NCBI GenBank assembly: GCA_008373165.1
Contig: RQOU01000118.1
Coordinates: 1-56,305, forward strand
Source: SAR202 cluster bacterium
Lineage (GTDB): Bacteria; Chloroflexota; Dehalococcoidia; Lucifugimonadales; Lucifugimonadaceae
Reading direction: 5' to 3'
DNA: 56,305 nt
Made by a program: the position numbers and the translations under genes
Notes under the pieces: generated by a model
Seen by the model: the letters and a program-made list of their open reading frames with translations, nothing else
Database searches by the model: none
Told to the model about the DNA's origin: nothing
Shown: positions 1 through 56,305 of the stretch, piece by piece
Position numbering within the stretch: the first letter of the stretch is position 1
How the letters are laid out: every line of letters begins with the position of its first letter

Positions 1-341
1 ATGCCGCCTCTTCTTACCTCCGTTTTATCCCTCGAAACGAGATGGATATCGCTGTGGCAGGGGTTGGATCACTAATCGAAGTCGAACCATCATCCAACAT
101 AGTAAAAAAGGCTCGTATCGCTCTAGCATCTGTAGCTCCAACACCCGTCAGGGCATACGCAGCGGAGCAATTCTTAGAGGGTTCTACCGCAGATAAAACA
201 ACTATCGAAGAAGCCGCAGATCTTGCGGTACAAGCGGCTGTACCAATTACAGATGTACGTGGTTCTGCAGAGTACAGAAAAGAACTCGTGAAAGTACTGA
301 CCAAGAGAACACTGAATATTTGCGTGGAGCGACTGGCCTAA
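1..341 (+). CDS. Molybdenum hydroxylase FAD-binding (CoxM-type) subunit, 3' part
   Basis: This is the end of a gene that enters from the left edge; the reading frame is open from base 3 and has no start in view. The visible residues match the C-terminal domain of the FAD-binding medium subunit of xanthine dehydrogenase/CO dehydrogenase-type enzymes: an IPRNEMDIAVAGVG segment, then VAPTPVRA, and a final stretch with SAEYRKELVKVL. The subunit passes electrons from the 2Fe-2S clusters to FAD in a cytoplasmic three-subunit oxidoreductase. The 2Fe-2S subunit follows 51 bp downstream on the same strand. The substrate cannot be told, because the molybdopterin subunit is not in the window. Confidence 0.85.
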   Translation, partial: AASSYLRFIPRNEMDIAVAGVGSLIEVEPSSNIVKKARIALASVAPTPVRAYAAEQFLEGSTADKTTIEEAADLAVQAAVPITDVRGSAEYRKELVKVLTKRTLNICVERLA

Positions 342-392
342 CAACCTTCATCAACTAAGATTCCAATACCACATCATCTGAAACATCTAAAC

Positions 393-869
393 ATGAGCAA
401 AAAACACATAAAGACAACCGTGAACGACGTTGAGCATGAGATTCTTGTCGATTCAACCTGGACGCTACTAGAAACACTCCGTGACCACCTAGGCCTGACC
501 GGAACCAAGGAAGGGTGTTCAAACGGCAACTGTGGTGCCTGTACAGTAATGATAGACGACAAGTCATCGTGCTCATGTCTTGTGTTAGCACCTGAAATCG
601 ATGGTCGAAAAGTTACCACGGTCGAAGGACTAGCGGATCACGGTCACCTATCCCCCGTCCAGGATGCTTTTGTCGAAAACTCAGGTCTGCAATGCGGGTT
701 TTGTACTCCCGGATTCATGATTGCGGCGACAGCCCTTTTGAATGAGAATCCGCATCCTACAGAAAATGAAATCCGCCTTAAACTTGCCGGCAACCTTTGC
801 CGATGCACTGGATACGATAAGATCGTTCGCTCCGTTCAAGACGCTGCTGAACGCCTTAGCAAATCTTAG
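393..869 (+). CDS. Molybdenum hydroxylase (2Fe-2S) small subunit (CoxS/XdhC-partner type)
   Basis: A 158-residue ferredoxin-fold protein with two [2Fe-2S] sites, the usual length for the CoxS family. The N-terminal plant-type ferredoxin domain carries the cluster GCSNGNCGACTV (about residues 48-60) plus a later Cys. The C-terminal helical domain has CGFCTPG near residue 101 and the final CRCTGY motif. It carries electrons from the molybdopterin centre to the FAD subunit encoded just upstream. The order FAD subunit, FeS subunit, XdhC, MocA suggests one operon for a molybdenum hydroxylase and its maturation factors. The enzyme's substrate cannot be assigned from this subunit. Confidence 0.93.
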   Translation: MSKKHIKTTVNDVEHEILVDSTWTLLETLRDHLGLTGTKEGCSNGNCGACTVMIDDKSSCSCLVLAPEIDGRKVTTVEGLADHGHLSPVQDAFVENSGLQCGFCTPGFMIAATALLNENPHPTENEIRLKLAGNLCRCTGYDKIVRSVQDAAERLSKS

Positions 870-981
870 GCTGAATAGGCCAATTATCTGGTATCTCTGA
901 GGTCAACCACAGGGATAAACGAGAGCTTGTGCTCCGATATACTAATCTGAACTGATGTTAGAACTCAGTGGTTAGGAAAAC

Positions 982-2133
982 ATGGAACAGGTATTCCGAG
1001 CAGCGCATCAAGAAATAAAATCTGGCCATGACATGGTTGTTGCCACGGTCGTAAAAACGTCCGGGTCCACACCACAAAAGCCTGGCGCTAAGTTGCTTGT
1101 GCGCGCAGACGGATCAGGAGTTGGCACACTTGGTGGAGGCTGCGTCGAGGGCGACATATGGTTCGCATCTTCCCAACTCCTTAAAAGTGGCGGACCAGCG
1201 GAAATGCGAGATTACGAACTGAACGAAGATCTGGCTGCGCAGGATGGTCTGGTTTGCGGTGGAACAATGTACTTTCTACTTGATCCGGTTCGTGAGTCTG
1301 TGGAGGCCCAGGATACCAACGAAGAGGTTATAGCCGCCTACGAAGGCGGTGCTCCTGTAGCAGTCGCGAGCCTGATGAAAGTACCAGATGGTTCAGATCT
1401 AATTGTGGGCTCCAAGTTATTGATACGCGAAAACAGTTCAACTAAAGGCTCTCTTGGAGATGAAAAATTAGATGCCAGTGCAGTTTCAGAAGCCAGAAAA
1501 TTGCTGGCAATGGGGAAGAACGACTATATTTCAACCAAGTCGGGAATTGAATATTTCATAGAAGCCTATACGTCACCACCGACGCTTGTCCTAGCTGGCG
1601 GAGGGCACGTTTCAAAGGCAATCTCAAACATAGCCTCAACTCTCGGTTTTCGAATTTTCGTGATCGACGACCGGGACGAATTCTCTAATAAAGATCGTTT
1701 CCCTGAAGCTGATGAAACAGTCGTATCTGACTACGGATCAGCATTTGAAAAACTACCAATCGGCACGAATTCATTCATAGTAATCGCTACCCGTGGGCAC
1801 CGTTACGACACATCCGCCACTGCCTCAGCAATACGAACACAAGCCAGTTATGTCGGATTGCTCGGATCAAAACGAAAAACGATTCTTATCTATGAAGAGT
1901 TATTCGCACAAGGCTTTACGATGGAACAAGTCCAAGGTGTTAGATCACCGATTGGTCTGGACATTTCTGCAAGAACCCCTGAAGAAATAGCACTGTCGAT
2001 AATGGCCGAGATCATTGGGTTCCGTTTAGGTGGGGACGGTGGTCAACTCTCACTAGATCAAAAGCTGATTGACAAAGCTGCTGCTAAAGCCTCCGAAAGA
2101 CAGGCTGGCGCAGAAGTAGCCGGCGCAGATTAA
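982..2133 (+). CDS. XdhC/CoxI family molybdenum hydroxylase maturation factor
   Basis: A 383-residue protein with the two-part XdhC architecture. The N-terminal XdhC/CoxI domain contains the STPQKPGAKLLV and GTLGGGCVEG signatures (about residues 29-56). The C-terminal Rossmann domain has LAGGGHVSKAI (about residue 204), then RGHRYDT, GLLGSKRK and a final ARTPEEIALSIMAEII. Family members bind Moco, promote its sulfuration and insert it into xanthine-dehydrogenase-type enzymes. An AGGA box lies 5 bp before the ATG. The mocA-like gene starts 1 bp after its stop, so the two are probably translationally coupled. A dedicated maturation factor supports a functional molybdenum hydroxylase being encoded upstream. 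Confidence 0.92.
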   Translation: MEQVFRAAHQEIKSGHDMVVATVVKTSGSTPQKPGAKLLVRADGSGVGTLGGGCVEGDIWFASSQLLKSGGPAEMRDYELNEDLAAQDGLVCGGTMYFLLDPVRESVEAQDTNEEVIAAYEGGAPVAVASLMKVPDGSDLIVGSKLLIRENSSTKGSLGDEKLDASAVSEARKLLAMGKNDYISTKSGIEYFIEAYTSPPTLVLAGGGHVSKAISNIASTLGFRIFVIDDRDEFSNKDRFPEADETVVSDYGSAFEKLPIGTNSFIVIATRGHRYDTSATASAIRTQASYVGLLGSKRKTILIYEELFAQGFTMEQVQGVRSPIGLDISARTPEEIALSIMAEIIGFRLGGDGGQLSLDQKLIDKAAAKASERQAGAEVAGAD

Positions 2134-2134
2134 C

Positions 2135-2752
2135 GTGAGTGACAAAACTTTCGGGGTTCTCCTGGCTGCCGGAAAATCCACTCGGATGGGTCGTCCAAAA
2201 CCACTTTTGCCCTGGCGTGGTACAACACTGGTCGAATACCAGATGAATTCCCTACTACGGGCTGGCTGTGAAAAAGTGGTGGTCGTAACGGGTAAATACG
2301 ATGCGGAAATGATGCCTGTACTGATCGATAGGCCAGAAATCATCAGGGCATACAACCCCAAATATGCTGAAGGTAAAGCGACATCTGTAAAAACAGGAAT
2401 TTGGGAGCTACCTGACGATGTCAGATCCATCGTTTTACTTGCAGTAGACCAACCTCGCCCGGCTTGGGTCATTGAGAGGATCCTCAATGAACATACCGAT
2501 TACGGTGCGGACATAACATCCCCTCGGTTCAACGACCACGGGGGACATCCTCTTATATTTAATTCATCTTTAAGAATTGAACTGGCATCCATCACGGAGC
2601 AGGGTGAGGGCATCAGAGAAATATTCAAAAAGCCAAACATTACCCGCAAGGACGTACTGTTCGAATCAGCAATCGTCCGTTTAGACATAAATACTCCTGA
2701 AGCATATAAAAAAGCAGTAGCCTCATACGCAGACCTGGCTGAGCAACGATAA
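2135..2752 (+). CDS. mocA: MocA-like molybdenum cofactor cytidylyltransferase (NTP_transf_3)
   Basis: A 205-residue MobA-like nucleotidyltransferase. The N-terminal nucleotide-binding loop reads LAAGKSTRMGRPKPLLPW, the signature of the MocA/MobA/IspD superfamily, and a VDQPRP motif (about residue 109) supplies the metal-binding Asp. MocA transfers CMP from CTP to Mo-molybdopterin, giving the MCD form used by xanthine-dehydrogenase-family enzymes. That fits its place directly after the XdhC gene. The start is GTG, one base after the xdhC stop codon. A MobA (GMP-transferring) role is possible from sequence alone, but the context favours MocA. Confidence 0.85.
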   Translation: MSDKTFGVLLAAGKSTRMGRPKPLLPWRGTTLVEYQMNSLLRAGCEKVVVVTGKYDAEMMPVLIDRPEIIRAYNPKYAEGKATSVKTGIWELPDDVRSIVLLAVDQPRPAWVIERILNEHTDYGADITSPRFNDHGGHPLIFNSSLRIELASITEQGEGIREIFKKPNITRKDVLFESAIVRLDINTPEAYKKAVASYADLAEQR

Positions 2753-2889
2753 TAATTCACACGATCACTCGTAAACCAACTGAATCACTTTCCAAGATTT
2801 TTCTAACAGCAGGAAAATCTGACTAGCTTGCGAATATGTTTTAGGGCAAAACATCGAGGTTGGTCAGCAAGAAAAGTTCTACTCATAGC

Positions 2890-4101
2890 ATGACAAATAA
2901 CGAAACCAGTCCTTCCGCGAATAACCTAGAAGAAGCACGCATTTTTTTGGATTCAGCCGAGATCGATGGCTGGCTAACAAGAGACTACAGATATACGAAC
3001 CCTGTTTTCGAGGCTGCTCTCGGTCTACATATCGAGAATTTAACCCGCCCTGTGTGGCTGTGGATTCCTGCAAACGGTGAACCATCCATACTTGCGCATG
3101 AAGTTGATATTGGTAGGTTCCCTCAAGGCCCCATAGCGTTAGTACCCTATGGAAGTCGTAACCAGATGGTCGAAGCACTTAAACAAATCTTAAATGGTGC
3201 CAAGACCGTCGCAATGGAATATTCACCCCTTTACGAATTGCCTCGGGTCGGCCGAGTGGATGCTGGCACTATCGAATTAGTGCGTTCCCTTGGAGCGGAC
3301 GTGGTGTCTTCAGGCGATCTGATTCAGCACGCAACCGAAAGATGGACACCGGACCAACTCCAGTCACATTTCTTAGCGGTGGAAGCGTTAGACAAAATAG
3401 TGATACAAGCTTTCAACTATGTCGGTGAAAACATCCGTTGGGCTTTAACTGAACACGATGTCGCAGAGCATATTCGAGGGAAGTTCGATCAAGCGGGACT
3501 TGAATTTGATGACGGCCCAGTGGTGGCGTTTAACTCACACTCGGCAGATCCTCACTACGATCCGAAACCAAGCAACTCAGCTGTTATCAGGCGAGAAGGA
3601 TGGTTATTGATCGACCTATGGGCTCGTAAGAAATCTGATCCCAATGCCCAACGCAACATTTCTGCTGACATCACTTGGACGGCTAAATTAGGCAAACCAC
3701 CCAGTAATAAACATCAAGAAGTTTTCAGGGCAGTTACCAACGCACGAGACGCCGCATTCGAACTTCTGGAGAATCGTGTTCTCGAAGGAGATAATCCACA
3801 GGGTTGGGAAGTCGATCGGGCAGCCCGTAAGGTAATTGAAAAAGCAGGATATGGAGACCATTTTGTCCACAGGCTGGGACACTCGCTGGGCCACGAGGTC
3901 CATTCGAACGGCGTTAACCTCGATGACTGGGAGACCCACGATACCCGCACGGTCATAAACGGAGTTGGGGTGACTATTGAGCCCGGGGTATATTTACCCG
4001 AGTTTGGAGTGAGATCAGAAGTAGACGTCTACTTGGGTGAAGACGGCCCTGAAATCACGGGAAATCTCCAAACGGAAATCGTTCAAATCGAGACGAGTTA
4101 A
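2890..4101 (+). CDS. M24 family metallopeptidase (Xaa-Pro aminopeptidase/creatinase-like)
   Basis: About 403 residues with the creatinase-like two-domain layout: a mixed N-terminal domain and a C-terminal pita-bread domain. The metal ligands are visible in order: LLIDLWAR (Asp), an Asp in ISADITWT, His in GHSLGHEVH, Glu in TIEPGVYLP and Glu in RSEVDVYL. The family cleaves Xaa-Pro bonds or C-N bonds of small amidines. The peptide substrate is unknown here, and some relatives are not peptidases. An upstream in-frame TTG at 2860 would add ten residues, but its GAGG box touches the codon, so the ATG at 2890 is preferred. It converges on the next gene, and the two stop codons overlap. Confidence 0.85.
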   Translation: MTNNETSPSANNLEEARIFLDSAEIDGWLTRDYRYTNPVFEAALGLHIENLTRPVWLWIPANGEPSILAHEVDIGRFPQGPIALVPYGSRNQMVEALKQILNGAKTVAMEYSPLYELPRVGRVDAGTIELVRSLGADVVSSGDLIQHATERWTPDQLQSHFLAVEALDKIVIQAFNYVGENIRWALTEHDVAEHIRGKFDQAGLEFDDGPVVAFNSHSADPHYDPKPSNSAVIRREGWLLIDLWARKKSDPNAQRNISADITWTAKLGKPPSNKHQEVFRAVTNARDAAFELLENRVLEGDNPQGWEVDRAARKVIEKAGYGDHFVHRLGHSLGHEVHSNGVNLDDWETHDTRTVINGVGVTIEPGVYLPEFGVRSEVDVYLGEDGPEITGNLQTEIVQIETS

Positions 4102-5171
4102 ATAACCACCTCAGTACCGACCTCCAAAGCCCTCGCTTTTATACCTGCATAATTGCCGTTCTCAACCGGGACACCATTCACCAAGCGATCCTCTGTAGCC
4201 TCGGCTTCAGGATCACCAGCAACAAGAACGCCTTCCTCTCCAGGCAGAGTGGGAGTCGAATGCAGTTGACCAATCATGTCGTCCATCATGGCTTTAAAAT
4301 CATCGATATCTCTGAATCGTCCGATATCGACGGCCATGAGACAAGTCATATTTTCACCGCGAGCCAGTTGACGACTAAAACCTCCACCCGATAACACCCC
4401 ACACAGAATATCCACCATCATTGCCAGGCCATAACCCTTATGTGATCCCTGCTCACGAGTATTACCAAGTGGATTCAGGGCCCAACGGTCATTTTCTTCT
4501 TCAGGTTCGGTTAGAGGTTTACCCTCGGTCGTAAGAGCCCATCCTTCGGGAATATTTACCCCGAGGCGACGTGCAAGCCCAACTTTCCCACCCGCAACTG
4601 TACTGGTTGCCATGTCTAAAACAAAATCCCGCTCTGCACCTGCAGGAGCAGCGAATCCAATAGGATTGGTCCCAAGCATTTTTTTAGCACCAAGAGCAGG
4701 TCGGACCGATGGCGTTGCAGTTGTCATAGACATTCCGATCATGTCATGTTCAAGCGCCATCATCGCGTAATACGCCACCATTCCAACATGGTGACCATCT
4801 CGGATACTAACCATCCCGAGTCCATACTCCTGCGCCTTACGGATCGCGATTTCCATCCCCTCATAGGCGGATACAAGGCCAATCCCATTACCGGCACTAA
4901 GTAGCGCAGTAGTCTCAGATTCAGTTATAACAGTAGTCTCTTGAGGGACCGTAAAAAAACCGCTCTCAATAGCTTCCGAATATCCAATAACCTGTGAAAC
5001 ACCATGTGTGTCAACTCCACGCACGCTCGCGGAAACTAACACTTTAGCGGCAATATCTGCATGATTTTCCGGCGTTTCAACAGCCTGAAATATCATCGAA
5101 AGTTGTCTGTGAAGATCCTCTGCTGAGACCCGTGTGGAATTGGACTCGTTAAGTTTTACCTTGTGTGCCAT
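4098..5171 (-). CDS. Ldh family malate/L-lactate/ureidoglycolate-type dehydrogenase (copy 1)
   Basis: A 357-residue NAD(P)-dependent oxidoreductase of the LdhA/AllD/YlbC family, which is unrelated to the classical Rossmann LDH/MDH. Family marks are RGVDTHGV near residue 53, DGHHVGMVAYYAM around the catalytic His, GTNPIGFAAPAG, VLDMATSTVAGGK and the late REQGSHKGYGLAMMVDIL. Members oxidise 2-hydroxy acids such as L-malate, sulfolactate and ureidoglycolate. The start codon abuts the stop of the upstream paralogue with no spacer, so the two are co-transcribed and very similar along their whole length. The exact substrate cannot be named. Confidence 0.9.
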   Translation of the reverse strand: MAHKVKLNESNSTRVSAEDLHRQLSMIFQAVETPENHADIAAKVLVSASVRGVDTHGVSQVIGYSEAIESGFFTVPQETTVITESETTALLSAGNGIGLVSAYEGMEIAIRKAQEYGLGMVSIRDGHHVGMVAYYAMMALEHDMIGMSMTTATPSVRPALGAKKMLGTNPIGFAAPAGAERDFVLDMATSTVAGGKVGLARRLGVNIPEGWALTTEGKPLTEPEEENDRWALNPLGNTREQGSHKGYGLAMMVDILCGVLSGGGFSRQLARGENMTCLMAVDIGRFRDIDDFKAMMDDMIGQLHSTPTLPGEEGVLVAGDPEAEATEDRLVNGVPVENGNYAGIKARALEVGTEVVI

Positions 5172-6251
5172 TTAAATAAAAACCTCTACCCCCAGATCTG
5201 CCGCGCGCAGCCTCATTTCATCGTACTGCCCATTCTCAACTGGCACTCCATTTGCTGAACGATCATCCTCGAAGTCCGCTTCTGGGTCCCCCGCAACGAG
5301 TACAGCCTTTTCGCCAGGCAACGGAGGAGTTTCATGAAGTTCACGAATCATGTCATCCATCATCGACTTAAAGTCGTCAACATCCCTGAACCGAGCAATA
5401 TCAATCGCCATAGTCCAGGACATGTTCTCGCCACCTGCCAGTTGTGTGCCAACACCTCCGCCCGAGAGTACGCCACAAAGAATATCTACCATCACCCCGA
5501 GCCCATAACCCTTATGAGAACCTTGTTCTCTTGAACCACCCAAAGGATTTTGTGACCAATGATCACCCCGGTCTGCCGGTGGATCTGTCACAGGCTCTCC
5601 TTCTCCAGTCACAGCCCACCCTTCGGGTATTTCAACGCCCAGTCGTCTAGCTAGGCCGATCTTTCCACTAGCAACGGTGCTGGTTGCCATGTCCAAGATA
5701 AAGTCCCGCTCATCACCAGACGGAGCACCAAATGCAATTGGGTTAGTACCAACACGTGGACGAGCACCAAGAGCCGGCCTGACCGCTTGATTAGCGTTGG
5801 TCATAGCCATACCGATCATATCGTTCTGAGTCGCCATCATCGGGTAGTAACCCACCATACCTATATGGTGGCCATCACGTATGGTGGCCATTCCCAGTCC
5901 AAACTCTCGAGCTTTGGCAATTGACATCTCCATGCCCTGGTGAGCCGCCACAAAGCCAAGACCGTTGCCACAACTCAATAACGCGGTCGTTTCGGTTTCA
6001 GAAATGACTTCCACGGTCTGAGGAATCGTGTAAGTCCCATCCTCAATAGACACGGAATATCTAACAGCGTTACCGACGCCATGCGTATCAACTCCACGAA
6101 GACTAGCCGAGACAAGAATTTTGGCTGTGATCTCAGCATGATCCTGCGGAGTGCCTACGCCCTGTAAGATCGCAGAAACCTGTTTATGCAAATCCTCAGC
6201 TGATATGCGAATTGAATTAGATTCATCGAGTTTTAGATATTCAAGTGCCAA
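5172..6251 (-). CDS. Ldh family malate/L-lactate/ureidoglycolate-type dehydrogenase (copy 2)
   Basis: A 359-residue paralogue of the following gene, sharing the same motifs at the same spacing: RGVDTHGVGNAV, DGHHIGMVGYYPMM, GTNPIAFGAPSG, LDMATSTVASGK and SREQGSHKGYGLGVMVDIL. Conservation between the two copies is high from start to stop, including the unusual C-terminal acidic region (AGDPEA followed by NGVPVENG). This points to tandem duplication followed by divergence, not independent acquisition. It is the first gene of the pair. About 180 bp separate it from the cyclodeaminase gene upstream of 6434, and no clear promoter was recognised there. Two non-identical 2-hydroxy acid dehydrogenases, or subunits of one enzyme, are both possible. 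Confidence 0.9.
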   Translation of the reverse strand: MALEYLKLDESNSIRISAEDLHKQVSAILQGVGTPQDHAEITAKILVSASLRGVDTHGVGNAVRYSVSIEDGTYTIPQTVEVISETETTALLSCGNGLGFVAAHQGMEMSIAKAREFGLGMATIRDGHHIGMVGYYPMMATQNDMIGMAMTNANQAVRPALGARPRVGTNPIAFGAPSGDERDFILDMATSTVASGKIGLARRLGVEIPEGWAVTGEGEPVTDPPADRGDHWSQNPLGGSREQGSHKGYGLGVMVDILCGVLSGGGVGTQLAGGENMSWTMAIDIARFRDVDDFKSMMDDMIRELHETPPLPGEKAVLVAGDPEADFEDDRSANGVPVENGQYDEMRLRAADLGVEVFI

Positions 6252-6433
6252 CGACTTCTACTCTTTCCATATATGCCTATCCAGTTTCGGGCAGGATTTG
6301 GACAAAGTTTACGCCTAAATATGTGCGCTTGTTACCTGATCCTTCAGATAAGTTGAGCACTCAAAAACATGGAAAAACAAGCCTGATTTTGGGACAATCC
6401 AACACTGATCAAAAAAGACTTTAAGTGACATTT

Positions 6434-7399
6434 CTAATCCGGAAGTCGCGTACCTATGCCTTGTTCGAGCGCCAATTCATAAAGTCTCGCACATACGGCG
6501 AGGTCTTCAAAAGCTACACCTTGTGACTCAAACAACGTTATATCACTATCACTGAAACGTGCAGTTTTAAGACCCGCAACAATAGCGTCAAGCCGCACAG
6601 TCGAATCCCAGACAAATTCACCAGTCTCAGCAGCTTGCATCAATTCTCCGCATTCAATTTTTGCCTGTTCAATATCGTCACACGCTATTAGATCTGCCTT
6701 CCTGATGGCATGTGTGTCAAGCTCTCGTTTCGTCCAGGAATTATTACCCGCGGCATTAACATGCATCCCCGGTTCTAGCATCTCGCCGGTCACAACCGGC
6801 TCAACCGAGTTGGTAACAGCAATCAACACGTCAACCCCTTCGGCAGCATTTTCTTTTGACTCAACTGCCACAACTTTCGTGCCTAGTCGATCTGCCATAT
6901 TCGCAGCAAAGTTCTCCCGATTAACGCGCTGACGAGAGAAAACTTTAACGTCCGTGATATCTCTAACAGCACAGACCGCTTCGAGCTGGGTTTCAGCCTG
7001 ATAGCCAGACCCAATGATCCCGACTGTCGAAGCGTTCTGCCGTGCCATGTAATTAGTCGCGACCCCTGATGCGGCTCCAGTGCGAACCTGACCCATCCTG
7101 CCAGCCTCTAACAATGCTATTAGGCCTTCTCCATTTGTACCGTAAAGCATTACGTGAAAGTTCACTCCACCAGGGCCGCCAACGTACGATTTATGTCCGG
7201 CAAAGCCCCTTTTTGGCCAGGTAGCAGACATAAAATTGTACGACCCACTGCCAGTCGGCAGTCGATATCGTGATTGGTTATACACCTCACCAGCAGAACG
7301 GGCTTTGAAAACTTCTTCGAGTGCTTTCAAAGCAAGGCCCATATCGAGAAGCTCATCCACCTCAGCTTCAGTAAGAAATAATCGTTTTGTACGCGGCAT
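6434..7399 (-). CDS. Ornithine cyclodeaminase / mu-crystallin family protein
   Basis: A 321-residue NAD(P)-dependent family member. The N-terminal substrate domain has a conserved Lys in GHKSYVG and the LEAGRMGQVRTGAASGVAT segment. The Rossmann domain has VGIIGSGYQAETQLEA near residue 126. The late segment NAAGNNSWTKRELD matches the family's G-x-x-x-x-x-R-E-L-D type motif. Members include ornithine cyclodeaminase, alanine dehydrogenase, ketimine reductases and opine-type dehydrogenases, so the reaction cannot be chosen from sequence alone. It lies between the Ldh pair and the thiamin salvage genes on the same strand, with a 41-bp gap to thiD, and may share a transcript with either. Confidence 0.88.
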   Translation of the reverse strand: MPRTKRLFLTEAEVDELLDMGLALKALEEVFKARSAGEVYNQSRYRLPTGSGSYNFMSATWPKRGFAGHKSYVGGPGGVNFHVMLYGTNGEGLIALLEAGRMGQVRTGAASGVATNYMARQNASTVGIIGSGYQAETQLEAVCAVRDITDVKVFSRQRVNRENFAANMADRLGTKVVAVESKENAAEGVDVLIAVTNSVEPVVTGEMLEPGMHVNAAGNNSWTKRELDTHAIRKADLIACDDIEQAKIECGELMQAAETGEFVWDSTVRLDAIVAGLKTARFSDSDITLFESQGVAFEDLAVCARLYELALEQGIGTRLPD

Positions 7400-7440
7400 G
7401 AAAAATTAAATCCTGTCTTTGTCTTTACCCATGAACCATC

Positions 7441-8259
7441 TCACTTTGGATGGCGCCACATATGGTTTAAAGGACCGTTACCTTCCCCTACTACATATGC
7501 ATTATTCATCGCTTCCCATACATATTTTTTTGCATTACTGAACGCTGTTTGAATCTGGTCTCCTAATGCCAAACGTGCAGCAAGTGCTGAGGCAAACGTA
7601 CAGCCTGTGCCATGGTTACTTGTTGAGTTGATCCAAGGAAGAGCAAATTCTGTGAAGGTATCACCATCGTATAGCAGATCAACACTTTGCCCAGAAGCCT
7701 CCAAGTGTCCGCCTTTTACGATTACATATTTCACACCAAAATCATTAATCACACGCGCAGCGGCTCGTGAATCATCACTTGAGCTGATGCTGATGCCGGC
7801 CAATTCAGCTGCCTCAGGAATATTAGGGGTAGCTACAGTGGCAAGAGGAAGTAGATCGCGCCGATAAGTATCGATGGCTTCATCCCTAAGCAACCTTGCG
7901 CCCGATGACGAAACCATGACTGGGTCAACGACAAGTGTTTTCCAATCATAATCAAGTGCTTTCTGAGCGACGAGTCGAACGATATCCGGTGAAGACAACA
8001 TACCGGTCTTGACGGCAACCGGACACATATCTTCAACAACTGCATCAATTTGAGCTGTGATTATTTCGAGATCAACTTCCTGTACCGCAGAAACCCCCAT
8101 GGTATTTTGCGCGGTAACTGCTGCAACTGCCGACGCCCCATGAACTCCATGTGCTGCAAATGTCTTAAGGTCAGCCTGAATTCCAGCTCCACCACCAGAA
8201 TCACTCCCGGCAATTGTCATTACTACAGGCACCGTCATTTCGCTCGCCTTTTCTCTCAT
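7441..8259 (-). CDS. thiD: Hydroxymethylpyrimidine/phosphomethylpyrimidine kinase
   Basis: A 272-residue ribokinase-fold kinase. The N-terminal TIAGSDSGGGAGIQADLKTF motif (about residues 15-34) is diagnostic of ThiD, as are the DPVMVSSSGARLL segment and the C-terminal anion hole NHGTGCTFASALAA. It phosphorylates HMP to HMP-P and then HMP-PP for thiamin phosphate synthesis. The ATG overlaps the tenA stop as ATGA, so translation is probably coupled. An internal ATG seven codons later is the only competing start. With TenA it forms a pyrimidine salvage pair; no thiC, thiE or thiG is in the window. Confidence 0.95.
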   Translation of the reverse strand: MREKASEMTVPVVMTIAGSDSGGGAGIQADLKTFAAHGVHGASAVAAVTAQNTMGVSAVQEVDLEIITAQIDAVVEDMCPVAVKTGMLSSPDIVRLVAQKALDYDWKTLVVDPVMVSSSGARLLRDEAIDTYRRDLLPLATVATPNIPEAAELAGISISSSDDSRAAARVINDFGVKYVIVKGGHLEASGQSVDLLYDGDTFTEFALPWINSTSNHGTGCTFASALAARLALGDQIQTAFSNAKKYVWEAMNNAYVVGEGNGPLNHMWRHPK

Positions 8260-8921
8260 TTCTCACCGTCGTATGCCATATCCCAGAACGCGACCTCGTA
8301 TCGCAGGGCCTGCTCAAATATAAGTTCAAGTCTCGGTATATCGATATCCATAGCTTCATCGACGATCATCGTTAAATGTTCGACAATCGGACCAAGGGCT
8401 TCTTCACCATGAAGTTCAATCCATCCTTCATAAAACCCGCCTAGATCGGACCCGCTGCCTCTCGGATTCGCTCCTTCTGTTTGAAGGCGTTCGCCCCAAT
8501 CCAAATAAACGCCTTCTGTGACCAACATAGCAGTACAAACCTCACGAAAGGAGCCCTCGTAGGCTAGTCGTACAAGAAAATCTCCAAAAGACGAAGTAGT
8601 TGGAAGAGGTTGAGCACTGAGGTATTGACTCTCATCTATACCAAGCGTTCGAAAAGCATCTATAAACAACGTATCTTCCGCTCCTAAGATGGCGTTGAGA
8701 AATTCTTCCACAGGACGTGCAATTTTATTGTTTGGAGCTTTCGCTACTGCGATCCCAGCCATTTTGACTAGGTCGTTAATGAATATGTAATCCTGTTCAA
8801 AATATCTTGAGAAACGTTCCCTGCTCAAAGTCCCCTCACCAAGCTCAGTGATGAACCTATGATGAACTGCGGCATCCCATAACGTTGAATATTTCTGTTT
8901 AAGTTGTTCAGTAACAGTCAA
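8256..8921 (-). CDS. tenA: TenA family aminopyrimidine hydrolase (TenA_E-like)
   Basis: A 221-residue all-helical TenA/THI-4 protein of normal length. It has the N-terminal HRFITELGEGTLSRERFSRY and YFEQDYIFINDLVKM segments. At the position of the classical nucleophile (AMLPC in Bacillus TenA) this protein reads AMLVTEGVYLDWGERL, so the active-site Cys is absent. The Glu in VTEG and the Cys-less pattern resemble the TenA_E group, which hydrolyses formylamino- and amino-HMP from thiamin breakdown. Subgroup placement is inference. It precedes thiD with a 4-bp overlap and feeds HMP to it. No TPP riboswitch is recognisable in the 130 bp upstream. Confidence 0.88.
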   Translation of the reverse strand: MTVTEQLKQKYSTLWDAAVHHRFITELGEGTLSRERFSRYFEQDYIFINDLVKMAGIAVAKAPNNKIARPVEEFLNAILGAEDTLFIDAFRTLGIDESQYLSAQPLPTTSSFGDFLVRLAYEGSFREVCTAMLVTEGVYLDWGERLQTEGANPRGSGSDLGGFYEGWIELHGEEALGPIVEHLTMIVDEAMDIDIPRLELIFEQALRYEVAFWDMAYDGEK

Positions 8922-9050
8922 GGATTCCCCTTTTTGGGTAACGAGTAAACAAGGATCACCATTGGACTCCTGTGTCCGAACAAATAGAATACCGCCTTGT
9001 GACTGATATAGACGTGTGCTCGACTGGTTTAATTTCTAAGGAGATCGTAT

Positions 9051-9767
9051 TTGAATGGTAAAAACATAAAAGCACTGGTGTTTGATGTTTTCGGAACGGT
9101 CGTTGATTGGCGCACCTCCATCGCCCGCCAAGCTAAAGAGTTTGGTTCCAAACACGGGGTTGAAGCTAACTGGAATCAATTTGCCGACGACTGGCGCGAT
9201 GGATATCACTCAGGAATGATAAAAGTTAATTCAGGTGAAGATAAATGGAAAATCGTCGACGAAATTCATCGCGATCGACTAGACCTACTAATTGAAAAAT
9301 ACGAGTTCCCTGCCTTGGAGGAAGATGAAATTGTCGAGTTCAACAAATCCTGGCACCGGCTTGAAGGGTGGCCTGATTCAACTGCAGGCTTGAATCGACT
9401 GAAATCAAAATTTATCGTGGCATCGCTTTCAAATGGAAACGTAGCCTTGCTGACAAATATGGCCAAGTTTGCAAACCTGCCATGGGATGCTGTGCTTTCG
9501 GCTGAATTGGCAGGTAAATATAAAACACACCCATGGGCATACCAGCGTACGGCGCAATTACTCGGGCTGAAACCCGAAGAGGTGATGCTAGTAGCAGCTC
9601 ATAATGGCGATCTGCGCGGTGCAATCAACGCAGGACTCCACGCTGCACTAGTAACCCGGCCAAACGAATTCGGAAATTCCAAAAAGCCCGATCTGGAACC
9701 CGAACCGGACTTCGCCTTTTTTGCCAAAGATTTTCACGATCTTGCTGACCAGCTTGGTTGTGACTGA
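9051..9767 (+). CDS. Haloacid dehalogenase type II (HAD superfamily hydrolase)
   Basis: A 238-residue HAD hydrolase. Motif I is LVFDVFGTVVDWR with the nucleophilic Asp, motif II is the Ser in SLSNGN, motif III is the Lys in GKYKTHPWAY, and motif IV is VAAHNGDLRGAINAGL. The VFGTVVDWR and VAAHNGD segments are typical of L-2-haloacid dehalogenases of the HAD_type_II group, although many relatives act on other small organic acids or phosphates. The start is TTG at 9051, supported by an AAGGAG box ending 7 bp upstream. It begins a forward run with two SMP-30 lactonase genes and lies divergent from tenA. Confidence 0.87.
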   Translation: MNGKNIKALVFDVFGTVVDWRTSIARQAKEFGSKHGVEANWNQFADDWRDGYHSGMIKVNSGEDKWKIVDEIHRDRLDLLIEKYEFPALEEDEIVEFNKSWHRLEGWPDSTAGLNRLKSKFIVASLSNGNVALLTNMAKFANLPWDAVLSAELAGKYKTHPWAYQRTAQLLGLKPEEVMLVAAHNGDLRGAINAGLHAALVTRPNEFGNSKKPDLEPEPDFAFFAKDFHDLADQLGCD

Positions 9768-9793
9768 CAATCCAAAATTCAAGGATCGAGAAA

Positions 9794-10663
9794 ATGAACT
9801 GGAATTTCGAAAATGCTGCACCAGTCATCGGCTCTATTACCGAAGGTAATGCATGGGACGGTGAAAAAATGTTGTACTCAAATATCGCTATGAATCGAAT
9901 ATTGAGTTACGACCCCAAGACTCAAAACGTCGCGGTTTGGCGTGATAATACACAGGGTACAAACGGGTTAAATTTCGACTCAAAAGGAAATCTTTTTGGG
10001 TGCTCAGGTAATGGCCGGAAAATTGCTAGATTCGACCCTAACGGAGACATGACAACAATTGTTGATCGACTGGACGGACGTCGAATCAACAGTCCAAATG
10101 ATCTTGCCATAACTCCATCAGGAGCAATCTATTTTTCTGATCGTGTTGGCGACGTCGAGCCAAACGTAGGAATAGATCATTCATCGATAATTTCAGCAGA
10201 GCCCCAAGAGGATGGCTCATACAAGGCGATTCGACGTACTTTCGACACGACTATGCCCAATGGACTGTTATTTTCTAAAGACTACAAAACTCTATATGTC
10301 GCTCAAAGTGACTACCGAGCCAACGAAAAACGTGAGCTCCGCGCCTACCCAGTTAAGCATGACGGTTCATTAGGGACATACGAGGTTTTACATGACTTTG
10401 GGCCTCATCGAGGTATAGATGGGATGACCCTGTCAAGTGAGGGCCATATTATCGCTTGCACTGGATGGGAGATCTCAGGACCTGGCGGTATGATCACTAT
10501 CTTCGATCCCAAAGGTCGGATCATTCAAACCCACCCCACCCCTGCGCTTAGGCCAACAAACTGCACTTTTGCTGGTGAAGACCTATATGTAACTTCGATT
10601 GAAGGACATCTACTGGTCGCTCATGACACAGGAATGACAGGTCATTTATTGTGGCCCAATTAA
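9794..10663 (+). CDS. SMP-30/gluconolactonase/LRE family protein (copy 1)
   Basis: A 289-residue six-bladed beta-propeller lactonase. The metal ligands are visible in family context: Glu in ITEGNAWDG, Asn in NSPNDLAITPSGAIYFSD and Asp in GIDGMTLSSEG. Family members hydrolyse sugar-acid lactones or related esters using Ca2+ or Zn2+. No signal peptide is visible, so a cytoplasmic site is likely. An AAGGA box lies 8 bp before the ATG. A paralogue of similar length follows 47 bp downstream, and both have the DFG-x3-GIDGMTL stretch. The natural lactone is not predictable. Confidence 0.9.
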   Translation: MNWNFENAAPVIGSITEGNAWDGEKMLYSNIAMNRILSYDPKTQNVAVWRDNTQGTNGLNFDSKGNLFGCSGNGRKIARFDPNGDMTTIVDRLDGRRINSPNDLAITPSGAIYFSDRVGDVEPNVGIDHSSIISAEPQEDGSYKAIRRTFDTTMPNGLLFSKDYKTLYVAQSDYRANEKRELRAYPVKHDGSLGTYEVLHDFGPHRGIDGMTLSSEGHIIACTGWEISGPGGMITIFDPKGRIIQTHPTPALRPTNCTFAGEDLYVTSIEGHLLVAHDTGMTGHLLWPN

Positions 10664-10710
10664 TCCATCGACTATAGAAGATAACTGCATCAAGGGAACA
10701 GGTTTAACAA

Positions 10711-11604
10711 ATGCCCAATTGGAAATGGACTCAAATCGCAGATCACGACACATTGACCGAAGGCCCAGTTTGGGATGGCTCAGGACTGCTCTACAACGAA
10801 GTTGCTAAAAGCACCACCTTCAGATGGAACCCAAAAAACGACGAAACTGCAATATGGAGGACCAACACTAGCAAAGCAAATGGAATGGTTTTCGACAGAC
10901 AAGGCCAATTGTTTGTTTGTGAAGGTGGAGCTCATAGAGTTACAAAAGTAGACACCGAAAATCCCGAAATCGATCCAGAGGTTGTCTCTAGTGGACTTGA
11001 GGGTGAAACATTGAATTGGCCGAATGATCTAGCGATCGATCAACACGGCCGCGTCTACTTTTCGGACCCCAACTACTCAAACAGTCCTAATAATCTAGAT
11101 GAAGAATCCGTCTACATGGCGGAGCATACATTTGGAGGCAACTGGAACACTCACAGAGTTACATTCGACACCCATAAACCTAATGGAGTTCTTTTTTCAA
11201 TAGACCAGAAAACGTTATTTGTAGCGGATGCTCCCTTTGAACCATTTGAGCCACGCCAATTGCTTGCTTATCCGGTCAATTCCGATGGAACTCTAAGTGA
11301 CCATCAAGTTCTTCACGACTTCGGCCGAGGTCGCGGTATCGATGGGATGACCCTGACTTCTTCAGGCATCATTATCGCGACTGCCGGATCCTCTTCTATT
11401 GGCCCAGGTCCGATGATCTATGAGTTCGAACCTTCAGGAAGGGTCATCCAAACACACAAAACTCCAGTAGATAGCCCCACAAACTGCACGTATGGAGGAA
11501 CATCACTTAACACGTTGTTTGTGACATTTGCAGGGGGAGAAGTTTATAAAGTCGATGAAACAGGTCATAGCGGGCATCTTGCGTACCCACAGCGGCGCTT
11601 CTAA
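10711..11604 (+). CDS. SMP-30/gluconolactonase/LRE family protein (copy 2)
   Basis: A 297-residue beta-propeller paralogue of the preceding gene. Matching landmarks are LTEGPVWDG (Glu ligand), NWPNDLAIDQHGRVYFSDP (Asn ligand), HKPNGVLFS and GRGIDGMTLTSSG (Asp ligand). It keeps the more standard EGPVWD form, where copy 1 has EGNAWD. No signal peptide or membrane segment is seen. It ends 24 bp before the convergent ThiY-type gene. The tandem pair suggests two lactonases for related sugar-acid lactones, possibly feeding the dehydratases and dehydrogenases found elsewhere in the window; that link is inference. Confidence 0.9.
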   Translation: MPNWKWTQIADHDTLTEGPVWDGSGLLYNEVAKSTTFRWNPKNDETAIWRTNTSKANGMVFDRQGQLFVCEGGAHRVTKVDTENPEIDPEVVSSGLEGETLNWPNDLAIDQHGRVYFSDPNYSNSPNNLDEESVYMAEHTFGGNWNTHRVTFDTHKPNGVLFSIDQKTLFVADAPFEPFEPRQLLAYPVNSDGTLSDHQVLHDFGRGRGIDGMTLTSSGIIIATAGSSSIGPGPMIYEFEPSGRVIQTHKTPVDSPTNCTYGGTSLNTLFVTFAGGEVYKVDETGHSGHLAYPQRRF

Positions 11605-11628
11605 TAACCATTTGATCCTCCCAATGGA

Positions 11629-12609
11629 TTACTGCCCCGTAAAACTTGTCTCGTATGCTGAAGAGGGATCTACTGATTGATCGATCAAGTCTCTTGATTT
11701 CATCCAGTCAGAAAACGACGTCCAGCGTTCAGGAACCAAAGAACCAAATGGCTGGTTTTCTGCTTGCCATAATGGAACTATAAGCTCGACGCCAGCCCGA
11801 TCTACTGCTTCATCAATTTCGGCATCCGGATTCATCCTGAGCAACGTATCAATAGATCCTTGAGGATCTGATAATGCTCGTTCATAACCTTTACTAAATG
11901 CCTTTACGAACTTCTCAACAAGTTCAGGTCGATCTCTGACTGTCTTTTCGGAGGCGACTAAAACCAACTCGTAATATGTAGGAACGCCCCATTCATCTGG
12001 AAGGATGACATTGGCATCGTGCCCTTCGTTTTCCATAACGATCAACTCATGAGTCCAGTACGCGCCCACGACGGCATCTACCGTACCCGCAAGCAAAGCC
12101 TGCGATAGGGCAAATCCTACATCCACCAACTCCACGTCATCTCGAGATAACCCATCCGCCTCAAGCATGGTGGCTAGCATCGCTTCATTCCATGGAATTC
12201 CAGGATATCCCACCTTTTTTCCGGACAACTTGCCAGGTCGATCAATACCAGAGGATTGGAGAGACATCATTGAATTTAAAGGGCGCTGTACGACGCCTGC
12301 CACCGCAACAACTGGCACACCCGCATTACGAGCCTGCATCAGGTCCGGCTGATAAAACATTCCGAAGTCACTGTCTCCGCTCGCAACTAAACTAAGAATA
12401 GCCGTCGGGTCAGCTGGTGGTTCTACGGTAACGTCAAGCCCTTCGTCTGCAAAAAATCCTTTATCAACCGCCTCGTAGATTCCTGCATGATTCGCATTTT
12501 GGAACCAATCCAATGTAAGTACCAGCTCTTGGGACTCTGCTTCACCATCACTGCAACCGACCAGTGCGACCATCATCACAAGTACAAAATGAAAAAATAA
12601 CTTTTTCAT
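11629..12609 (-). CDS. thiY: ABC transporter substrate-binding lipoprotein, ThiY/NMT1-like
   Basis: A 326-residue lipoprotein: a Lys-Lys start, a hydrophobic stretch, and the lipobox LVGC at Cys19. The mature part begins LVLTLDWFQNANHAGIYEA, the NMT1/THI5-type signature shared with HMP-precursor binding proteins (LDW-x-N-x2-H-x-G-x-Y). The central QRPLNSMMSL and YPGIPWNEAML segments fit the same fold. It should capture thiamin pyrimidine precursors such as formylamino-HMP outside the membrane and hand them to the permease. The assignment rests on family features plus the TPP riboswitch heading the operon. It is the last gene of the operon and overlaps the permease gene by 4 bp. Confidence 0.88.
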   Translation of the reverse strand: MKKLFFHFVLVMMVALVGCSDGEAESQELVLTLDWFQNANHAGIYEAVDKGFFADEGLDVTVEPPADPTAILSLVASGDSDFGMFYQPDLMQARNAGVPVVAVAGVVQRPLNSMMSLQSSGIDRPGKLSGKKVGYPGIPWNEAMLATMLEADGLSRDDVELVDVGFALSQALLAGTVDAVVGAYWTHELIVMENEGHDANVILPDEWGVPTYYELVLVASEKTVRDRPELVEKFVKAFSKGYERALSDPQGSIDTLLRMNPDAEIDEAVDRAGVELIVPLWQAENQPFGSLVPERWTSFSDWMKSRDLIDQSVDPSSAYETSFTGQ

Positions 12610-13412
12610 GACTCCCCTAAATTCTTAGCTTGATTCAAACTCGATGGGTATTTACGTAAAGACCATTTTTCTATTGCAACAATTGCGGAAAATAACGTAA
12701 TTGCCACCACAGACAAAACTACTATTGCTGCAAAGACTCTAGCAGTTTGGAATTGCGGGCCAGACAACTTCATAAGCCAACCCAACCCAGCACTGGCTCC
12801 AACCCATTCTCCAATGACAGCACCAATCACCGATACCACTACTGCTACTTTCATCCCCGCAAAAAAATTTGGTAATGCAGTGGGAATCATTAGCTTTCTA
12901 AATATTTGTGCATTGGTTGCGCCAAGTGTTCGGAACATATCAACCGACTCTGAATCAACTGAACGCAGGCCCGTGACAAGGCTAACTACCAGCGGGAAAA
13001 ACGTGAAGAGTACTACTACTATAACTTTCGAAAAAATATCCGTGCCAACCCAGATTATAAGAAGCGGTGCCAGAGTAAATATGGGTATCGTCTGAGATGC
13101 GATGATTATTGGATATATCGACCGTTCCATAGTACGAGACCACACAATTCCTGATGCAAGAGCAACCCCTATCATCAGTGACACAGCGAATCCCATAATT
13201 ATCTCTAGCAGCGTGATGCCAGCATGTCGGGACAAAAGTCCTATGGAGTCAATTAATTCTTGAAAAATAATTGTTGGTGGAGGAAGTAACCATCTTTGAA
13301 TATCAAGAAACCAAACAACAAACTCCCATATCAAAATAAGTGCGAGAGCAGTCAAAATCGCTGGTGACCAATTCTTAGCAGCTTGCCACATGCCTCCTAA
13401 ATAATTGATCAC
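12606..13412 (-). CDS. thiX: ABC transporter permease, ThiX-like
   Basis: A 268-residue binding-protein-dependent permease (BPD_transp_1) with about six predicted membrane segments. The cytoplasmic coupling loop around residues 170-180 reads FRTLGATNAQIFRKLMIPTALPNFFAGMK, and it carries the EAA-like motif for docking to the ATPase. It belongs to the SsuC/ThiX/TauC subgroup. It overlaps its neighbours by 4 bp at both ends (ATGA type), so the three genes form one coupled operon. Specificity for HMP-type pyrimidines follows from the riboswitch and the ThiY-like partner, not from the permease itself. Confidence 0.9.
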   Translation of the reverse strand: MINYLGGMWQAAKNWSPAILTALALILIWEFVVWFLDIQRWLLPPPTIIFQELIDSIGLLSRHAGITLLEIIMGFAVSLMIGVALASGIVWSRTMERSIYPIIIASQTIPIFTLAPLLIIWVGTDIFSKVIVVVLFTFFPLVVSLVTGLRSVDSESVDMFRTLGATNAQIFRKLMIPTALPNFFAGMKVAVVVSVIGAVIGEWVGASAGLGWLMKLSGPQFQTARVFAAIVVLSVVAITLFSAIVAIEKWSLRKYPSSLNQAKNLGES

Positions 13413-14191
13413 AAAGACACCTCTTGCCTCTCCAGTAACGCCAGAATGCCTTTCCTTAATTCAACGAACGCCGGTGATGTAAATGATGACTCAATGCTGG
13501 ATTCGCTCAACCTGACATCTACTTCAGCGATTATGCGGCCGGGCTCGCTTGCCATGATCATTACTCGGTCTGCGAGCAATATCGCTTCCTCTACATCATG
13601 GGTAACCAACAGAACTGCCTTGTCATTGCGAACTAACACACTAAGCAGCCATTTCTGTAACGCGGTACGGGTTATTGCATCCAGTGCCCCGAAAGGCTCA
13701 TCAAGAAGCAACACATCATTTTCAAGCAAAATGGTTCGCATCAATGCGGCTCGTTGACGCATGCCACCAGATAGTTGCCAAGGCATATGGTTGAGTACGT
13801 CAAAGAGACCAAATGATTTTGCGAGTTCCTGCACTCGTGCCTTTGATACATCAGCGGAAATGCTACGTAGTTCCATCCCCAGCTGGCAATTCTCAGCGAT
13901 TGTCCGCCACGGCAGCAGAAGGTCTCGCTGCTGCATGTACGAAACATTGCCTAGTCGCCCCGACGAATCAGATATACCGTTAGCAGTTATTGTTCCTTTA
14001 CCAGGAGACAAAAGGCCGGAAATCAGATTCAAAAGTGTGCTTTTACCGCAACCTGAAGGCCCGACAAGGGCTACAAATTCTCCTCGATTTACCGAGAGAT
14101 CAACATTATCGAGGACCGGTATGCCCTTATAATCAAATCCAACTCCAGAAACGGTTAACAACGCGTCCTTATGAACAGTAGACACGGCCAT
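13409..14191 (-). CDS. thiZ: ABC transporter ATP-binding protein, ThiZ-like
   Basis: A 260-residue ABC ATPase of the nitrate/sulfonate/taurine type. Motifs in order are Walker A GPSGCGKST (about residues 43-51), Q-loop QQRDLLLPWRT, signature LSGGMRQRAALMR, Walker B DVLLLDEPFGALD and the switch His in VTHDVEEAILLADR. It powers import through the ThiX-like permease. It is the first gene of the operon and lies about 105 bp after the aptamer of a TPP riboswitch. A weak GGGAA stretch precedes the ATG. Repression by thiamin pyrophosphate is therefore expected. Confidence 0.92.
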   Translation of the reverse strand: MAVSTVHKDALLTVSGVGFDYKGIPVLDNVDLSVNRGEFVALVGPSGCGKSTLLNLISGLLSPGKGTITANGISDSSGRLGNVSYMQQRDLLLPWRTIAENCQLGMELRSISADVSKARVQELAKSFGLFDVLNHMPWQLSGGMRQRAALMRTILLENDVLLLDEPFGALDAITRTALQKWLLSVLVRNDKAVLLVTHDVEEAILLADRVMIMASEPGRIIAEVDVRLSESSIESSFTSPAFVELRKGILALLERQEVSL

Positions 14192-14297
14192 TTCCCAACA
14201 CGAATTTCTCTGAACAGGAACTCATTCTTTTAACGCAATCACTCAGGTCTATTTGTAACGCTGAGTAATACACGCTCGGATATGGCATCAGGCCTTT

Positions 14298-14392
14298 TTC
14301 CTACGCTGGCATTACCCAGATCAGGTTCAAGGGTTGGCAAAGTTTCATCGTTTACCATCTCAGCCCGGCTACCCGAGCACCCCTGTGCGTTG
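14298..14392 (-). promoter_or_regulatory. TPP (thi-box) riboswitch upstream of thiZXY
   Basis: Read on the minus strand, the sequence holds the full thi-box consensus. It starts with GGGGTGC and GGCTGAGATGG (pyrimidine-binding side) and continues to ACCCTTGAACCTGATCTGGG followed by TAATGCCAGCGTAGG (pyrophosphate side). The outer P1 helix can close through ACGC (14387-14390) and GCGT (14303-14306). About 105 bp separate it from the ThiZ-type start at 14191. I saw no strong intrinsic terminator with a T-tract in that gap, so the output mechanism is unclear. The rest of the gene-free stretch (14192-14519) shows no other clear element; the minus-strand promoter should lie in 14394-14519. Confidence 0.95.
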
Positions 14393-14519
14393 CGAACAAC
14401 ACTAGCAAAGTTTCGGAACTTCACCTGCGCACAAGTTTTACAACCTCAAGGCATCATGTCAAATCATCTGTCAATTACCGTGCCTAGAACGTTTGCGGCT
14501 TGACCGGGTCACAGCTAGA

Positions 14520-15446
14520 ATGCGGCTAATCCGATTTGAAAAGGCTTGTCATAGACACAGGAAAAATTCATCCGTTTTGGGAACCACCCCGTCAAATCCT
14601 AAAGAGAATTTCATCCGCGACGTTAGCTGCCCAGATTGGGAGATTAACCTCTCATCAGCTAGTCTGAACGCTGCGGCAGCTGAGTTTCCTAATCTCGACG
14701 TCGTGGCGTATCAGGGTCTTATAGCTAAATTGGGTGTGCGAGTAAAATCTCAACTCACCGCTCACCACTCAACATACGATTTCGTTGATGTCATGCACGA
14801 GGTTATCTTCAGGGAAGCGGGCTTTAAGGGCAATACAAAAGATTATTTCGATCCAAATAACAATCACATAAACCAAGTGATTGATCGAAAAACAGGAAGC
14901 CCGGTAGCGCTCTCAATCCTGTACATGGAAATAGCAAGAACCGCCGGAGCATTTGTAGATGGGATATCACTTCGCAAACACTTCATTGTGGCGATAGGTG
15001 AGGGTGATGAAAGACTTTATGTTGACCCCTTCTATCGCGGCGGACTACTCTCGAGAAAGGAATGTATTGTCAGCATACTCGGGAAAGAAAGAGTGGATGG
15101 AGCTGACTTCGACGATCTAGAACGCAAATTCCTGCGTCCTACAAACAAGAGAACCATACTCCGCAGGCTTATTAGCAATCTCAAAGTCGCATACGAAAAG
15201 CACAAAAAATACAAACTTGCCCTCTCAGCTTCAGAACGGATTCAACTTCTGGACCCTTCAAACTTAGGCAACCTAAGTGAGCTAGCGCACTTGCAGACCA
15301 AAGTGGGCAATTTCGGTGATGCCGTTGATTCCCTCACCCAATTCCTCGAACGCGCACCGGCTGGAGCAAATACAGAGCAAGCAGAAAGTGCTCTACGTAA
15401 GTTAAAGACATTAACGACTCAGGGTCAAGAAAATCCAGAGAGTTAG
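14520..15446 (+). CDS. SirB1/transglutaminase-like core2 protein with TPR-like C-terminus
   Basis: About 308 residues. The region at roughly 85-165 matches the Transglut_core2/SirB1 domain: VMHEVIFREAGFKGN, then NNNHINQVIDRKTGSPVALSILYMEIAR and GISLRKHFIVAI. The last 100 residues look like tetratricopeptide helices (YKLALSASERIQLLDP, LAHLQTKVGNFGDAVDSL). The biochemical role of this family is not settled. The ATG at 14520 is preferred; an in-frame TTG at 14493 would add nine residues, and neither has a convincing ribosome site. It is transcribed divergently from the thiamin transporter operon, whose leader lies immediately to the left. Confidence 0.78.
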   Translation: MRLIRFEKACHRHRKNSSVLGTTPSNPKENFIRDVSCPDWEINLSSASLNAAAAEFPNLDVVAYQGLIAKLGVRVKSQLTAHHSTYDFVDVMHEVIFREAGFKGNTKDYFDPNNNHINQVIDRKTGSPVALSILYMEIARTAGAFVDGISLRKHFIVAIGEGDERLYVDPFYRGGLLSRKECIVSILGKERVDGADFDDLERKFLRPTNKRTILRRLISNLKVAYEKHKKYKLALSASERIQLLDPSNLGNLSELAHLQTKVGNFGDAVDSLTQFLERAPAGANTEQAESALRKLKTLTTQGQENPES

Positions 15447-15769
15447 CAAAGCCTCGGGATCCAAAGAAGCGCGGATTCATATCGACCGAGAGCGATAGTA
15501 ACCATAAGTTAGATCTAAACATGCGTCGCTACCTGCTAAATTTTCGCTTCATAGCCTTATATAGTCAGCACGAAAATGGCTAGATAATTTCTCTTGAGGT
15601 AACCCTTAAACGATATCTCTGGTTTAAGGGCACGGAATGAATCTTCTATTTGATCCATTGATCACAGGTGGCTCCTATTAAAAACACCCAGATAACCACT
15701 GGGAATTCTTAATATGAATAAAACCGTTCTTACCGAAGTAAAAAGTCAGATCGTAATACTTAAACCCAC
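15447..15769. other. 323-bp gene-free stretch with one clear inverted repeat
   Basis: No credible ORF, tRNA or riboswitch consensus was found here on either strand. The one striking structure is the inverted repeat at 15603-15630, listed separately. A smaller CCCAG/CTGGG hairpin occurs near 15689. The stretch probably holds the end of the SirB1-like transcript and the promoter of the small zinc-ribbon gene. Confidence 0.5.
15603..15630. repeat. Perfect inverted repeat CCCTTAAAC / GTTTAAGGG
   Basis: Two 9-bp arms (15603-15611 and 15622-15630) are perfectly complementary around a 10-bp spacer, gatatctctg. No T-tract follows on either strand, so this is not a standard intrinsic terminator. A regulator-binding palindrome or a structured leader for the downstream small genes is possible. 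It lies 140 bp before the 40-codon ORF. Confidence 0.5.
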
Positions 15770-15892
15770 ATGAATGAAAACACAGAAACTAAGGTTTGGA
15801 TCTGTGATCGTTGCGCATCTCAACTGGTCGATCTACATTGCAAGTTGAGATGCGACAACTGCGGTTTTATGCGTGACTGCAGCGACCCATAA
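15770..15892 (+). CDS. Small zinc-ribbon protein, 40 aa
   Basis: A 40-codon ORF from ATG to TAA. Its product has two cysteine pairs, CDRC and CDNC, joined by a short SQLVDLHCKLR linker containing one further Cys and one His. It ends in FMRDCSDP. The pattern C-x2-C-x8-HC-x3-C-x2-C and the terminal DCSDP resemble small rubredoxin-like or zinc-ribbon proteins found in many bacteria, which makes this more than a chance ORF. No clear ribosome site precedes it. Its function is unknown; a structural zinc site is the only inference. It lies 84 bp before the lipoprotein gene on the same strand. Confidence 0.7.
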   Translation: MNENTETKVWICDRCASQLVDLHCKLRCDNCGFMRDCSDP

Positions 15893-15976
15893 GTTAAATT
15901 AAAACTTATTATCCAAGACCAGTTTGATTAACTAACTAACAATCAACAACTTTGTTAGGTTGCGAACGCACACAAG

Positions 15977-16684
15977 ATGACTGTTCATATACATCACATA
16001 CCTGTAACAGTGGCAGCGCTATTTTTTCTCATTGCGCTCAGTTGCTCAAATCATACGGCTGGTGAGGAACCCACTGTCTCACACATAACGCCGGCCAATG
16101 CCGTACATTCATCGCACAGGGCAATGCAAGAACTTAACAATTTCGAGTTCGACTTAACTCACCCTGAAGGATTTACGACTCTCTCAGGTTCACTCGAAAT
16201 GACAAAAGCCGGTGGAATTGTTACGTCCAACGGTTTTGATCTTATTGCTGAAGCAAGAATAGGACGCGCTTTTGTCCGGATTGAAGCAATTGTGATTGAC
16301 GATAAAACCTGGATGACAAATCCACTGACCGGAACATGGTCCCAGATTGCCCCCGCGGATAGTCCTTTCTCATTTCTCGACCCCATAAAGTTGGTCGCAG
16401 ATATTCTTGGGAAAACCCAAAACGCACGCTATGCAGAAAGCGAGCAAATGAACGATGAATTGGTCGTTGTAGGACAGATCCCCGCGGCTACTCTTGCTGC
16501 GCTCGTTGGGGAGGTTGAGAGGGAAGCTGCCCCAGAGATAAGCCTCACCATAGATGCCGAAAGTTATCTACTAAAAAAAATTGTTATAACTGGAATCACG
16601 CAACCTGGAGATGAATCAAACACTATTCGAGTAATAACGCTCTCCAATTTCAATGCAAATGCGTTACTCCAACCACCGATTTAA
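15977..16684 (+). CDS. LppX/LprA/LprF/LprG-like lipoprotein
   Basis: A 235-residue secreted lipoprotein: a hydrophobic N-terminus with the lipobox LIALSC at about Cys23, then a Ser/Thr-rich linker. The body has the LppX_LprAFG pattern seen in mycobacteria: a long antiparallel half-barrel with LSGSLEM, VRIEAIVIDDKTWMTNPLTGTW, and a late ISLTIDAESYLLKKIVITG. Family members carry lipids in a hydrophobic cavity. The next gene, a 14-TM MFS exporter, starts 3 bp after the stop. That matches the lprG-P55 operon layout of mycobacteria, so lipid loading or export is a reasonable inference. It is anchored outside the cytoplasmic membrane. Confidence 0.8.
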   Translation: MTVHIHHIPVTVAALFFLIALSCSNHTAGEEPTVSHITPANAVHSSHRAMQELNNFEFDLTHPEGFTTLSGSLEMTKAGGIVTSNGFDLIAEARIGRAFVRIEAIVIDDKTWMTNPLTGTWSQIAPADSPFSFLDPIKLVADILGKTQNARYAESEQMNDELVVVGQIPAATLAALVGEVEREAAPEISLTIDAESYLLKKIVITGITQPGDESNTIRVITLSNFNANALLQPPI

Positions 16685-16687
16685 ACC

Positions 16688-18175
16688 ATGCTCCGCCGAA
16701 TAGGTCAATTCATATCCCCGTACAAACTCATGCTGCCATTGTGTTTTGGAGTCTTCATTGCTGCAGATGACCAGACCGTAGTTGTAACCCTTCTACCGGA
16801 AATGATGACTGATCTGCGAGTAGCGGTAAGTGAACTCGATCGCGCATCATGGTCTATCACGGGTTATCTGATCGGTTACACAGCGGCAATGCCCCTAATG
16901 GGGCGCATATCTGACCGCACCGGCTATCGAAGAGCGTTCCTACTTGCAATGGCCATTTTCTCAATCGGGTCTATTTTGGTAGCAGTTTCTCCTGAAATCC
17001 CAGGGTGGCTTTACGGTGGAGAACCCGAATACAACTGGCTTATCGGAACACGTATATTTCAGGCAATCGGTGGAGGGGCCATGATTCCCATAACCATCGC
17101 AGCTGCAGGAGAACTGGTAGACGATAAACACCGAGCTATCGCATATGGTTTGATAGGTGCAAGCGCTGAAGCAGGAGCAGTTTTCGGTCCAATTTGGGGA
17201 GGAGGGATAGGCACTTGGCTTTCATGGGAATGGGCTTTTTGGCTAAATATTCCTTTGACCATAGCTGCGTCGATCTGGATTCTCAAAAATCCACCAGGCA
17301 AACGAACCAATGTACATGTAGATATACGGACCGGACTTATCTTTTCAGCTGCGCTCACGCTCCTGACCGTCGGCCTTGTGCGGATAGGCCGTCCGGATAC
17401 GCTCATGGCCATCTCACTTACGCTTACTATTGGACTAGTATTACTACTCCTCTTCATCAACAATCGTTCACGCGATGCATTGTTTCCTCAAAACCTCTTC
17501 AAGCTCCTATCATTTAACCTTGCCAATGTGACCCATTTTTTCATCGGAGCTGCGTTAATCATCGGCATGGTTACAGTGCCATTATTAGCTGCCACTGTAT
17601 TGGAAAAGTCTCCGCTAGAAGGTGGACTACAACTCCTAAGAATGACAGTAGCTATCGGTATTGGGGCTTTGATCGGAGGTTACATCACGCAACGCGTAGG
17701 AGAACGCAGCCCTGTAATAATAGGGACGACCATGACCGGCATAGGATTCTTACTAATGTCTGCCTGGACTGTTAATATCACTGACCCAATATTATCCATC
17801 CACCTAGTGATTACAGGCCTAGGACTGGGCCTGGTTATTTCACCAATTGCGGAAACCGGCCTCCGGAAAGTCGCTCGTGACCAGCGCGGAATTGCATCTG
17901 CATTGCTCAGTGCCTCACGAATGACAGGAATGATAGTTGGCTTAGCTGTAATGACTACATTGGGGACAGCACAATTTCATGAACTGGTTATAGACATCCC
18001 AGCTTTCTCAATCGATCCCGATGTGCAGCAACATATAATCGATAGTACTAGCGAAGCTGGCATGAAAGTATTCACCAGATTTTACCAGTACGGTGCAATC
18101 GTATGCTTCCTAGCCCTTATCCCAGCATGGATCATGACAAATAAACGACCTAATGCAATGACTGATAACAGTTAG
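16688..18175 (+). CDS. MFS transporter, DHA2/P55-like (14 TM)
   Basis: A 495-residue major facilitator protein. Landmarks include ADDQTVVVTLLPEMMTDL in helix 1 (acidic motif D1 of drug:H+ antiporters), the motif A loop GRISDRTGYRRAF, and IGASAEAGAVFGPIWGGGIG in helix 5 (motif C, typical of exporters). The length and hydrophobic periodicity fit 14 transmembrane segments. It is transcribed with the LppX/LprG-like lipoprotein gene, so it may export lipids or hydrophobic compounds as Rv1410c (P55) does. The pairing is seen; the substrate is inferred. Its stop overlaps that of the convergent ThyX-like gene. Confidence 0.88.
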   Translation: MLRRIGQFISPYKLMLPLCFGVFIAADDQTVVVTLLPEMMTDLRVAVSELDRASWSITGYLIGYTAAMPLMGRISDRTGYRRAFLLAMAIFSIGSILVAVSPEIPGWLYGGEPEYNWLIGTRIFQAIGGGAMIPITIAAAGELVDDKHRAIAYGLIGASAEAGAVFGPIWGGGIGTWLSWEWAFWLNIPLTIAASIWILKNPPGKRTNVHVDIRTGLIFSAALTLLTVGLVRIGRPDTLMAISLTLTIGLVLLLLFINNRSRDALFPQNLFKLLSFNLANVTHFFIGAALIIGMVTVPLLAATVLEKSPLEGGLQLLRMTVAIGIGALIGGYITQRVGERSPVIIGTTMTGIGFLLMSAWTVNITDPILSIHLVITGLGLGLVISPIAETGLRKVARDQRGIASALLSASRMTGMIVGLAVMTTLGTAQFHELVIDIPAFSIDPDVQQHIIDSTSEAGMKVFTRFYQYGAIVCFLALIPAWIMTNKRPNAMTDNS

Positions 18176-19785
18176 TCGGCTGAAACCGAGCGGCGGTTCT
18201 CCGCTTTACGTTCTGCCTCAAGCCGTTCCAAACTATATGACCCGTGATCGACATAAGACATTGCATCAGCCAAAGCCTTATGACCCGCTTTGTCTCGAAT
18301 AAGAGTGTGCATCTGTTGGCACACCCTTCGATAATCTGGATGACCCTGCTGAGCTGTACGCAGTTCTAAAATATGAAACGCTTCCCGCACATTGAACTGC
18401 ATCGAATATCGAATTTTGAATGCAAACGGCACTACATATTGTGCAACTTCAGGGCCATGATCATTCAACATCTGGGCATAAAAATCGGATATACGCCTCA
18501 TAGCGTCATCCCATCTTTGCGACCAGCCAACCTCACGAATAGCGGGGGGGGTTAAATACCCATGCTTGACACCTAGTCGTTGCCAATCAATGGTCAACAT
18601 ACGGTGGCGCTGTAGATCTCGAAAACTGCCAAAGTCAGACAACACATCAAATCTATAAAAGGATCGCTCCATACCGCGCCCTGGCTTATGACGCCTATTT
18701 TTACGCTGCCCAACGTACGATTTAATCACTTCAGTTTTTTCAGAATCACTCATACGATCCACAATGCTTTGAAGTTGAACGTCAGAGAGTTCTGTGTGTG
18801 CGTAAAGGGCAGCCGCGACAATCTTTTTTTCTGCATCTGAATCCCATTCAACCAAAGATACTTCGGGTGTAGGTTCCGGATCCGCATCAATACTCGAAGC
18901 AATCCTCTCGACTGCATCATGATTTTCTTTCAAGTAGCGTGACCAAGCTACACCTCGGTTGGGCAAATCCACACGCTTCATAAAAGAGGGAATTACTTTT
19001 CGCAGCTCCACCAGCATTTTTTGAGCATATTCACGCACCTCTTCTAAAGGATGACTGTTCATTCTTATAAGCAATTGTTCATAAGCTTGACCAGTAGCAA
19101 ATATCCCGACATTTGAGTATGTCGATGCTGGTAAAAGACCACGTGCGACATCACAAGCTTTAGCTCTAATTGATGCGTTGTATATGAATTTAGAATCACC
19201 AGATTGCCTGGGATACTCATTTTCATAAAAAGTCACACAGGTGTGAACTAGTTGCGAATACTCGTCGAATAACCAATCGACAGTGTCTTTGTAATGTGAA
19301 GCGATCTTGCCGTTTTCGATCTCGGGTGGAACGATATAGCGATAATCATCGCCCAACTTCTGATCGTAAAAGATGTAACGAGTTGATTGCTCCAAATACG
19401 CAGCCAATCGACCCCATTCCAAAACCTTAGTGAGAATATTCGAAGCCTGTTCGCATGCGATATGGGCCCCGCCCAGTTGAGCTACAGAATCATCGCCGTA
19501 CTCGGAAAAAACCCTGTCAAATAGTCCCTCCGCCCGATCAATTGACACAACATCGGTATTAAGAGTTGAATCATTTTGTTCTTCAAGCGTTATGTCCGTT
19601 TGATCGTAGAATTCATCCAAAAACAAGCGACGTAACGATTTGTGGGAGCGACTATAACGAGCAAATAACGCGCCTTTTACAACCTCTGGAAGGTTGATAA
19701 GAGCAAAAACCGGTCCATCTATGTTGGTAAAAAACCGACTGAGTATTGCTCGCTCATGCCTAGTAAATATTTCACGTACGTACAT
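18172..19785 (-). CDS. Double-length ThyX-like (FAD-dependent thymidylate synthase family) protein
   Basis: 537 residues, about twice a normal ThyX. The N-half has ARYSRSHKSLRRLFLDEF, then GDDSVAQLGGAHIACEQAS and LEQSTRYIFYD, and an SIRAKACDVARGLLPASTYSN region. The C-half repeats the theme with FGSFRDLQRHRMLTIDWQRLG and VPFAFKIRYSMQFNVREAFHILELRTAQQ. Canonical ThyX carries RHR-x7-S. Here RHR occurs only in the C-half, and the usual Ser is not at the expected place. This is therefore a tandem ThyX-fold protein whose dTMP synthase activity is uncertain. It sits downstream of pdhC with a 108-bp gap. Confidence 0.75.
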   Translation of the reverse strand: MYVREIFTRHERAILSRFFTNIDGPVFALINLPEVVKGALFARYSRSHKSLRRLFLDEFYDQTDITLEEQNDSTLNTDVVSIDRAEGLFDRVFSEYGDDSVAQLGGAHIACEQASNILTKVLEWGRLAAYLEQSTRYIFYDQKLGDDYRYIVPPEIENGKIASHYKDTVDWLFDEYSQLVHTCVTFYENEYPRQSGDSKFIYNASIRAKACDVARGLLPASTYSNVGIFATGQAYEQLLIRMNSHPLEEVREYAQKMLVELRKVIPSFMKRVDLPNRGVAWSRYLKENHDAVERIASSIDADPEPTPEVSLVEWDSDAEKKIVAAALYAHTELSDVQLQSIVDRMSDSEKTEVIKSYVGQRKNRRHKPGRGMERSFYRFDVLSDFGSFRDLQRHRMLTIDWQRLGVKHGYLTPPAIREVGWSQRWDDAMRRISDFYAQMLNDHGPEVAQYVVPFAFKIRYSMQFNVREAFHILELRTAQQGHPDYRRVCQQMHTLIRDKAGHKALADAMSYVDHGSYSLERLEAERKAENRRSVSAD

Positions 19786-19893
19786 CGTTTATCAGCCTGT
19801 AGACTGCCCCGCAATCCTACGAGGAGTTCGGTCATGTTTACAAAAAGCACTCGCCTGGAAAGGAATTAACTCGACTCTAGATTTGCCGGGCAC

Positions 19894-21165
<1,272 letters not shown>

Positions 21166-21307
21166 ATTTCCTCTCCTGCGGGAACATTCAGATCACGACA
21201 TCACTGCTGCACACATGCAACACTGATACTCTGATTTATCAATACCTAGGATAGTGGGTATGCAACGATCCTGCGACCCTGATCTGGTCCGTTCTACCGC
21301 CATCAGC

Positions 21308-22375
21308 TTACTTCACAAGCCTAGACTGTTGGCGAGCGGTTATAGCCTTAATTCGGTCTTCCCTGCTGTTATCGGTTTTCGTACCCCGATCTTTATTGGC
21401 CCGCTGATCGTCTAACTCCTGTAATAAACACTTATAAGATTCAAAACGAGAAGTCTGCAATTGCCCAGCAGCAATAGCCTGTGTGATAGCGCAGCCCGGT
21501 TCATCTTCGTGGGCACAATCGCGAAACTTGCACCTCCCCACAAACTCCACTATTTCTGAAAAAGTTTTCGCAAGCGCATCTACGCGTCCTTCTACAAGAC
21601 CAATTGTGCGTATACCCGGAGTATCGATCAATACGCCCCCATCTGACAGAGGTAACAACTGCCTAGTCACCGTCGTATGGCGGCCACGAGTATCCGAACT
21701 GCGAATACCTACAGTATCCATAATGTTTTCACCAATTAACTGATTCGTAAGAGTAGATTTACCAACGCCAGACGCGCCTATAAGAGCAACAGTTTCACCC
21801 CTTGAAATAAATCGGTGAAGCGACCTTATCCCCACCCCGGTCAACCCACTGACTGCAAATATCTCTACTTCTGGCGCCGCTGACGCTAGGGGCGCCAGAA
21901 AATTAATAGGATCTACTTCCTGTATCAAGTCTATTTTTGAAACAACGATCACAGGAACGGCTCCACTAGACCATACCAGCGCAACTTCGCGTTCCAATCT
22001 TGATACATTGAGATTGTTTGCAGCCTGGATGATGAAAACCGTGTTAACGTTAGCGGCCAAAATCTGTTGATCGGATTTACCTTCGGATCTTCCTCGCACC
22101 GATCTGTTTCGAATCAACAAGGAAGTTCGTGGTACAACAAATTCAATCTCATCCGAATATTGATGATCGCCAGGTCGCACTAATACCCAATCACCAACAG
22201 TCGGTTCAATAGGCTCAATTTCCGATCGGTTACCAGTGATATTTTGTGCGAAATTACTTCCAGCACGAAAATCCCCGGTATCAGCATGTACGAAAGTAGA
22301 TATACCGTCCACACGCGCTACTCTGCCGGGTCGAAGTTCTGAATCCGCTACACAAATCTGGCTGAAATGAGCCAT
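21308..22375 (-). CDS. rsgA: Ribosome small subunit-dependent GTPase A
   Basis: A 355-residue circularly permuted GTPase. After an N-terminal OB-fold the motifs appear in the permuted order: G4 VSKIDL, then G1 GASGVGKSTL, G2 Thr in RGRHTTV and G3 DTPGI. A C-terminal zinc site follows, formed by CKFRDCAHEDEPGC. RsgA helps mature the 30S subunit and tests decoding-centre readiness. It lies between pdhB (222-bp gap) and pdhC (142-bp gap) on the same strand, an odd place for a ribosome biogenesis gene. The gaps are long enough for its own promoter. Confidence 0.95.
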   Translation of the reverse strand: MAHFSQICVADSELRPGRVARVDGISTFVHADTGDFRAGSNFAQNITGNRSEIEPIEPTVGDWVLVRPGDHQYSDEIEFVVPRTSLLIRNRSVRGRSEGKSDQQILAANVNTVFIIQAANNLNVSRLEREVALVWSSGAVPVIVVSKIDLIQEVDPINFLAPLASAAPEVEIFAVSGLTGVGIRSLHRFISRGETVALIGASGVGKSTLTNQLIGENIMDTVGIRSSDTRGRHTTVTRQLLPLSDGGVLIDTPGIRTIGLVEGRVDALAKTFSEIVEFVGRCKFRDCAHEDEPGCAITQAIAAGQLQTSRFESYKCLLQELDDQRANKDRGTKTDNSREDRIKAITARQQSRLVK

Positions 22376-22597
22376 AACCGATTCTGTAAGCCCATATTGA
22401 ACTAGATTTATAAAACTATCGTGTGAAATTTGGCTAGTGATCAGATTGTCTTAGCTGGTGAAAAATCAAAGTGAAACAGAGATCGTCTAATCAACGGTTC
22501 ACTGATGCGAATACTACACAGTGTTACGCAATTATGTTCAGAGTCCCACATAGGAGATTACAAATAACACCAGATTCGATTACAAAACACTAAATCC

Positions 22598-23575
22598 CTA
22601 CATTCCATAACCTTCCGCAGCAGCAGCTAGCACATCCCCAGCATCAGTGAGGACTTCCCGTTCAAGGCCTCTGTTATAAGGCCAAGGGACATCGATAGAA
22701 CCTACCCTCATGATCGGGCCATCAAGCCATTCGGATGCTCGTTGCTGTAACTCTGCAGCAACTTCGGCCATGACACCACCGGTACGACGCGCACTATCTA
22801 CAAGCACAACTCTGTTCGTCTTCTGTATTGAGGTCAAAACCGTTTCGATATCAAGTGGATTAAGCGAACGTAAGTCGATAGTTTCAACAGAGTGACCTCG
22901 TTCTTCAAGACTATCTGCAGCAGAATTTACCGGACGCATGCCGTAACCGTATGACACGAGGGTAATATCGGTCCCTGATCGACTTACATCAGCTTTTCCA
23001 AGCTCAATCTCATAATATTCGTCAGGAACATTACCTTTATCACCGTAAAGAAGTGCAGGTTCGGCAACTATTACGGGATTGTCATCTTTAATTGCTGATC
23101 GAATCAAACCCAGTGCGTCGTACGGATTCGACGGACATACAACCTTTATGCCGGGAACCTCAGCGAGCCAGGTCTCGAAACTTTGTGAATGCGTAGCTCC
23201 CAGTTGTACCCCTGCGCCTGTAGGCGCCCTGATAACCATCGGAACGTTAATCTGCCCCCCAGACATATAACGAAGATTGGCAGCCATATTCACTATCTGG
23301 TCAAAGGCCACTAGTGAGAAAGAAATGGACATGAACTCAACAATAGGACGTAAACCAGCGGCAGCGGCTCCAATCCCAGCGCCTACAAAGGCCTGCTCGG
23401 AAATAGGGGTATCTTTGATACGTTCTGGCCCAAACTTTTCTAAAAAACCATCGGTAACAGCATACGCACCGCCATACTCCCCAATATCTTCCCCCATCAT
23501 GAACACTCGCGGATCATTCTCTAACGCCTCTTGCAGACCTCGTTTTAATGCCTCTCTGAAAAGTATCTCTGGCAT
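22598..23575 (-). CDS. pdhB: Pyruvate/2-oxoacid dehydrogenase E1 component, beta subunit
   Basis: A 325-residue transketolase-like beta subunit. It begins EILFREALKRGLQEALENDPRVFMMGEDIGEYGGAY, the expected start of the family, where the conserved Glu of GEDIG contacts the ThDP ring. Later family segments are RAPTGAGVQLGATHSQS and the C-terminal transketolase domain with DLRSLNPLDIETV. It forms the alpha2beta2 E1 that decarboxylates 2-oxoacids and acylates lipoyl-E2. The start lies 5 bp after the pdhA stop, so the two are translationally coupled. Its ThDP dependence ties it to the thiamin salvage genes nearby. Confidence 0.94.
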   Translation of the reverse strand: MPEILFREALKRGLQEALENDPRVFMMGEDIGEYGGAYAVTDGFLEKFGPERIKDTPISEQAFVGAGIGAAAAGLRPIVEFMSISFSLVAFDQIVNMAANLRYMSGGQINVPMVIRAPTGAGVQLGATHSQSFETWLAEVPGIKVVCPSNPYDALGLIRSAIKDDNPVIVAEPALLYGDKGNVPDEYYEIELGKADVSRSGTDITLVSYGYGMRPVNSAADSLEERGHSVETIDLRSLNPLDIETVLTSIQKTNRVVLVDSARRTGGVMAEVAAELQQRASEWLDGPIMRVGSIDVPWPYNRGLEREVLTDAGDVLAAAAEGYGM

Positions 23576-23580
23576 ATCCG

Positions 23581-24633
23581 TTAGACCATTACATCGTTAT
23601 AAATTTGAGATAGATCCGGTTCTGGGCTCTGCTCTGCGAAATCGACGGATTTCGCCACCGTCTCGTCAACCTCAGTTTTAATTCTGGCAATCTCTTTATC
23701 AGTTACGACACCCATTTCAATCAACTTTGCTGGAAACGTCAGAACAGGATCTCTCCCTTCCCATTCTTTCACTTCTTCCTGACCACGATATTTCTGACCG
23801 TCGGCGAGGGAATGCCCGACGAATCGAAAGGTCTTAGCTTCAATAAACTGAGGCCCTTCACCATTTCGTATTTTCCCTACCGCTACATCAGTTGCCTCTT
23901 TCACTGCCAAAACATCCATCCCATCCACTTCTAAGGCAGGAATACCGTAGGTGGCGATACCAGGGTAAAAATCGATTCCTCCAGCTCGCACTCGCTCAAT
24001 GGAAGAACCCATCCCGTACATGTTATTTTCAAGAAAAAACAAAAGCGGCAACTTCCATATTGCGGCCAAATTTAACGTTTCGTGGTACACACCCTGATTG
24101 GTTGAACCATCACCAAAAAAACACATAGTCAAAGCGTCGGTCTTTTGATACTGCTGAGCAAGAGCAAGTCCAGCAGCAAGAGGCAACTGACCTGCAACGA
24201 TGGCATGTCCACCCATAAATCGCTTGGCAACATCGAACAAATGCATCGACCCGCCTTTACCTTTAGACGTTCCTGTCGCACGTCCAAACAACTCTGCCAT
24301 CACACGGTTGACATCCATCCCGCGAGCAAGAGCATGGCCATGGTCCCGATAGTGGCTAACGATATAGTCATCTTCTCTGAGACCCGAAACAGCTCCAACT
24401 CCAGTTGCTTCCTGGCCTATGTAAAGATGGAGGAAACCACGTATTAAACCCTTGGAATAGTTTTCACCACAAGCAATTTCAAACTGTCGGATGAGGTACA
24501 TCATCTTAAATAGATCAAGGTGATCGACCGTACTTGGCAAATCTTTATTAAGCAGTGGCGCCGAATCTCCATTCCTAGACGGCTTTGAGGATTGAGACCT
24601 AGATTTTGCGTTGGATTTGGTGGAACTAGCCAT
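23581..24633 (-). CDS. pdhA: Pyruvate/2-oxoacid dehydrogenase E1 component, alpha subunit
   Basis: 350 residues. A Ser/Lys-rich N-terminal tail of about 30 residues precedes the E1 alpha domain. Its ThDP-binding motif starts at GDGSTNQGVYHETLNLAA and ends in ENNMYGMGS, the GDG-x(26)-N pattern. Earlier, GQEATGVGAVSGL and DYIVSHYRDHGHAL are typical of PDH or acetoin dehydrogenase E1 alpha. RFVGHSLADGQKYR is the phosphorylation-loop region equivalent. It decarboxylates the 2-oxoacid with pdhB. It lies 84 bp downstream of folD on the same strand. Confidence 0.94.
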   Translation of the reverse strand: MASSTKSNAKSRSQSSKPSRNGDSAPLLNKDLPSTVDHLDLFKMMYLIRQFEIACGENYSKGLIRGFLHLYIGQEATGVGAVSGLREDDYIVSHYRDHGHALARGMDVNRVMAELFGRATGTSKGKGGSMHLFDVAKRFMGGHAIVAGQLPLAAGLALAQQYQKTDALTMCFFGDGSTNQGVYHETLNLAAIWKLPLLFFLENNMYGMGSSIERVRAGGIDFYPGIATYGIPALEVDGMDVLAVKEATDVAVGKIRNGEGPQFIEAKTFRFVGHSLADGQKYRGQEEVKEWEGRDPVLTFPAKLIEMGVVTDKEIARIKTEVDETVAKSVDFAEQSPEPDLSQIYNDVMV

Positions 24634-24717
24634 TAATTATCAGGTGCTATAAACGTAGCGCAACGCCACAAGAATCTACTTAATACCCGGTTAGTTAGAA
24701 AAGACCGATGGGTCATT

Positions 24718-25638
24718 CTATCGTAAATTGCTGGATCTTCTAGAGCATTCTGCAGTTGCTGCGGCCAGGTTGGCAGCTTGAAGCACATTTACTAGAAGCA
24801 TTGAAATCGTCATTGGTCCTACACCCCCTGGAACAGGAGTGATAGCCGACGCAACTTCAGACGCGCCTGAGAACTCTACATCGCCAACAAGACTGTAACC
24901 GCGTTTTTTAGTTGAGTCTTCCACCCGGGAAACACCCACATCAATCACAATTGCTCCACTCTTCAACATATCCGCAGTAACAGCGCCCGGGAAACCAGCT
25001 GCTGCTATGAGGACATCAGCTTGACGGGTCTCATTTCCGATATCTTTGGTACCAGTATGGCAAACGGTGACAGTAGCATTTGCTCCCGGGCCTTTTTGCA
25101 ATAACAATGCCATCAACGGCATACCGACAAGTTTACTTCGCCCTACGATCACTACTTTTGCCCCATTCAAATTCACGTTTTCTTCAAGCAGCATTCTCTG
25201 AACACCAAGTGGGGTCGCCGGTGCAAACCGAGGCTGCCCAAGCATCAGCAACCCCGCATTGACTGGGTGCAAACCATCCACATCTTTAGCGGGATCGAGA
25301 GCTGCTATCACCGCATCTTCATCCAGGTGTTTGGGAAGCGGCAACTGAACTAAAATTCCACTGAATTTCGGATCGCTGTTCAGCCTGCCCAAAGTTTCCA
25401 ACAATTCCGTCTGAGTAATCGAAGCTTTGCGTCGAATTGTCTCGGTCATGATTCCGACTTTTGCACATGCAGCTTCTTTACCTTTCACATAAGAATGAGA
25501 TGCCGGGTCATCCCCAACAAGAACCACAGCGAGACCGGGGAGTGATCCATATTTGGATTCAAAATCCCTCACACCGACTTTAACCTCATCATGGATTTTG
25601 GAAGCGATTTTTTTACCGTCAATGATGCGGGCTGTCAC
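24718..25638 (-). CDS. folD: Bifunctional methylenetetrahydrofolate dehydrogenase/methenyl-THF cyclohydrolase
   Basis: 306 residues, of usual length. The active-site segment is SHSYVKGKEAACAKVGI with its catalytic Lys. Next comes GILVQLPLPKHLDEDAVIAALDPAKDVDGLHPVN, which includes the FolD hallmark QLPLP. The NADP site is VVIVGRSKLVGMPL, and the end is TPVPGGVGPMTISMLL. It interconverts methylene-, methenyl- and formyl-THF. With fhs at 53098 it gives the cell a complete formate-to-methylene-THF branch. The start is GTG. It is divergent from acpS with 160 bp between them. Confidence 0.96.
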   Translation of the reverse strand: MTARIIDGKKIASKIHDEVKVGVRDFESKYGSLPGLAVVLVGDDPASHSYVKGKEAACAKVGIMTETIRRKASITQTELLETLGRLNSDPKFSGILVQLPLPKHLDEDAVIAALDPAKDVDGLHPVNAGLLMLGQPRFAPATPLGVQRMLLEENVNLNGAKVVIVGRSKLVGMPLMALLLQKGPGANATVTVCHTGTKDIGNETRQADVLIAAAGFPGAVTADMLKSGAIVIDVGVSRVEDSTKKRGYSLVGDVEFSGASEVASAITPVPGGVGPMTISMLLVNVLQAANLAAATAECSRRSSNLR

Positions 25639-25798
25639 TATTGGAAGACCTCTAAGTCGATGTATACATCGGATTTCAGTTTAAAGAGTAAATTAGATCC
25701 TATATAAGATTACCCGCTACAAGCGATACTTATGCCAAGTATTATTTTCAGCAGTATTTAGACTTCTTACCAAACCATGCACGGGAGGCACCTGAAAC

Positions 25799-26182
25799 AT
25801 GATTTACACAGGGATCGACTTAATTGAGATTCCAAGGGTAGCTGGAGTCCTCGAACGATACCCTAAGCGATTTCTTACCAAGGTATTCACGGAACGTGAA
25901 CAGTCCTATGCACGAGGTCGCGCAAATCAACTAGCCAGTCGATTTGCAGCTAAAGAAGCTGTGATGAAACTACTTGGAACAGGTGTACGTGGAGTGCCAT
26001 GGAAATCGATCGAAGTCACCCGATATAGAGGCCGAGCGCCTGAAATTGTTTTACACGGGCCAGCCAAAGTTCGTGCTGCAAAAATGGGAATAACTCGTAT
26101 CGCTCTAAGCCTGTCACATTCACGCGAGCTAGCGACAGCATCAGCCGTTGGTGAAGCCGACGATGATGCATGGAAGCCATGA
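25799..26182 (+). CDS. acpS: Holo-[acyl-carrier-protein] synthase
   Basis: A 127-residue phosphopantetheinyl transferase, the typical AcpS length. The N-terminus IYTGIDLIEIPRVAGVLERY carries the metal-binding Asp, and ANQLASRFAAKEAVMKLLGTG carries the Glu and Lys of the second conserved motif. SLSHSRELATASA follows near the end. It moves 4'-phosphopantetheine from CoA to apo-ACP. A GGGAGG box lies 10 bp before the ATG. Its stop overlaps the nnr start as ATGA. The coaX-coaBC pair that makes its CoA substrate is encoded just downstream. Confidence 0.95.
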   Translation: MIYTGIDLIEIPRVAGVLERYPKRFLTKVFTEREQSYARGRANQLASRFAAKEAVMKLLGTGVRGVPWKSIEVTRYRGRAPEIVLHGPAKVRAAKMGITRIALSLSHSRELATASAVGEADDDAWKP

Positions 26183-27738
26183 AACTCGTAACGGCTGCTG
26201 AAATGCAGCGCATCGAAGAACGCTGCGTAGAGTCAGGAATATCTGAAGATAACTTAATGGAAAACGCCGGCGTTGCGGTTGCTGAAGCTATTCGTGACAC
26301 ACCCGAAATGAAACCTGATATCTACGGCAAACGAATAGTCGCTTTGATCGGATCAGGAAATAATGGGTCCGATGGTCTTATCGCATGCCGCTTGCTATCG
26401 ATATGGGGAGCGCGGGTAGAAGTCTTTATTTGCGCACCAAGAAAATCATCTGACCCAAAACGAGAGCTGGCGGAGGATAGCGGAGTTACTATCATTGATG
26501 GTTTGTCACAAGGAGGACTTAAGTCTCTTAAATCGAAGCTTCAAACTACCGATCTGGTAATTGATGCGGTTCTAGGCACCGGTAATTCACGCCCAATCGA
26601 GGAACCCCTCTCATCTTTATTGCTCTGTGCTGCCGAATCTCGGGCAAGAGTGATGGCTGTTGATCTACCCACGGGATTGAACTCTGACTCCGGAAAGTTT
26701 GATACTGCAGGGCTTCCTGCTGACATCACTTTGATGCTGGGTTATCCAAAGCTCGGAACTGCAACCCTCACTGATTTAGAAGTACTCGGGGAAAAGATCG
26801 TATTAGATATCGGTATTCCAAAAGGTCTTGACTCACAAGTAAAAACGGAATTACTAACAAAAGATCTCGCTGTTTCGATTCTCCCTGCACGTCCCGATCA
26901 AGGACACAAAGGGCAGTTCGGCTCTACGCTGATCATCGGAGGCTCCCAACAATATCTCGGAGCTGTGACGCTCGCGACCGAAGCCGCAAGTCGATCAGGC
27001 ACAGGACTTACTTTCGTAACGACTCCAGAACCCGCATATCGGGTGATCGCAGGCCATGTTCCTGAGGCCATTTATCAATCACTTCCTGTCTCTGAAAACG
27101 GTGATATCAATCCTTCGGAAGCCTGCAGCATAGTGCTCGACTTTCTAACGAACGCAACATCAGCCGTAATTGGTCCGGGCTTAGGTAAAAGCAGAAACAC
27201 CTTTGAATTTGTGACGAGTTTACTTTCGCAAATCGTCGATGATATCCCAGTTGTCATCGACGCCGACGCTTTGAACATTCTCGCCGAATCTCATCAATGG
27301 TGGCATAGATTAAAAATCCCTTGTGTTCTGACACCACATCCTGGAGAAATGGGCAGACTAATGGGGATATCAAGTTTAGATGTCCAACAAAACAGAGTTG
27401 CAGTTGCACTCGAGGCGGCTGAAAAGTTCCAAAAAATAGTGGTACTTAAAGGCGCCGCCACAATAATTGCAGCACCAGATGGTCGTTTTAGAGTCTCTCC
27501 GTGGGTCAACTCCGGACTAGCCAAAGGCGGAAGTGGCGACACCTTGGCGGGTCTTTTAGGTGGATTGCTGTCCCAGCGCCCTGACAATTTATTGGATATC
27601 GCTTCATTAGCTGTTTACATACATGGCTACGCAGCTGACATAGCCAGGAGAGAACTGGGTGAAACGAGTATGCGAGCAACGGATGTATCGAACCGTCTCG
27701 GCTACTTCTATCGGGATTTCGTGTCAAAAAAAAGCTAA
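26179..27738 (+). CDS. nnr: Bifunctional NAD(P)HX epimerase/dehydratase
   Basis: About 519 residues in two domains. The YjeF-N epimerase domain begins KLVTAAEMQRIEERCVESGIS and carries GSGNNGSDGLIACRLL. The C-terminal ADP-dependent dehydratase has a ribokinase-like fold with GSTLIIGGSQQYLGA, VIGPGLGKS, VIDADALNIL, TPHPGEMGRLMG and NSGLAKGGSGDTLAG. It repairs hydrated NAD(P)H. I chose the ATG at 26179 because it gives an ATGA overlap with acpS and the standard N-terminus; an ATG at 26170 would add three residues. The acpS-nnr pairing is common in bacteria. Confidence 0.95.
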   Translation: MKLVTAAEMQRIEERCVESGISEDNLMENAGVAVAEAIRDTPEMKPDIYGKRIVALIGSGNNGSDGLIACRLLSIWGARVEVFICAPRKSSDPKRELAEDSGVTIIDGLSQGGLKSLKSKLQTTDLVIDAVLGTGNSRPIEEPLSSLLLCAAESRARVMAVDLPTGLNSDSGKFDTAGLPADITLMLGYPKLGTATLTDLEVLGEKIVLDIGIPKGLDSQVKTELLTKDLAVSILPARPDQGHKGQFGSTLIIGGSQQYLGAVTLATEAASRSGTGLTFVTTPEPAYRVIAGHVPEAIYQSLPVSENGDINPSEACSIVLDFLTNATSAVIGPGLGKSRNTFEFVTSLLSQIVDDIPVVIDADALNILAESHQWWHRLKIPCVLTPHPGEMGRLMGISSLDVQQNRVAVALEAAEKFQKIVVLKGAATIIAAPDGRFRVSPWVNSGLAKGGSGDTLAGLLGGLLSQRPDNLLDIASLAVYIHGYAADIARRELGETSMRATDVSNRLGYFYRDFVSKKS

Positions 27739-27827
27739 TTGATATCTATCTGGTTCCCTCAGAGATAAAATCTTTACCTGATAACAGTACGCTCATTAAT
27801 AACTGACACTCTTATACTTGAACGACC

Positions 27828-28613
27828 GTGACTTCTCTACTCGCCGTTGATATCGGTAACACGAACATCACAATCGGAGCCTTTGAAGGTCAGATTATTA
27901 CCGCAACCTGGCGTCTGGGAACTCGCGAGGCACGCACCGTTGACGAGCATGTTGTGGCACTTCAAGGTATTTTGAAATCAAAGAACGTCGACCCAGGATC
28001 ATTTGATGCTGTGGTCCTGTGCTCGGTCGTACCGCCACTTACAGAAGATTATGTCAAGGCGCTTGCATCCCTAACAAAAAGGGAGCCGCTCGTAATCGGC
28101 CCAGGCATACGAACTGGTATTCGCATTCACTATGACAGGACTCAAGATGTCGGAGCCGATCGAATCGTGGATGCAGTAGCTGCTCATCAAATATACGGTG
28201 GCCCGATCATAATTGTAGATATCGGCACGGCAACCGTGTTCGACGCAATCACCGTAGATGGTGACTACATCGGAGGTGCGATTTCTCCAGGACTGGAAAT
28301 CGCGGCAGATGCAATGTTCCGTAACACTTCTCAACTTCGCCGTGTAGAAATGATCGCGCCGGATAATGTCATAGGCAAAAGTACAGTTACATCGATGCAA
28401 TCGGGATTTATTTACGGATTCGCTGCGCTGATCGAAGGAATGGTGACACGATTTAAATCAGAGTTGAATCCAGGTAAGCCTGACGAGGTAAGAGTAGTCG
28501 CAACTGGCGGCTTGGCGAAATTAATGGGTGAACAAACTGACTGTTTCGACCATATAAACCCCGAACTCACGTTGACTGGTTTGAGGATGGTATATGAAAT
28601 GAATAACAATTAA
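27828..28613 (+). CDS. coaX: Type III pantothenate kinase
   Basis: 261 residues, the usual CoaX length. The N-terminal phosphate-binding loop is LAVDIGNTNITIGAF, followed by IGPGIRTGIRI and GADRIVDAVAAHQIYGGPIIIVDIGTATVFDAI, where the Asp and Gly-Thr motifs mark the ASKHA fold. GGAISPGLEIAADAMFRNTSQL completes the site. It phosphorylates pantothenate in the first step of CoA synthesis. The start is GTG. CoaBC follows after 6 bp, so the first three activities of the pathway are encoded together. Confidence 0.96.
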   Translation: MTSLLAVDIGNTNITIGAFEGQIITATWRLGTREARTVDEHVVALQGILKSKNVDPGSFDAVVLCSVVPPLTEDYVKALASLTKREPLVIGPGIRTGIRIHYDRTQDVGADRIVDAVAAHQIYGGPIIIVDIGTATVFDAITVDGDYIGGAISPGLEIAADAMFRNTSQLRRVEMIAPDNVIGKSTVTSMQSGFIYGFAALIEGMVTRFKSELNPGKPDEVRVVATGGLAKLMGEQTDCFDHINPELTLTGLRMVYEMNNN

Positions 28614-28619
28614 TCTGAC

Positions 28620-29858
28620 ATGCCACCTAAGATGACTTCAATAATGCGACCAATATCACACACCCCTCTTCAAGGTAAAAACGTTGTTCTGGGCGTAACA
28701 GGTTCAATCGCTGCTTATAAGGCGGCAGATATCGCGAGCAAACTGGTGCAAGCAGGTGCCTCGGTCGACGTCATTATGACGACATCAGCCACCACATTCG
28801 TCGGAACGGCTACTTTTGAGGCGCTAACTCATCGACCTGTTACCACTGGCTTGTGGCAAGCACGATCGGAACTAAACATGGATCATGTTGCCCTAGCTTT
28901 ACAAGCAGACTGTATTCTAATTGCTCCGGCTACCGCCAATACCATCGCAAAGTTAGCCCTTGGTATAGCCGACGACCCCTTGACGGCAACAGTACTCGCC
29001 ACTGAGGCACCTGTGATCATCGCACCAGCCATGGACGCTGACATGTTTGCAAGTCCATCCACGCAACGAAACGTCAATACACTTGTTGAAGATGGAGCGA
29101 TAATCGCTGGCCCCGCCAACGGACGACTAGCATCTGGATTATTGGGAAAAGGCAGGTTAGTAGAAACTCATGTTTTAGAAGGATTAGTGCGCCAAGCCAT
29201 CGGAAGACATGGCGACTACTCAGGCAGACGAGTCATTGTTTCTGCGGGCGGCACCCGCCAACCAATTGATCCGGTCAGATTCATTTCAAATCGATCTACG
29301 GGGAAAATGGGGCATCGAATCGCCGAAGCTGCACGTGACCGAGGTGCTGACGTACTTCTGATCACTGCCTCAGACCTCCCTTATCCATCAGGTGTAGAGG
29401 TAGTGAAAGCCATGACAGTTGAAGAGATGCGCGATACGATTGTGCCATCATCATCTGAAGCTGACCTTCTTATCATGGCCGCTGCGATATCTGACTTCAC
29501 CCCCGCTCAAGTTTCTGATCAAAAGATAAAAAAGCAAGGTCAGCCAGAAACGTCACTTAAACTTGTAGAAGTCGAAGACTTTATGCCACTTGCCAAAGGC
29601 AGGAAACTTGTAAAAGTTGCATTCGCTGCGGAGACAAATAATGTCGAAGAAAACGCGAAAGCAAAAACGACACCTAAAGGAGCAGCCTTTGTCGTTGCAA
29701 ATGATATAAGTGAGCCCGGAAGCGGATTTGGCACAGATACCAACCGAGTGACATTCGTAGACTCCCAAGGAAACACACAACAACATCCTCTAATGACCAA
29801 ATTAAACGTCGGTCACGCTATTCTCGACTACGCTTTGCCTTTACTTACGAAACATTAA
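28620..29858 (+). CDS. coaBC: Bifunctional phosphopantothenoylcysteine decarboxylase/phosphopantothenate-cysteine ligase
   Basis: A 412-residue fusion. The N-terminal CoaC flavoprotein domain starts at KNVVLGVTGSIAAYKAADI and has IAPATANTIAKLALGIADD and APAMDADMF, matching the PXMNXXMW-type motif with substitutions. The C-terminal CoaB domain has RRVIVSAGGTRQPIDPVRFISNRSTGKMG and later FAAETNNVEENAKAK. Together they convert 4'-phosphopantothenate to 4'-phosphopantetheine. About 15 N-terminal residues before the flavoprotein domain may be extra. It is translated right after coaX. Confidence 0.95.
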   Translation: MPPKMTSIMRPISHTPLQGKNVVLGVTGSIAAYKAADIASKLVQAGASVDVIMTTSATTFVGTATFEALTHRPVTTGLWQARSELNMDHVALALQADCILIAPATANTIAKLALGIADDPLTATVLATEAPVIIAPAMDADMFASPSTQRNVNTLVEDGAIIAGPANGRLASGLLGKGRLVETHVLEGLVRQAIGRHGDYSGRRVIVSAGGTRQPIDPVRFISNRSTGKMGHRIAEAARDRGADVLLITASDLPYPSGVEVVKAMTVEEMRDTIVPSSSEADLLIMAAAISDFTPAQVSDQKIKKQGQPETSLKLVEVEDFMPLAKGRKLVKVAFAAETNNVEENAKAKTTPKGAAFVVANDISEPGSGFGTDTNRVTFVDSQGNTQQHPLMTKLNVGHAILDYALPLLTKH

Positions 29859-30036
29859 TCAGAGCTGATAGTGATAGTCTAATTTCGGACATTGTTCCAT
29901 CAAATCCTCAAAAAAACATTAGCGAAAATTTATATCCGCAAGATTTCCATAGACTCAGCCATGCCATAACGGTGCAGTTCACCGTAGAATATGAGCTGTA
30001 AATACTTCACTACAAAATCCGATCGAGAGCGTCTAC

Positions 30037-30309
30037 ATGAGGCTGTACTGGAAGCAGAAGAAAAAAGGAATTGATCTAATAGTTGAAAACGATGAAGGTG
30101 ATACTTTCTCTGTTGGAGGAGTTCGGGATACCAAACGCGGTATCGAAGCCCTTGCCAAAACAACCGGCTACGATCCTGGACGCGCCGTCAAAGGATTAGG
30201 ATCAATGGAAGAAGGTCGGACTTTCGTTGAACAATTCGAGCCATGGCGAGAATTTTTTCCTGGCGATCCACTCAGCGTAGAGCCTGATATTGTTCCGATT
30301 GAAAACTAG
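30037..30309 (+). CDS. Conserved small hypothetical protein, 90 aa
   Basis: A 90-residue acidic-to-neutral soluble protein that I do not recognise. It begins RLYWKQKKKGIDLIVENDEGDTFSVGGVRDTKRGI and ends in an acidic, Pro-containing tail (GDPLSVEPDIVPIEN). No membrane segment, signal peptide or metal motif is visible. The alternating charged and hydrophobic start suggests a small beta-sheet domain. It lies 24 bp upstream of the RraA-like gene on the same strand and is probably co-transcribed with it. A GAGAG stretch lies 7 bp before the ATG. Confidence 0.65.
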   Translation: MRLYWKQKKKGIDLIVENDEGDTFSVGGVRDTKRGIEALAKTTGYDPGRAVKGLGSMEEGRTFVEQFEPWREFFPGDPLSVEPDIVPIEN

Positions 30310-30333
30310 ATACGTTTAAACCCTGTTCATATC

Positions 30334-31020
30334 ATGAAAACAGTAAATCAATCGGTACTAGATACATTGGCTGAATACGATTCGGCTACAGTTCAAAATG
30401 CAGGGATCCTTGTTCGTGGATACATCCACGAAGACAACGACTACACCGACCCCAGTATCCGAGAATACGTGTCCCCAGGAGAAAAACCCGCAGTCGGATA
30501 CGCATTTACCTCAACCTGGGCTCCATTAAATGAACCCGGTGAACTCAAATCAAACCGCACAGACTATTTTGACTCTATAGCAAAAGCCGATGTACCAGTG
30601 ATCGTAGTCCAGCAAGACGTAGAAAAGCCTTCTCGCAGAGGGGCCATCATTGGAGATGGCATGGCGTATCAAATGAAGGCACTTGGCGCAGTCGGCGCAC
30701 TGGTCGATGGAAACGCTCGAGACATCCCGGGGATAAAACAAGCCGGTTTACCACTATGGGCAACTGGACGGGTTCCAGGCCATGGCCCTTTCAACATGAT
30801 TGATCAAAACATTGAAGTGGTGGTCGCAAGTTTGAAAATCGCTCCTGGAGATATATTAGTGTGCGATGCTGACGGCACAACTAGAGTTGAGGTAGATATG
30901 GCTGCTGATGTGGCAAAAATGTGTGCGGAGGTTCGAATGAAAGAATCCGCTGTCCACCAATTCTTTGCAGCAAAAGATTTCACTTTAGAAAAATGGGATA
31001 AATGGAAAAAGGACAACTAG
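30334..31020 (+). CDS. RraA family protein (aldolase/decarboxylase-like)
   Basis: A 228-residue protein with the RraA/HMG-aldolase fold. The diagnostic core is GDGMAYQMKALGAVGALVDGNARDIPGIKQAGLPLWATG (roughly residues 108-146), where the Asp and Arg of NARD bind metal and substrate. Members include the RNase E inhibitor RraA, 4-hydroxy-4-methyl-2-oxoglutarate aldolases and oxaloacetate decarboxylases. In this catabolic setting a small-molecule lyase role is likelier than RNase control. It follows the 90-aa unknown gene. Its stop codon lies inside a palindrome shared with the convergent valS stop. Confidence 0.85.
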   Translation: MKTVNQSVLDTLAEYDSATVQNAGILVRGYIHEDNDYTDPSIREYVSPGEKPAVGYAFTSTWAPLNEPGELKSNRTDYFDSIAKADVPVIVVQQDVEKPSRRGAIIGDGMAYQMKALGAVGALVDGNARDIPGIKQAGLPLWATGRVPGHGPFNMIDQNIEVVVASLKIAPGDILVCDADGTTRVEVDMAADVAKMCAEVRMKESAVHQFFAAKDFTLEKWDKWKKDN

Positions 31021-31037
31021 ATTTACTTTAAATCTAG
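31017..31037. terminator. Palindrome spanning both convergent stop codons (possible bidirectional terminator)
   Basis: Two 9-bp arms, CTAGATTTA (31017-31025) and TAAATCTAG (31029-31037), flank a 3-nt loop. The TAG of the RraA-like gene and the TAG of valS both lie inside the arms. The hairpin is AT-rich with only weak T-runs after it on either strand. A bidirectional terminator between the two genes is plausible but not certain. Confidence 0.45.
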
Positions 31038-33676
31038 TCTTCCAACGGTTTTACGTGGGCCATGTAACGCCAATCAGACGTTGGAGTCCCCGGTACAAAG
31101 CTAATATCGTCAGCACCGCCTGCAGCCGCAACATCCTTACGTACAAGCCTAAGATCGTGTTCTCCAGCCTCATCGGTTTCCAAATCGAGAGTTAACAACT
31201 CTCGATTCAGACTCATACCACTTTCACTCTTCGACTTTCGGATTGCAGATATTGCATCGCATGCAGCAGAAAAAGATCCCGTCACCTCCGACGCGGGAAT
31301 TGCAGCAAGCTCAGACACCGTCGGCCAGTTAGTTAAATGAATAGATGAATCTCCTGTTTCTTCAGCGAACACCCAACTCCAAACTTCATCTGTAATAGTC
31401 GGAACGATTGGAGCAAACAGCCTTAGCACAACATTTAGCCCAAGACGAAGGGTTGCCACCGCAGAGGCCCTTCCCTGCGGATCATCTTCAGATCGGGATC
31501 GGCGTTTTATCAATTCAATGTAATTATCAGTGAATGCTCCCCAAAAAAACTTTTCCGTTTCTTGCAGGGCTATTGAAAACTCGAATCGCTCAAATGCCTG
31601 AGTCGCAACTACTACAAGCTCCTTTAGTTCAGCAATAAAGGCGCGATCAAGCTCGTTTACAATCGGACCTTCATCGGCAGTCTGAGCAAGCACAAACTTT
31701 CCAGCATTGTAAATTTTGGTTACTAACTTGCCGCCAATTTTGAAGATTGACTCATCATGAGTCGCGTCGGAACCCAACCTGAATGATGCTGACCAATATC
31801 TAACTGCATCTGCACCAAAACGATCAAGAGTTTCGATGGGCGTTACAGCATTGCCTTTCGACTTTGACATTTTTTTGCGGTCAGGATCTAGAACCCATCC
31901 GGAAATGATCACATTCCTCCACGGCACAGTTTCTTGATGCAACAATGCTTTGGCGATGGTGTAAAACGCCCATGTACGGATAATTTCATGACTTTGGGGA
32001 CGTATATCAGCCGGGAACAGAGAACGCATCTGATCACCTGGCTCACCCCAGCGCGCAACCACCTGCGGGGATAGCGATGATGTAAACCAAGTGTCGAAAA
32101 TATCAGGTTCACCAAGAAAACCATCGGGAACTCCACGCTGGCTTTCACTATATCCAGGTGGAGGCGTTGACTCTGGATCGACGGGCAACATACTTTCTGT
32201 CGCTACGATCACATCATCGTAAATTGGCTCGGCATTGGAATCTAATGGATACCAGACCGGGATAGGCACACCAAAATACCTCTGACGAGAGATACACCAA
32301 TCTACATTCAGGTTCTCAGTCCAGTTTTCAAACCGTTTGCGCATGAATTCAGGATGCCACTTGATCTTATTACCCATATCAATCAACTGATCCGTCTTAT
32401 CAAGCAACCTAACAAACCACTGTCGAGTAGTGAGGTATTCGAGTGGGCTATCACCCTTCTCGTAATAACGCACAGGATGCTGTATTGGTTCGGGTTCACG
32501 CTGCAACGGCGCCCCTTTTCCAATCGCTGAATTTTCTGGATCGCGCATAAGATCTACGACAATCGATTTTGCCGATGGAGCACGTTTTCCGACAATCTTC
32601 TGATAGTTTGTGTTCGCCAGATCAGGATTGAGACTAAACCACCCATTCTCCCCACCAAATGATCGCTCCGAGATACGTCCATTACGTGCCATAATCTGGC
32701 GAAGTTCAAGCCTCTGTTCACGCCACCACATTACGTCTGTTTGATCGCCAAATGTACAAACCATCAATATCCCAGTGCCTTTATCGGGGTCTGCTTCGAC
32801 ACTTGGAAATATCGGTATTTTAGAAAAGAAACCCGGCGTGACAGCATATTTACCAAACAGACTTTTATAACGCTCATCATCCGGGTGGGCTGTCACACCG
32901 ACACATGCGGCCAAAAGTTCCGGACGAGTTGTAGATACCACAAAACTTTCTGTCACTGCACGATCATCGAAAACGCCGAATTCAATGTCATGGTAAGCAC
33001 CATTTTTCTCACGATCCTCAACTTCGGCTTGAGCCACAGCAGTTTGGAAATCGACGTCCCACATTGTCGGTGACTCTAACTGATATACATGTCCTTTTGC
33101 GTGAAGGTCCAGAAAACTTCTTTGTGCAATTCGACGACTCTTATCATCAATCGTGGCGTATTCATCGACCCAGTCAATTGAATACCCAAGCCTTTGAAAG
33201 GTGTCCTTGAACGCTACTTCATCCATCTCTGTAATCACGTGACACATCTCGATGAAATTTTGACGACTTACTACGAGCTGTTGATTTTTCTTCAATCCGA
33301 GTTCCGCTCTTTTAGCATCAACATCAAGATTTTCTACGTAAGGAATATTTGGTTCAGCTCGAACTCCAAAATAGTTCTGAACCCTGCGCTCAGTTGGTAA
33401 GCCATTGTCATCCCAACCCATTGGATAAGCTACATTCCAGCCAGTCATTCTCTTATAACGGGCCAAAAGATCCTGGTGAGTGTAAGAAAAAACATGACCG
33501 ACATGCAGAGAACCGCTTACGGTAGGCGGAGGAGAATCAATTACAAAAGATTTGTCGCGCGAAACTCCATGATCACGCTTTTCAATCCCGAGCTCATTCC
33601 AGCGCCGACGCCAGAATGCCTCCCTCTCATTTATATCGAATCGCTTAGGGATATCATCAAAATGTATCGATTTCAC
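31034..33676 (-). CDS. valS: Valyl-tRNA synthetase
   Basis: An 880-residue class I synthetase. The HIGH-type motif is PPPTVSGSLHVGHVFSY near residue 50. The KMSKS motif is DPDRKKMSKSKGNAVTPI in the middle third. Between them lies the CP1 editing domain with VVSTTRPELLAACVGV. The C-terminal anticodon-binding domain follows; the long coiled-coil tail of some ValRS is absent or very short. It charges tRNA-Val. The GTG start has an AGGA box 8 bp upstream. A T-box leader with a GUC specifier precedes it, so expression should rise when tRNA-Val is uncharged. Confidence 0.96.
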   Translation of the reverse strand: MKSIHFDDIPKRFDINEREAFWRRRWNELGIEKRDHGVSRDKSFVIDSPPPTVSGSLHVGHVFSYTHQDLLARYKRMTGWNVAYPMGWDDNGLPTERRVQNYFGVRAEPNIPYVENLDVDAKRAELGLKKNQQLVVSRQNFIEMCHVITEMDEVAFKDTFQRLGYSIDWVDEYATIDDKSRRIAQRSFLDLHAKGHVYQLESPTMWDVDFQTAVAQAEVEDREKNGAYHDIEFGVFDDRAVTESFVVSTTRPELLAACVGVTAHPDDERYKSLFGKYAVTPGFFSKIPIFPSVEADPDKGTGILMVCTFGDQTDVMWWREQRLELRQIMARNGRISERSFGGENGWFSLNPDLANTNYQKIVGKRAPSAKSIVVDLMRDPENSAIGKGAPLQREPEPIQHPVRYYEKGDSPLEYLTTRQWFVRLLDKTDQLIDMGNKIKWHPEFMRKRFENWTENLNVDWCISRQRYFGVPIPVWYPLDSNAEPIYDDVIVATESMLPVDPESTPPPGYSESQRGVPDGFLGEPDIFDTWFTSSLSPQVVARWGEPGDQMRSLFPADIRPQSHEIIRTWAFYTIAKALLHQETVPWRNVIISGWVLDPDRKKMSKSKGNAVTPIETLDRFGADAVRYWSASFRLGSDATHDESIFKIGGKLVTKIYNAGKFVLAQTADEGPIVNELDRAFIAELKELVVVATQAFERFEFSIALQETEKFFWGAFTDNYIELIKRRSRSEDDPQGRASAVATLRLGLNVVLRLFAPIVPTITDEVWSWVFAEETGDSSIHLTNWPTVSELAAIPASEVTGSFSAACDAISAIRKSKSESGMSLNRELLTLDLETDEAGEHDLRLVRKDVAAAGGADDISFVPGTPTSDWRYMAHVKPLED

Positions 33677-33752
33677 TTACGCATTCCTAATTTGACCGAA
33701 ATGGTCTTTCCAATTTTTAAAGACTCGAACACCAGAAACTACAATTTAATAC

Positions 33753-33802
33753 AAAAAACCCACCCTTTTCAAAAGCCAAAATGCTTAATCAAAGGACGGG
33801 TT
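33753..33802 (-). terminator. Intrinsic terminator of the valS T-box leader
   Basis: On the minus strand AACCCGTCCTTT (33802-33791) can pair with AAAGGGTGGGTT further on. This makes a 12-bp stem containing two G-U pairs, followed by TTTTTT. The 5' arm adjoins the T-box sequence, so pairing of the T-box bulge in the antiterminator competes with this stem. It lies about 75 bp before the valS start. Confidence 0.88.
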
Positions 33803-34010
33803 GCCCGCGGTACCACCTTCGTTGCCCACTATGCTATTTTATACAAACAGTGAACCTCTCTAAGAGTTATAACGGAACCACCGGGCAATCCTAAATACTA
33901 CATAGGCTTTCAGATTGCCAGCTCAGAGACGACTTCGCAGATAAACAGGTTCCGATTTTCACCATCCACCGGATCTCTAATACCTGTCTCACCGTTACTA
34001 CTTCTCATCA
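33753..34010 (-). promoter_or_regulatory. T-box leader (tRNA-Val-sensing riboswitch) of valS
   Basis: Read on the minus strand, the leader shows T-box landmarks in order. AGTAGTAACGG lies at the base of Stem I, GGTGGATGGTG forms the distal loop, and GAA-GTC-GTCTCTGAGC is the specifier loop region (GTC at 33933-33931, a valine codon). The T-box itself is AAGGTGGTACCGCGG (33818-33804). A strong terminator follows. Uncharged tRNA-Val should stabilise the antiterminator and let transcription enter valS. The codon choice agrees with the downstream gene. Together with flanking DNA this fills the 385-bp gap between valS and the next gene. Confidence 0.93.
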
Positions 34011-34061
34011 AAGCTTGTTCTATATAGACTCTACCCTAGCTCGAAGGTTGCCCAATTGCAA

Positions 34062-34856
34062 TCACAAAACCTTCTCATGCCCGCGCCGTCTGCCCAAATG
34101 GCTTTGTAGTTCATCCGAATGTAAAAGTATTTTTCGCCGATCATTGTTCTGCCGCATTCGCTCTAATTTAACTAGACCCTTGCGTGTATCGCTTGCAATT
34201 TTTGCTGGGTCTGAACGCTCCATCCTGAGCTTAAATAACCAATAAGTGAAGGCATCATCAGAAGCAAGTGAATGGGCGCCTTTGCGGCGTGAACTCCTAG
34301 GTATAGATGGTAAGCCGGTTTCAAGACTAAAAACCTCCCAAAGTTGACCTCTGGTATTGCCGTAGAGCAGTTCATGAGCCCGCTCCAAAGACACATCACT
34401 TAACTCCCGTCCACTGGCCACGCGAATATGGGTTATTTCCTCTTCAACAGATACCAACAATGCCTGCTCAACCGTCACTCCATAGAAATACGAGAGATGT
34501 GCTCTAAACTTATCGACTCCGACGGCTCGCATAAATTCAGATTCTGCGAAACCACCAAAAAGTGCTGGATCATCAAGCCATTCCCACCAAATATCGTTCT
34601 CGATTTTAGAACTACATGCATCGAGCAGGCGCTCGGCGAGAAGACGCCAGTCAAATGCTTCACCAGCAATGAGATAGTCCATTCCTCTACCCGCGATGGT
34701 CTCTCTGGCAAGAGGCCATTCAGCAATCGTCTCAAGAACTGACAACTTCCAATCTCTCGCATTCTCATCAATCTGTGATTTCAAGCGAGAGATAATCACG
34801 TCAGGCTTCCATGCCGTAACTTCAGAAATAAATTCTTTTTGTTCGTTGCTAACCAC
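34062..34856 (-). CDS. Conserved hypothetical protein, 264 aa
   Basis: 264 residues that I do not recognise. The sequence is rich in Trp and charged residues and looks mostly helical (VLETIAEWPLARETIAGRG, AFDWRLLAERLLDACS, WWEWLDDPALFGGF). It has a very basic C-terminal tail (LGRRRGHEKVL). No signal peptide, membrane segment, P-loop or metal motif is visible. The start is GTG and overlaps the polX reading frame by 8 bp, so it is probably translated after PolX. The valS T-box leader follows it. A link with DNA or RNA metabolism is only a guess from position and the basic tail. Confidence 0.65.
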   Translation of the reverse strand: MVSNEQKEFISEVTAWKPDVIISRLKSQIDENARDWKLSVLETIAEWPLARETIAGRGMDYLIAGEAFDWRLLAERLLDACSSKIENDIWWEWLDDPALFGGFAESEFMRAVGVDKFRAHLSYFYGVTVEQALLVSVEEEITHIRVASGRELSDVSLERAHELLYGNTRGQLWEVFSLETGLPSIPRSSRRKGAHSLASDDAFTYWLFKLRMERSDPAKIASDTRKGLVKLERMRQNNDRRKILLHSDELQSHLGRRRGHEKVL

Positions 34857-36618
34857 GGGATTTCATAAATTCATATCTATCTGACTTCGGCAAGTTTAAA
34901 AAACGTCGTAACTCGTGGAATGTAAGTGTGTTCACTACCTGTTTTTTTTCAACCCAACCTCGAATAGCTGTTTGAACACCAAAGCGCAAATTATCGAATT
35001 GATTTATCCGATGGGAATCAGTGTTGATCGCAAATATTACACCGAGTTCAACTGCTCGACGCACATGATCTGCCTTCAAGTCAAGTCGATCAGGCGAACA
35101 ATTAATTTCCATAACGGTACCAGTCAAAACAGCTGCTTCAAGTACGCTTTCAACATCCATCATAACCGGCGCACGACGCTCAAGCAGCCTTGCAGTTAAA
35201 TGGCATATCACGTCAACATGTGGACTTTGCATCGCGCTGATCACACGCTTTGTCATGATAGCCTGATCCTGATCCATGGCCGAATGGATCGAAGCTATAA
35301 CGATATCTAAATCAGATAAAACCTCGTCTGAATAATCCAATGAGCCGTCGGGCTTAATGTCCATCTCAGTACCTGTCAGCAGTTCTATCCCTGCCAAATC
35401 AGAACCCATTGTTCGCACAGTATGATTATGTGAATTAAGGCGATCAGGAGTTAAACCATTAGCCACTGTCGCACTCGGCGAATGATCAGTGATGGCCAAA
35501 TATTCAAGGCCCCGACTCTGTGCTGCCTCCACCATCTCATCCATGGGGAACCGCCCATCAGACCAGTCGGTATGGCAATGAAGATCGCCACGAATATCAT
35601 CTAGCGATATGACAGACGGAAAATGATCTTCGACCGCCCGCTCGATCTCTCCAGTGTCCTCTCTCATCTCCGGGGGCACAAAAATCAAGCCAAAATAATC
35701 AAAAACATTCTCTTCATCCTCAACATCAATCGGGGAATCTAATTCCAGGTCAAATAAACCGTCTGGAGATAATGTGGAGCCTGCATCAGCAGCGATTTCC
35801 TTCAACTTCTCTAAATGTGCATTGGATCCGGTCCCATAAACAAGTGCACCACCAAATGACTCCGATTTCACGACTTTAATTGAAAATTCCAGACCACTCT
35901 TATCTAAAAATTTAGCACTTGAATCATCGTGTCTCAGCACGGTATATGTATTCGACAATGTGGTGAAAGAATCGATAACCCCACGCATCTCAAATTCATC
36001 ATCCACTGCACAGATTAAGTCGATGCTATGAACCAGTTCTACTCCTCTCCTGATGTCGCCAGCAACCACAATTCTTGCGATATTTGGACAACGTAATTCC
36101 AACTCGATTATCACATCGGTTGCATAGTCCTGCGCTCTGCCAATACCTATACGAGTCCCCTGCTCAATCCGCATCTTCACGTGGCGCAAAATAGACAATG
36201 AGTTTTTCTTGGTAATCCGAGGTAACGATTGAAAGAGCCCGGATTCAATTGAATTAGCAAGATCCTTAAATGAACCGATGCCAAGGTCCTGTGCCGCACT
36301 GAACGCAGTTGCAGGCCCGATACCTGGAATTTGTACAAGGTCGAGTACACCTTCCGGCATCTCTTTTAGAAGACTTTCTAGAAGTTCAAGCTGACCCGTT
36401 TGAACTAATTCCTGCACTTTGCCCACTATAGCTTCACCGAAACCTGGAATTTCACGAAGACGGTCAGGTTCTTCAACAAGTTCCGAAACGGGATACGGGA
36501 GACTTCTAATGACATCTGAGGCCCTTGAGTACGCGCGAACCTTGAATACGTTTTCGCCCTTTGCTTGCATCAAAATCGCGACGTCCGCAAAAGCTTTGGA
36601 TATGGAAGTGTTGTTCAT
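34849..36618 (-). CDS. polX: PolX-family protein: degenerate polymerase domain plus PHP nuclease domain
   Basis: About 589 residues with full PolX architecture. There are two helix-hairpin-helix elements (EIPGFGEAIVGKV, QIPGIGPATAFSA), a Pol-beta-like domain and a C-terminal PHP domain. In the polymerase site the GDID-type motif reads HSID (Ser198, Asp200) and the third Asp site reads EFSIKVV (Ser246), so two of three metal ligands are Ser. The PHP domain keeps GDLHCHTDWSDG, AITDHS, TGTEMDI, ASIHSAM and NTDSH. A 3'-5' exonuclease or AP-site nuclease without polymerase activity is the likely outcome. I chose the ATG at 36618 over the TTG at 36660 because it gives the standard N-terminus. Confidence 0.88.
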   Translation of the reverse strand: MNNTSISKAFADVAILMQAKGENVFKVRAYSRASDVIRSLPYPVSELVEEPDRLREIPGFGEAIVGKVQELVQTGQLELLESLLKEMPEGVLDLVQIPGIGPATAFSAAQDLGIGSFKDLANSIESGLFQSLPRITKKNSLSILRHVKMRIEQGTRIGIGRAQDYATDVIIELELRCPNIARIVVAGDIRRGVELVHSIDLICAVDDEFEMRGVIDSFTTLSNTYTVLRHDDSSAKFLDKSGLEFSIKVVKSESFGGALVYGTGSNAHLEKLKEIAADAGSTLSPDGLFDLELDSPIDVEDEENVFDYFGLIFVPPEMREDTGEIERAVEDHFPSVISLDDIRGDLHCHTDWSDGRFPMDEMVEAAQSRGLEYLAITDHSPSATVANGLTPDRLNSHNHTVRTMGSDLAGIELLTGTEMDIKPDGSLDYSDEVLSDLDIVIASIHSAMDQDQAIMTKRVISAMQSPHVDVICHLTARLLERRAPVMMDVESVLEAAVLTGTVMEINCSPDRLDLKADHVRRAVELGVIFAINTDSHRINQFDNLRFGVQTAIRGWVEKKQVVNTLTFHELRRFLNLPKSDRYEFMKSRG

Positions 36619-36681
36619 GTCCAAAAGATTATCGCTGCAAACGACAACTTGGTCGACCAAGCACCGGTCAAATGCGGTGAA

Positions 36682-39420
36682 CTAACGAGCCTGCTTGGCC
36701 TGCTTACGTTGTAGCCGGTCAAGTTTTCGTCGTTCAGCTCTAGTCATTTTTCGGCCATCGGGAGTGTGCGTCGGCACTTGAGCTAACCCTGTACCACCTT
36801 GTTGCCCACCACCGTGGTTTGAATTCACATTAGCCATCACTGAACGTTTACCGGCAGCCGCATTGGCTTTTTGGGTCGATAAATCAGCTTTTGTAGCATT
36901 CATTTGTGGCTTTTCTGAACGGGTTGGTTCCTGATTCATTGCCACTCGAAATATTGTTCTGGCTACCGTCGATTTAATCATAGCGTCAAGTGACGTAAAC
37001 ATCTGAAAAGCTTGGCGCTTGTAAGCAACAAGTGGATCACGCTGGCCAGCAGCTTCAAGACCTATTCCCTGCCTCATATTATCCATCGATGTAAGATGCT
37101 CAACCCAATTTTCGTCAATGGTGCGCAACATAATCGTCCGTTCTAAACGATGTAATAAATCCGCCCCAAATTCTTCAGTACGTATGTCATAAATCTGACC
37201 TACGAGTTGAATAAACACTTCTTCAACTTCATCAGGCCGCATATCGTATATATCGTCTTTGTCCGGGAAACCATGCAGTGAGGGGAATACTGTCATCAAT
37301 TCTCGATACAGACCGTCGACGTCATAGTTTTCTGACCCACCGACAATTCGATCGCCAACTATCGCACGTACTTCCTCGTCCAGATAACCGCTGATTGTCG
37401 GTCGAAGGTCTTCACCGTCAATGATCTTATCTCGAAGTTGATAAATCACATCCCGCTGGGTATTCACCACATCATCGTAGTCAACCAGATATTTACGAAT
37501 TTCAAAGTTCTGTGCTTCGACTTTAGTTTGCGCGGTTTCAACAGACTTTGAAACCATCTTGTTTTCGATCGGTACATCAGCTTCCCAACGGAACAGGTTC
37601 ATCGCCCCTTTTATCCGTTCACCACCAAATCGTCTAACGATGTCGTCTTCGGTAGAAAGATAGAACTGAGTTTCACCAGGATCTCCCTGGCGGCCGCATC
37701 GACCACGCAATTGATTGTCAATACGTCGCGATTCGTGTCGTTCGGTTCCGAGTACGAATAATCCACCTTTTTGGATAATCACTTCATGATCTATATCCCA
37801 CCCAGCTTCAGATGCAACTGTGACATCTGGATTGCCCCCGAGGATAATATCGGTCCCACGCCCAGCCATATTTGTCGCAACCGTGACCGACCCAGCTTTT
37901 CCAGCTTCGGCGACAACGCTCGCTTCTCGCTCATGCTGTTTAGCGTTAAGTACATTATGAGGTACCTTATTTTTTTTCAGTAAGCCTGCAAGTAATTCCG
38001 ATTTATCGATACTCGTTGTTCCAACCAGAACCGGTCTACCATCACGATGTAGCTCACTAATTCGTTGAGCAATCGCATCCCATTTAGCTTCTTCAGTCAT
38101 GAAGATATAATCCCCATGATCAATTCGCTGCGTGTCGCGATTTGTTGGTATTTCAACTACTTCAAGTTTGTAAATCTTGTCCAACTCTTCTGCTTCCGTT
38201 GTAGCAGTACCTGTCATACCGGCGAGTTTTTCATACATACGGAAATAGTTTTGAAGTGTGATCGTCGCGTAAGTGTTCGACTCCCTCTGGACATTTACTC
38301 CTTCCTTCGCCTCGAGCGCTTGATGGAGGCCATCGGAGAACCGTCGCCCAGTCATTAACCTGCCGGTAAACTCATCAACGATGACCACTTCATTGCCCTG
38401 GACCACGTACTCACGATCCCGCAGATAAATGTGTTCTGCCCGAATGGCATTTTCCGTGAAATGGGATAGAACATCGTTTTCAGGGCTGTAAAGGTTTTCT
38501 ACCTTCAACTCACGCTCGATAGCCTCGATGCCCTCTTCAGTAATGACTATCGTCTTACGTTTGTCCTCGATCTCAAAGTGAACATCAGGGCTGAGTCGCT
38601 TCGCCAACTGGGCAAATCGGCGATACTCATGGCTCTGTTCACGTGCAGGACCGGAGATTATCAGTGGTGTCCTAGCCTCATCAATGAGAATATTATCGAC
38701 TTCATCAACGATCGCATAATTACGCCCACGTTGGACTCGGCGCCCAGCCTCTTCCACCATGTTATCCCGTAGATAATCGAACCCAAATTCATTGTTTGTA
38801 CCGTATGTGATATCACAGGCATATGCTTCCTGTTTGGTACTGGGTTGAAAGTTATCCTCTGGCAGTCTTACTGGCGGCGCAGCATCGTCATCATCAGGTG
38901 TTTGCGCATCAAGTGGAGCGTCAGGATTGAATACCCAAGAAGAATTATTCTGAAGGCACCCAACAGTAAGACCCAAAAAGTGGTGAACGGCACCCATCCA
39001 CCCAGCATCACGCTTAGCCAGATAATCGTTGACTGTAATGACATGGGCACCCTCACCAGAAATAGCATTCAGGTATGTAGGCAAAGTGGCAACGAGGGTT
39101 TTACCTTCACCAGTACGCATCTCAGCGATCTTTCCCTCATGCAACACGATCCCACCAATCAACTGGACATCAAAATGGCGCATGCCAATGGTTCTTTTTG
39201 ATGCTTCTCTAACCGCAGCAAATGCCTCAGGAAGTAGATCATCCAAGCTCTCGCCTTCGGTATATCGAGAACGTAAAGCGACTGTGACAGCCTTCAAATC
39301 GCCATCACTAAATTTTTCAAAGTGGGGCTCCAACTCGTTAATTGCATCAACGAGCGGATGAATGGCTTTCAGCGCTTTTTCGTTGGAATCACCAACAAGT
39401 TTGTTGAATAAATTTAACAT
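36682..39420 (-). CDS. secA: Preprotein translocase ATPase SecA
   Basis: 912 residues. Walker A is MRTGEGKTLVATLP (near residue 100), followed by TYGTNNEFGFDYLRDNM, the DEAD-like VDEVDNILIDEARTPL, and the second nucleotide-binding fold with VLVGTTSIDKSE, TNMAGRGTDIILGG and QLRGRCGRQGDPG. An acidic insert (DAQTPDDDDAAPP) breaks the first nucleotide-binding domain around residue 165-175. The C-terminus is basic (RAERRKLDRLQRKQAKQAR) and lacks the Cys-rich SEC-C zinc motif that binds SecB. SecA drives export through SecYEG. It lies 63 bp upstream of the chosen polX start. Confidence 0.96.
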   Translation of the reverse strand: MLNLFNKLVGDSNEKALKAIHPLVDAINELEPHFEKFSDGDLKAVTVALRSRYTEGESLDDLLPEAFAAVREASKRTIGMRHFDVQLIGGIVLHEGKIAEMRTGEGKTLVATLPTYLNAISGEGAHVITVNDYLAKRDAGWMGAVHHFLGLTVGCLQNNSSWVFNPDAPLDAQTPDDDDAAPPVRLPEDNFQPSTKQEAYACDITYGTNNEFGFDYLRDNMVEEAGRRVQRGRNYAIVDEVDNILIDEARTPLIISGPAREQSHEYRRFAQLAKRLSPDVHFEIEDKRKTIVITEEGIEAIERELKVENLYSPENDVLSHFTENAIRAEHIYLRDREYVVQGNEVVIVDEFTGRLMTGRRFSDGLHQALEAKEGVNVQRESNTYATITLQNYFRMYEKLAGMTGTATTEAEELDKIYKLEVVEIPTNRDTQRIDHGDYIFMTEEAKWDAIAQRISELHRDGRPVLVGTTSIDKSELLAGLLKKNKVPHNVLNAKQHEREASVVAEAGKAGSVTVATNMAGRGTDIILGGNPDVTVASEAGWDIDHEVIIQKGGLFVLGTERHESRRIDNQLRGRCGRQGDPGETQFYLSTEDDIVRRFGGERIKGAMNLFRWEADVPIENKMVSKSVETAQTKVEAQNFEIRKYLVDYDDVVNTQRDVIYQLRDKIIDGEDLRPTISGYLDEEVRAIVGDRIVGGSENYDVDGLYRELMTVFPSLHGFPDKDDIYDMRPDEVEEVFIQLVGQIYDIRTEEFGADLLHRLERTIMLRTIDENWVEHLTSMDNMRQGIGLEAAGQRDPLVAYKRQAFQMFTSLDAMIKSTVARTIFRVAMNQEPTRSEKPQMNATKADLSTQKANAAAGKRSVMANVNSNHGGGQQGGTGLAQVPTHTPDGRKMTRAERRKLDRLQRKQAKQAR

Positions 39421-39478
39421 ATTCAGCTTGTAACTCGCAGTATTTAGTACCGATTATGCCCAGATGAAAATCCACCAG

Positions 39479-40438
39479 TTATTGGGTAAACAGTTCCCCA
39501 ACCGAACGACCTTCGTGAATCCGTTTAATCGCTTCCCCAAGAAGTGGAGCAACAGATAACACTTTCATCTTAAAGTTTACTTTGTCAGCAGACAAAGGAA
39601 CTGTATCGGTTATTACAACTTCCTTGATATGTGAAACTTCAGCGAGTCTAGTTGAAGTATCTCCAGACAACACTCCATGAGTGGCCACGGCATAGATATC
39701 TGTACTGCCCCGTTTGGTAATAGCATCGGCGGCAGAAATCATTGTGCCCCCTGTACCAATCTCATCATCAAACAGGATAACCGGATGACCATCAACATCA
39801 CCTATAACATTCAAGCTTTCAACCCGGTCGTCATTGCCAAGTCTTCTTTTCTCAACTATCGCCAGAGGAGCATTAATGGCATCAGCAAAGTCACGAGCTT
39901 TCTTAGAAATCCCGATGTCCGTCGCAACCACCACCGGATCATCTAAGTCCCTTTCAACAAAATATTCGACAAGTTTCGGCATAGCCGTGAGTTCATCGAC
40001 CGGTACCTGAAAAAATCCTTGAACTTGACCAGCGTGCAGATCCACCATCACTACCCGCTCTGCACCTGCTGTTTCAAGTAAATCTGCGACTAAACGACCT
40101 GTAATCGGAACTCGAGGCTGATCTTTTTTATCCGTTCGGGCATAACTGTAAAAAGGAACTACCGCTGTTATTCGTCCAGCTGAAGCACGCTTGGCAGCAT
40201 CAATCATTATCAACAGTTCCATGATGTGATCATTGACCGGTTCTATGGTCGATTGCAGTATAAAAACATCTTTTTGTCGAACGTTTTCTAATATCCGTAC
40301 AAAGGTGTTGTCGTTACTAAACTTAAAAACCTCTACCTGGCCCACACTCTGATTCAGGTAAGCACAAATATCCTCCACCAATTGGGGGTGGGAGTTTCCA
40401 GCAAAAATGACAGGGTTTCCATTAGTACCAAGCATCAT
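39479..40438 (-). CDS. prs: Ribose-phosphate pyrophosphokinase
   Basis: A 319-residue class I PRPP synthetase of standard length. It has the ATP-binding FSNDNTFVRILENVRQKDVF segment, VVPFYSYARTDKKDQPRVPIT, and the family signature VDLHAGQVQGFFQVPVDELTA. The PRPP-binding loop is VILFDDEIGTGGTM. It makes PRPP for nucleotide, histidine and tryptophan synthesis. Its ATG overlaps the stop of the upstream enoyl-CoA hydratase gene as ATGA; a second ATG follows immediately. Confidence 0.96.
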   Translation of the reverse strand: MMLGTNGNPVIFAGNSHPQLVEDICAYLNQSVGQVEVFKFSNDNTFVRILENVRQKDVFILQSTIEPVNDHIMELLIMIDAAKRASAGRITAVVPFYSYARTDKKDQPRVPITGRLVADLLETAGAERVVMVDLHAGQVQGFFQVPVDELTAMPKLVEYFVERDLDDPVVVATDIGISKKARDFADAINAPLAIVEKRRLGNDDRVESLNVIGDVDGHPVILFDDEIGTGGTMISAADAITKRGSTDIYAVATHGVLSGDTSTRLAEVSHIKEVVITDTVPLSADKVNFKMKVLSVAPLLGEAIKRIHEGRSVGELFTQ

Positions 40439-41274
40439 ATCCCCTTGAACTTTGGCCGGCGTTTTTGCCTTAAGGCTTCCATGCCTTCAACATGGTCATT
40501 AGAGGATAACGTTATTGACTCCGCTACGGCAGCCATTTCAAGGGAAGTTTTGAGATCCATTGACAACCCACGGCGCATCATGCTCTTCGCCAGCCTAATA
40601 GCTATTGGTGGCCCGCACGCAATACTTCGAGCCATATCTTGAGCTTTGCCTATTAGCTCCTCGCCAGATACAACATCGTTCAAAAAACCTAGATTCTCAG
40701 CCTCAGTCACATCCATGAAACGTCCTGTGTACATCAGTTCGGCGGCCTTTGCATGACCGAACAGCCTAGGGTAAAGCCAAGTCCCCCCGTACCCAGGAAA
40801 TAAACCAACATGGATATAAGCAGCCATGAAACGAGCATTATCTGAAGCAATACGAATATCGCAAGCACACGCAAGATCAAATCCGGCACCGACAGCATCG
40901 CCATTTACTGCTGCAATAACAGGTTTTTCCATTTCGTGAATACCCAATATTACCTCTTGAGCAAGATGAAAACCTCGTCTTAGGCCCTCCGCTCCTTCAG
41001 GTCCAGGCTTATGCGGCCCATCACTTTTACCACCTGACATCTCGTCGGTATCGGCTCCTGAACAGAAAGCACGACCTGCTCCGGTGATAATAATTGCACG
41101 AATTGAATCATCTGATGCTACCGACTTTAAGGAATCGACAAGCGACTTAAGAAGCTCACTTCCGAGTGAGTTCAGTCGATCAGGGCGATTAAGTGTGAGG
41201 GTAGCGTACCCTTGTTCACGATTAACATCTGTAATCAAACCGTCATTATTCGTCACCTGAGCATATTCTGACAT
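40435..41274 (-). CDS. Enoyl-CoA hydratase/isomerase family protein
   Basis: A 279-residue crotonase-fold protein. The CoA-binding and oxyanion regions are RAFCSGADTDEMSGG and AVNGDAVGAGFDLACACDIRIAS. The second catalytic region reads LFPGYGGTWLYPRLFG, where an enoyl-CoA hydratase usually has a Glu followed by GG; the Gly-Tyr-Gly-Gly here leaves the exact reaction open. An inserted loop (SGGKSDGPHKPGPEGAEGLRR) follows the first motif. The reaction could be hydration, isomerisation or another crotonase chemistry. It overlaps prs by 4 bp. The selenoprotein candidate lies 183 bp upstream on the same strand. Confidence 0.88.
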   Translation of the reverse strand: MSEYAQVTNNDGLITDVNREQGYATLTLNRPDRLNSLGSELLKSLVDSLKSVASDDSIRAIIITGAGRAFCSGADTDEMSGGKSDGPHKPGPEGAEGLRRGFHLAQEVILGIHEMEKPVIAAVNGDAVGAGFDLACACDIRIASDNARFMAAYIHVGLFPGYGGTWLYPRLFGHAKAAELMYTGRFMDVTEAENLGFLNDVVSGEELIGKAQDMARSIACGPPIAIRLAKSMMRRGLSMDLKTSLEMAAVAESITLSSNDHVEGMEALRQKRRPKFKGI

Positions 41275-41457
41275 GAGGAAATTCTAGCACCCTAAAAGGA
41301 AAAACAAGCCGTGAATAATTCGATGACATAATCAATTTAACGAGTGCTTTTGTCAAACATATCTCGTAGATGAATCAGTGTGGTAATTTGCAGAAATATT
41401 CACAGACCAAAATAAATTTCACGTCTTTCCGCAATAATAAAACAGCAAGACAACTTA

Positions 41458-41805
41458 TCAGGACAAATCGTCGTAAGCATGCTTTTTAAAGCCGAAGATA
41501 ATTTGGGAACCATCTGAGAGAATTGGCCTTCTTATAAGACGAGGCTCTTTCGTCATCAAGTCTATTAACTCTTCATCCGACGCTTTACCGCGAAGATTTC
41601 TATAGGGTTTCGAGCTCGGGCTTCGCCAAGCAAACATCTCATCTACGGAACAAAGTTCGCTAATATCTTTAATCTCTGCATAGGACAGCGGATCTTTGAA
41701 AAAATCACGTAACGCATATTTAAGGTCTAAATCGTCAAGAGCCCGACGGGCCTTCTGGCATGTACTTCAACGGGACCAACAGTAAAACTTCAATTCATCA
41801 GACAA
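41458..41805 (-). CDS. ArsC/Spx-family selenoprotein candidate (in-frame TGA = Sec13)
   Basis: A 115-residue ORF running through one in-frame TGA at 41769-41767. The product reads MSDELKFYCWSR-U-STCQKARRALDD, then KDPLSYAEIKDISELC, and ends LIRRPILSDGSQIIFGFKKH. This is the ArsC/Spx thioredoxin fold, with the TGA exactly at the first residue of CxxC. Apart from that codon the frame is open and family-like end to end. ArsC-like selenoproteins with UxxC are known from marine metagenomes. A SECIS-like hairpin follows. The TTG start at 41805 has GGGGG 6 bp upstream; an in-frame ATG at 41850 is the alternative. A nonsense mutation or sequencing error is the competing reading. Arsenate reduction itself is not established. 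Confidence 0.8.
41737..41754 (-). promoter_or_regulatory. Candidate bacterial SECIS stem-loop
   Basis: On the minus strand, AAGGCCC pairs with GGGC-T-CTT around a GTC apical loop, giving seven base pairs and one bulged U. The stem starts 12 nt and the loop 19 nt after the TGA. A bacterial SECIS usually has its apical loop about 16-37 nt downstream, with a conserved G then U in the loop. The E. coli fdhF element likewise has a GU loop and a bulged U, though on the other arm. A chance hairpin from GC-rich Arg codons cannot be excluded. Confidence 0.6.
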
Positions 41806-41896
41806 GAAAAACCCCCATGGGTAACCTCGATATTTCCCCGTTCGACCCATAATTATCAAATATGAGACAGGCTCACCCTAGCAGCTATGAGGCGCC

Positions 41897-43279
41897 TTGG
41901 GTAACCAAGCATACAAAAATATAAGAAAACATATTCAAATTTGGTCACATCGGTCGCCATTTAAACGCGTCATAAGTGATCTTCGTTTAGGAACTCGCAG
42001 TTTTACTAATTTGAGTGTTTACAGCTTTGGGCTTTCTGGACTCTGGACGGCTGTTGGTTCAGTCATACTACCTTTCAAAATATTAGAAATTTTGGAAATT
42101 GGCACGATCGAAATTTTGGGGCAACCGTTGGACAAAAATGGCGCTCTCGGCGTGATGTCGTTAATCGGCTTACCTATGGGGGCAATGATCCAGTTAATCT
42201 TCGGATCAATAAGTGACCGCAGCAATAGGCCAGGAAAACGCTTGTCGTATCTATTATTTGGCGGACTTGGGTTGGGCATATCCACCATACTTCTTGGATT
42301 CGCTACAACTTTTGTCTCGCTTTTCCTCATGTATATGGCGATACAAATTTTCGGAAACGCTGGACAGGGGCCTGCCAATGCCTTAATCGTGGATCACGTA
42401 CCCACGCGTCGAAGGGGTGAGGCATCGGGTGTTTTAAATTTGTGGCGGCTCATGGGAGCCGGAATTGTCACGGTGATCGTCCTGCAATTTATGGCGAACT
42501 ATGAATCAGGATCTGCTCCGCAATGGCTGTGGTACTCAATCACATTTATGGTTGTGGTTTTGATTGTAAGTACGTTGTGGACCACCCTATCTATACGACC
42601 AAGTGCAAAGCTCAAGAACACTAGCCTGAATGAAAATCCAACACTCGAAAATACATCACTAGATAACGATAAGCCCGAACAAAGGTTCAAGCTGTCAAAA
42701 AGTTACATCATTTTTTTAGTAGCGCTGGCGTTCTCCATCGCAGCATTATCATCTTTGCAAATTTATGCCCTGTTTTTCCTTCAGGATGTAGTCGGTTTGG
42801 CGAATCCCGCCGACGGAGCAGATTTACTAGTCATAGTAGTCATAGCGACGGCTGTGTTTACCGTTATACCAGCAGGTAAATTGGCCGACAGATTCGGGAG
42901 AGGAACACTATTTTTTATTGCAGGACTGAGTGGTGTGGCTGGATCCACACTATTACTATTTGTAAATTCAATCGTACCTGTACTTGGTATCGGCGCTATT
43001 TTGGGATTCAGCGCTGGCTTATTTTTAACACTAACGTGGACCGTAGCTAACGACCTCGTAAGTCGGATAGCGGCAGGAAAAGAACTCGGTTACACAAGTA
43101 TTGCAACGCTAGCTGGATCTGCTGCAGCAAGATTTGCAGGGATAGGAATAGACCAACTCAATAACCTGTCGGAAAATCTCGGATACAAGGCGATGTTAAT
43201 AGCAGTAGCAATCGCGTTCGTCATTGCCGCGGTATTACTTGCCAGAGTAGCGAAATATTTACCGCAAAATGACACCTGA
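41897..43279 (+). CDS. MFS transporter, about 12 TM
   Basis: A 460-residue membrane protein with two six-helix halves, joined by a hydrophilic loop rich in Asn and Thr (LNENPTLENTSLDNDKPEQ). Motif A-like loops are FGSISDRSNRPGKRLSY in the first half and GKLADRFGRGTLFF in the second. The pattern fits sugar- or solute-type MFS proteins, but no substrate can be named. The start is TTG and has no good ribosome site, so the N-terminus is uncertain; a short hairpin (CTTGG/CCAAG) overlaps it. It is divergent from the selenoprotein candidate, with 91 bp between them. Confidence 0.85.
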   Translation: MGNQAYKNIRKHIQIWSHRSPFKRVISDLRLGTRSFTNLSVYSFGLSGLWTAVGSVILPFKILEILEIGTIEILGQPLDKNGALGVMSLIGLPMGAMIQLIFGSISDRSNRPGKRLSYLLFGGLGLGISTILLGFATTFVSLFLMYMAIQIFGNAGQGPANALIVDHVPTRRRGEASGVLNLWRLMGAGIVTVIVLQFMANYESGSAPQWLWYSITFMVVVLIVSTLWTTLSIRPSAKLKNTSLNENPTLENTSLDNDKPEQRFKLSKSYIIFLVALAFSIAALSSLQIYALFFLQDVVGLANPADGADLLVIVVIATAVFTVIPAGKLADRFGRGTLFFIAGLSGVAGSTLLLFVNSIVPVLGIGAILGFSAGLFLTLTWTVANDLVSRIAAGKELGYTSIATLAGSAAARFAGIGIDQLNNLSENLGYKAMLIAVAIAFVIAAVLLARVAKYLPQNDT

Positions 43280-43362
43280 TCCCAAGCAAGGTATCGATAC
43301 ACCAAATAAATTTTTGAATAGGTGAATTCAACTAACTCATCGATATACTTAGAAATTAGTGA

Positions 43363-43388
43363 ATATCCAATAAGTAAGTATTGGATAT
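43363..43388. repeat. Inverted repeat ATATCCAATA / TATTGGATAT before ispH
   Basis: Two perfect 10-bp arms surround a 6-bp spacer, AGTAAG. The repeat ends 36 bp before the ispH start. No T-tract follows on the plus strand, so termination after the MFS gene is unlikely to be its main role. A dimeric repressor operator for ispH, or a 5'-UTR hairpin, are the possible readings. Confidence 0.5.
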
Positions 43389-43424
43389 CATCCAAAAATC
43401 AATATGCAAAGTGGATCCCCTTAA

Positions 43425-44399
43425 ATGAACGTAGATGTTTATATAGCCAGCCCACGCGGTTTTTGTGCCGGAGTCGACCTAGCTGTCGACATCGTTGATC
43501 TAGCTATCCAGCAATATGGGAAACCCGTCTATGTCAAACATCAGATCGTTCATAATCCCAAAGTGGTAGCAGATGTGGAATCCAAAGGCGCTATCACAGT
43601 GGAACAAGTCTCCGAAGTTCCTGAAGGAGCAGTAGTAGTCTTCTCAGCGCATGGATCTCCACCCTCAGATTATGAAACAGCTGCCAATAGAAATCTCACA
43701 GTCTTGGACGCCACTTGTCCACTAGTTACAAGGGTTCACAACGAAGCGAAGAAATACACAAGGGAAGGAAAGAAAATAGTCCTCGTGGGTCACGGCGGTC
43801 ACCAGGAAGTGATCGGGACCACCGGTCAAGCCGAAATGGAATTGGTCGACGAAAGACAAGAATGGCAACTACCGAATTGGGGCAAGGAAACTGAAGTAGC
43901 CGTATTAACGCAGACCACACTTTCTGTCCACGATACTGCTGTGGCGGTTGAAAAAATACGACAAAAACACCCTGATGCAGTTATACGAAATGATATTTGC
44001 TACGCGACCACAAACCGCCAATCAGCAGCCACCGAGCTTGCAGATCAGACTGAAGTAGTTCTTGTGATAGGCGCCCAGAACAGCTCTAATTGCAACCGTT
44101 TGAAGGATGTAGCCATAAACAAAGGAGTACCGGCGTATTTAATAAATGGCCCGGAGGAATTGGACCCTTCTTGGATCGAAGGGGTAACAAAAATCGGCAT
44201 TACCTCAGGTGCCTCCACACCCGAAGCCCAAGTCCAAGCAGTGATCGAATCAATAGCGCCTAACAACATATTCCGAGTGGGCCCCGGTGAAGAAAAAACC
44301 ATATTCGCGATACCCCGAAATTTGCGAGAGATGGTAGGAGAGGGTAAGCGACGTAATCCAGAAACCAAAAAAGATATGACTACTGATGAAAATAACTAA
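43425..44399 (+). CDS. ispH: 4-hydroxy-3-methylbut-2-enyl diphosphate reductase
   Basis: A 324-residue IspH/LytB. The three cluster-binding cysteines are in SPRGFCAGVDLAV, LDATCPLVTRVH and NDICYATTNRQ. Other family marks are VYVKHQIVHNPKVV, the catalytic Glu-Thr region LTQTTLSV and IGAQNSSNCNRL. It makes IPP and DMAPP in the last step of the MEP pathway, using a [4Fe-4S] centre in the cytoplasm. Its 3' end overlaps the enolase-superfamily gene by 14 bp. An inverted repeat lies just upstream. Confidence 0.97.
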   Translation: MNVDVYIASPRGFCAGVDLAVDIVDLAIQQYGKPVYVKHQIVHNPKVVADVESKGAITVEQVSEVPEGAVVVFSAHGSPPSDYETAANRNLTVLDATCPLVTRVHNEAKKYTREGKKIVLVGHGGHQEVIGTTGQAEMELVDERQEWQLPNWGKETEVAVLTQTTLSVHDTAVAVEKIRQKHPDAVIRNDICYATTNRQSAATELADQTEVVLVIGAQNSSNCNRLKDVAINKGVPAYLINGPEELDPSWIEGVTKIGITSGASTPEAQVQAVIESIAPNNIFRVGPGEEKTIFAIPRNLREMVGEGKRRNPETKKDMTTDENN

Positions 44400-45507
44400 C
44401 GTCGAATGTTTAGTTCTCGACGAGGAATATCCGTATGTAATCCTACAAACCGATGAAGGTATCACTGGCTTTGGAGAGTGTTTCCGTCGAGCTCCATACG
44501 TCTCGAAAACCACTATCGAAACTATTTTTGCACCATTAATAATCGGTAAATCTCCGTTCAATTCAGAAGAAATCTGGGACAGCATGCTCAGAGCCGGTGG
44601 AGTAGCCGGGCCCCACGGAGCCCTCCTAACCGCAGCGGCGGGAGTCGATCTAGCTTTATGGGACCTGAAAGGCAAAGCTCTTAACACACCTATATACAAC
44701 CTGATCGGAGGGAAAAGTCGAGACAAGATCAAGGTTTACGCCAGTTCCCTTGTACGTGACCTCATGCCAAAAGAAGAAGCCAATCGTGTGGCTCGCTTCC
44801 GCGATGAAGGATATACCGCTTACAAAATGCATTCAGCTGTTCCAGGAAGAATTGACGACCAGCGAGATTTAACCGTTGAAACAGTGAAGGCAATTCGCGC
44901 GGAGGTCGGATATGACATGGACGTGCTCGTAGACGTAAACAGCGCTTACTCGGTCCACCATGCTATAGAAATTGGACGGCAACTACAGGATCTTGAAGTT
45001 TTCCATTTCGAAGAACCCGTTCATACCAGAAACTACGAAGGCTTAGCTGCAGTGGCCGATGCTCTGGATATGCCTGTCGCTTCAGGAGAAAATTCATTTA
45101 CGCGCTGGGAACATCTAAGGCTTATCCGAGAAGGCCGACCAGATATTGTTCAGCCTGACGTAGTGAAAGTCGGAGGTATCACGGAATTTCTCCGTATTGA
45201 AGCAGTGTTAAGTGCACACGGAGCAACGATGACTATTCATAACACCCAACCATATGGCTCTACTGCTGCCCACGCCCATCTATTGGCTCCGAGTAATAAC
45301 TTTCCATATGCACAGGAGTACAACATAGAAACAGTCGGGATTCGAGATAACGACTCAATTCTGGACACGCCATATGAGGTGGAAGACGGATTCATACGAA
45401 TTCCGGATGGACCCGGGCTGGGCCTAGACTACAACTTAGAAAAAATGCGTAGCCGAAGCAGTGATACACCATCTGTCTTGCGATCTGCCTGGGGACATAT
45501 GCAGTAA
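44386..45507 (+). CDS. Mandelate racemase/muconate lactonizing enzyme family protein (enolase superfamily), copy A
   Basis: 373 residues: a capping domain then a TIM barrel. Metal ligands are visible in VDVNSAY (Asp), FHFEEPVH (Glu) and VASGENSF (Glu). A general-base dyad follows as VQPDVVKVGG (Asp) and MTIHNTQPYG (His), placing it in the mandelate racemase subgroup. The second-strand motif reads YKMH where KxK is usual, so one catalytic Lys is His. Such enzymes racemise or dehydrate sugar acids; a dehydratase is likely but unproven. Its ATG lies inside ispH. Confidence 0.87.
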   Translation: MKITNVECLVLDEEYPYVILQTDEGITGFGECFRRAPYVSKTTIETIFAPLIIGKSPFNSEEIWDSMLRAGGVAGPHGALLTAAAGVDLALWDLKGKALNTPIYNLIGGKSRDKIKVYASSLVRDLMPKEEANRVARFRDEGYTAYKMHSAVPGRIDDQRDLTVETVKAIRAEVGYDMDVLVDVNSAYSVHHAIEIGRQLQDLEVFHFEEPVHTRNYEGLAAVADALDMPVASGENSFTRWEHLRLIREGRPDIVQPDVVKVGGITEFLRIEAVLSAHGATMTIHNTQPYGSTAAHAHLLAPSNNFPYAQEYNIETVGIRDNDSILDTPYEVEDGFIRIPDGPGLGLDYNLEKMRSRSSDTPSVLRSAWGHMQ

Positions 45508-45527
45508 ATAGGAAAACTACCCTATTT
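45506..45527. terminator. Short palindrome between convergent genes, weak terminator candidate
   Basis: AAATAGG (45506-45512) and CCTATTT (45521-45527) form a 7-bp stem with an 8-nt loop. It overlaps the 3' ends of the enolase-superfamily gene and the convergent MFS gene. The T-run is only three bases, so the terminator call is weak. Confidence 0.35.
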
Positions 45528-46808
45528 CTGCTCGTCAATGGAAAAACCTGTAATCAATTCAGGCCATCTGAATAGCGATAGAGCTATTGCGAGCAAACCA
45601 ACCACAGCGTACCCAGTGATAGTCACAGGTACACCATACTGTTCGATTAGCCAGCCACCGATCACCATTCCCATGGGTAGAGCATAAACAGCGAGCATCC
45701 TCACGCCCATCACGCGGCCTCTCATCTCAAACTTGGCAAAAGTTAAAAGCACGACAGACATGGTAATCATACAAAAACTAACTGAAGCCCCGATAAGGGC
45801 GAGTGCTGGCAAGCCCCACGTATTCGACTGAGTTTGTGCGAAAAAAATTAAAAGTACGTGCCAGACGATCATAGCCAGCATCATAAAACGTTCAGGACGA
45901 GAAAACTTTACTACTGCAGCCATCAACAATGACCCAAATAATGCTCCAGCCGCAAAAGTGGCAACCATCACGGCGAGCCCATTTTCATCGTGACCGTACA
46001 CATCCCTAGCCACTACTGGCAACAGACCGTTAGTAAATGGAAACGCAGTGGCATTGACTAAAAAAGCGAGGAACATAATTGGCTGAAGGGCCGACGAATT
46101 CATGATGTATTTCATGCCCTGCCTCATATCAGTTAGTGGATTCATGCGTTTATTGATCTGCAAAGTTGAAGGAACTGATCTGATACCTAAACCAAAAAAA
46201 ACGCTGAACGTGTAAAACAAACTCACAGCAGTGAGGGCCCATCCAAGTCCTAAGCGCGACAGTAAAGTCGCACCTAAGAGAGCCCCAACAATTCGTGCGG
46301 AGTCTTGCGTTGTTCGAGCAAAACCGGATGCATTCATCAACAATCGGCGCGGCACCGTGTCCGCAATCAAAGATTGGCGCAGTACATTATCCGCAGGCCT
46401 TAATAACCCGCTGAATCCTGCAACAATAAACACATGCCAAGGTTGAATCGAACCAGTGACGGCAAAGACCAGTAACACCATCGACGATATACCTGTGCCG
46501 ATACGAAGCGAAATCAACATCAGTTTTCTATTCATTCGATCAGCAATTACACCAATTAAGGGTGCGGTAATGGTTCCGGAAAACCGCAGGGCACCCAGTA
46601 ATCCGACCAAGAACGGCGAATCCGTAGCGACCAAAATGTACCACCCCAGGATCAGAGTTTCCATTTCTGATCCCCAGGTATTCATAGCGTCAGCAGACCA
46701 CTGGAATCTGAAGCTTCTAATACGAAATGCAGATAAAACGGATCTTGGACCAGATGCGTTATTATCTGAAGAGTTCCCACTGGACTTGCTAGATCTGTCA
46801 GCTACCAT
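45522..46808 (-). CDS. MFS transporter, MFS_3/macrolide-efflux-like
   Basis: A 428-residue 12-TM protein. A hydrophilic Ser-rich N-terminus precedes SFRFQWSADAMNTWGSEMETLILGWYILV. The motif A loop reads GVIADRMNRKLMLISLRIG. The pattern resembles the EntS/macrolide efflux branch of MFS exporters (PF05977/PF07690). Substrate is unknown. Its 5' end is only about 27 bp from the divergent DUF192 start, so its true start may lie further in, or the promoters overlap. Confidence 0.85.
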   Translation of the reverse strand: MVADRSSKSSGNSSDNNASGPRSVLSAFRIRSFRFQWSADAMNTWGSEMETLILGWYILVATDSPFLVGLLGALRFSGTITAPLIGVIADRMNRKLMLISLRIGTGISSMVLLVFAVTGSIQPWHVFIVAGFSGLLRPADNVLRQSLIADTVPRRLLMNASGFARTTQDSARIVGALLGATLLSRLGLGWALTAVSLFYTFSVFFGLGIRSVPSTLQINKRMNPLTDMRQGMKYIMNSSALQPIMFLAFLVNATAFPFTNGLLPVVARDVYGHDENGLAVMVATFAAGALFGSLLMAAVVKFSRPERFMMLAMIVWHVLLIFFAQTQSNTWGLPALALIGASVSFCMITMSVVLLTFAKFEMRGRVMGVRMLAVYALPMGMVIGGWLIEQYGVPVTITGYAVVGLLAIALSLFRWPELITGFSIDEQK

Positions 46809-46835
46809 CGATTCGTGATTATTTCTCCAAAAAAG

Positions 46836-47426
46836 ATGACGGTCGCAACGTTCATATGCATAGCACTATTTACGCTCACCGTTTTAGCAGCTTGTCAATC
46901 AGTCGAAGATAGATACCCTTCGCCAAAGTTCCTAAATTCCAAAGATTGTCAGGATTTACAACACGGTGTTTTACCAGTAATCGACCTGTTTATTTCAAAA
47001 TCCAACGGTGAGCAAGATATTACTTTACAGGTCGAGGTAGCAGATGAGCCTTCTGAACGAAAACAAGGTCTTATGTGCCGGGAATCAATCCCATCAGAGA
47101 CTGGAATGCTATTCACATATGACTCGGACAATTCAAGTGGTTTCTGGATGTACAACACATACACTGCAATCGATATTCTATTCGTCGATTCTTACGGTCA
47201 GGTAGCCGATATGATCAAAATGTCACCCTGCCCAAGACAAACGTTACATCCGGTGGAGGGAGATGAAGAGTGGAAAATAAGGTGCATGTCAGAAGCCCAA
47301 GCATATGTTCCCGCAAAATCTTGGCGTTCCACATTAGAACTCCCGGCTGGCTGGCTTTCTGAAAAATCGCTCGATGACCCAGTGAAATCGATATCCAAAA
47401 TCGACTGGTCAAATCCAACCAACTAG
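46836..47426 (+). CDS. DUF192 domain lipoprotein
   Basis: About 196 residues. A signal sequence with lipobox VLAACQ ends at about Cys19. The body is a DUF192 domain: VEVADEPSERKQGLMCRE, ETGMLFTYDSDNSSGFWMYNTYTAIDILFVDSYGQV and a late EAQAYVPAKSW. DUF192 proteins are secreted small-domain proteins of unknown function. Most lack the Cys pair PCPRQT...IRCMSE seen here, which could form a disulfide. The ATG at 46836 is chosen; a GTG at 46815 would lengthen the N-terminus. It lies 36 bp before the iPGM-like gene. Confidence 0.82.
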   Translation: MTVATFICIALFTLTVLAACQSVEDRYPSPKFLNSKDCQDLQHGVLPVIDLFISKSNGEQDITLQVEVADEPSERKQGLMCRESIPSETGMLFTYDSDNSSGFWMYNTYTAIDILFVDSYGQVADMIKMSPCPRQTLHPVEGDEEWKIRCMSEAQAYVPAKSWRSTLELPAGWLSEKSLDDPVKSISKIDWSNPTN

Positions 47427-47462
47427 TTACAAATAATCAAGCAGGTAAAGAGCACGCAAAAA

Positions 47463-49436
47463 TTGTCACCAAGAAAACATAAAGTGGTTCTAGCTGTTAC
47501 AGACGGCCTTGGCTTCAATAGGTCTAGTACAAGGAAAATCGTCGCCAAAGCCTGGGCACAACTTCACATTAATGATCGACAACGGTTGGAAAATGCCGCA
47601 CTAAGGATCAACCGTAATTCCAATTGGGGAAGCACCCTCCTATATCCAGTCAGCGTCGAAAGTATAGCTCCCAACACGTCGACCTCTGAAGCTTGTAAAT
47701 GGATAAGTGATATACAACGCGCTAAGCACTTCTTAAGTAAAGACTTAGTCGAGCGCATCTATACCCTAGTCGAATCTGTAGCAGACTCAGAAAGATACGT
47801 CCCTTGGGCATCCGGATCTCGCAACCTAAGTGAGCTCCGCAACAAAAACCTATCATTCCCTACCAGTGCGTCAGGGATATGGGTCGGTTTTGAAAACCTT
47901 GAGCCCACAATACAAGGCAATTCTGAAACGGGGCATCAACAGATTGGGAATAATAGCCTGGCTCCACAACTACCACTCGAGATTACCAAATCCATAGATT
48001 CAGGATCCTTTTTTGAGAATCGGGCCCTTAATGCCGTGATTGGAAAGGCAAAAAAAAGATCTGCGAAAATTAACTTCTGTTTCCTGCTGTCGGGCGTAGG
48101 CGGTGACGATGGACGGGTACATAGTGCATGGAATCACCTCGAGGCATTTTTAAAACTTGTATTCGAAATATACGAGTTGCCAGCGAGTCAAGTCCAAATG
48201 CAGGCCATCTTGGATGGACGAGATTCAGATATACATAGTTCAATAAACAAGAAATTTAACTCAGGAGATTTCCTTGGACGCCTTGAAAATCTATTAGATG
48301 AATACGATGCACGTGAGTCGTTAGCGTGGGTTATCGGACGATCGACAGCAATGGATCGGGATTACAGGGAATCTGCTGCTAAAACAGACTTCGATCTCCT
48401 CTCAGGCAAAGCTGCACATACAGTCTCGAGCTTCAATGAGATACGAAAAATAATTGCTAAATCACACGCTAATGGAAAAACAGATCAAGATATACCGTCA
48501 ATCTGCCTGACGCGAAGTGATGGCACAAAGCCGGTTTTATCCAAAGGAGACGCATTTATCAATCTCAATTTCAGGTCAGACCGCCAACGTTCTAAAATCG
48601 GTTTTCTAGCTGGTGCAGGTTCTCTTCTCAAATCCGAGGGGGAAGCACGCGACAGGCCTTGGAATGGATCATGGATCGAGCACAATCTCAATCTTGACAT
48701 ATGCACAATCGCTGAATACCACCCTGATTTCGAGAGAAAATACAAAGTATCAGTGGCATTCCCTACCCAACCACATCCCGATAACTTCCTAGCTCTGTGG
48801 AAGGATACCGTCGGATCAGATGAATACACCCTAATTGCTGAAAGCGTTAAATCGTCTCACATGGGTTATTTTTTTCGAGGACGACGAGAGGAACCAACAT
48901 TTAACACCAAAGAGATTCGTCTCATCACTGCATCCCATGGGCAGGAGGATGGGGTGCAATCCGACACTGATTTCTATTTGCACCCGGCCATGCGAACAAA
49001 AGAGATAACGGCACACGTGTTAAAAACTATTGAGTCCGGCACCTCCCGCCTTATCTGTTGCAACATTGCAGCTCCAGACATGGTCGGCCACTTACTCCCC
49101 ACTAGATACGAAGAGGCCAAAATTGCGTATCGTGCAGCAGCAGATGCTTTGGTGGAAATCGCCGCTGTATCCGAAAAATTCGGGCTGCACATGTTAATCA
49201 CTTCGGATCACGGTAATATCGAAGATGACACTTCGGCACATTCGGCAAACGACGTGCTAACAACCGTGATCCGAGCGGGCGGAACCAAATTTAACGCCGT
49301 AATTCCAATATTCCAGGCAAGACTTTTTGATATAGGACCCACATTATTCGAGCTAATGGGTGTAGAGCAAAATAATCGAAAATTTCCTGTAGAAAAAGAA
49401 GAGTTTGCTGGAAGGCCACTGATTAAATTTAAATAG
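47463..49436 (+). CDS. Long divergent 2,3-bisphosphoglycerate-independent phosphoglycerate mutase-like protein
   Basis: 657 residues, against about 510 for standard GpmI. Active-site positions are recognisable in order: TDGLG, catalytic Ser in QGNSETGHQQIG, GRVHSAWNH, ILDGRDSD, GRSTAMDRDYR, NLNFRSDRQR, ESVKSSHMGYFF, PDMVGHLLP, TSDHGNIED and AHSAND. All metal and phosphate ligands I can align are kept. Extra length lies mainly between DGLG and GNSETGH (about 100 residues). It may be the cell's phosphoglycerate mutase or a relative with another substrate. The start is TTG without a strong ribosome site. Confidence 0.8.
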   Translation: MSPRKHKVVLAVTDGLGFNRSSTRKIVAKAWAQLHINDRQRLENAALRINRNSNWGSTLLYPVSVESIAPNTSTSEACKWISDIQRAKHFLSKDLVERIYTLVESVADSERYVPWASGSRNLSELRNKNLSFPTSASGIWVGFENLEPTIQGNSETGHQQIGNNSLAPQLPLEITKSIDSGSFFENRALNAVIGKAKKRSAKINFCFLLSGVGGDDGRVHSAWNHLEAFLKLVFEIYELPASQVQMQAILDGRDSDIHSSINKKFNSGDFLGRLENLLDEYDARESLAWVIGRSTAMDRDYRESAAKTDFDLLSGKAAHTVSSFNEIRKIIAKSHANGKTDQDIPSICLTRSDGTKPVLSKGDAFINLNFRSDRQRSKIGFLAGAGSLLKSEGEARDRPWNGSWIEHNLNLDICTIAEYHPDFERKYKVSVAFPTQPHPDNFLALWKDTVGSDEYTLIAESVKSSHMGYFFRGRREEPTFNTKEIRLITASHGQEDGVQSDTDFYLHPAMRTKEITAHVLKTIESGTSRLICCNIAAPDMVGHLLPTRYEEAKIAYRAAADALVEIAAVSEKFGLHMLITSDHGNIEDDTSAHSANDVLTTVIRAGGTKFNAVIPIFQARLFDIGPTLFELMGVEQNNRKFPVEKEEFAGRPLIKFK

Positions 49437-49547
49437 TTAGCTGTTCATGCCTATCCAAATGATGAACCTAGATTCCTAGTATCCAAATCTCGTAACTGAC
49501 CAACCAATGGGAAGCGAATCGTATTTCAACCTCATGCCCCTAGGCTC

Positions 49548-50318
49548 CTACCACGCGATTTCTCCGCCATCAATTACAAGCTCTATACCAGTAACCCACG
49601 ATGATTCGTCCGACGCTAGGTAAAGAATCCCGTAAGCGATATCCATGGGCAACCCAAGACGACCCAAAGGAGTCATATTCAAACGAGCTTCTCTAATTTC
49701 TTGCTGTGAATGAATATCAAGAGTCATAGGTGTATCAGTAAACCCTGGATGCACCGAGTTCACTCGGATATTGTCCTTTGCATACTGAACCGCTGCCGCC
49801 TTACTGAATGTGCGAGCCGCTCCCTTAGATGCATGATAGGCAGCCCCGGCGGGAGATCCCACGATGCCAAAAATTGATGAGACATTTACAACTGACCCAC
49901 CACCATTCTTACGCATCTCTGGAATGGCCGTCTTAGTACCTAGCATTACAGCAGTAGAATTAACGGAGAACACAGTGTCCCAATTCTCAACAACTGTATC
50001 CTCAACAGTCGCCCTACCTTTAACCCCAGACATACCAGCATTGTTAACCACAACGTCAAGGCGTCCCCATTTATTCATGATCTCAGAGCAAATTGCAATC
50101 CACTGACTCTCCGAAGTCACATCGACTTTTCGGTACAAAGCGACTTCACCGGACTGGTTGAGTTCGGACTCAAGCGCAACACCTTTATCATCATCAATAT
50201 CTGCTATCACAACCTTTGCCCCTTCCGTGACAAAAAGCCTAGATGTGGCTTCTCCTATTCCTGAAGCCCCACCTGTGACAATAGCGGTCTTACCCTCAAG
50301 TCTGTTGCCTGTTGGCAT
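49548..50318 (-). CDS. SDR family NAD(P)-dependent oxidoreductase
   Basis: About 256 residues, a classical short-chain dehydrogenase. The nucleotide motif is VTGGASGIGEATSRL, followed by DIDD after beta-2 (favouring NAD over NADP), VNNAGMSG, the catalytic Ser in NVSSIFG, YHASK and HPGFTDTPM. It ends with GIELVIDGG. The ATG at 50318 has AAAGGA 7 bp upstream and is preferred to a TTG two codons earlier. It follows the second enolase-superfamily gene on the same strand (40-bp gap), so it may act on that enzyme's product or substrate. Confidence 0.9.
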   Translation of the reverse strand: MPTGNRLEGKTAIVTGGASGIGEATSRLFVTEGAKVVIADIDDDKGVALESELNQSGEVALYRKVDVTSESQWIAICSEIMNKWGRLDVVVNNAGMSGVKGRATVEDTVVENWDTVFSVNSTAVMLGTKTAIPEMRKNGGGSVVNVSSIFGIVGSPAGAAYHASKGAARTFSKAAAVQYAKDNIRVNSVHPGFTDTPMTLDIHSQQEIREARLNMTPLGRLGLPMDIAYGILYLASDESSWVTGIELVIDGGEIAW

Positions 50319-50358
50319 AGTCAAATCCTTTTGTTAAATCTCAAATCACCTACAACAA

Positions 50359-51471
50359 TTATTCGTCAACAACATTATGTTTTAACGCATCTGGGCTAAT
50401 TTCCAAGCCTAGACCAGGCCTGTCATCAAAAGGCCTCCAAGTCCCGCCTTCATAAGGAGGAACCTCTGTCCACCACACACTATTACTTTGCTCTTCAGCC
50501 CCTAGAACTTCTACAACTTTAAGATTAGGTGTAGCCATCGCACAGTGGAGATGAACGAGCGACACAGCATGAGGTGCAACCGGCAAATTAAACGCATCTG
50601 CCATAGCGGCCACTTTCATCCATTCCGTGATCCCTGTGACACGATGAACATCAGGTTGAACGATATCTACAGCCCCGGCAAGCAGCAAATCTCTGAAACC
50701 ATATTTTGTGTACTCATGCTCACCGGTCGCAACAGGAATAGTAGTAGCTTGAGAAACCCGTGCTAGCCCAGGGATATCATCAGCTAAAACAGGTTCTTCG
50801 AACCATGCCACATCGAACTGCTCAAATATTTGAGACATCTTTATTGCCTGTTTGGCGTAATATCCGTTATTAGCATCAACATATATCTCAACATCATCAC
50901 CCACTGCTTCTCGCACAGCAGAAAGGCGTTCAATATCCTCACGCTCAGACCGGCCAAAGTCTTTAGCAACCTTCATTTTGACACGAGGTATTCCACGTTC
51001 CACGTAACCCGTTTGTTCGGCCACCAATTCAGCTTCAGAATAATTAGTCCAGCCACCTGAGCCATATATAGGTACACTCTCGTGGGCTGGGCCGAGCAGT
51101 CGGTAAATCGGTTGATTCAGAATCTTACCCTTCAAATCCCACAAGGCTATGTCAATGGCGGCTATAGCCTGGAACGCTATACCCTTTCTACCGAATCCTC
51201 GAACACGCCAGAACATATCCTGCCAAAGTTTTTCAATCATAAACGGATCCTGACCTACAAGGACCCCGCTTAAGTTCTGATGAATGACCTCTCGAATAGC
51301 CCGCTGGCCAGGAGCCATCCCAAGTCCGATCGGTCCTTCGTCCGTGTGGATATGTACGAACAATTGGCTGCGACCCTTCGTACCAGAAGGAATAGGCGGG
51401 ATCGTCGCATCCTGCACGACAAACCCATTGGGGTCATAAAGCAACGTGGTTTTGATTTCAGTAATTTTCAT
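50359..51471 (-). CDS. Mandelate racemase/muconate lactonizing enzyme family protein (enolase superfamily), copy B
   Basis: A 370-residue enolase-superfamily protein. It has the standard KxK motif in RVKMKVAKDFGR. The metal ligands are in VDANNGYY (Asp), WFEEPV (Glu) and VATGEHEY (Glu). QPDVHRVTG (Asp) and APHAVSLVHLH (His) give the mandelate racemase-type His-Asp dyad. A C-terminal DRPGLGLEI marks sugar-acid dehydratase relatives. It shares fold and subgroup with the gene at 44386 but is clearly different in sequence and in the KxK motif. It is likely co-transcribed with the SDR gene. Substrate is unknown. Confidence 0.88.
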   Translation of the reverse strand: MKITEIKTTLLYDPNGFVVQDATIPPIPSGTKGRSQLFVHIHTDEGPIGLGMAPGQRAIREVIHQNLSGVLVGQDPFMIEKLWQDMFWRVRGFGRKGIAFQAIAAIDIALWDLKGKILNQPIYRLLGPAHESVPIYGSGGWTNYSEAELVAEQTGYVERGIPRVKMKVAKDFGRSEREDIERLSAVREAVGDDVEIYVDANNGYYAKQAIKMSQIFEQFDVAWFEEPVLADDIPGLARVSQATTIPVATGEHEYTKYGFRDLLLAGAVDIVQPDVHRVTGITEWMKVAAMADAFNLPVAPHAVSLVHLHCAMATPNLKVVEVLGAEEQSNSVWWTEVPPYEGGTWRPFDDRPGLGLEISPDALKHNVVDE

Positions 51472-51655
51472 TGCAACCCACCCACATAAAAGTAATGTAA
51501 GAGCGACAGATTACCTCTCATACGGCACATTTGGTACAAGCATCCAACATTATTTGGATACCTCAAGTGTGTAATTAGCAATACACTTGTTGCGCCTTGA
51601 ACTTAATCTTTTCATCAGAGATCCCGCAATCTCACCTGAACCACGATACTTACCG

Positions 51656-52936
51656 ATGAAGACTGAAAATTCTTCAAGCCCAAAGTCGCGAACAAAAAAA
51701 GTTTTCTATGGGTGGTGGGTGTCACTTGCCGGAGCTGCAAATATGTTTGTCAGCTCCGGACCAACATTCCAAGCTGCGAGCACTCTTTTCCGAGCGATAG
51801 AAGATGAATTTGGATGGTCACGGGCGATCGTGACAGGTGTTGCGTCTTTTGGCAGATTCGGAGGTGCACTGCTTGGGCCCATAGAGGGCTGGATGACTGA
51901 TAAGTTTGGAACCGGAAAGATGGTTCTCCTCGGATTCACTCTCGGTGGTTTCGGGTTGATCTTTTATTCTCAACTACAAGGGCCGATTCAATATTATGTA
52001 ACATACTTCGTGATCTCTTTGGGATTTTCTATAGGCGGGTTTGTGCCATCAATGGCAGCGGTGAATGCATGGATGCCACATCGCAGAGCAACGGCCATGT
52101 CCATCGTGATAGGCGGCTCAAGCCTCAGCGCCTTATTATTGCCGGCTATAGTTTGGGGAATCACCACCCACGGATGGCGCGAAACTACATTGGTGATGGG
52201 GATTATTTCATTAGCATGCGGTCCCCCTCTAGCTTACATATCCGGCAAGAGAGCTCCAGCATACGAAGACCTAGACGCTGAAATATCCGACTCAGACACT
52301 GATAGTGACCAAGAAAAAACAAACTCCATAGCACAGCACGATTTCACAGCAAAAGAAGCCCTGCATACTCGTGGATTCTGGGCTTTGGCTATTACTCATA
52401 TGCTCACAAATTTGTCAGTGGGAACGATTTCCGCACACTTATATTTTCAATTGACAGACAAGAGTAGCGTCAACCTATCCGATGCGACTGCGGCTACGGT
52501 AATACCGATCATGGGACTTACCCAATTCACCTTTCAAATAATAGGAGGATACACCGGAGACAGAATCAGTAAGCGTATCCTGCTACCACCTCTTTTACTA
52601 ACGCAGGCGGCATCTTTAGTTGTACTGGCTCATGCAACAAATTATTTCGGAGCATTGATATTCGCCCTGTTGTGGGGGCTTGGCTTCGGCGCAAGGACCC
52701 CGATGCTCCATGCACTTCGAGGTGAATTCTTTGGGCGAAAACATTTCGGTGTAATCTTAGGAATGTCAGCATTCCCTATGGCTGTAGGAATGATGGTCAC
52801 ACCAGTAATCGTTGGGTGGGTTTTCGATCGTACGGGAACATACGAAACTTCTTTTTATGTACTAGCCTTAGCTTGCCTCATCGCTACAGTCACAATTTTG
52901 CTGGCCACAAAACCTGCTAACCCCGAGCACCGATAA
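51656..52936 (+). CDS. MFS transporter, monocarboxylate/oxalate-formate-type
   Basis: About 426 residues with 12 TM segments. It begins with a short Ser/Lys-rich tail, then VFYGWWVSLAGAANMFVSSGP, typical of the OFA/MCT-like MFS branch. The loop GWMTDKFGTGKMVLLGF is motif A, and the central loop is acidic (DAEISDSDTDSDQE). Monocarboxylates or other organic anions are family substrates; the actual one is unknown. The ATG at 51656 gives the usual N-terminus. A TTG at 51587 would add 23 residues and overlap the divergent promoter area of the enolase-superfamily gene. Confidence 0.85.
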   Translation: MKTENSSSPKSRTKKVFYGWWVSLAGAANMFVSSGPTFQAASTLFRAIEDEFGWSRAIVTGVASFGRFGGALLGPIEGWMTDKFGTGKMVLLGFTLGGFGLIFYSQLQGPIQYYVTYFVISLGFSIGGFVPSMAAVNAWMPHRRATAMSIVIGGSSLSALLLPAIVWGITTHGWRETTLVMGIISLACGPPLAYISGKRAPAYEDLDAEISDSDTDSDQEKTNSIAQHDFTAKEALHTRGFWALAITHMLTNLSVGTISAHLYFQLTDKSSVNLSDATAATVIPIMGLTQFTFQIIGGYTGDRISKRILLPPLLLTQAASLVVLAHATNYFGALIFALLWGLGFGARTPMLHALRGEFFGRKHFGVILGMSAFPMAVGMMVTPVIVGWVFDRTGTYETSFYVLALACLIATVTILLATKPANPEHR

Positions 52937-53097
52937 CAAACCATCATTAACAGCACTATTTAGCTTAATAACTGATACGCAATAAGAGTTTTCAAGTTCG
53001 CCTGACTTCCAATCCGGGTCAGCACGCGTAGAATTAACGTGTTTAAACAATTTCCATTTTGGATTCAGACGGCGCTACTTATCCATAAAGAGTTTCA

Positions 53098-54732
53098 ATG
53101 CGAAAAATTGATGACATCGCAATCGACATGGGTCTCGATCCTGACAAACTCGAACCTTATGGACACGATAAGGCGAAGGTTCCGCTTGATGCATTCCCTA
53201 ACGTAGATGATAAGGCAAAATTAATTGTAATCACTGCAATCACGCCAACTCCTGCAGGTGAAGGAAAATCCACCACCGCAGTTGGCCTGGTGCAGGGTCT
53301 TGCGAAGATCGGCAAAAAACCGGTTTTGACAATCCGACAGCCATCTCTCGGGCCAGTGTTTGGGCACAAAGGCGGAGGAACTGGTGGAGGAAAATCAACA
53401 GTTGAGCCAGCTGTGGATGTCAACCTCCACTTTACCGGTGACTTCCATGCCATCGAATCAGCCCACAATCTGCTTGCTGCTATGGTTGACAATGCCGTTT
53501 TTAGAAACTCTATAGAAGGATTCGATGCATCCGGGGTTACATGGCGACGCGTTACCGATGCAGAAGATCGAGCATTGCGCACAATCATGACTGGTGGAGG
53601 CGGAAGGCTCAACGGTCCCGTACGTGAAACCGGATTCGATATCAATGCTGCGTCGGAAATAATGGCAATTTGCTCTCTCGCAGAATCATATAGCGATCTC
53701 AGAGATCGCATTGGAGATATCGTCGTAGGTTGGAAAAGAGACCGTAAGACACCAGTCACAGCCCGCGAAATCAATGCCGTGGGATCAATCATGGCTCTGT
53801 TGCGAGATGCAATAAAACCAAATCTTGTACAAACCTCCGAGGGACAGCCAGCAATTGTTCACATGGGACCTTTCGGCAATATAGCCCACGGCTGCTCATC
53901 CATCCTTGCGGATAACCTCGCTATGAATTGCGGTGATTACGTAGTGACAGAGGCAGGTTTCGGAGCAGATCTTGGGTTTGAAAAATTCATGGACATCAAG
54001 GTACGGCAAGGAGGTCCAGAACCTTCACTCGCAGTCATAGTTACAACAATACGCGGACTCAAATGGCATGGAGGCGTAACAATCAGTGAGATGGAATCCC
54101 CAAATCCTGAAGCCGTACGCAAAGGATCGGAAAATCTAAAGAACGCTTTACGCATTGTGAATATGTACGGCTTGCAGGCGGTGGTCGCAATCAACAGATT
54201 TCCTACTGATTCCAAAGACGAAGTGACGATGGTGAAAGAGGTAGCGAAAAGTGCCGGTGCTTTCAGCGTTCAAGAAGCTGACGGATTCATGTCCGGTGGT
54301 GATGGGATGACAGACCTCGCTACTGCAGTTGTAGAAGCTGCCAATCAACCCACCGAAGTTAAACTACTGTACGAAGACAAAGATTCATTTTTCGATAAAG
54401 TGGAATACCTGGCCAAATCCCTTTACCTATCGAGAGATGTAACCTGGGGACCAATGACCAAAACTACAGCACGACGATTCGCCGACAACGGTTGGAACTT
54501 CCCCGTGTGCATGGCGAAGACTCACCTCTCCATATCCGCCGACCCAAAGTTAAAAGGTGCTCCGACCGGCCATACACTACCGATCAGGGAACTACGTATT
54601 CTTGCTGGAGCTCGTCAAATCGTAGCTCTAGCTGGCGATATCATCACCTTGCCGGGGCTTCCATCTCAACCCAATGCGTGGGATATTGACCTTGATAATG
54701 ACAACAAAATAACTGGAATACTAAGCACCTAA
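53098..54732 (+). CDS. fhs: Formate-tetrahydrofolate ligase
   Basis: A 544-residue FTHFS of typical length. The ATP-binding loop is TPTPAGEGKSTTAVGL near residue 64-79. It is followed by RQPSLGPVFGHKGGGTGGGKS, a formate/THF-binding segment, then FTGDFHAIESAHNLLAAMVDN and EAGFGADLGFEKFMDIK. It activates formate onto THF with ATP. Together with folD at 24718 the one-carbon branch from formate to methylene-THF is complete in this window. It stands alone with 161 bp upstream, where no motif was recognised. Confidence 0.96.
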   Translation: MRKIDDIAIDMGLDPDKLEPYGHDKAKVPLDAFPNVDDKAKLIVITAITPTPAGEGKSTTAVGLVQGLAKIGKKPVLTIRQPSLGPVFGHKGGGTGGGKSTVEPAVDVNLHFTGDFHAIESAHNLLAAMVDNAVFRNSIEGFDASGVTWRRVTDAEDRALRTIMTGGGGRLNGPVRETGFDINAASEIMAICSLAESYSDLRDRIGDIVVGWKRDRKTPVTAREINAVGSIMALLRDAIKPNLVQTSEGQPAIVHMGPFGNIAHGCSSILADNLAMNCGDYVVTEAGFGADLGFEKFMDIKVRQGGPEPSLAVIVTTIRGLKWHGGVTISEMESPNPEAVRKGSENLKNALRIVNMYGLQAVVAINRFPTDSKDEVTMVKEVAKSAGAFSVQEADGFMSGGDGMTDLATAVVEAANQPTEVKLLYEDKDSFFDKVEYLAKSLYLSRDVTWGPMTKTTARRFADNGWNFPVCMAKTHLSISADPKLKGAPTGHTLPIRELRILAGARQIVALAGDIITLPGLPSQPNAWDIDLDNDNKITGILST

Positions 54733-54776
54733 GTAATTATTCCCGAGCCAAACACTTCTGATAACCGAGACACAAC

Positions 54777-55115
54777 ATGACATCTGAATCCCAGCCTGCA
54801 TTTACCTGTAAAGTGTGCGCAAATGTCCTAGAACCACGTTTCTTACCATCAGCACCTCCAAGCTGTCCAAGCTGCGGAGCAGACATGGCGCCCAATCAGG
54901 CTGCCATCGACGCTCAATTGACCGTGTTTTGCCCATCCTGCCACGCGAAAAACAGCGTATATGAACACGATAATTGCTCCAGTTGCGGAGCAGCATGGGG
55001 CAATTGGTCTGGCAGTGAAGCAGTCGAGCAGGCACCCGAGTCAGCTATAGAGAACGATCGCGTTCTATACAAATCCTCACGTGGACCCGAAGGCGGAACT
55101 ACCCCACGTTGGTGA
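54777..55115 (+). CDS. Double zinc-ribbon protein
   Basis: 112 residues with eight cysteines in two zinc-ribbon units: CKVC...CPSCG (about residues 9-36) and CPSCH...CSSCGAAW (about 57-79). The linker is Ala/Gln-rich, and the C-terminal tail is Ser/Glu-rich and probably disordered. No membrane segment is seen, so it is not an obvious signalling receptor. The function is unknown; a nucleic-acid or protein-binding adaptor is the usual guess for such ribbons. It follows fhs after 44 bp and may share its transcript. Confidence 0.8.
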   Translation: MTSESQPAFTCKVCANVLEPRFLPSAPPSCPSCGADMAPNQAAIDAQLTVFCPSCHAKNSVYEHDNCSSCGAAWGNWSGSEAVEQAPESAIENDRVLYKSSRGPEGGTTPRW

Positions 55116-55166
55116 GCTGAGGGCACCTAAGACACTCAATCCTTCTTATTTAAACCAGACTAAAAT

Positions 55167-56168
55167 TCATTGGTGCGATGATTTGTAATGCGCTGCAAGA
55201 AGGTCTTCCCCAAAATCATGTGTGAAATCACGCAACACCGAATGAATATGGTTGGCACCGTTTTGTGTATTGTCATATTCAATGAGGAATCGGGGATGTC
55301 GAATGGCGTAATAATGACCCTGACCAGCCTCTGACGGACCCGCCCACGCGAAGGTTGTGTTATCAAACCCTGAAGCTTCAAGCTCTTTCCAATAATTTGA
55401 TGCAAGATCGTCAGCAGAGCGAGTAACGTAGTGCCTTACAATCTGCACAAGCTGGGTACGTTGTGAATCACTCAAAAAATCGAATCCAATCCCGGATGGG
55501 ACGATATTCGGATCTACAGACCTGATATTGGTACTCAATATATCTGCTGGAGCAACGGGATCTACAACCGCCAACTTAGCCTGATCTCCATCAAGAGACA
55601 TCAGTAAAGATCGAGCCCAATCTTCCTCCTCTGGCAGGGTGCGTTCTCCTTTACGCTCACCATGCTGAATGACAGCCGGGTTTGCACCGAAGAAAAGTGG
55701 AAGTATTGATACCTCTTCACCGTTTACGATATTTGCAGAAAGAGCTATATGGTGCCCTCCAACTCTGAATCCCCAGGGTTCCTCAACGCTACCTGGAACG
55801 CCAAAAACACTGAACCAGTAACGTTCCGGAGAACGCTCCCACTGCGAAACATTCTTACTAATGCCTTCCCATTCCCCAAGAATTGTCTCTAGCTCAATAA
55901 TTCGATGTGCCGTAGCCAAACCCCGTTCGCTATAACCCGTTTCCATCAATACAAAAGCCGCATCGCGTTGTTCATTGGACATGTCGCTTACGAGTAACCC
56001 ATTACGATCAATAGGCGTGTAAGCCCACTCATAACGCTCATGCCCAGCAAATTCAAACGATGCGGTTCGACGTTGCGCATCATCCAACGAATCAAGGAAA
56101 GCCTTTGCAGCTATGGTCATTCGTTCTACTGCATCAGAAGCTACAGATGAAATCGTTTTCGTGGCCAT
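55167..56168 (-). CDS. DUF3500 domain protein
   Basis: About 333 residues matching the DUF3500 pattern: SLDDAQRRTASFEF near residue 30, ERYEWAYTPIDRNGL, SERGLATAHRIIELE, ERYWFSVFG and WGFRVGGHHIALS, then AWAGPSEAGQGHYYAIRHPRFLIEYDNTQNGANHIHSVLRDF. The many His, Glu and Trp residues suggest an enzyme, but the family has no known function. The ATG at 56168 with GAGG 7 bp upstream is preferred to a start 14 residues earlier. No signal peptide is seen. The last 95 bp of the window upstream hold no recognised feature. Confidence 0.85.
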   Translation of the reverse strand: MATKTISSVASDAVERMTIAAKAFLDSLDDAQRRTASFEFAGHERYEWAYTPIDRNGLLVSDMSNEQRDAAFVLMETGYSERGLATAHRIIELETILGEWEGISKNVSQWERSPERYWFSVFGVPGSVEEPWGFRVGGHHIALSANIVNGEEVSILPLFFGANPAVIQHGERKGERTLPEEEDWARSLLMSLDGDQAKLAVVDPVAPADILSTNIRSVDPNIVPSGIGFDFLSDSQRTQLVQIVRHYVTRSADDLASNYWKELEASGFDNTTFAWAGPSEAGQGHYYAIRHPRFLIEYDNTQNGANHIHSVLRDFTHDFGEDLLAAHYKSSHQ

Positions 56169-56305
56169 CACTATTCCTCGCTTTTTTAACTTCTGCAAGA
56201 ACAAACTCAAATATGAATTAGGGATATTTTGTCATTGCCATCTTAATTCAAAGAGACAATTAAATGAACACCATATTGACAATATTACCCACCCCACACG
56301 CCGAA

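Follow-up and report, generated by a model that had tools for sequence, protein, structure and literature searches.

An ArsC/Spx-like reading frame with an in-frame TGA

The DNA analysed (the window) is a stretch of 56,305 nucleotides from a SAR202 cluster bacterium, and translation of positions 41458–41805 of its minus strand, with TGA read as selenocysteine (Sec, U), gives a protein of 115 residues, LSDELKFYCWSRUSTCQKARRAL...RRPILSDG...GF...DDLS-stop, which contains a single in-frame TGA and the motif U13-S-T-C16. The features of the locus are as follows.

41458–41805, minus strand: ArsC/Spx-like gene, a probable selenoprotein gene (TTG start at 41805–41803; 115 codons; TGA stop at 41460–41458)
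41767–41769, minus strand: UGA codon 13, predicted to encode Sec, the first residue of UxxC (U in 77 rows and C in 14 rows of the aligned column)
41758–41760, minus strand: TGC codon of Cys16, the putative resolving Cys of UxxC (Cys in 85 of 86 homologues)
41737–41754, minus strand: bSECIS-like hairpin AAGGCCC-GUC-GGGC-U-CUU (apical loop at 41747–41745; 19 nt from UGA to loop)
41524–41529, minus strand: near-invariant Arg93-Pro94 codons (RRPI motif of the ArsC/Spx family), identified by conservation among homologues
41897–43279, plus strand: MFS transporter gene, neighbour conserved by synteny
40435–41274, minus strand: enoyl-CoA hydratase gene echA, neighbour conserved by synteny

The original prediction had proposed an ArsC/Spx-type protein of this length read through one TGA on the minus strand, and both the translation and a match to the Pfam ArsC family (PF03960; 52.7 bits against a gathering cut-off of 24) bear this out; the sequence relatives in the Protein Data Bank were Spx and ArsC-like proteins. 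As had also been described, the TGA takes the place of the leading Cys codon of the CxxC motif, the second Cys is kept, and the RRPILSDG and GF segments are intact. The TTG start at 41805 aligns with the GTG or ATG starts of congeners, and the terminator of the gene is itself TGA, so that the same codon would denote Sec at position 13 and stop at position 116. The region had been thought empty to standard ORF calling, which holds for the full-length gene but not for its C-terminal half, where the ORF finder leaves a 59-residue fragment beginning with ATG (41458–41637). Apart from the trivial upstream extension of one ORF, this was the sole UxxC or CxxU read-through frame in the window that is clear of larger ORFs.

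Conservation of the TGA and selection on the protein

Homologues were found in 62 of the 393 genomes of a class sample, 55 of the 62 with one TGA, and in 45 of the 76 genomes of a family sample. In the alignment of the fetched sequences, the codon-13 column held TGA in 77 rows (20 from the genus of the window and 57 others) and TGC or TGT in 14, which is the alternation with Cys codons in relatives that the original prediction had suggested looking for; among the rows aligned across this column TGA was exchanged only with Cys codons and never with Trp. Three rows that our script left unplaced were read by eye and have the same U (G089, G140 and G112, the last of these with its gene split by a frameshift). 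Because the TGA occupies one column both within the genus and in the 57 other rows, and because no other such frame exists in the window, its placement in the arsC-like gene is far beyond chance. The close relatives have this one TGA and no further scattered stops. In addition, a close named relative, a SAR202 cluster MAG (L059), encodes a protein 87% identical with that of the window and has the same neighbouring genes, which supports the earlier placement of the locus in SAR202.

Some individual relatives deserve mention. A record titled uncultured Alphaproteobacteria (L058; CAJWOI010000181.1) carries an 88–97% identical protein at a locus syntenic with that of the window, and is probably misnamed or misbinned. 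One TGA form (L053, G381) has a TAG as well, in place of the Trp codon that precedes Sec, representing either error or decay. Another TGA-form relative (L040, G308) has UxxS, with Ser in place of the resolving Cys, which suggests that a monothiol-type mechanism may be possible there.

Comparison of the window gene with that of L058 gave a dN of 0.043 and a dS of 0.462 (dN/dS 0.094), and the dN/dS value downstream of the TGA alone was 0.081, indicating purifying selection on the protein past this codon. The positions conserved among the homologues were U/C13, C16, R33-D34, F36, S62, P88, R93-P94 and G105. A single in-frame stop in a draft MAG might also be explained by a pseudogene or a sequencing error, i.e. 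by an ordinary Cys-type arsC with a chance TGA. We regard this as scarcely conceivable, given that the same TGA occurs in 77 rows drawn from separately assembled genomes, including the single-contig congener G190, that a dN/dS of ~0.09 extends beyond the TGA, and that the genome contains the full sel machinery described below. The TGA column conserved across the class and the dN/dS value together rule out the chance or pseudogene reading, in agreement with the original argument that a chance loss of function would rarely strike this codon.

Selenocysteine machinery in the source genome and the class

The MAG from which the window derives (1.94 Mb; 85% complete) contains selB above the curated cut-off, selA above the cut-off and truncated by a contig end, a tRNA-Sec gene (selC) with a UCA anticodon, and selD above the cut-off, the last with its own in-frame TGA in the conserved loop ACAGUAGK (L015, G000 C94:39766–40695). 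The Sec-decoding system that a selenoprotein in this lineage had been said to imply was thus found complete, all four components being present in the same genome. In addition, G190 has the TGA form together with selA, selB and tRNA-Sec, and, as it consists of a single contig, mis-binning is unlikely to explain the link between gene and machinery.

The source genome also contains two Prx-like UxxC genes with one in-frame TGA each, which have the motifs FWUAAC (L126, G000 C73:29003–29374) and LFURQC (L127, G000 C127:4876–5244) and are likely, from their sequences, to encode further selenoproteins. A profile search of this genome with PF02627 (AhpD/CMD) gave no match.

Within the class sample, selA was present in 53 of the 55 TGA-form genomes. 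The two others were considered as possible counter-examples and rejected, since searches for selB and selC found parts of the machinery in both (selB and tRNA-Sec in G023, and tRNA-Sec in G096). In two genomes with the Cys form (G031 and G157), selA, selB and tRNA-Sec were all searched for and none was found. Of the 393 genomes of the class sample, 254 had a selA that exceeded the curated cut-off; SAR202 and much of its class would appear to decode UGA as selenocysteine.

As UGA must be translated in the arsC-like gene, one might also suppose that it is reassigned throughout the genome, or read through non-specifically (e.g. as Trp), without selenocysteine being involved. This has next to no probability in our view: the TGA column alternates with Cys codons and never with Trp, TGA serves as a normal stop, including that of the arsC-like gene itself, and both tRNA-Sec and SelB are present.

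A SECIS-like hairpin downstream of the UGA

A published bSECIS model specifies a loop of 3–9 nt with G within its first two positions, an upper stem of 4–16 bp, a spacing of 16–37 nt, and an MFE at or below −7.5 (PMC13188914). The hairpin that follows the UGA in the window gene has a 3 nt GUC loop, a 7-bp stem with one bulged U, a spacing of 19 nt and a local 21-nt MFE of −7.8 kcal/mol, and so falls within these constraints. In a 48-nt fold of the window gene the probability of the hairpin core was only ~0.38 against a competing structure, and its energy z-score relative to codon shuffles was only approx. −1; single-sequence fold z-scores were likewise weak to modest, with means of −1.4 and −1.7. 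As the individual z-scores are weak, the case for the hairpin rests on conservation of the pairs and on codon constraint and not on energy.

In the genus of the window, the element GCCC-GUC-GGGC and its outer pairs were 99% paired, compared with 72% in synonymous-codon shuffles (maximum 79%). The other TGA forms have an 8-bp stem, for example GCGAGGGA-GGC-UCUCUCGC, with a loop 4 nt further from the UGA, and here pairing was 91% compared with 54% in shuffles (maximum 59%); at several pairs both sides had changed. The Cys forms lack the hairpin, and their pairing equals that of synonymous-codon shuffles. Synonymous diversity was 0.16 in the five hairpin codons compared with 0.63 in the other four- and six-fold codons, and none of 100,000 random draws gave a value as low. 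These data indicate that a hairpin fitting the published model follows the TGA and is conserved in the TGA forms to a degree that exceeds codon constraint; a bSECISearch run on this region had been among the checks suggested with the original prediction.

The position of the loop itself varies, being 4 nt nearer the UGA in the genus of the window (and apparently also in genus g227) than elsewhere in the class, e.g. in L037; we take this displacement to be a register shift within one orthologous family.

Fold and probable function

The AlphaFold model of the window protein (pLDDT 89) shows the whole of the ArsC/Spx/YffB fold and places U13 immediately ahead of helix 1, and its top structural matches were YffB (1rw1; Z 16.9, rmsd 2.2, 112 aligned) and Spx (1z3e; Z 16.6, rmsd 1.8, 113 aligned). 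On the combined evidence, we consider it almost certain that this is a selenoprotein gene in which UGA-13 is recoded under the direction of SelB and the hairpin, and that its product is an ArsC/Spx/YffB-type redoxin of the thioredoxin fold with Sec13 as the probable nucleophile. Sequence evidence supports the recoding and its machinery, the hairpin, purifying selection and the class of fold; the redox chemistry of Sec13 and Cys16 is inferred. UGA codon 13 would be recoded by SelB bound to Sec-tRNA-Sec, directed by the hairpin just 3′ of the UGA, and the product would fold as a redoxin of this type, Sec13 lying at the N-terminal end of helix 1. Sec13 would then most likely attack a disulfide or another oxidized substrate, Cys16 would resolve the intermediate via a selenenylsulfide, and cellular thiols would reduce the latter.

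The name ArsC denotes a fold and a family and not arsenate reduction. A genuine arsenate reductase for arsenic resistance would agree with membership of the Pfam ArsC family and with the conservation of Sec/Cys13 and Arg93, which we take to be the counterparts of residues in the catalytic core of ArsC. However, the arsC equivalog model TIGR00014 gave only 33.8 bits against a cut-off of 106.05, and no ars genes were seen among the conserved neighbours of the locus (MFS, echA, prs and secA), and this role is improbable. The fold matches, the conserved positions, the neighbourhood free of ars genes and the low TIGR00014 score lead us to infer a general thiol/selenol oxidoreductase role and not that of an arsenic-resistance enzyme.

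The best-scoring NCBIfam model was TIGR01617 (Spx/MgsR), with 72.4 bits for the window protein, just below the cut-off of 75.05, and 86.7 for the Cys orthologue of genus g7, which passes. Together with the presence of Spx among the top structural matches, this might point to a selenoprotein that serves not as an enzyme but as a redox switch binding RNA polymerase in the manner of Spx. We regard such a role as unlikely, since the window protein lies just under the TIGR01617 cut-off and far under the Spx models, and YffB is an equally good structural match; a transcriptional switch of the Spx kind with the Sec–Cys pair as its sensor is, in our judgement, very unlikely. If true, ocean bacteria of the SAR202 lineage would have a selenium-based redox sensor that acts on RNA polymerase.

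Sec and Cys forms of the gene in a conserved gene order

The gene order MFS–arsC–echA–prs–secA, or a subset of it, is kept throughout the family. Genus g7 has the gene at the syntenic locus in a form that carries Cys instead of Sec and lacks the hairpin, and this genus keeps selA, with selB and tRNA-Sec present in both genomes tested. The protein tree has five Sec/Cys label changes and places the g7 Cys clade among TGA forms. As the deep forks of this tree are poorly resolved, a change from Sec to Cys at the g7 locus is offered as the most parsimonious reading. The same syntenic locus thus holds either a Sec form or a Cys form, the latter without the SECIS-like hairpin, and this locus, together with the 4-nt hairpin shift within the family, should be useful for the study of Sec retention or loss.

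Comparison with known selenoproteins

Selenoproteins are mentioned in papers on other Dehalococcoidia, and our literature search found no paper joining SAR202 with a selenoprotein, the word selenocysteine occurring once each in two papers matched for SAR202. UxxC ArsC-domain selenoproteins have been listed from Global Ocean Sampling (GOS) data (Zhang and Gladyshev 2008, PMC2398784), as the original prediction had stated. Since such forms are already reported from ocean metagenomes, the window protein is not a new kind of selenoprotein. A close parallel is the GOS ‘Arsenate reductase 2’ (cd03032, PMC2398784), which likewise has an ArsC/Spx-like domain, UxxC and a marine source, but is known from metagenomic reads and was likened to the window protein by description only; the window protein perhaps belongs to this group.

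The NCBIfam model NF041106 (ArsC_rel_Se_1; UxxC), listed in a 2026 review (PMC13188914), also describes an ArsC-family UxxC (seleno)protein, but the window protein scored 30 bits against its cut-off of 85, and four relatives from the class, three with Sec and one with Cys, scored 21.6–36.8. As it fails this model, we assign the window protein to a different subfamily. The arsC-like gene is cut short by standard ORF calling and lies outside the range of the NCBIfam seleno-ArsC model. The ArsC-like selenoproteins of Desulfotalea and Desulfuromonas (PMC1794560), compared by description, are genome-encoded like that of the window but come from Deltaproteobacteria. YffB (PA3664, 1rw1) and Bacillus subtilis Spx (1z3e) share the fold over the whole length at 21–26% identity, but have Cys and not Sec. 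With the locus described here, the marine UxxC ArsC-like selenoproteins can be tied to a particular organism, locus and lineage.
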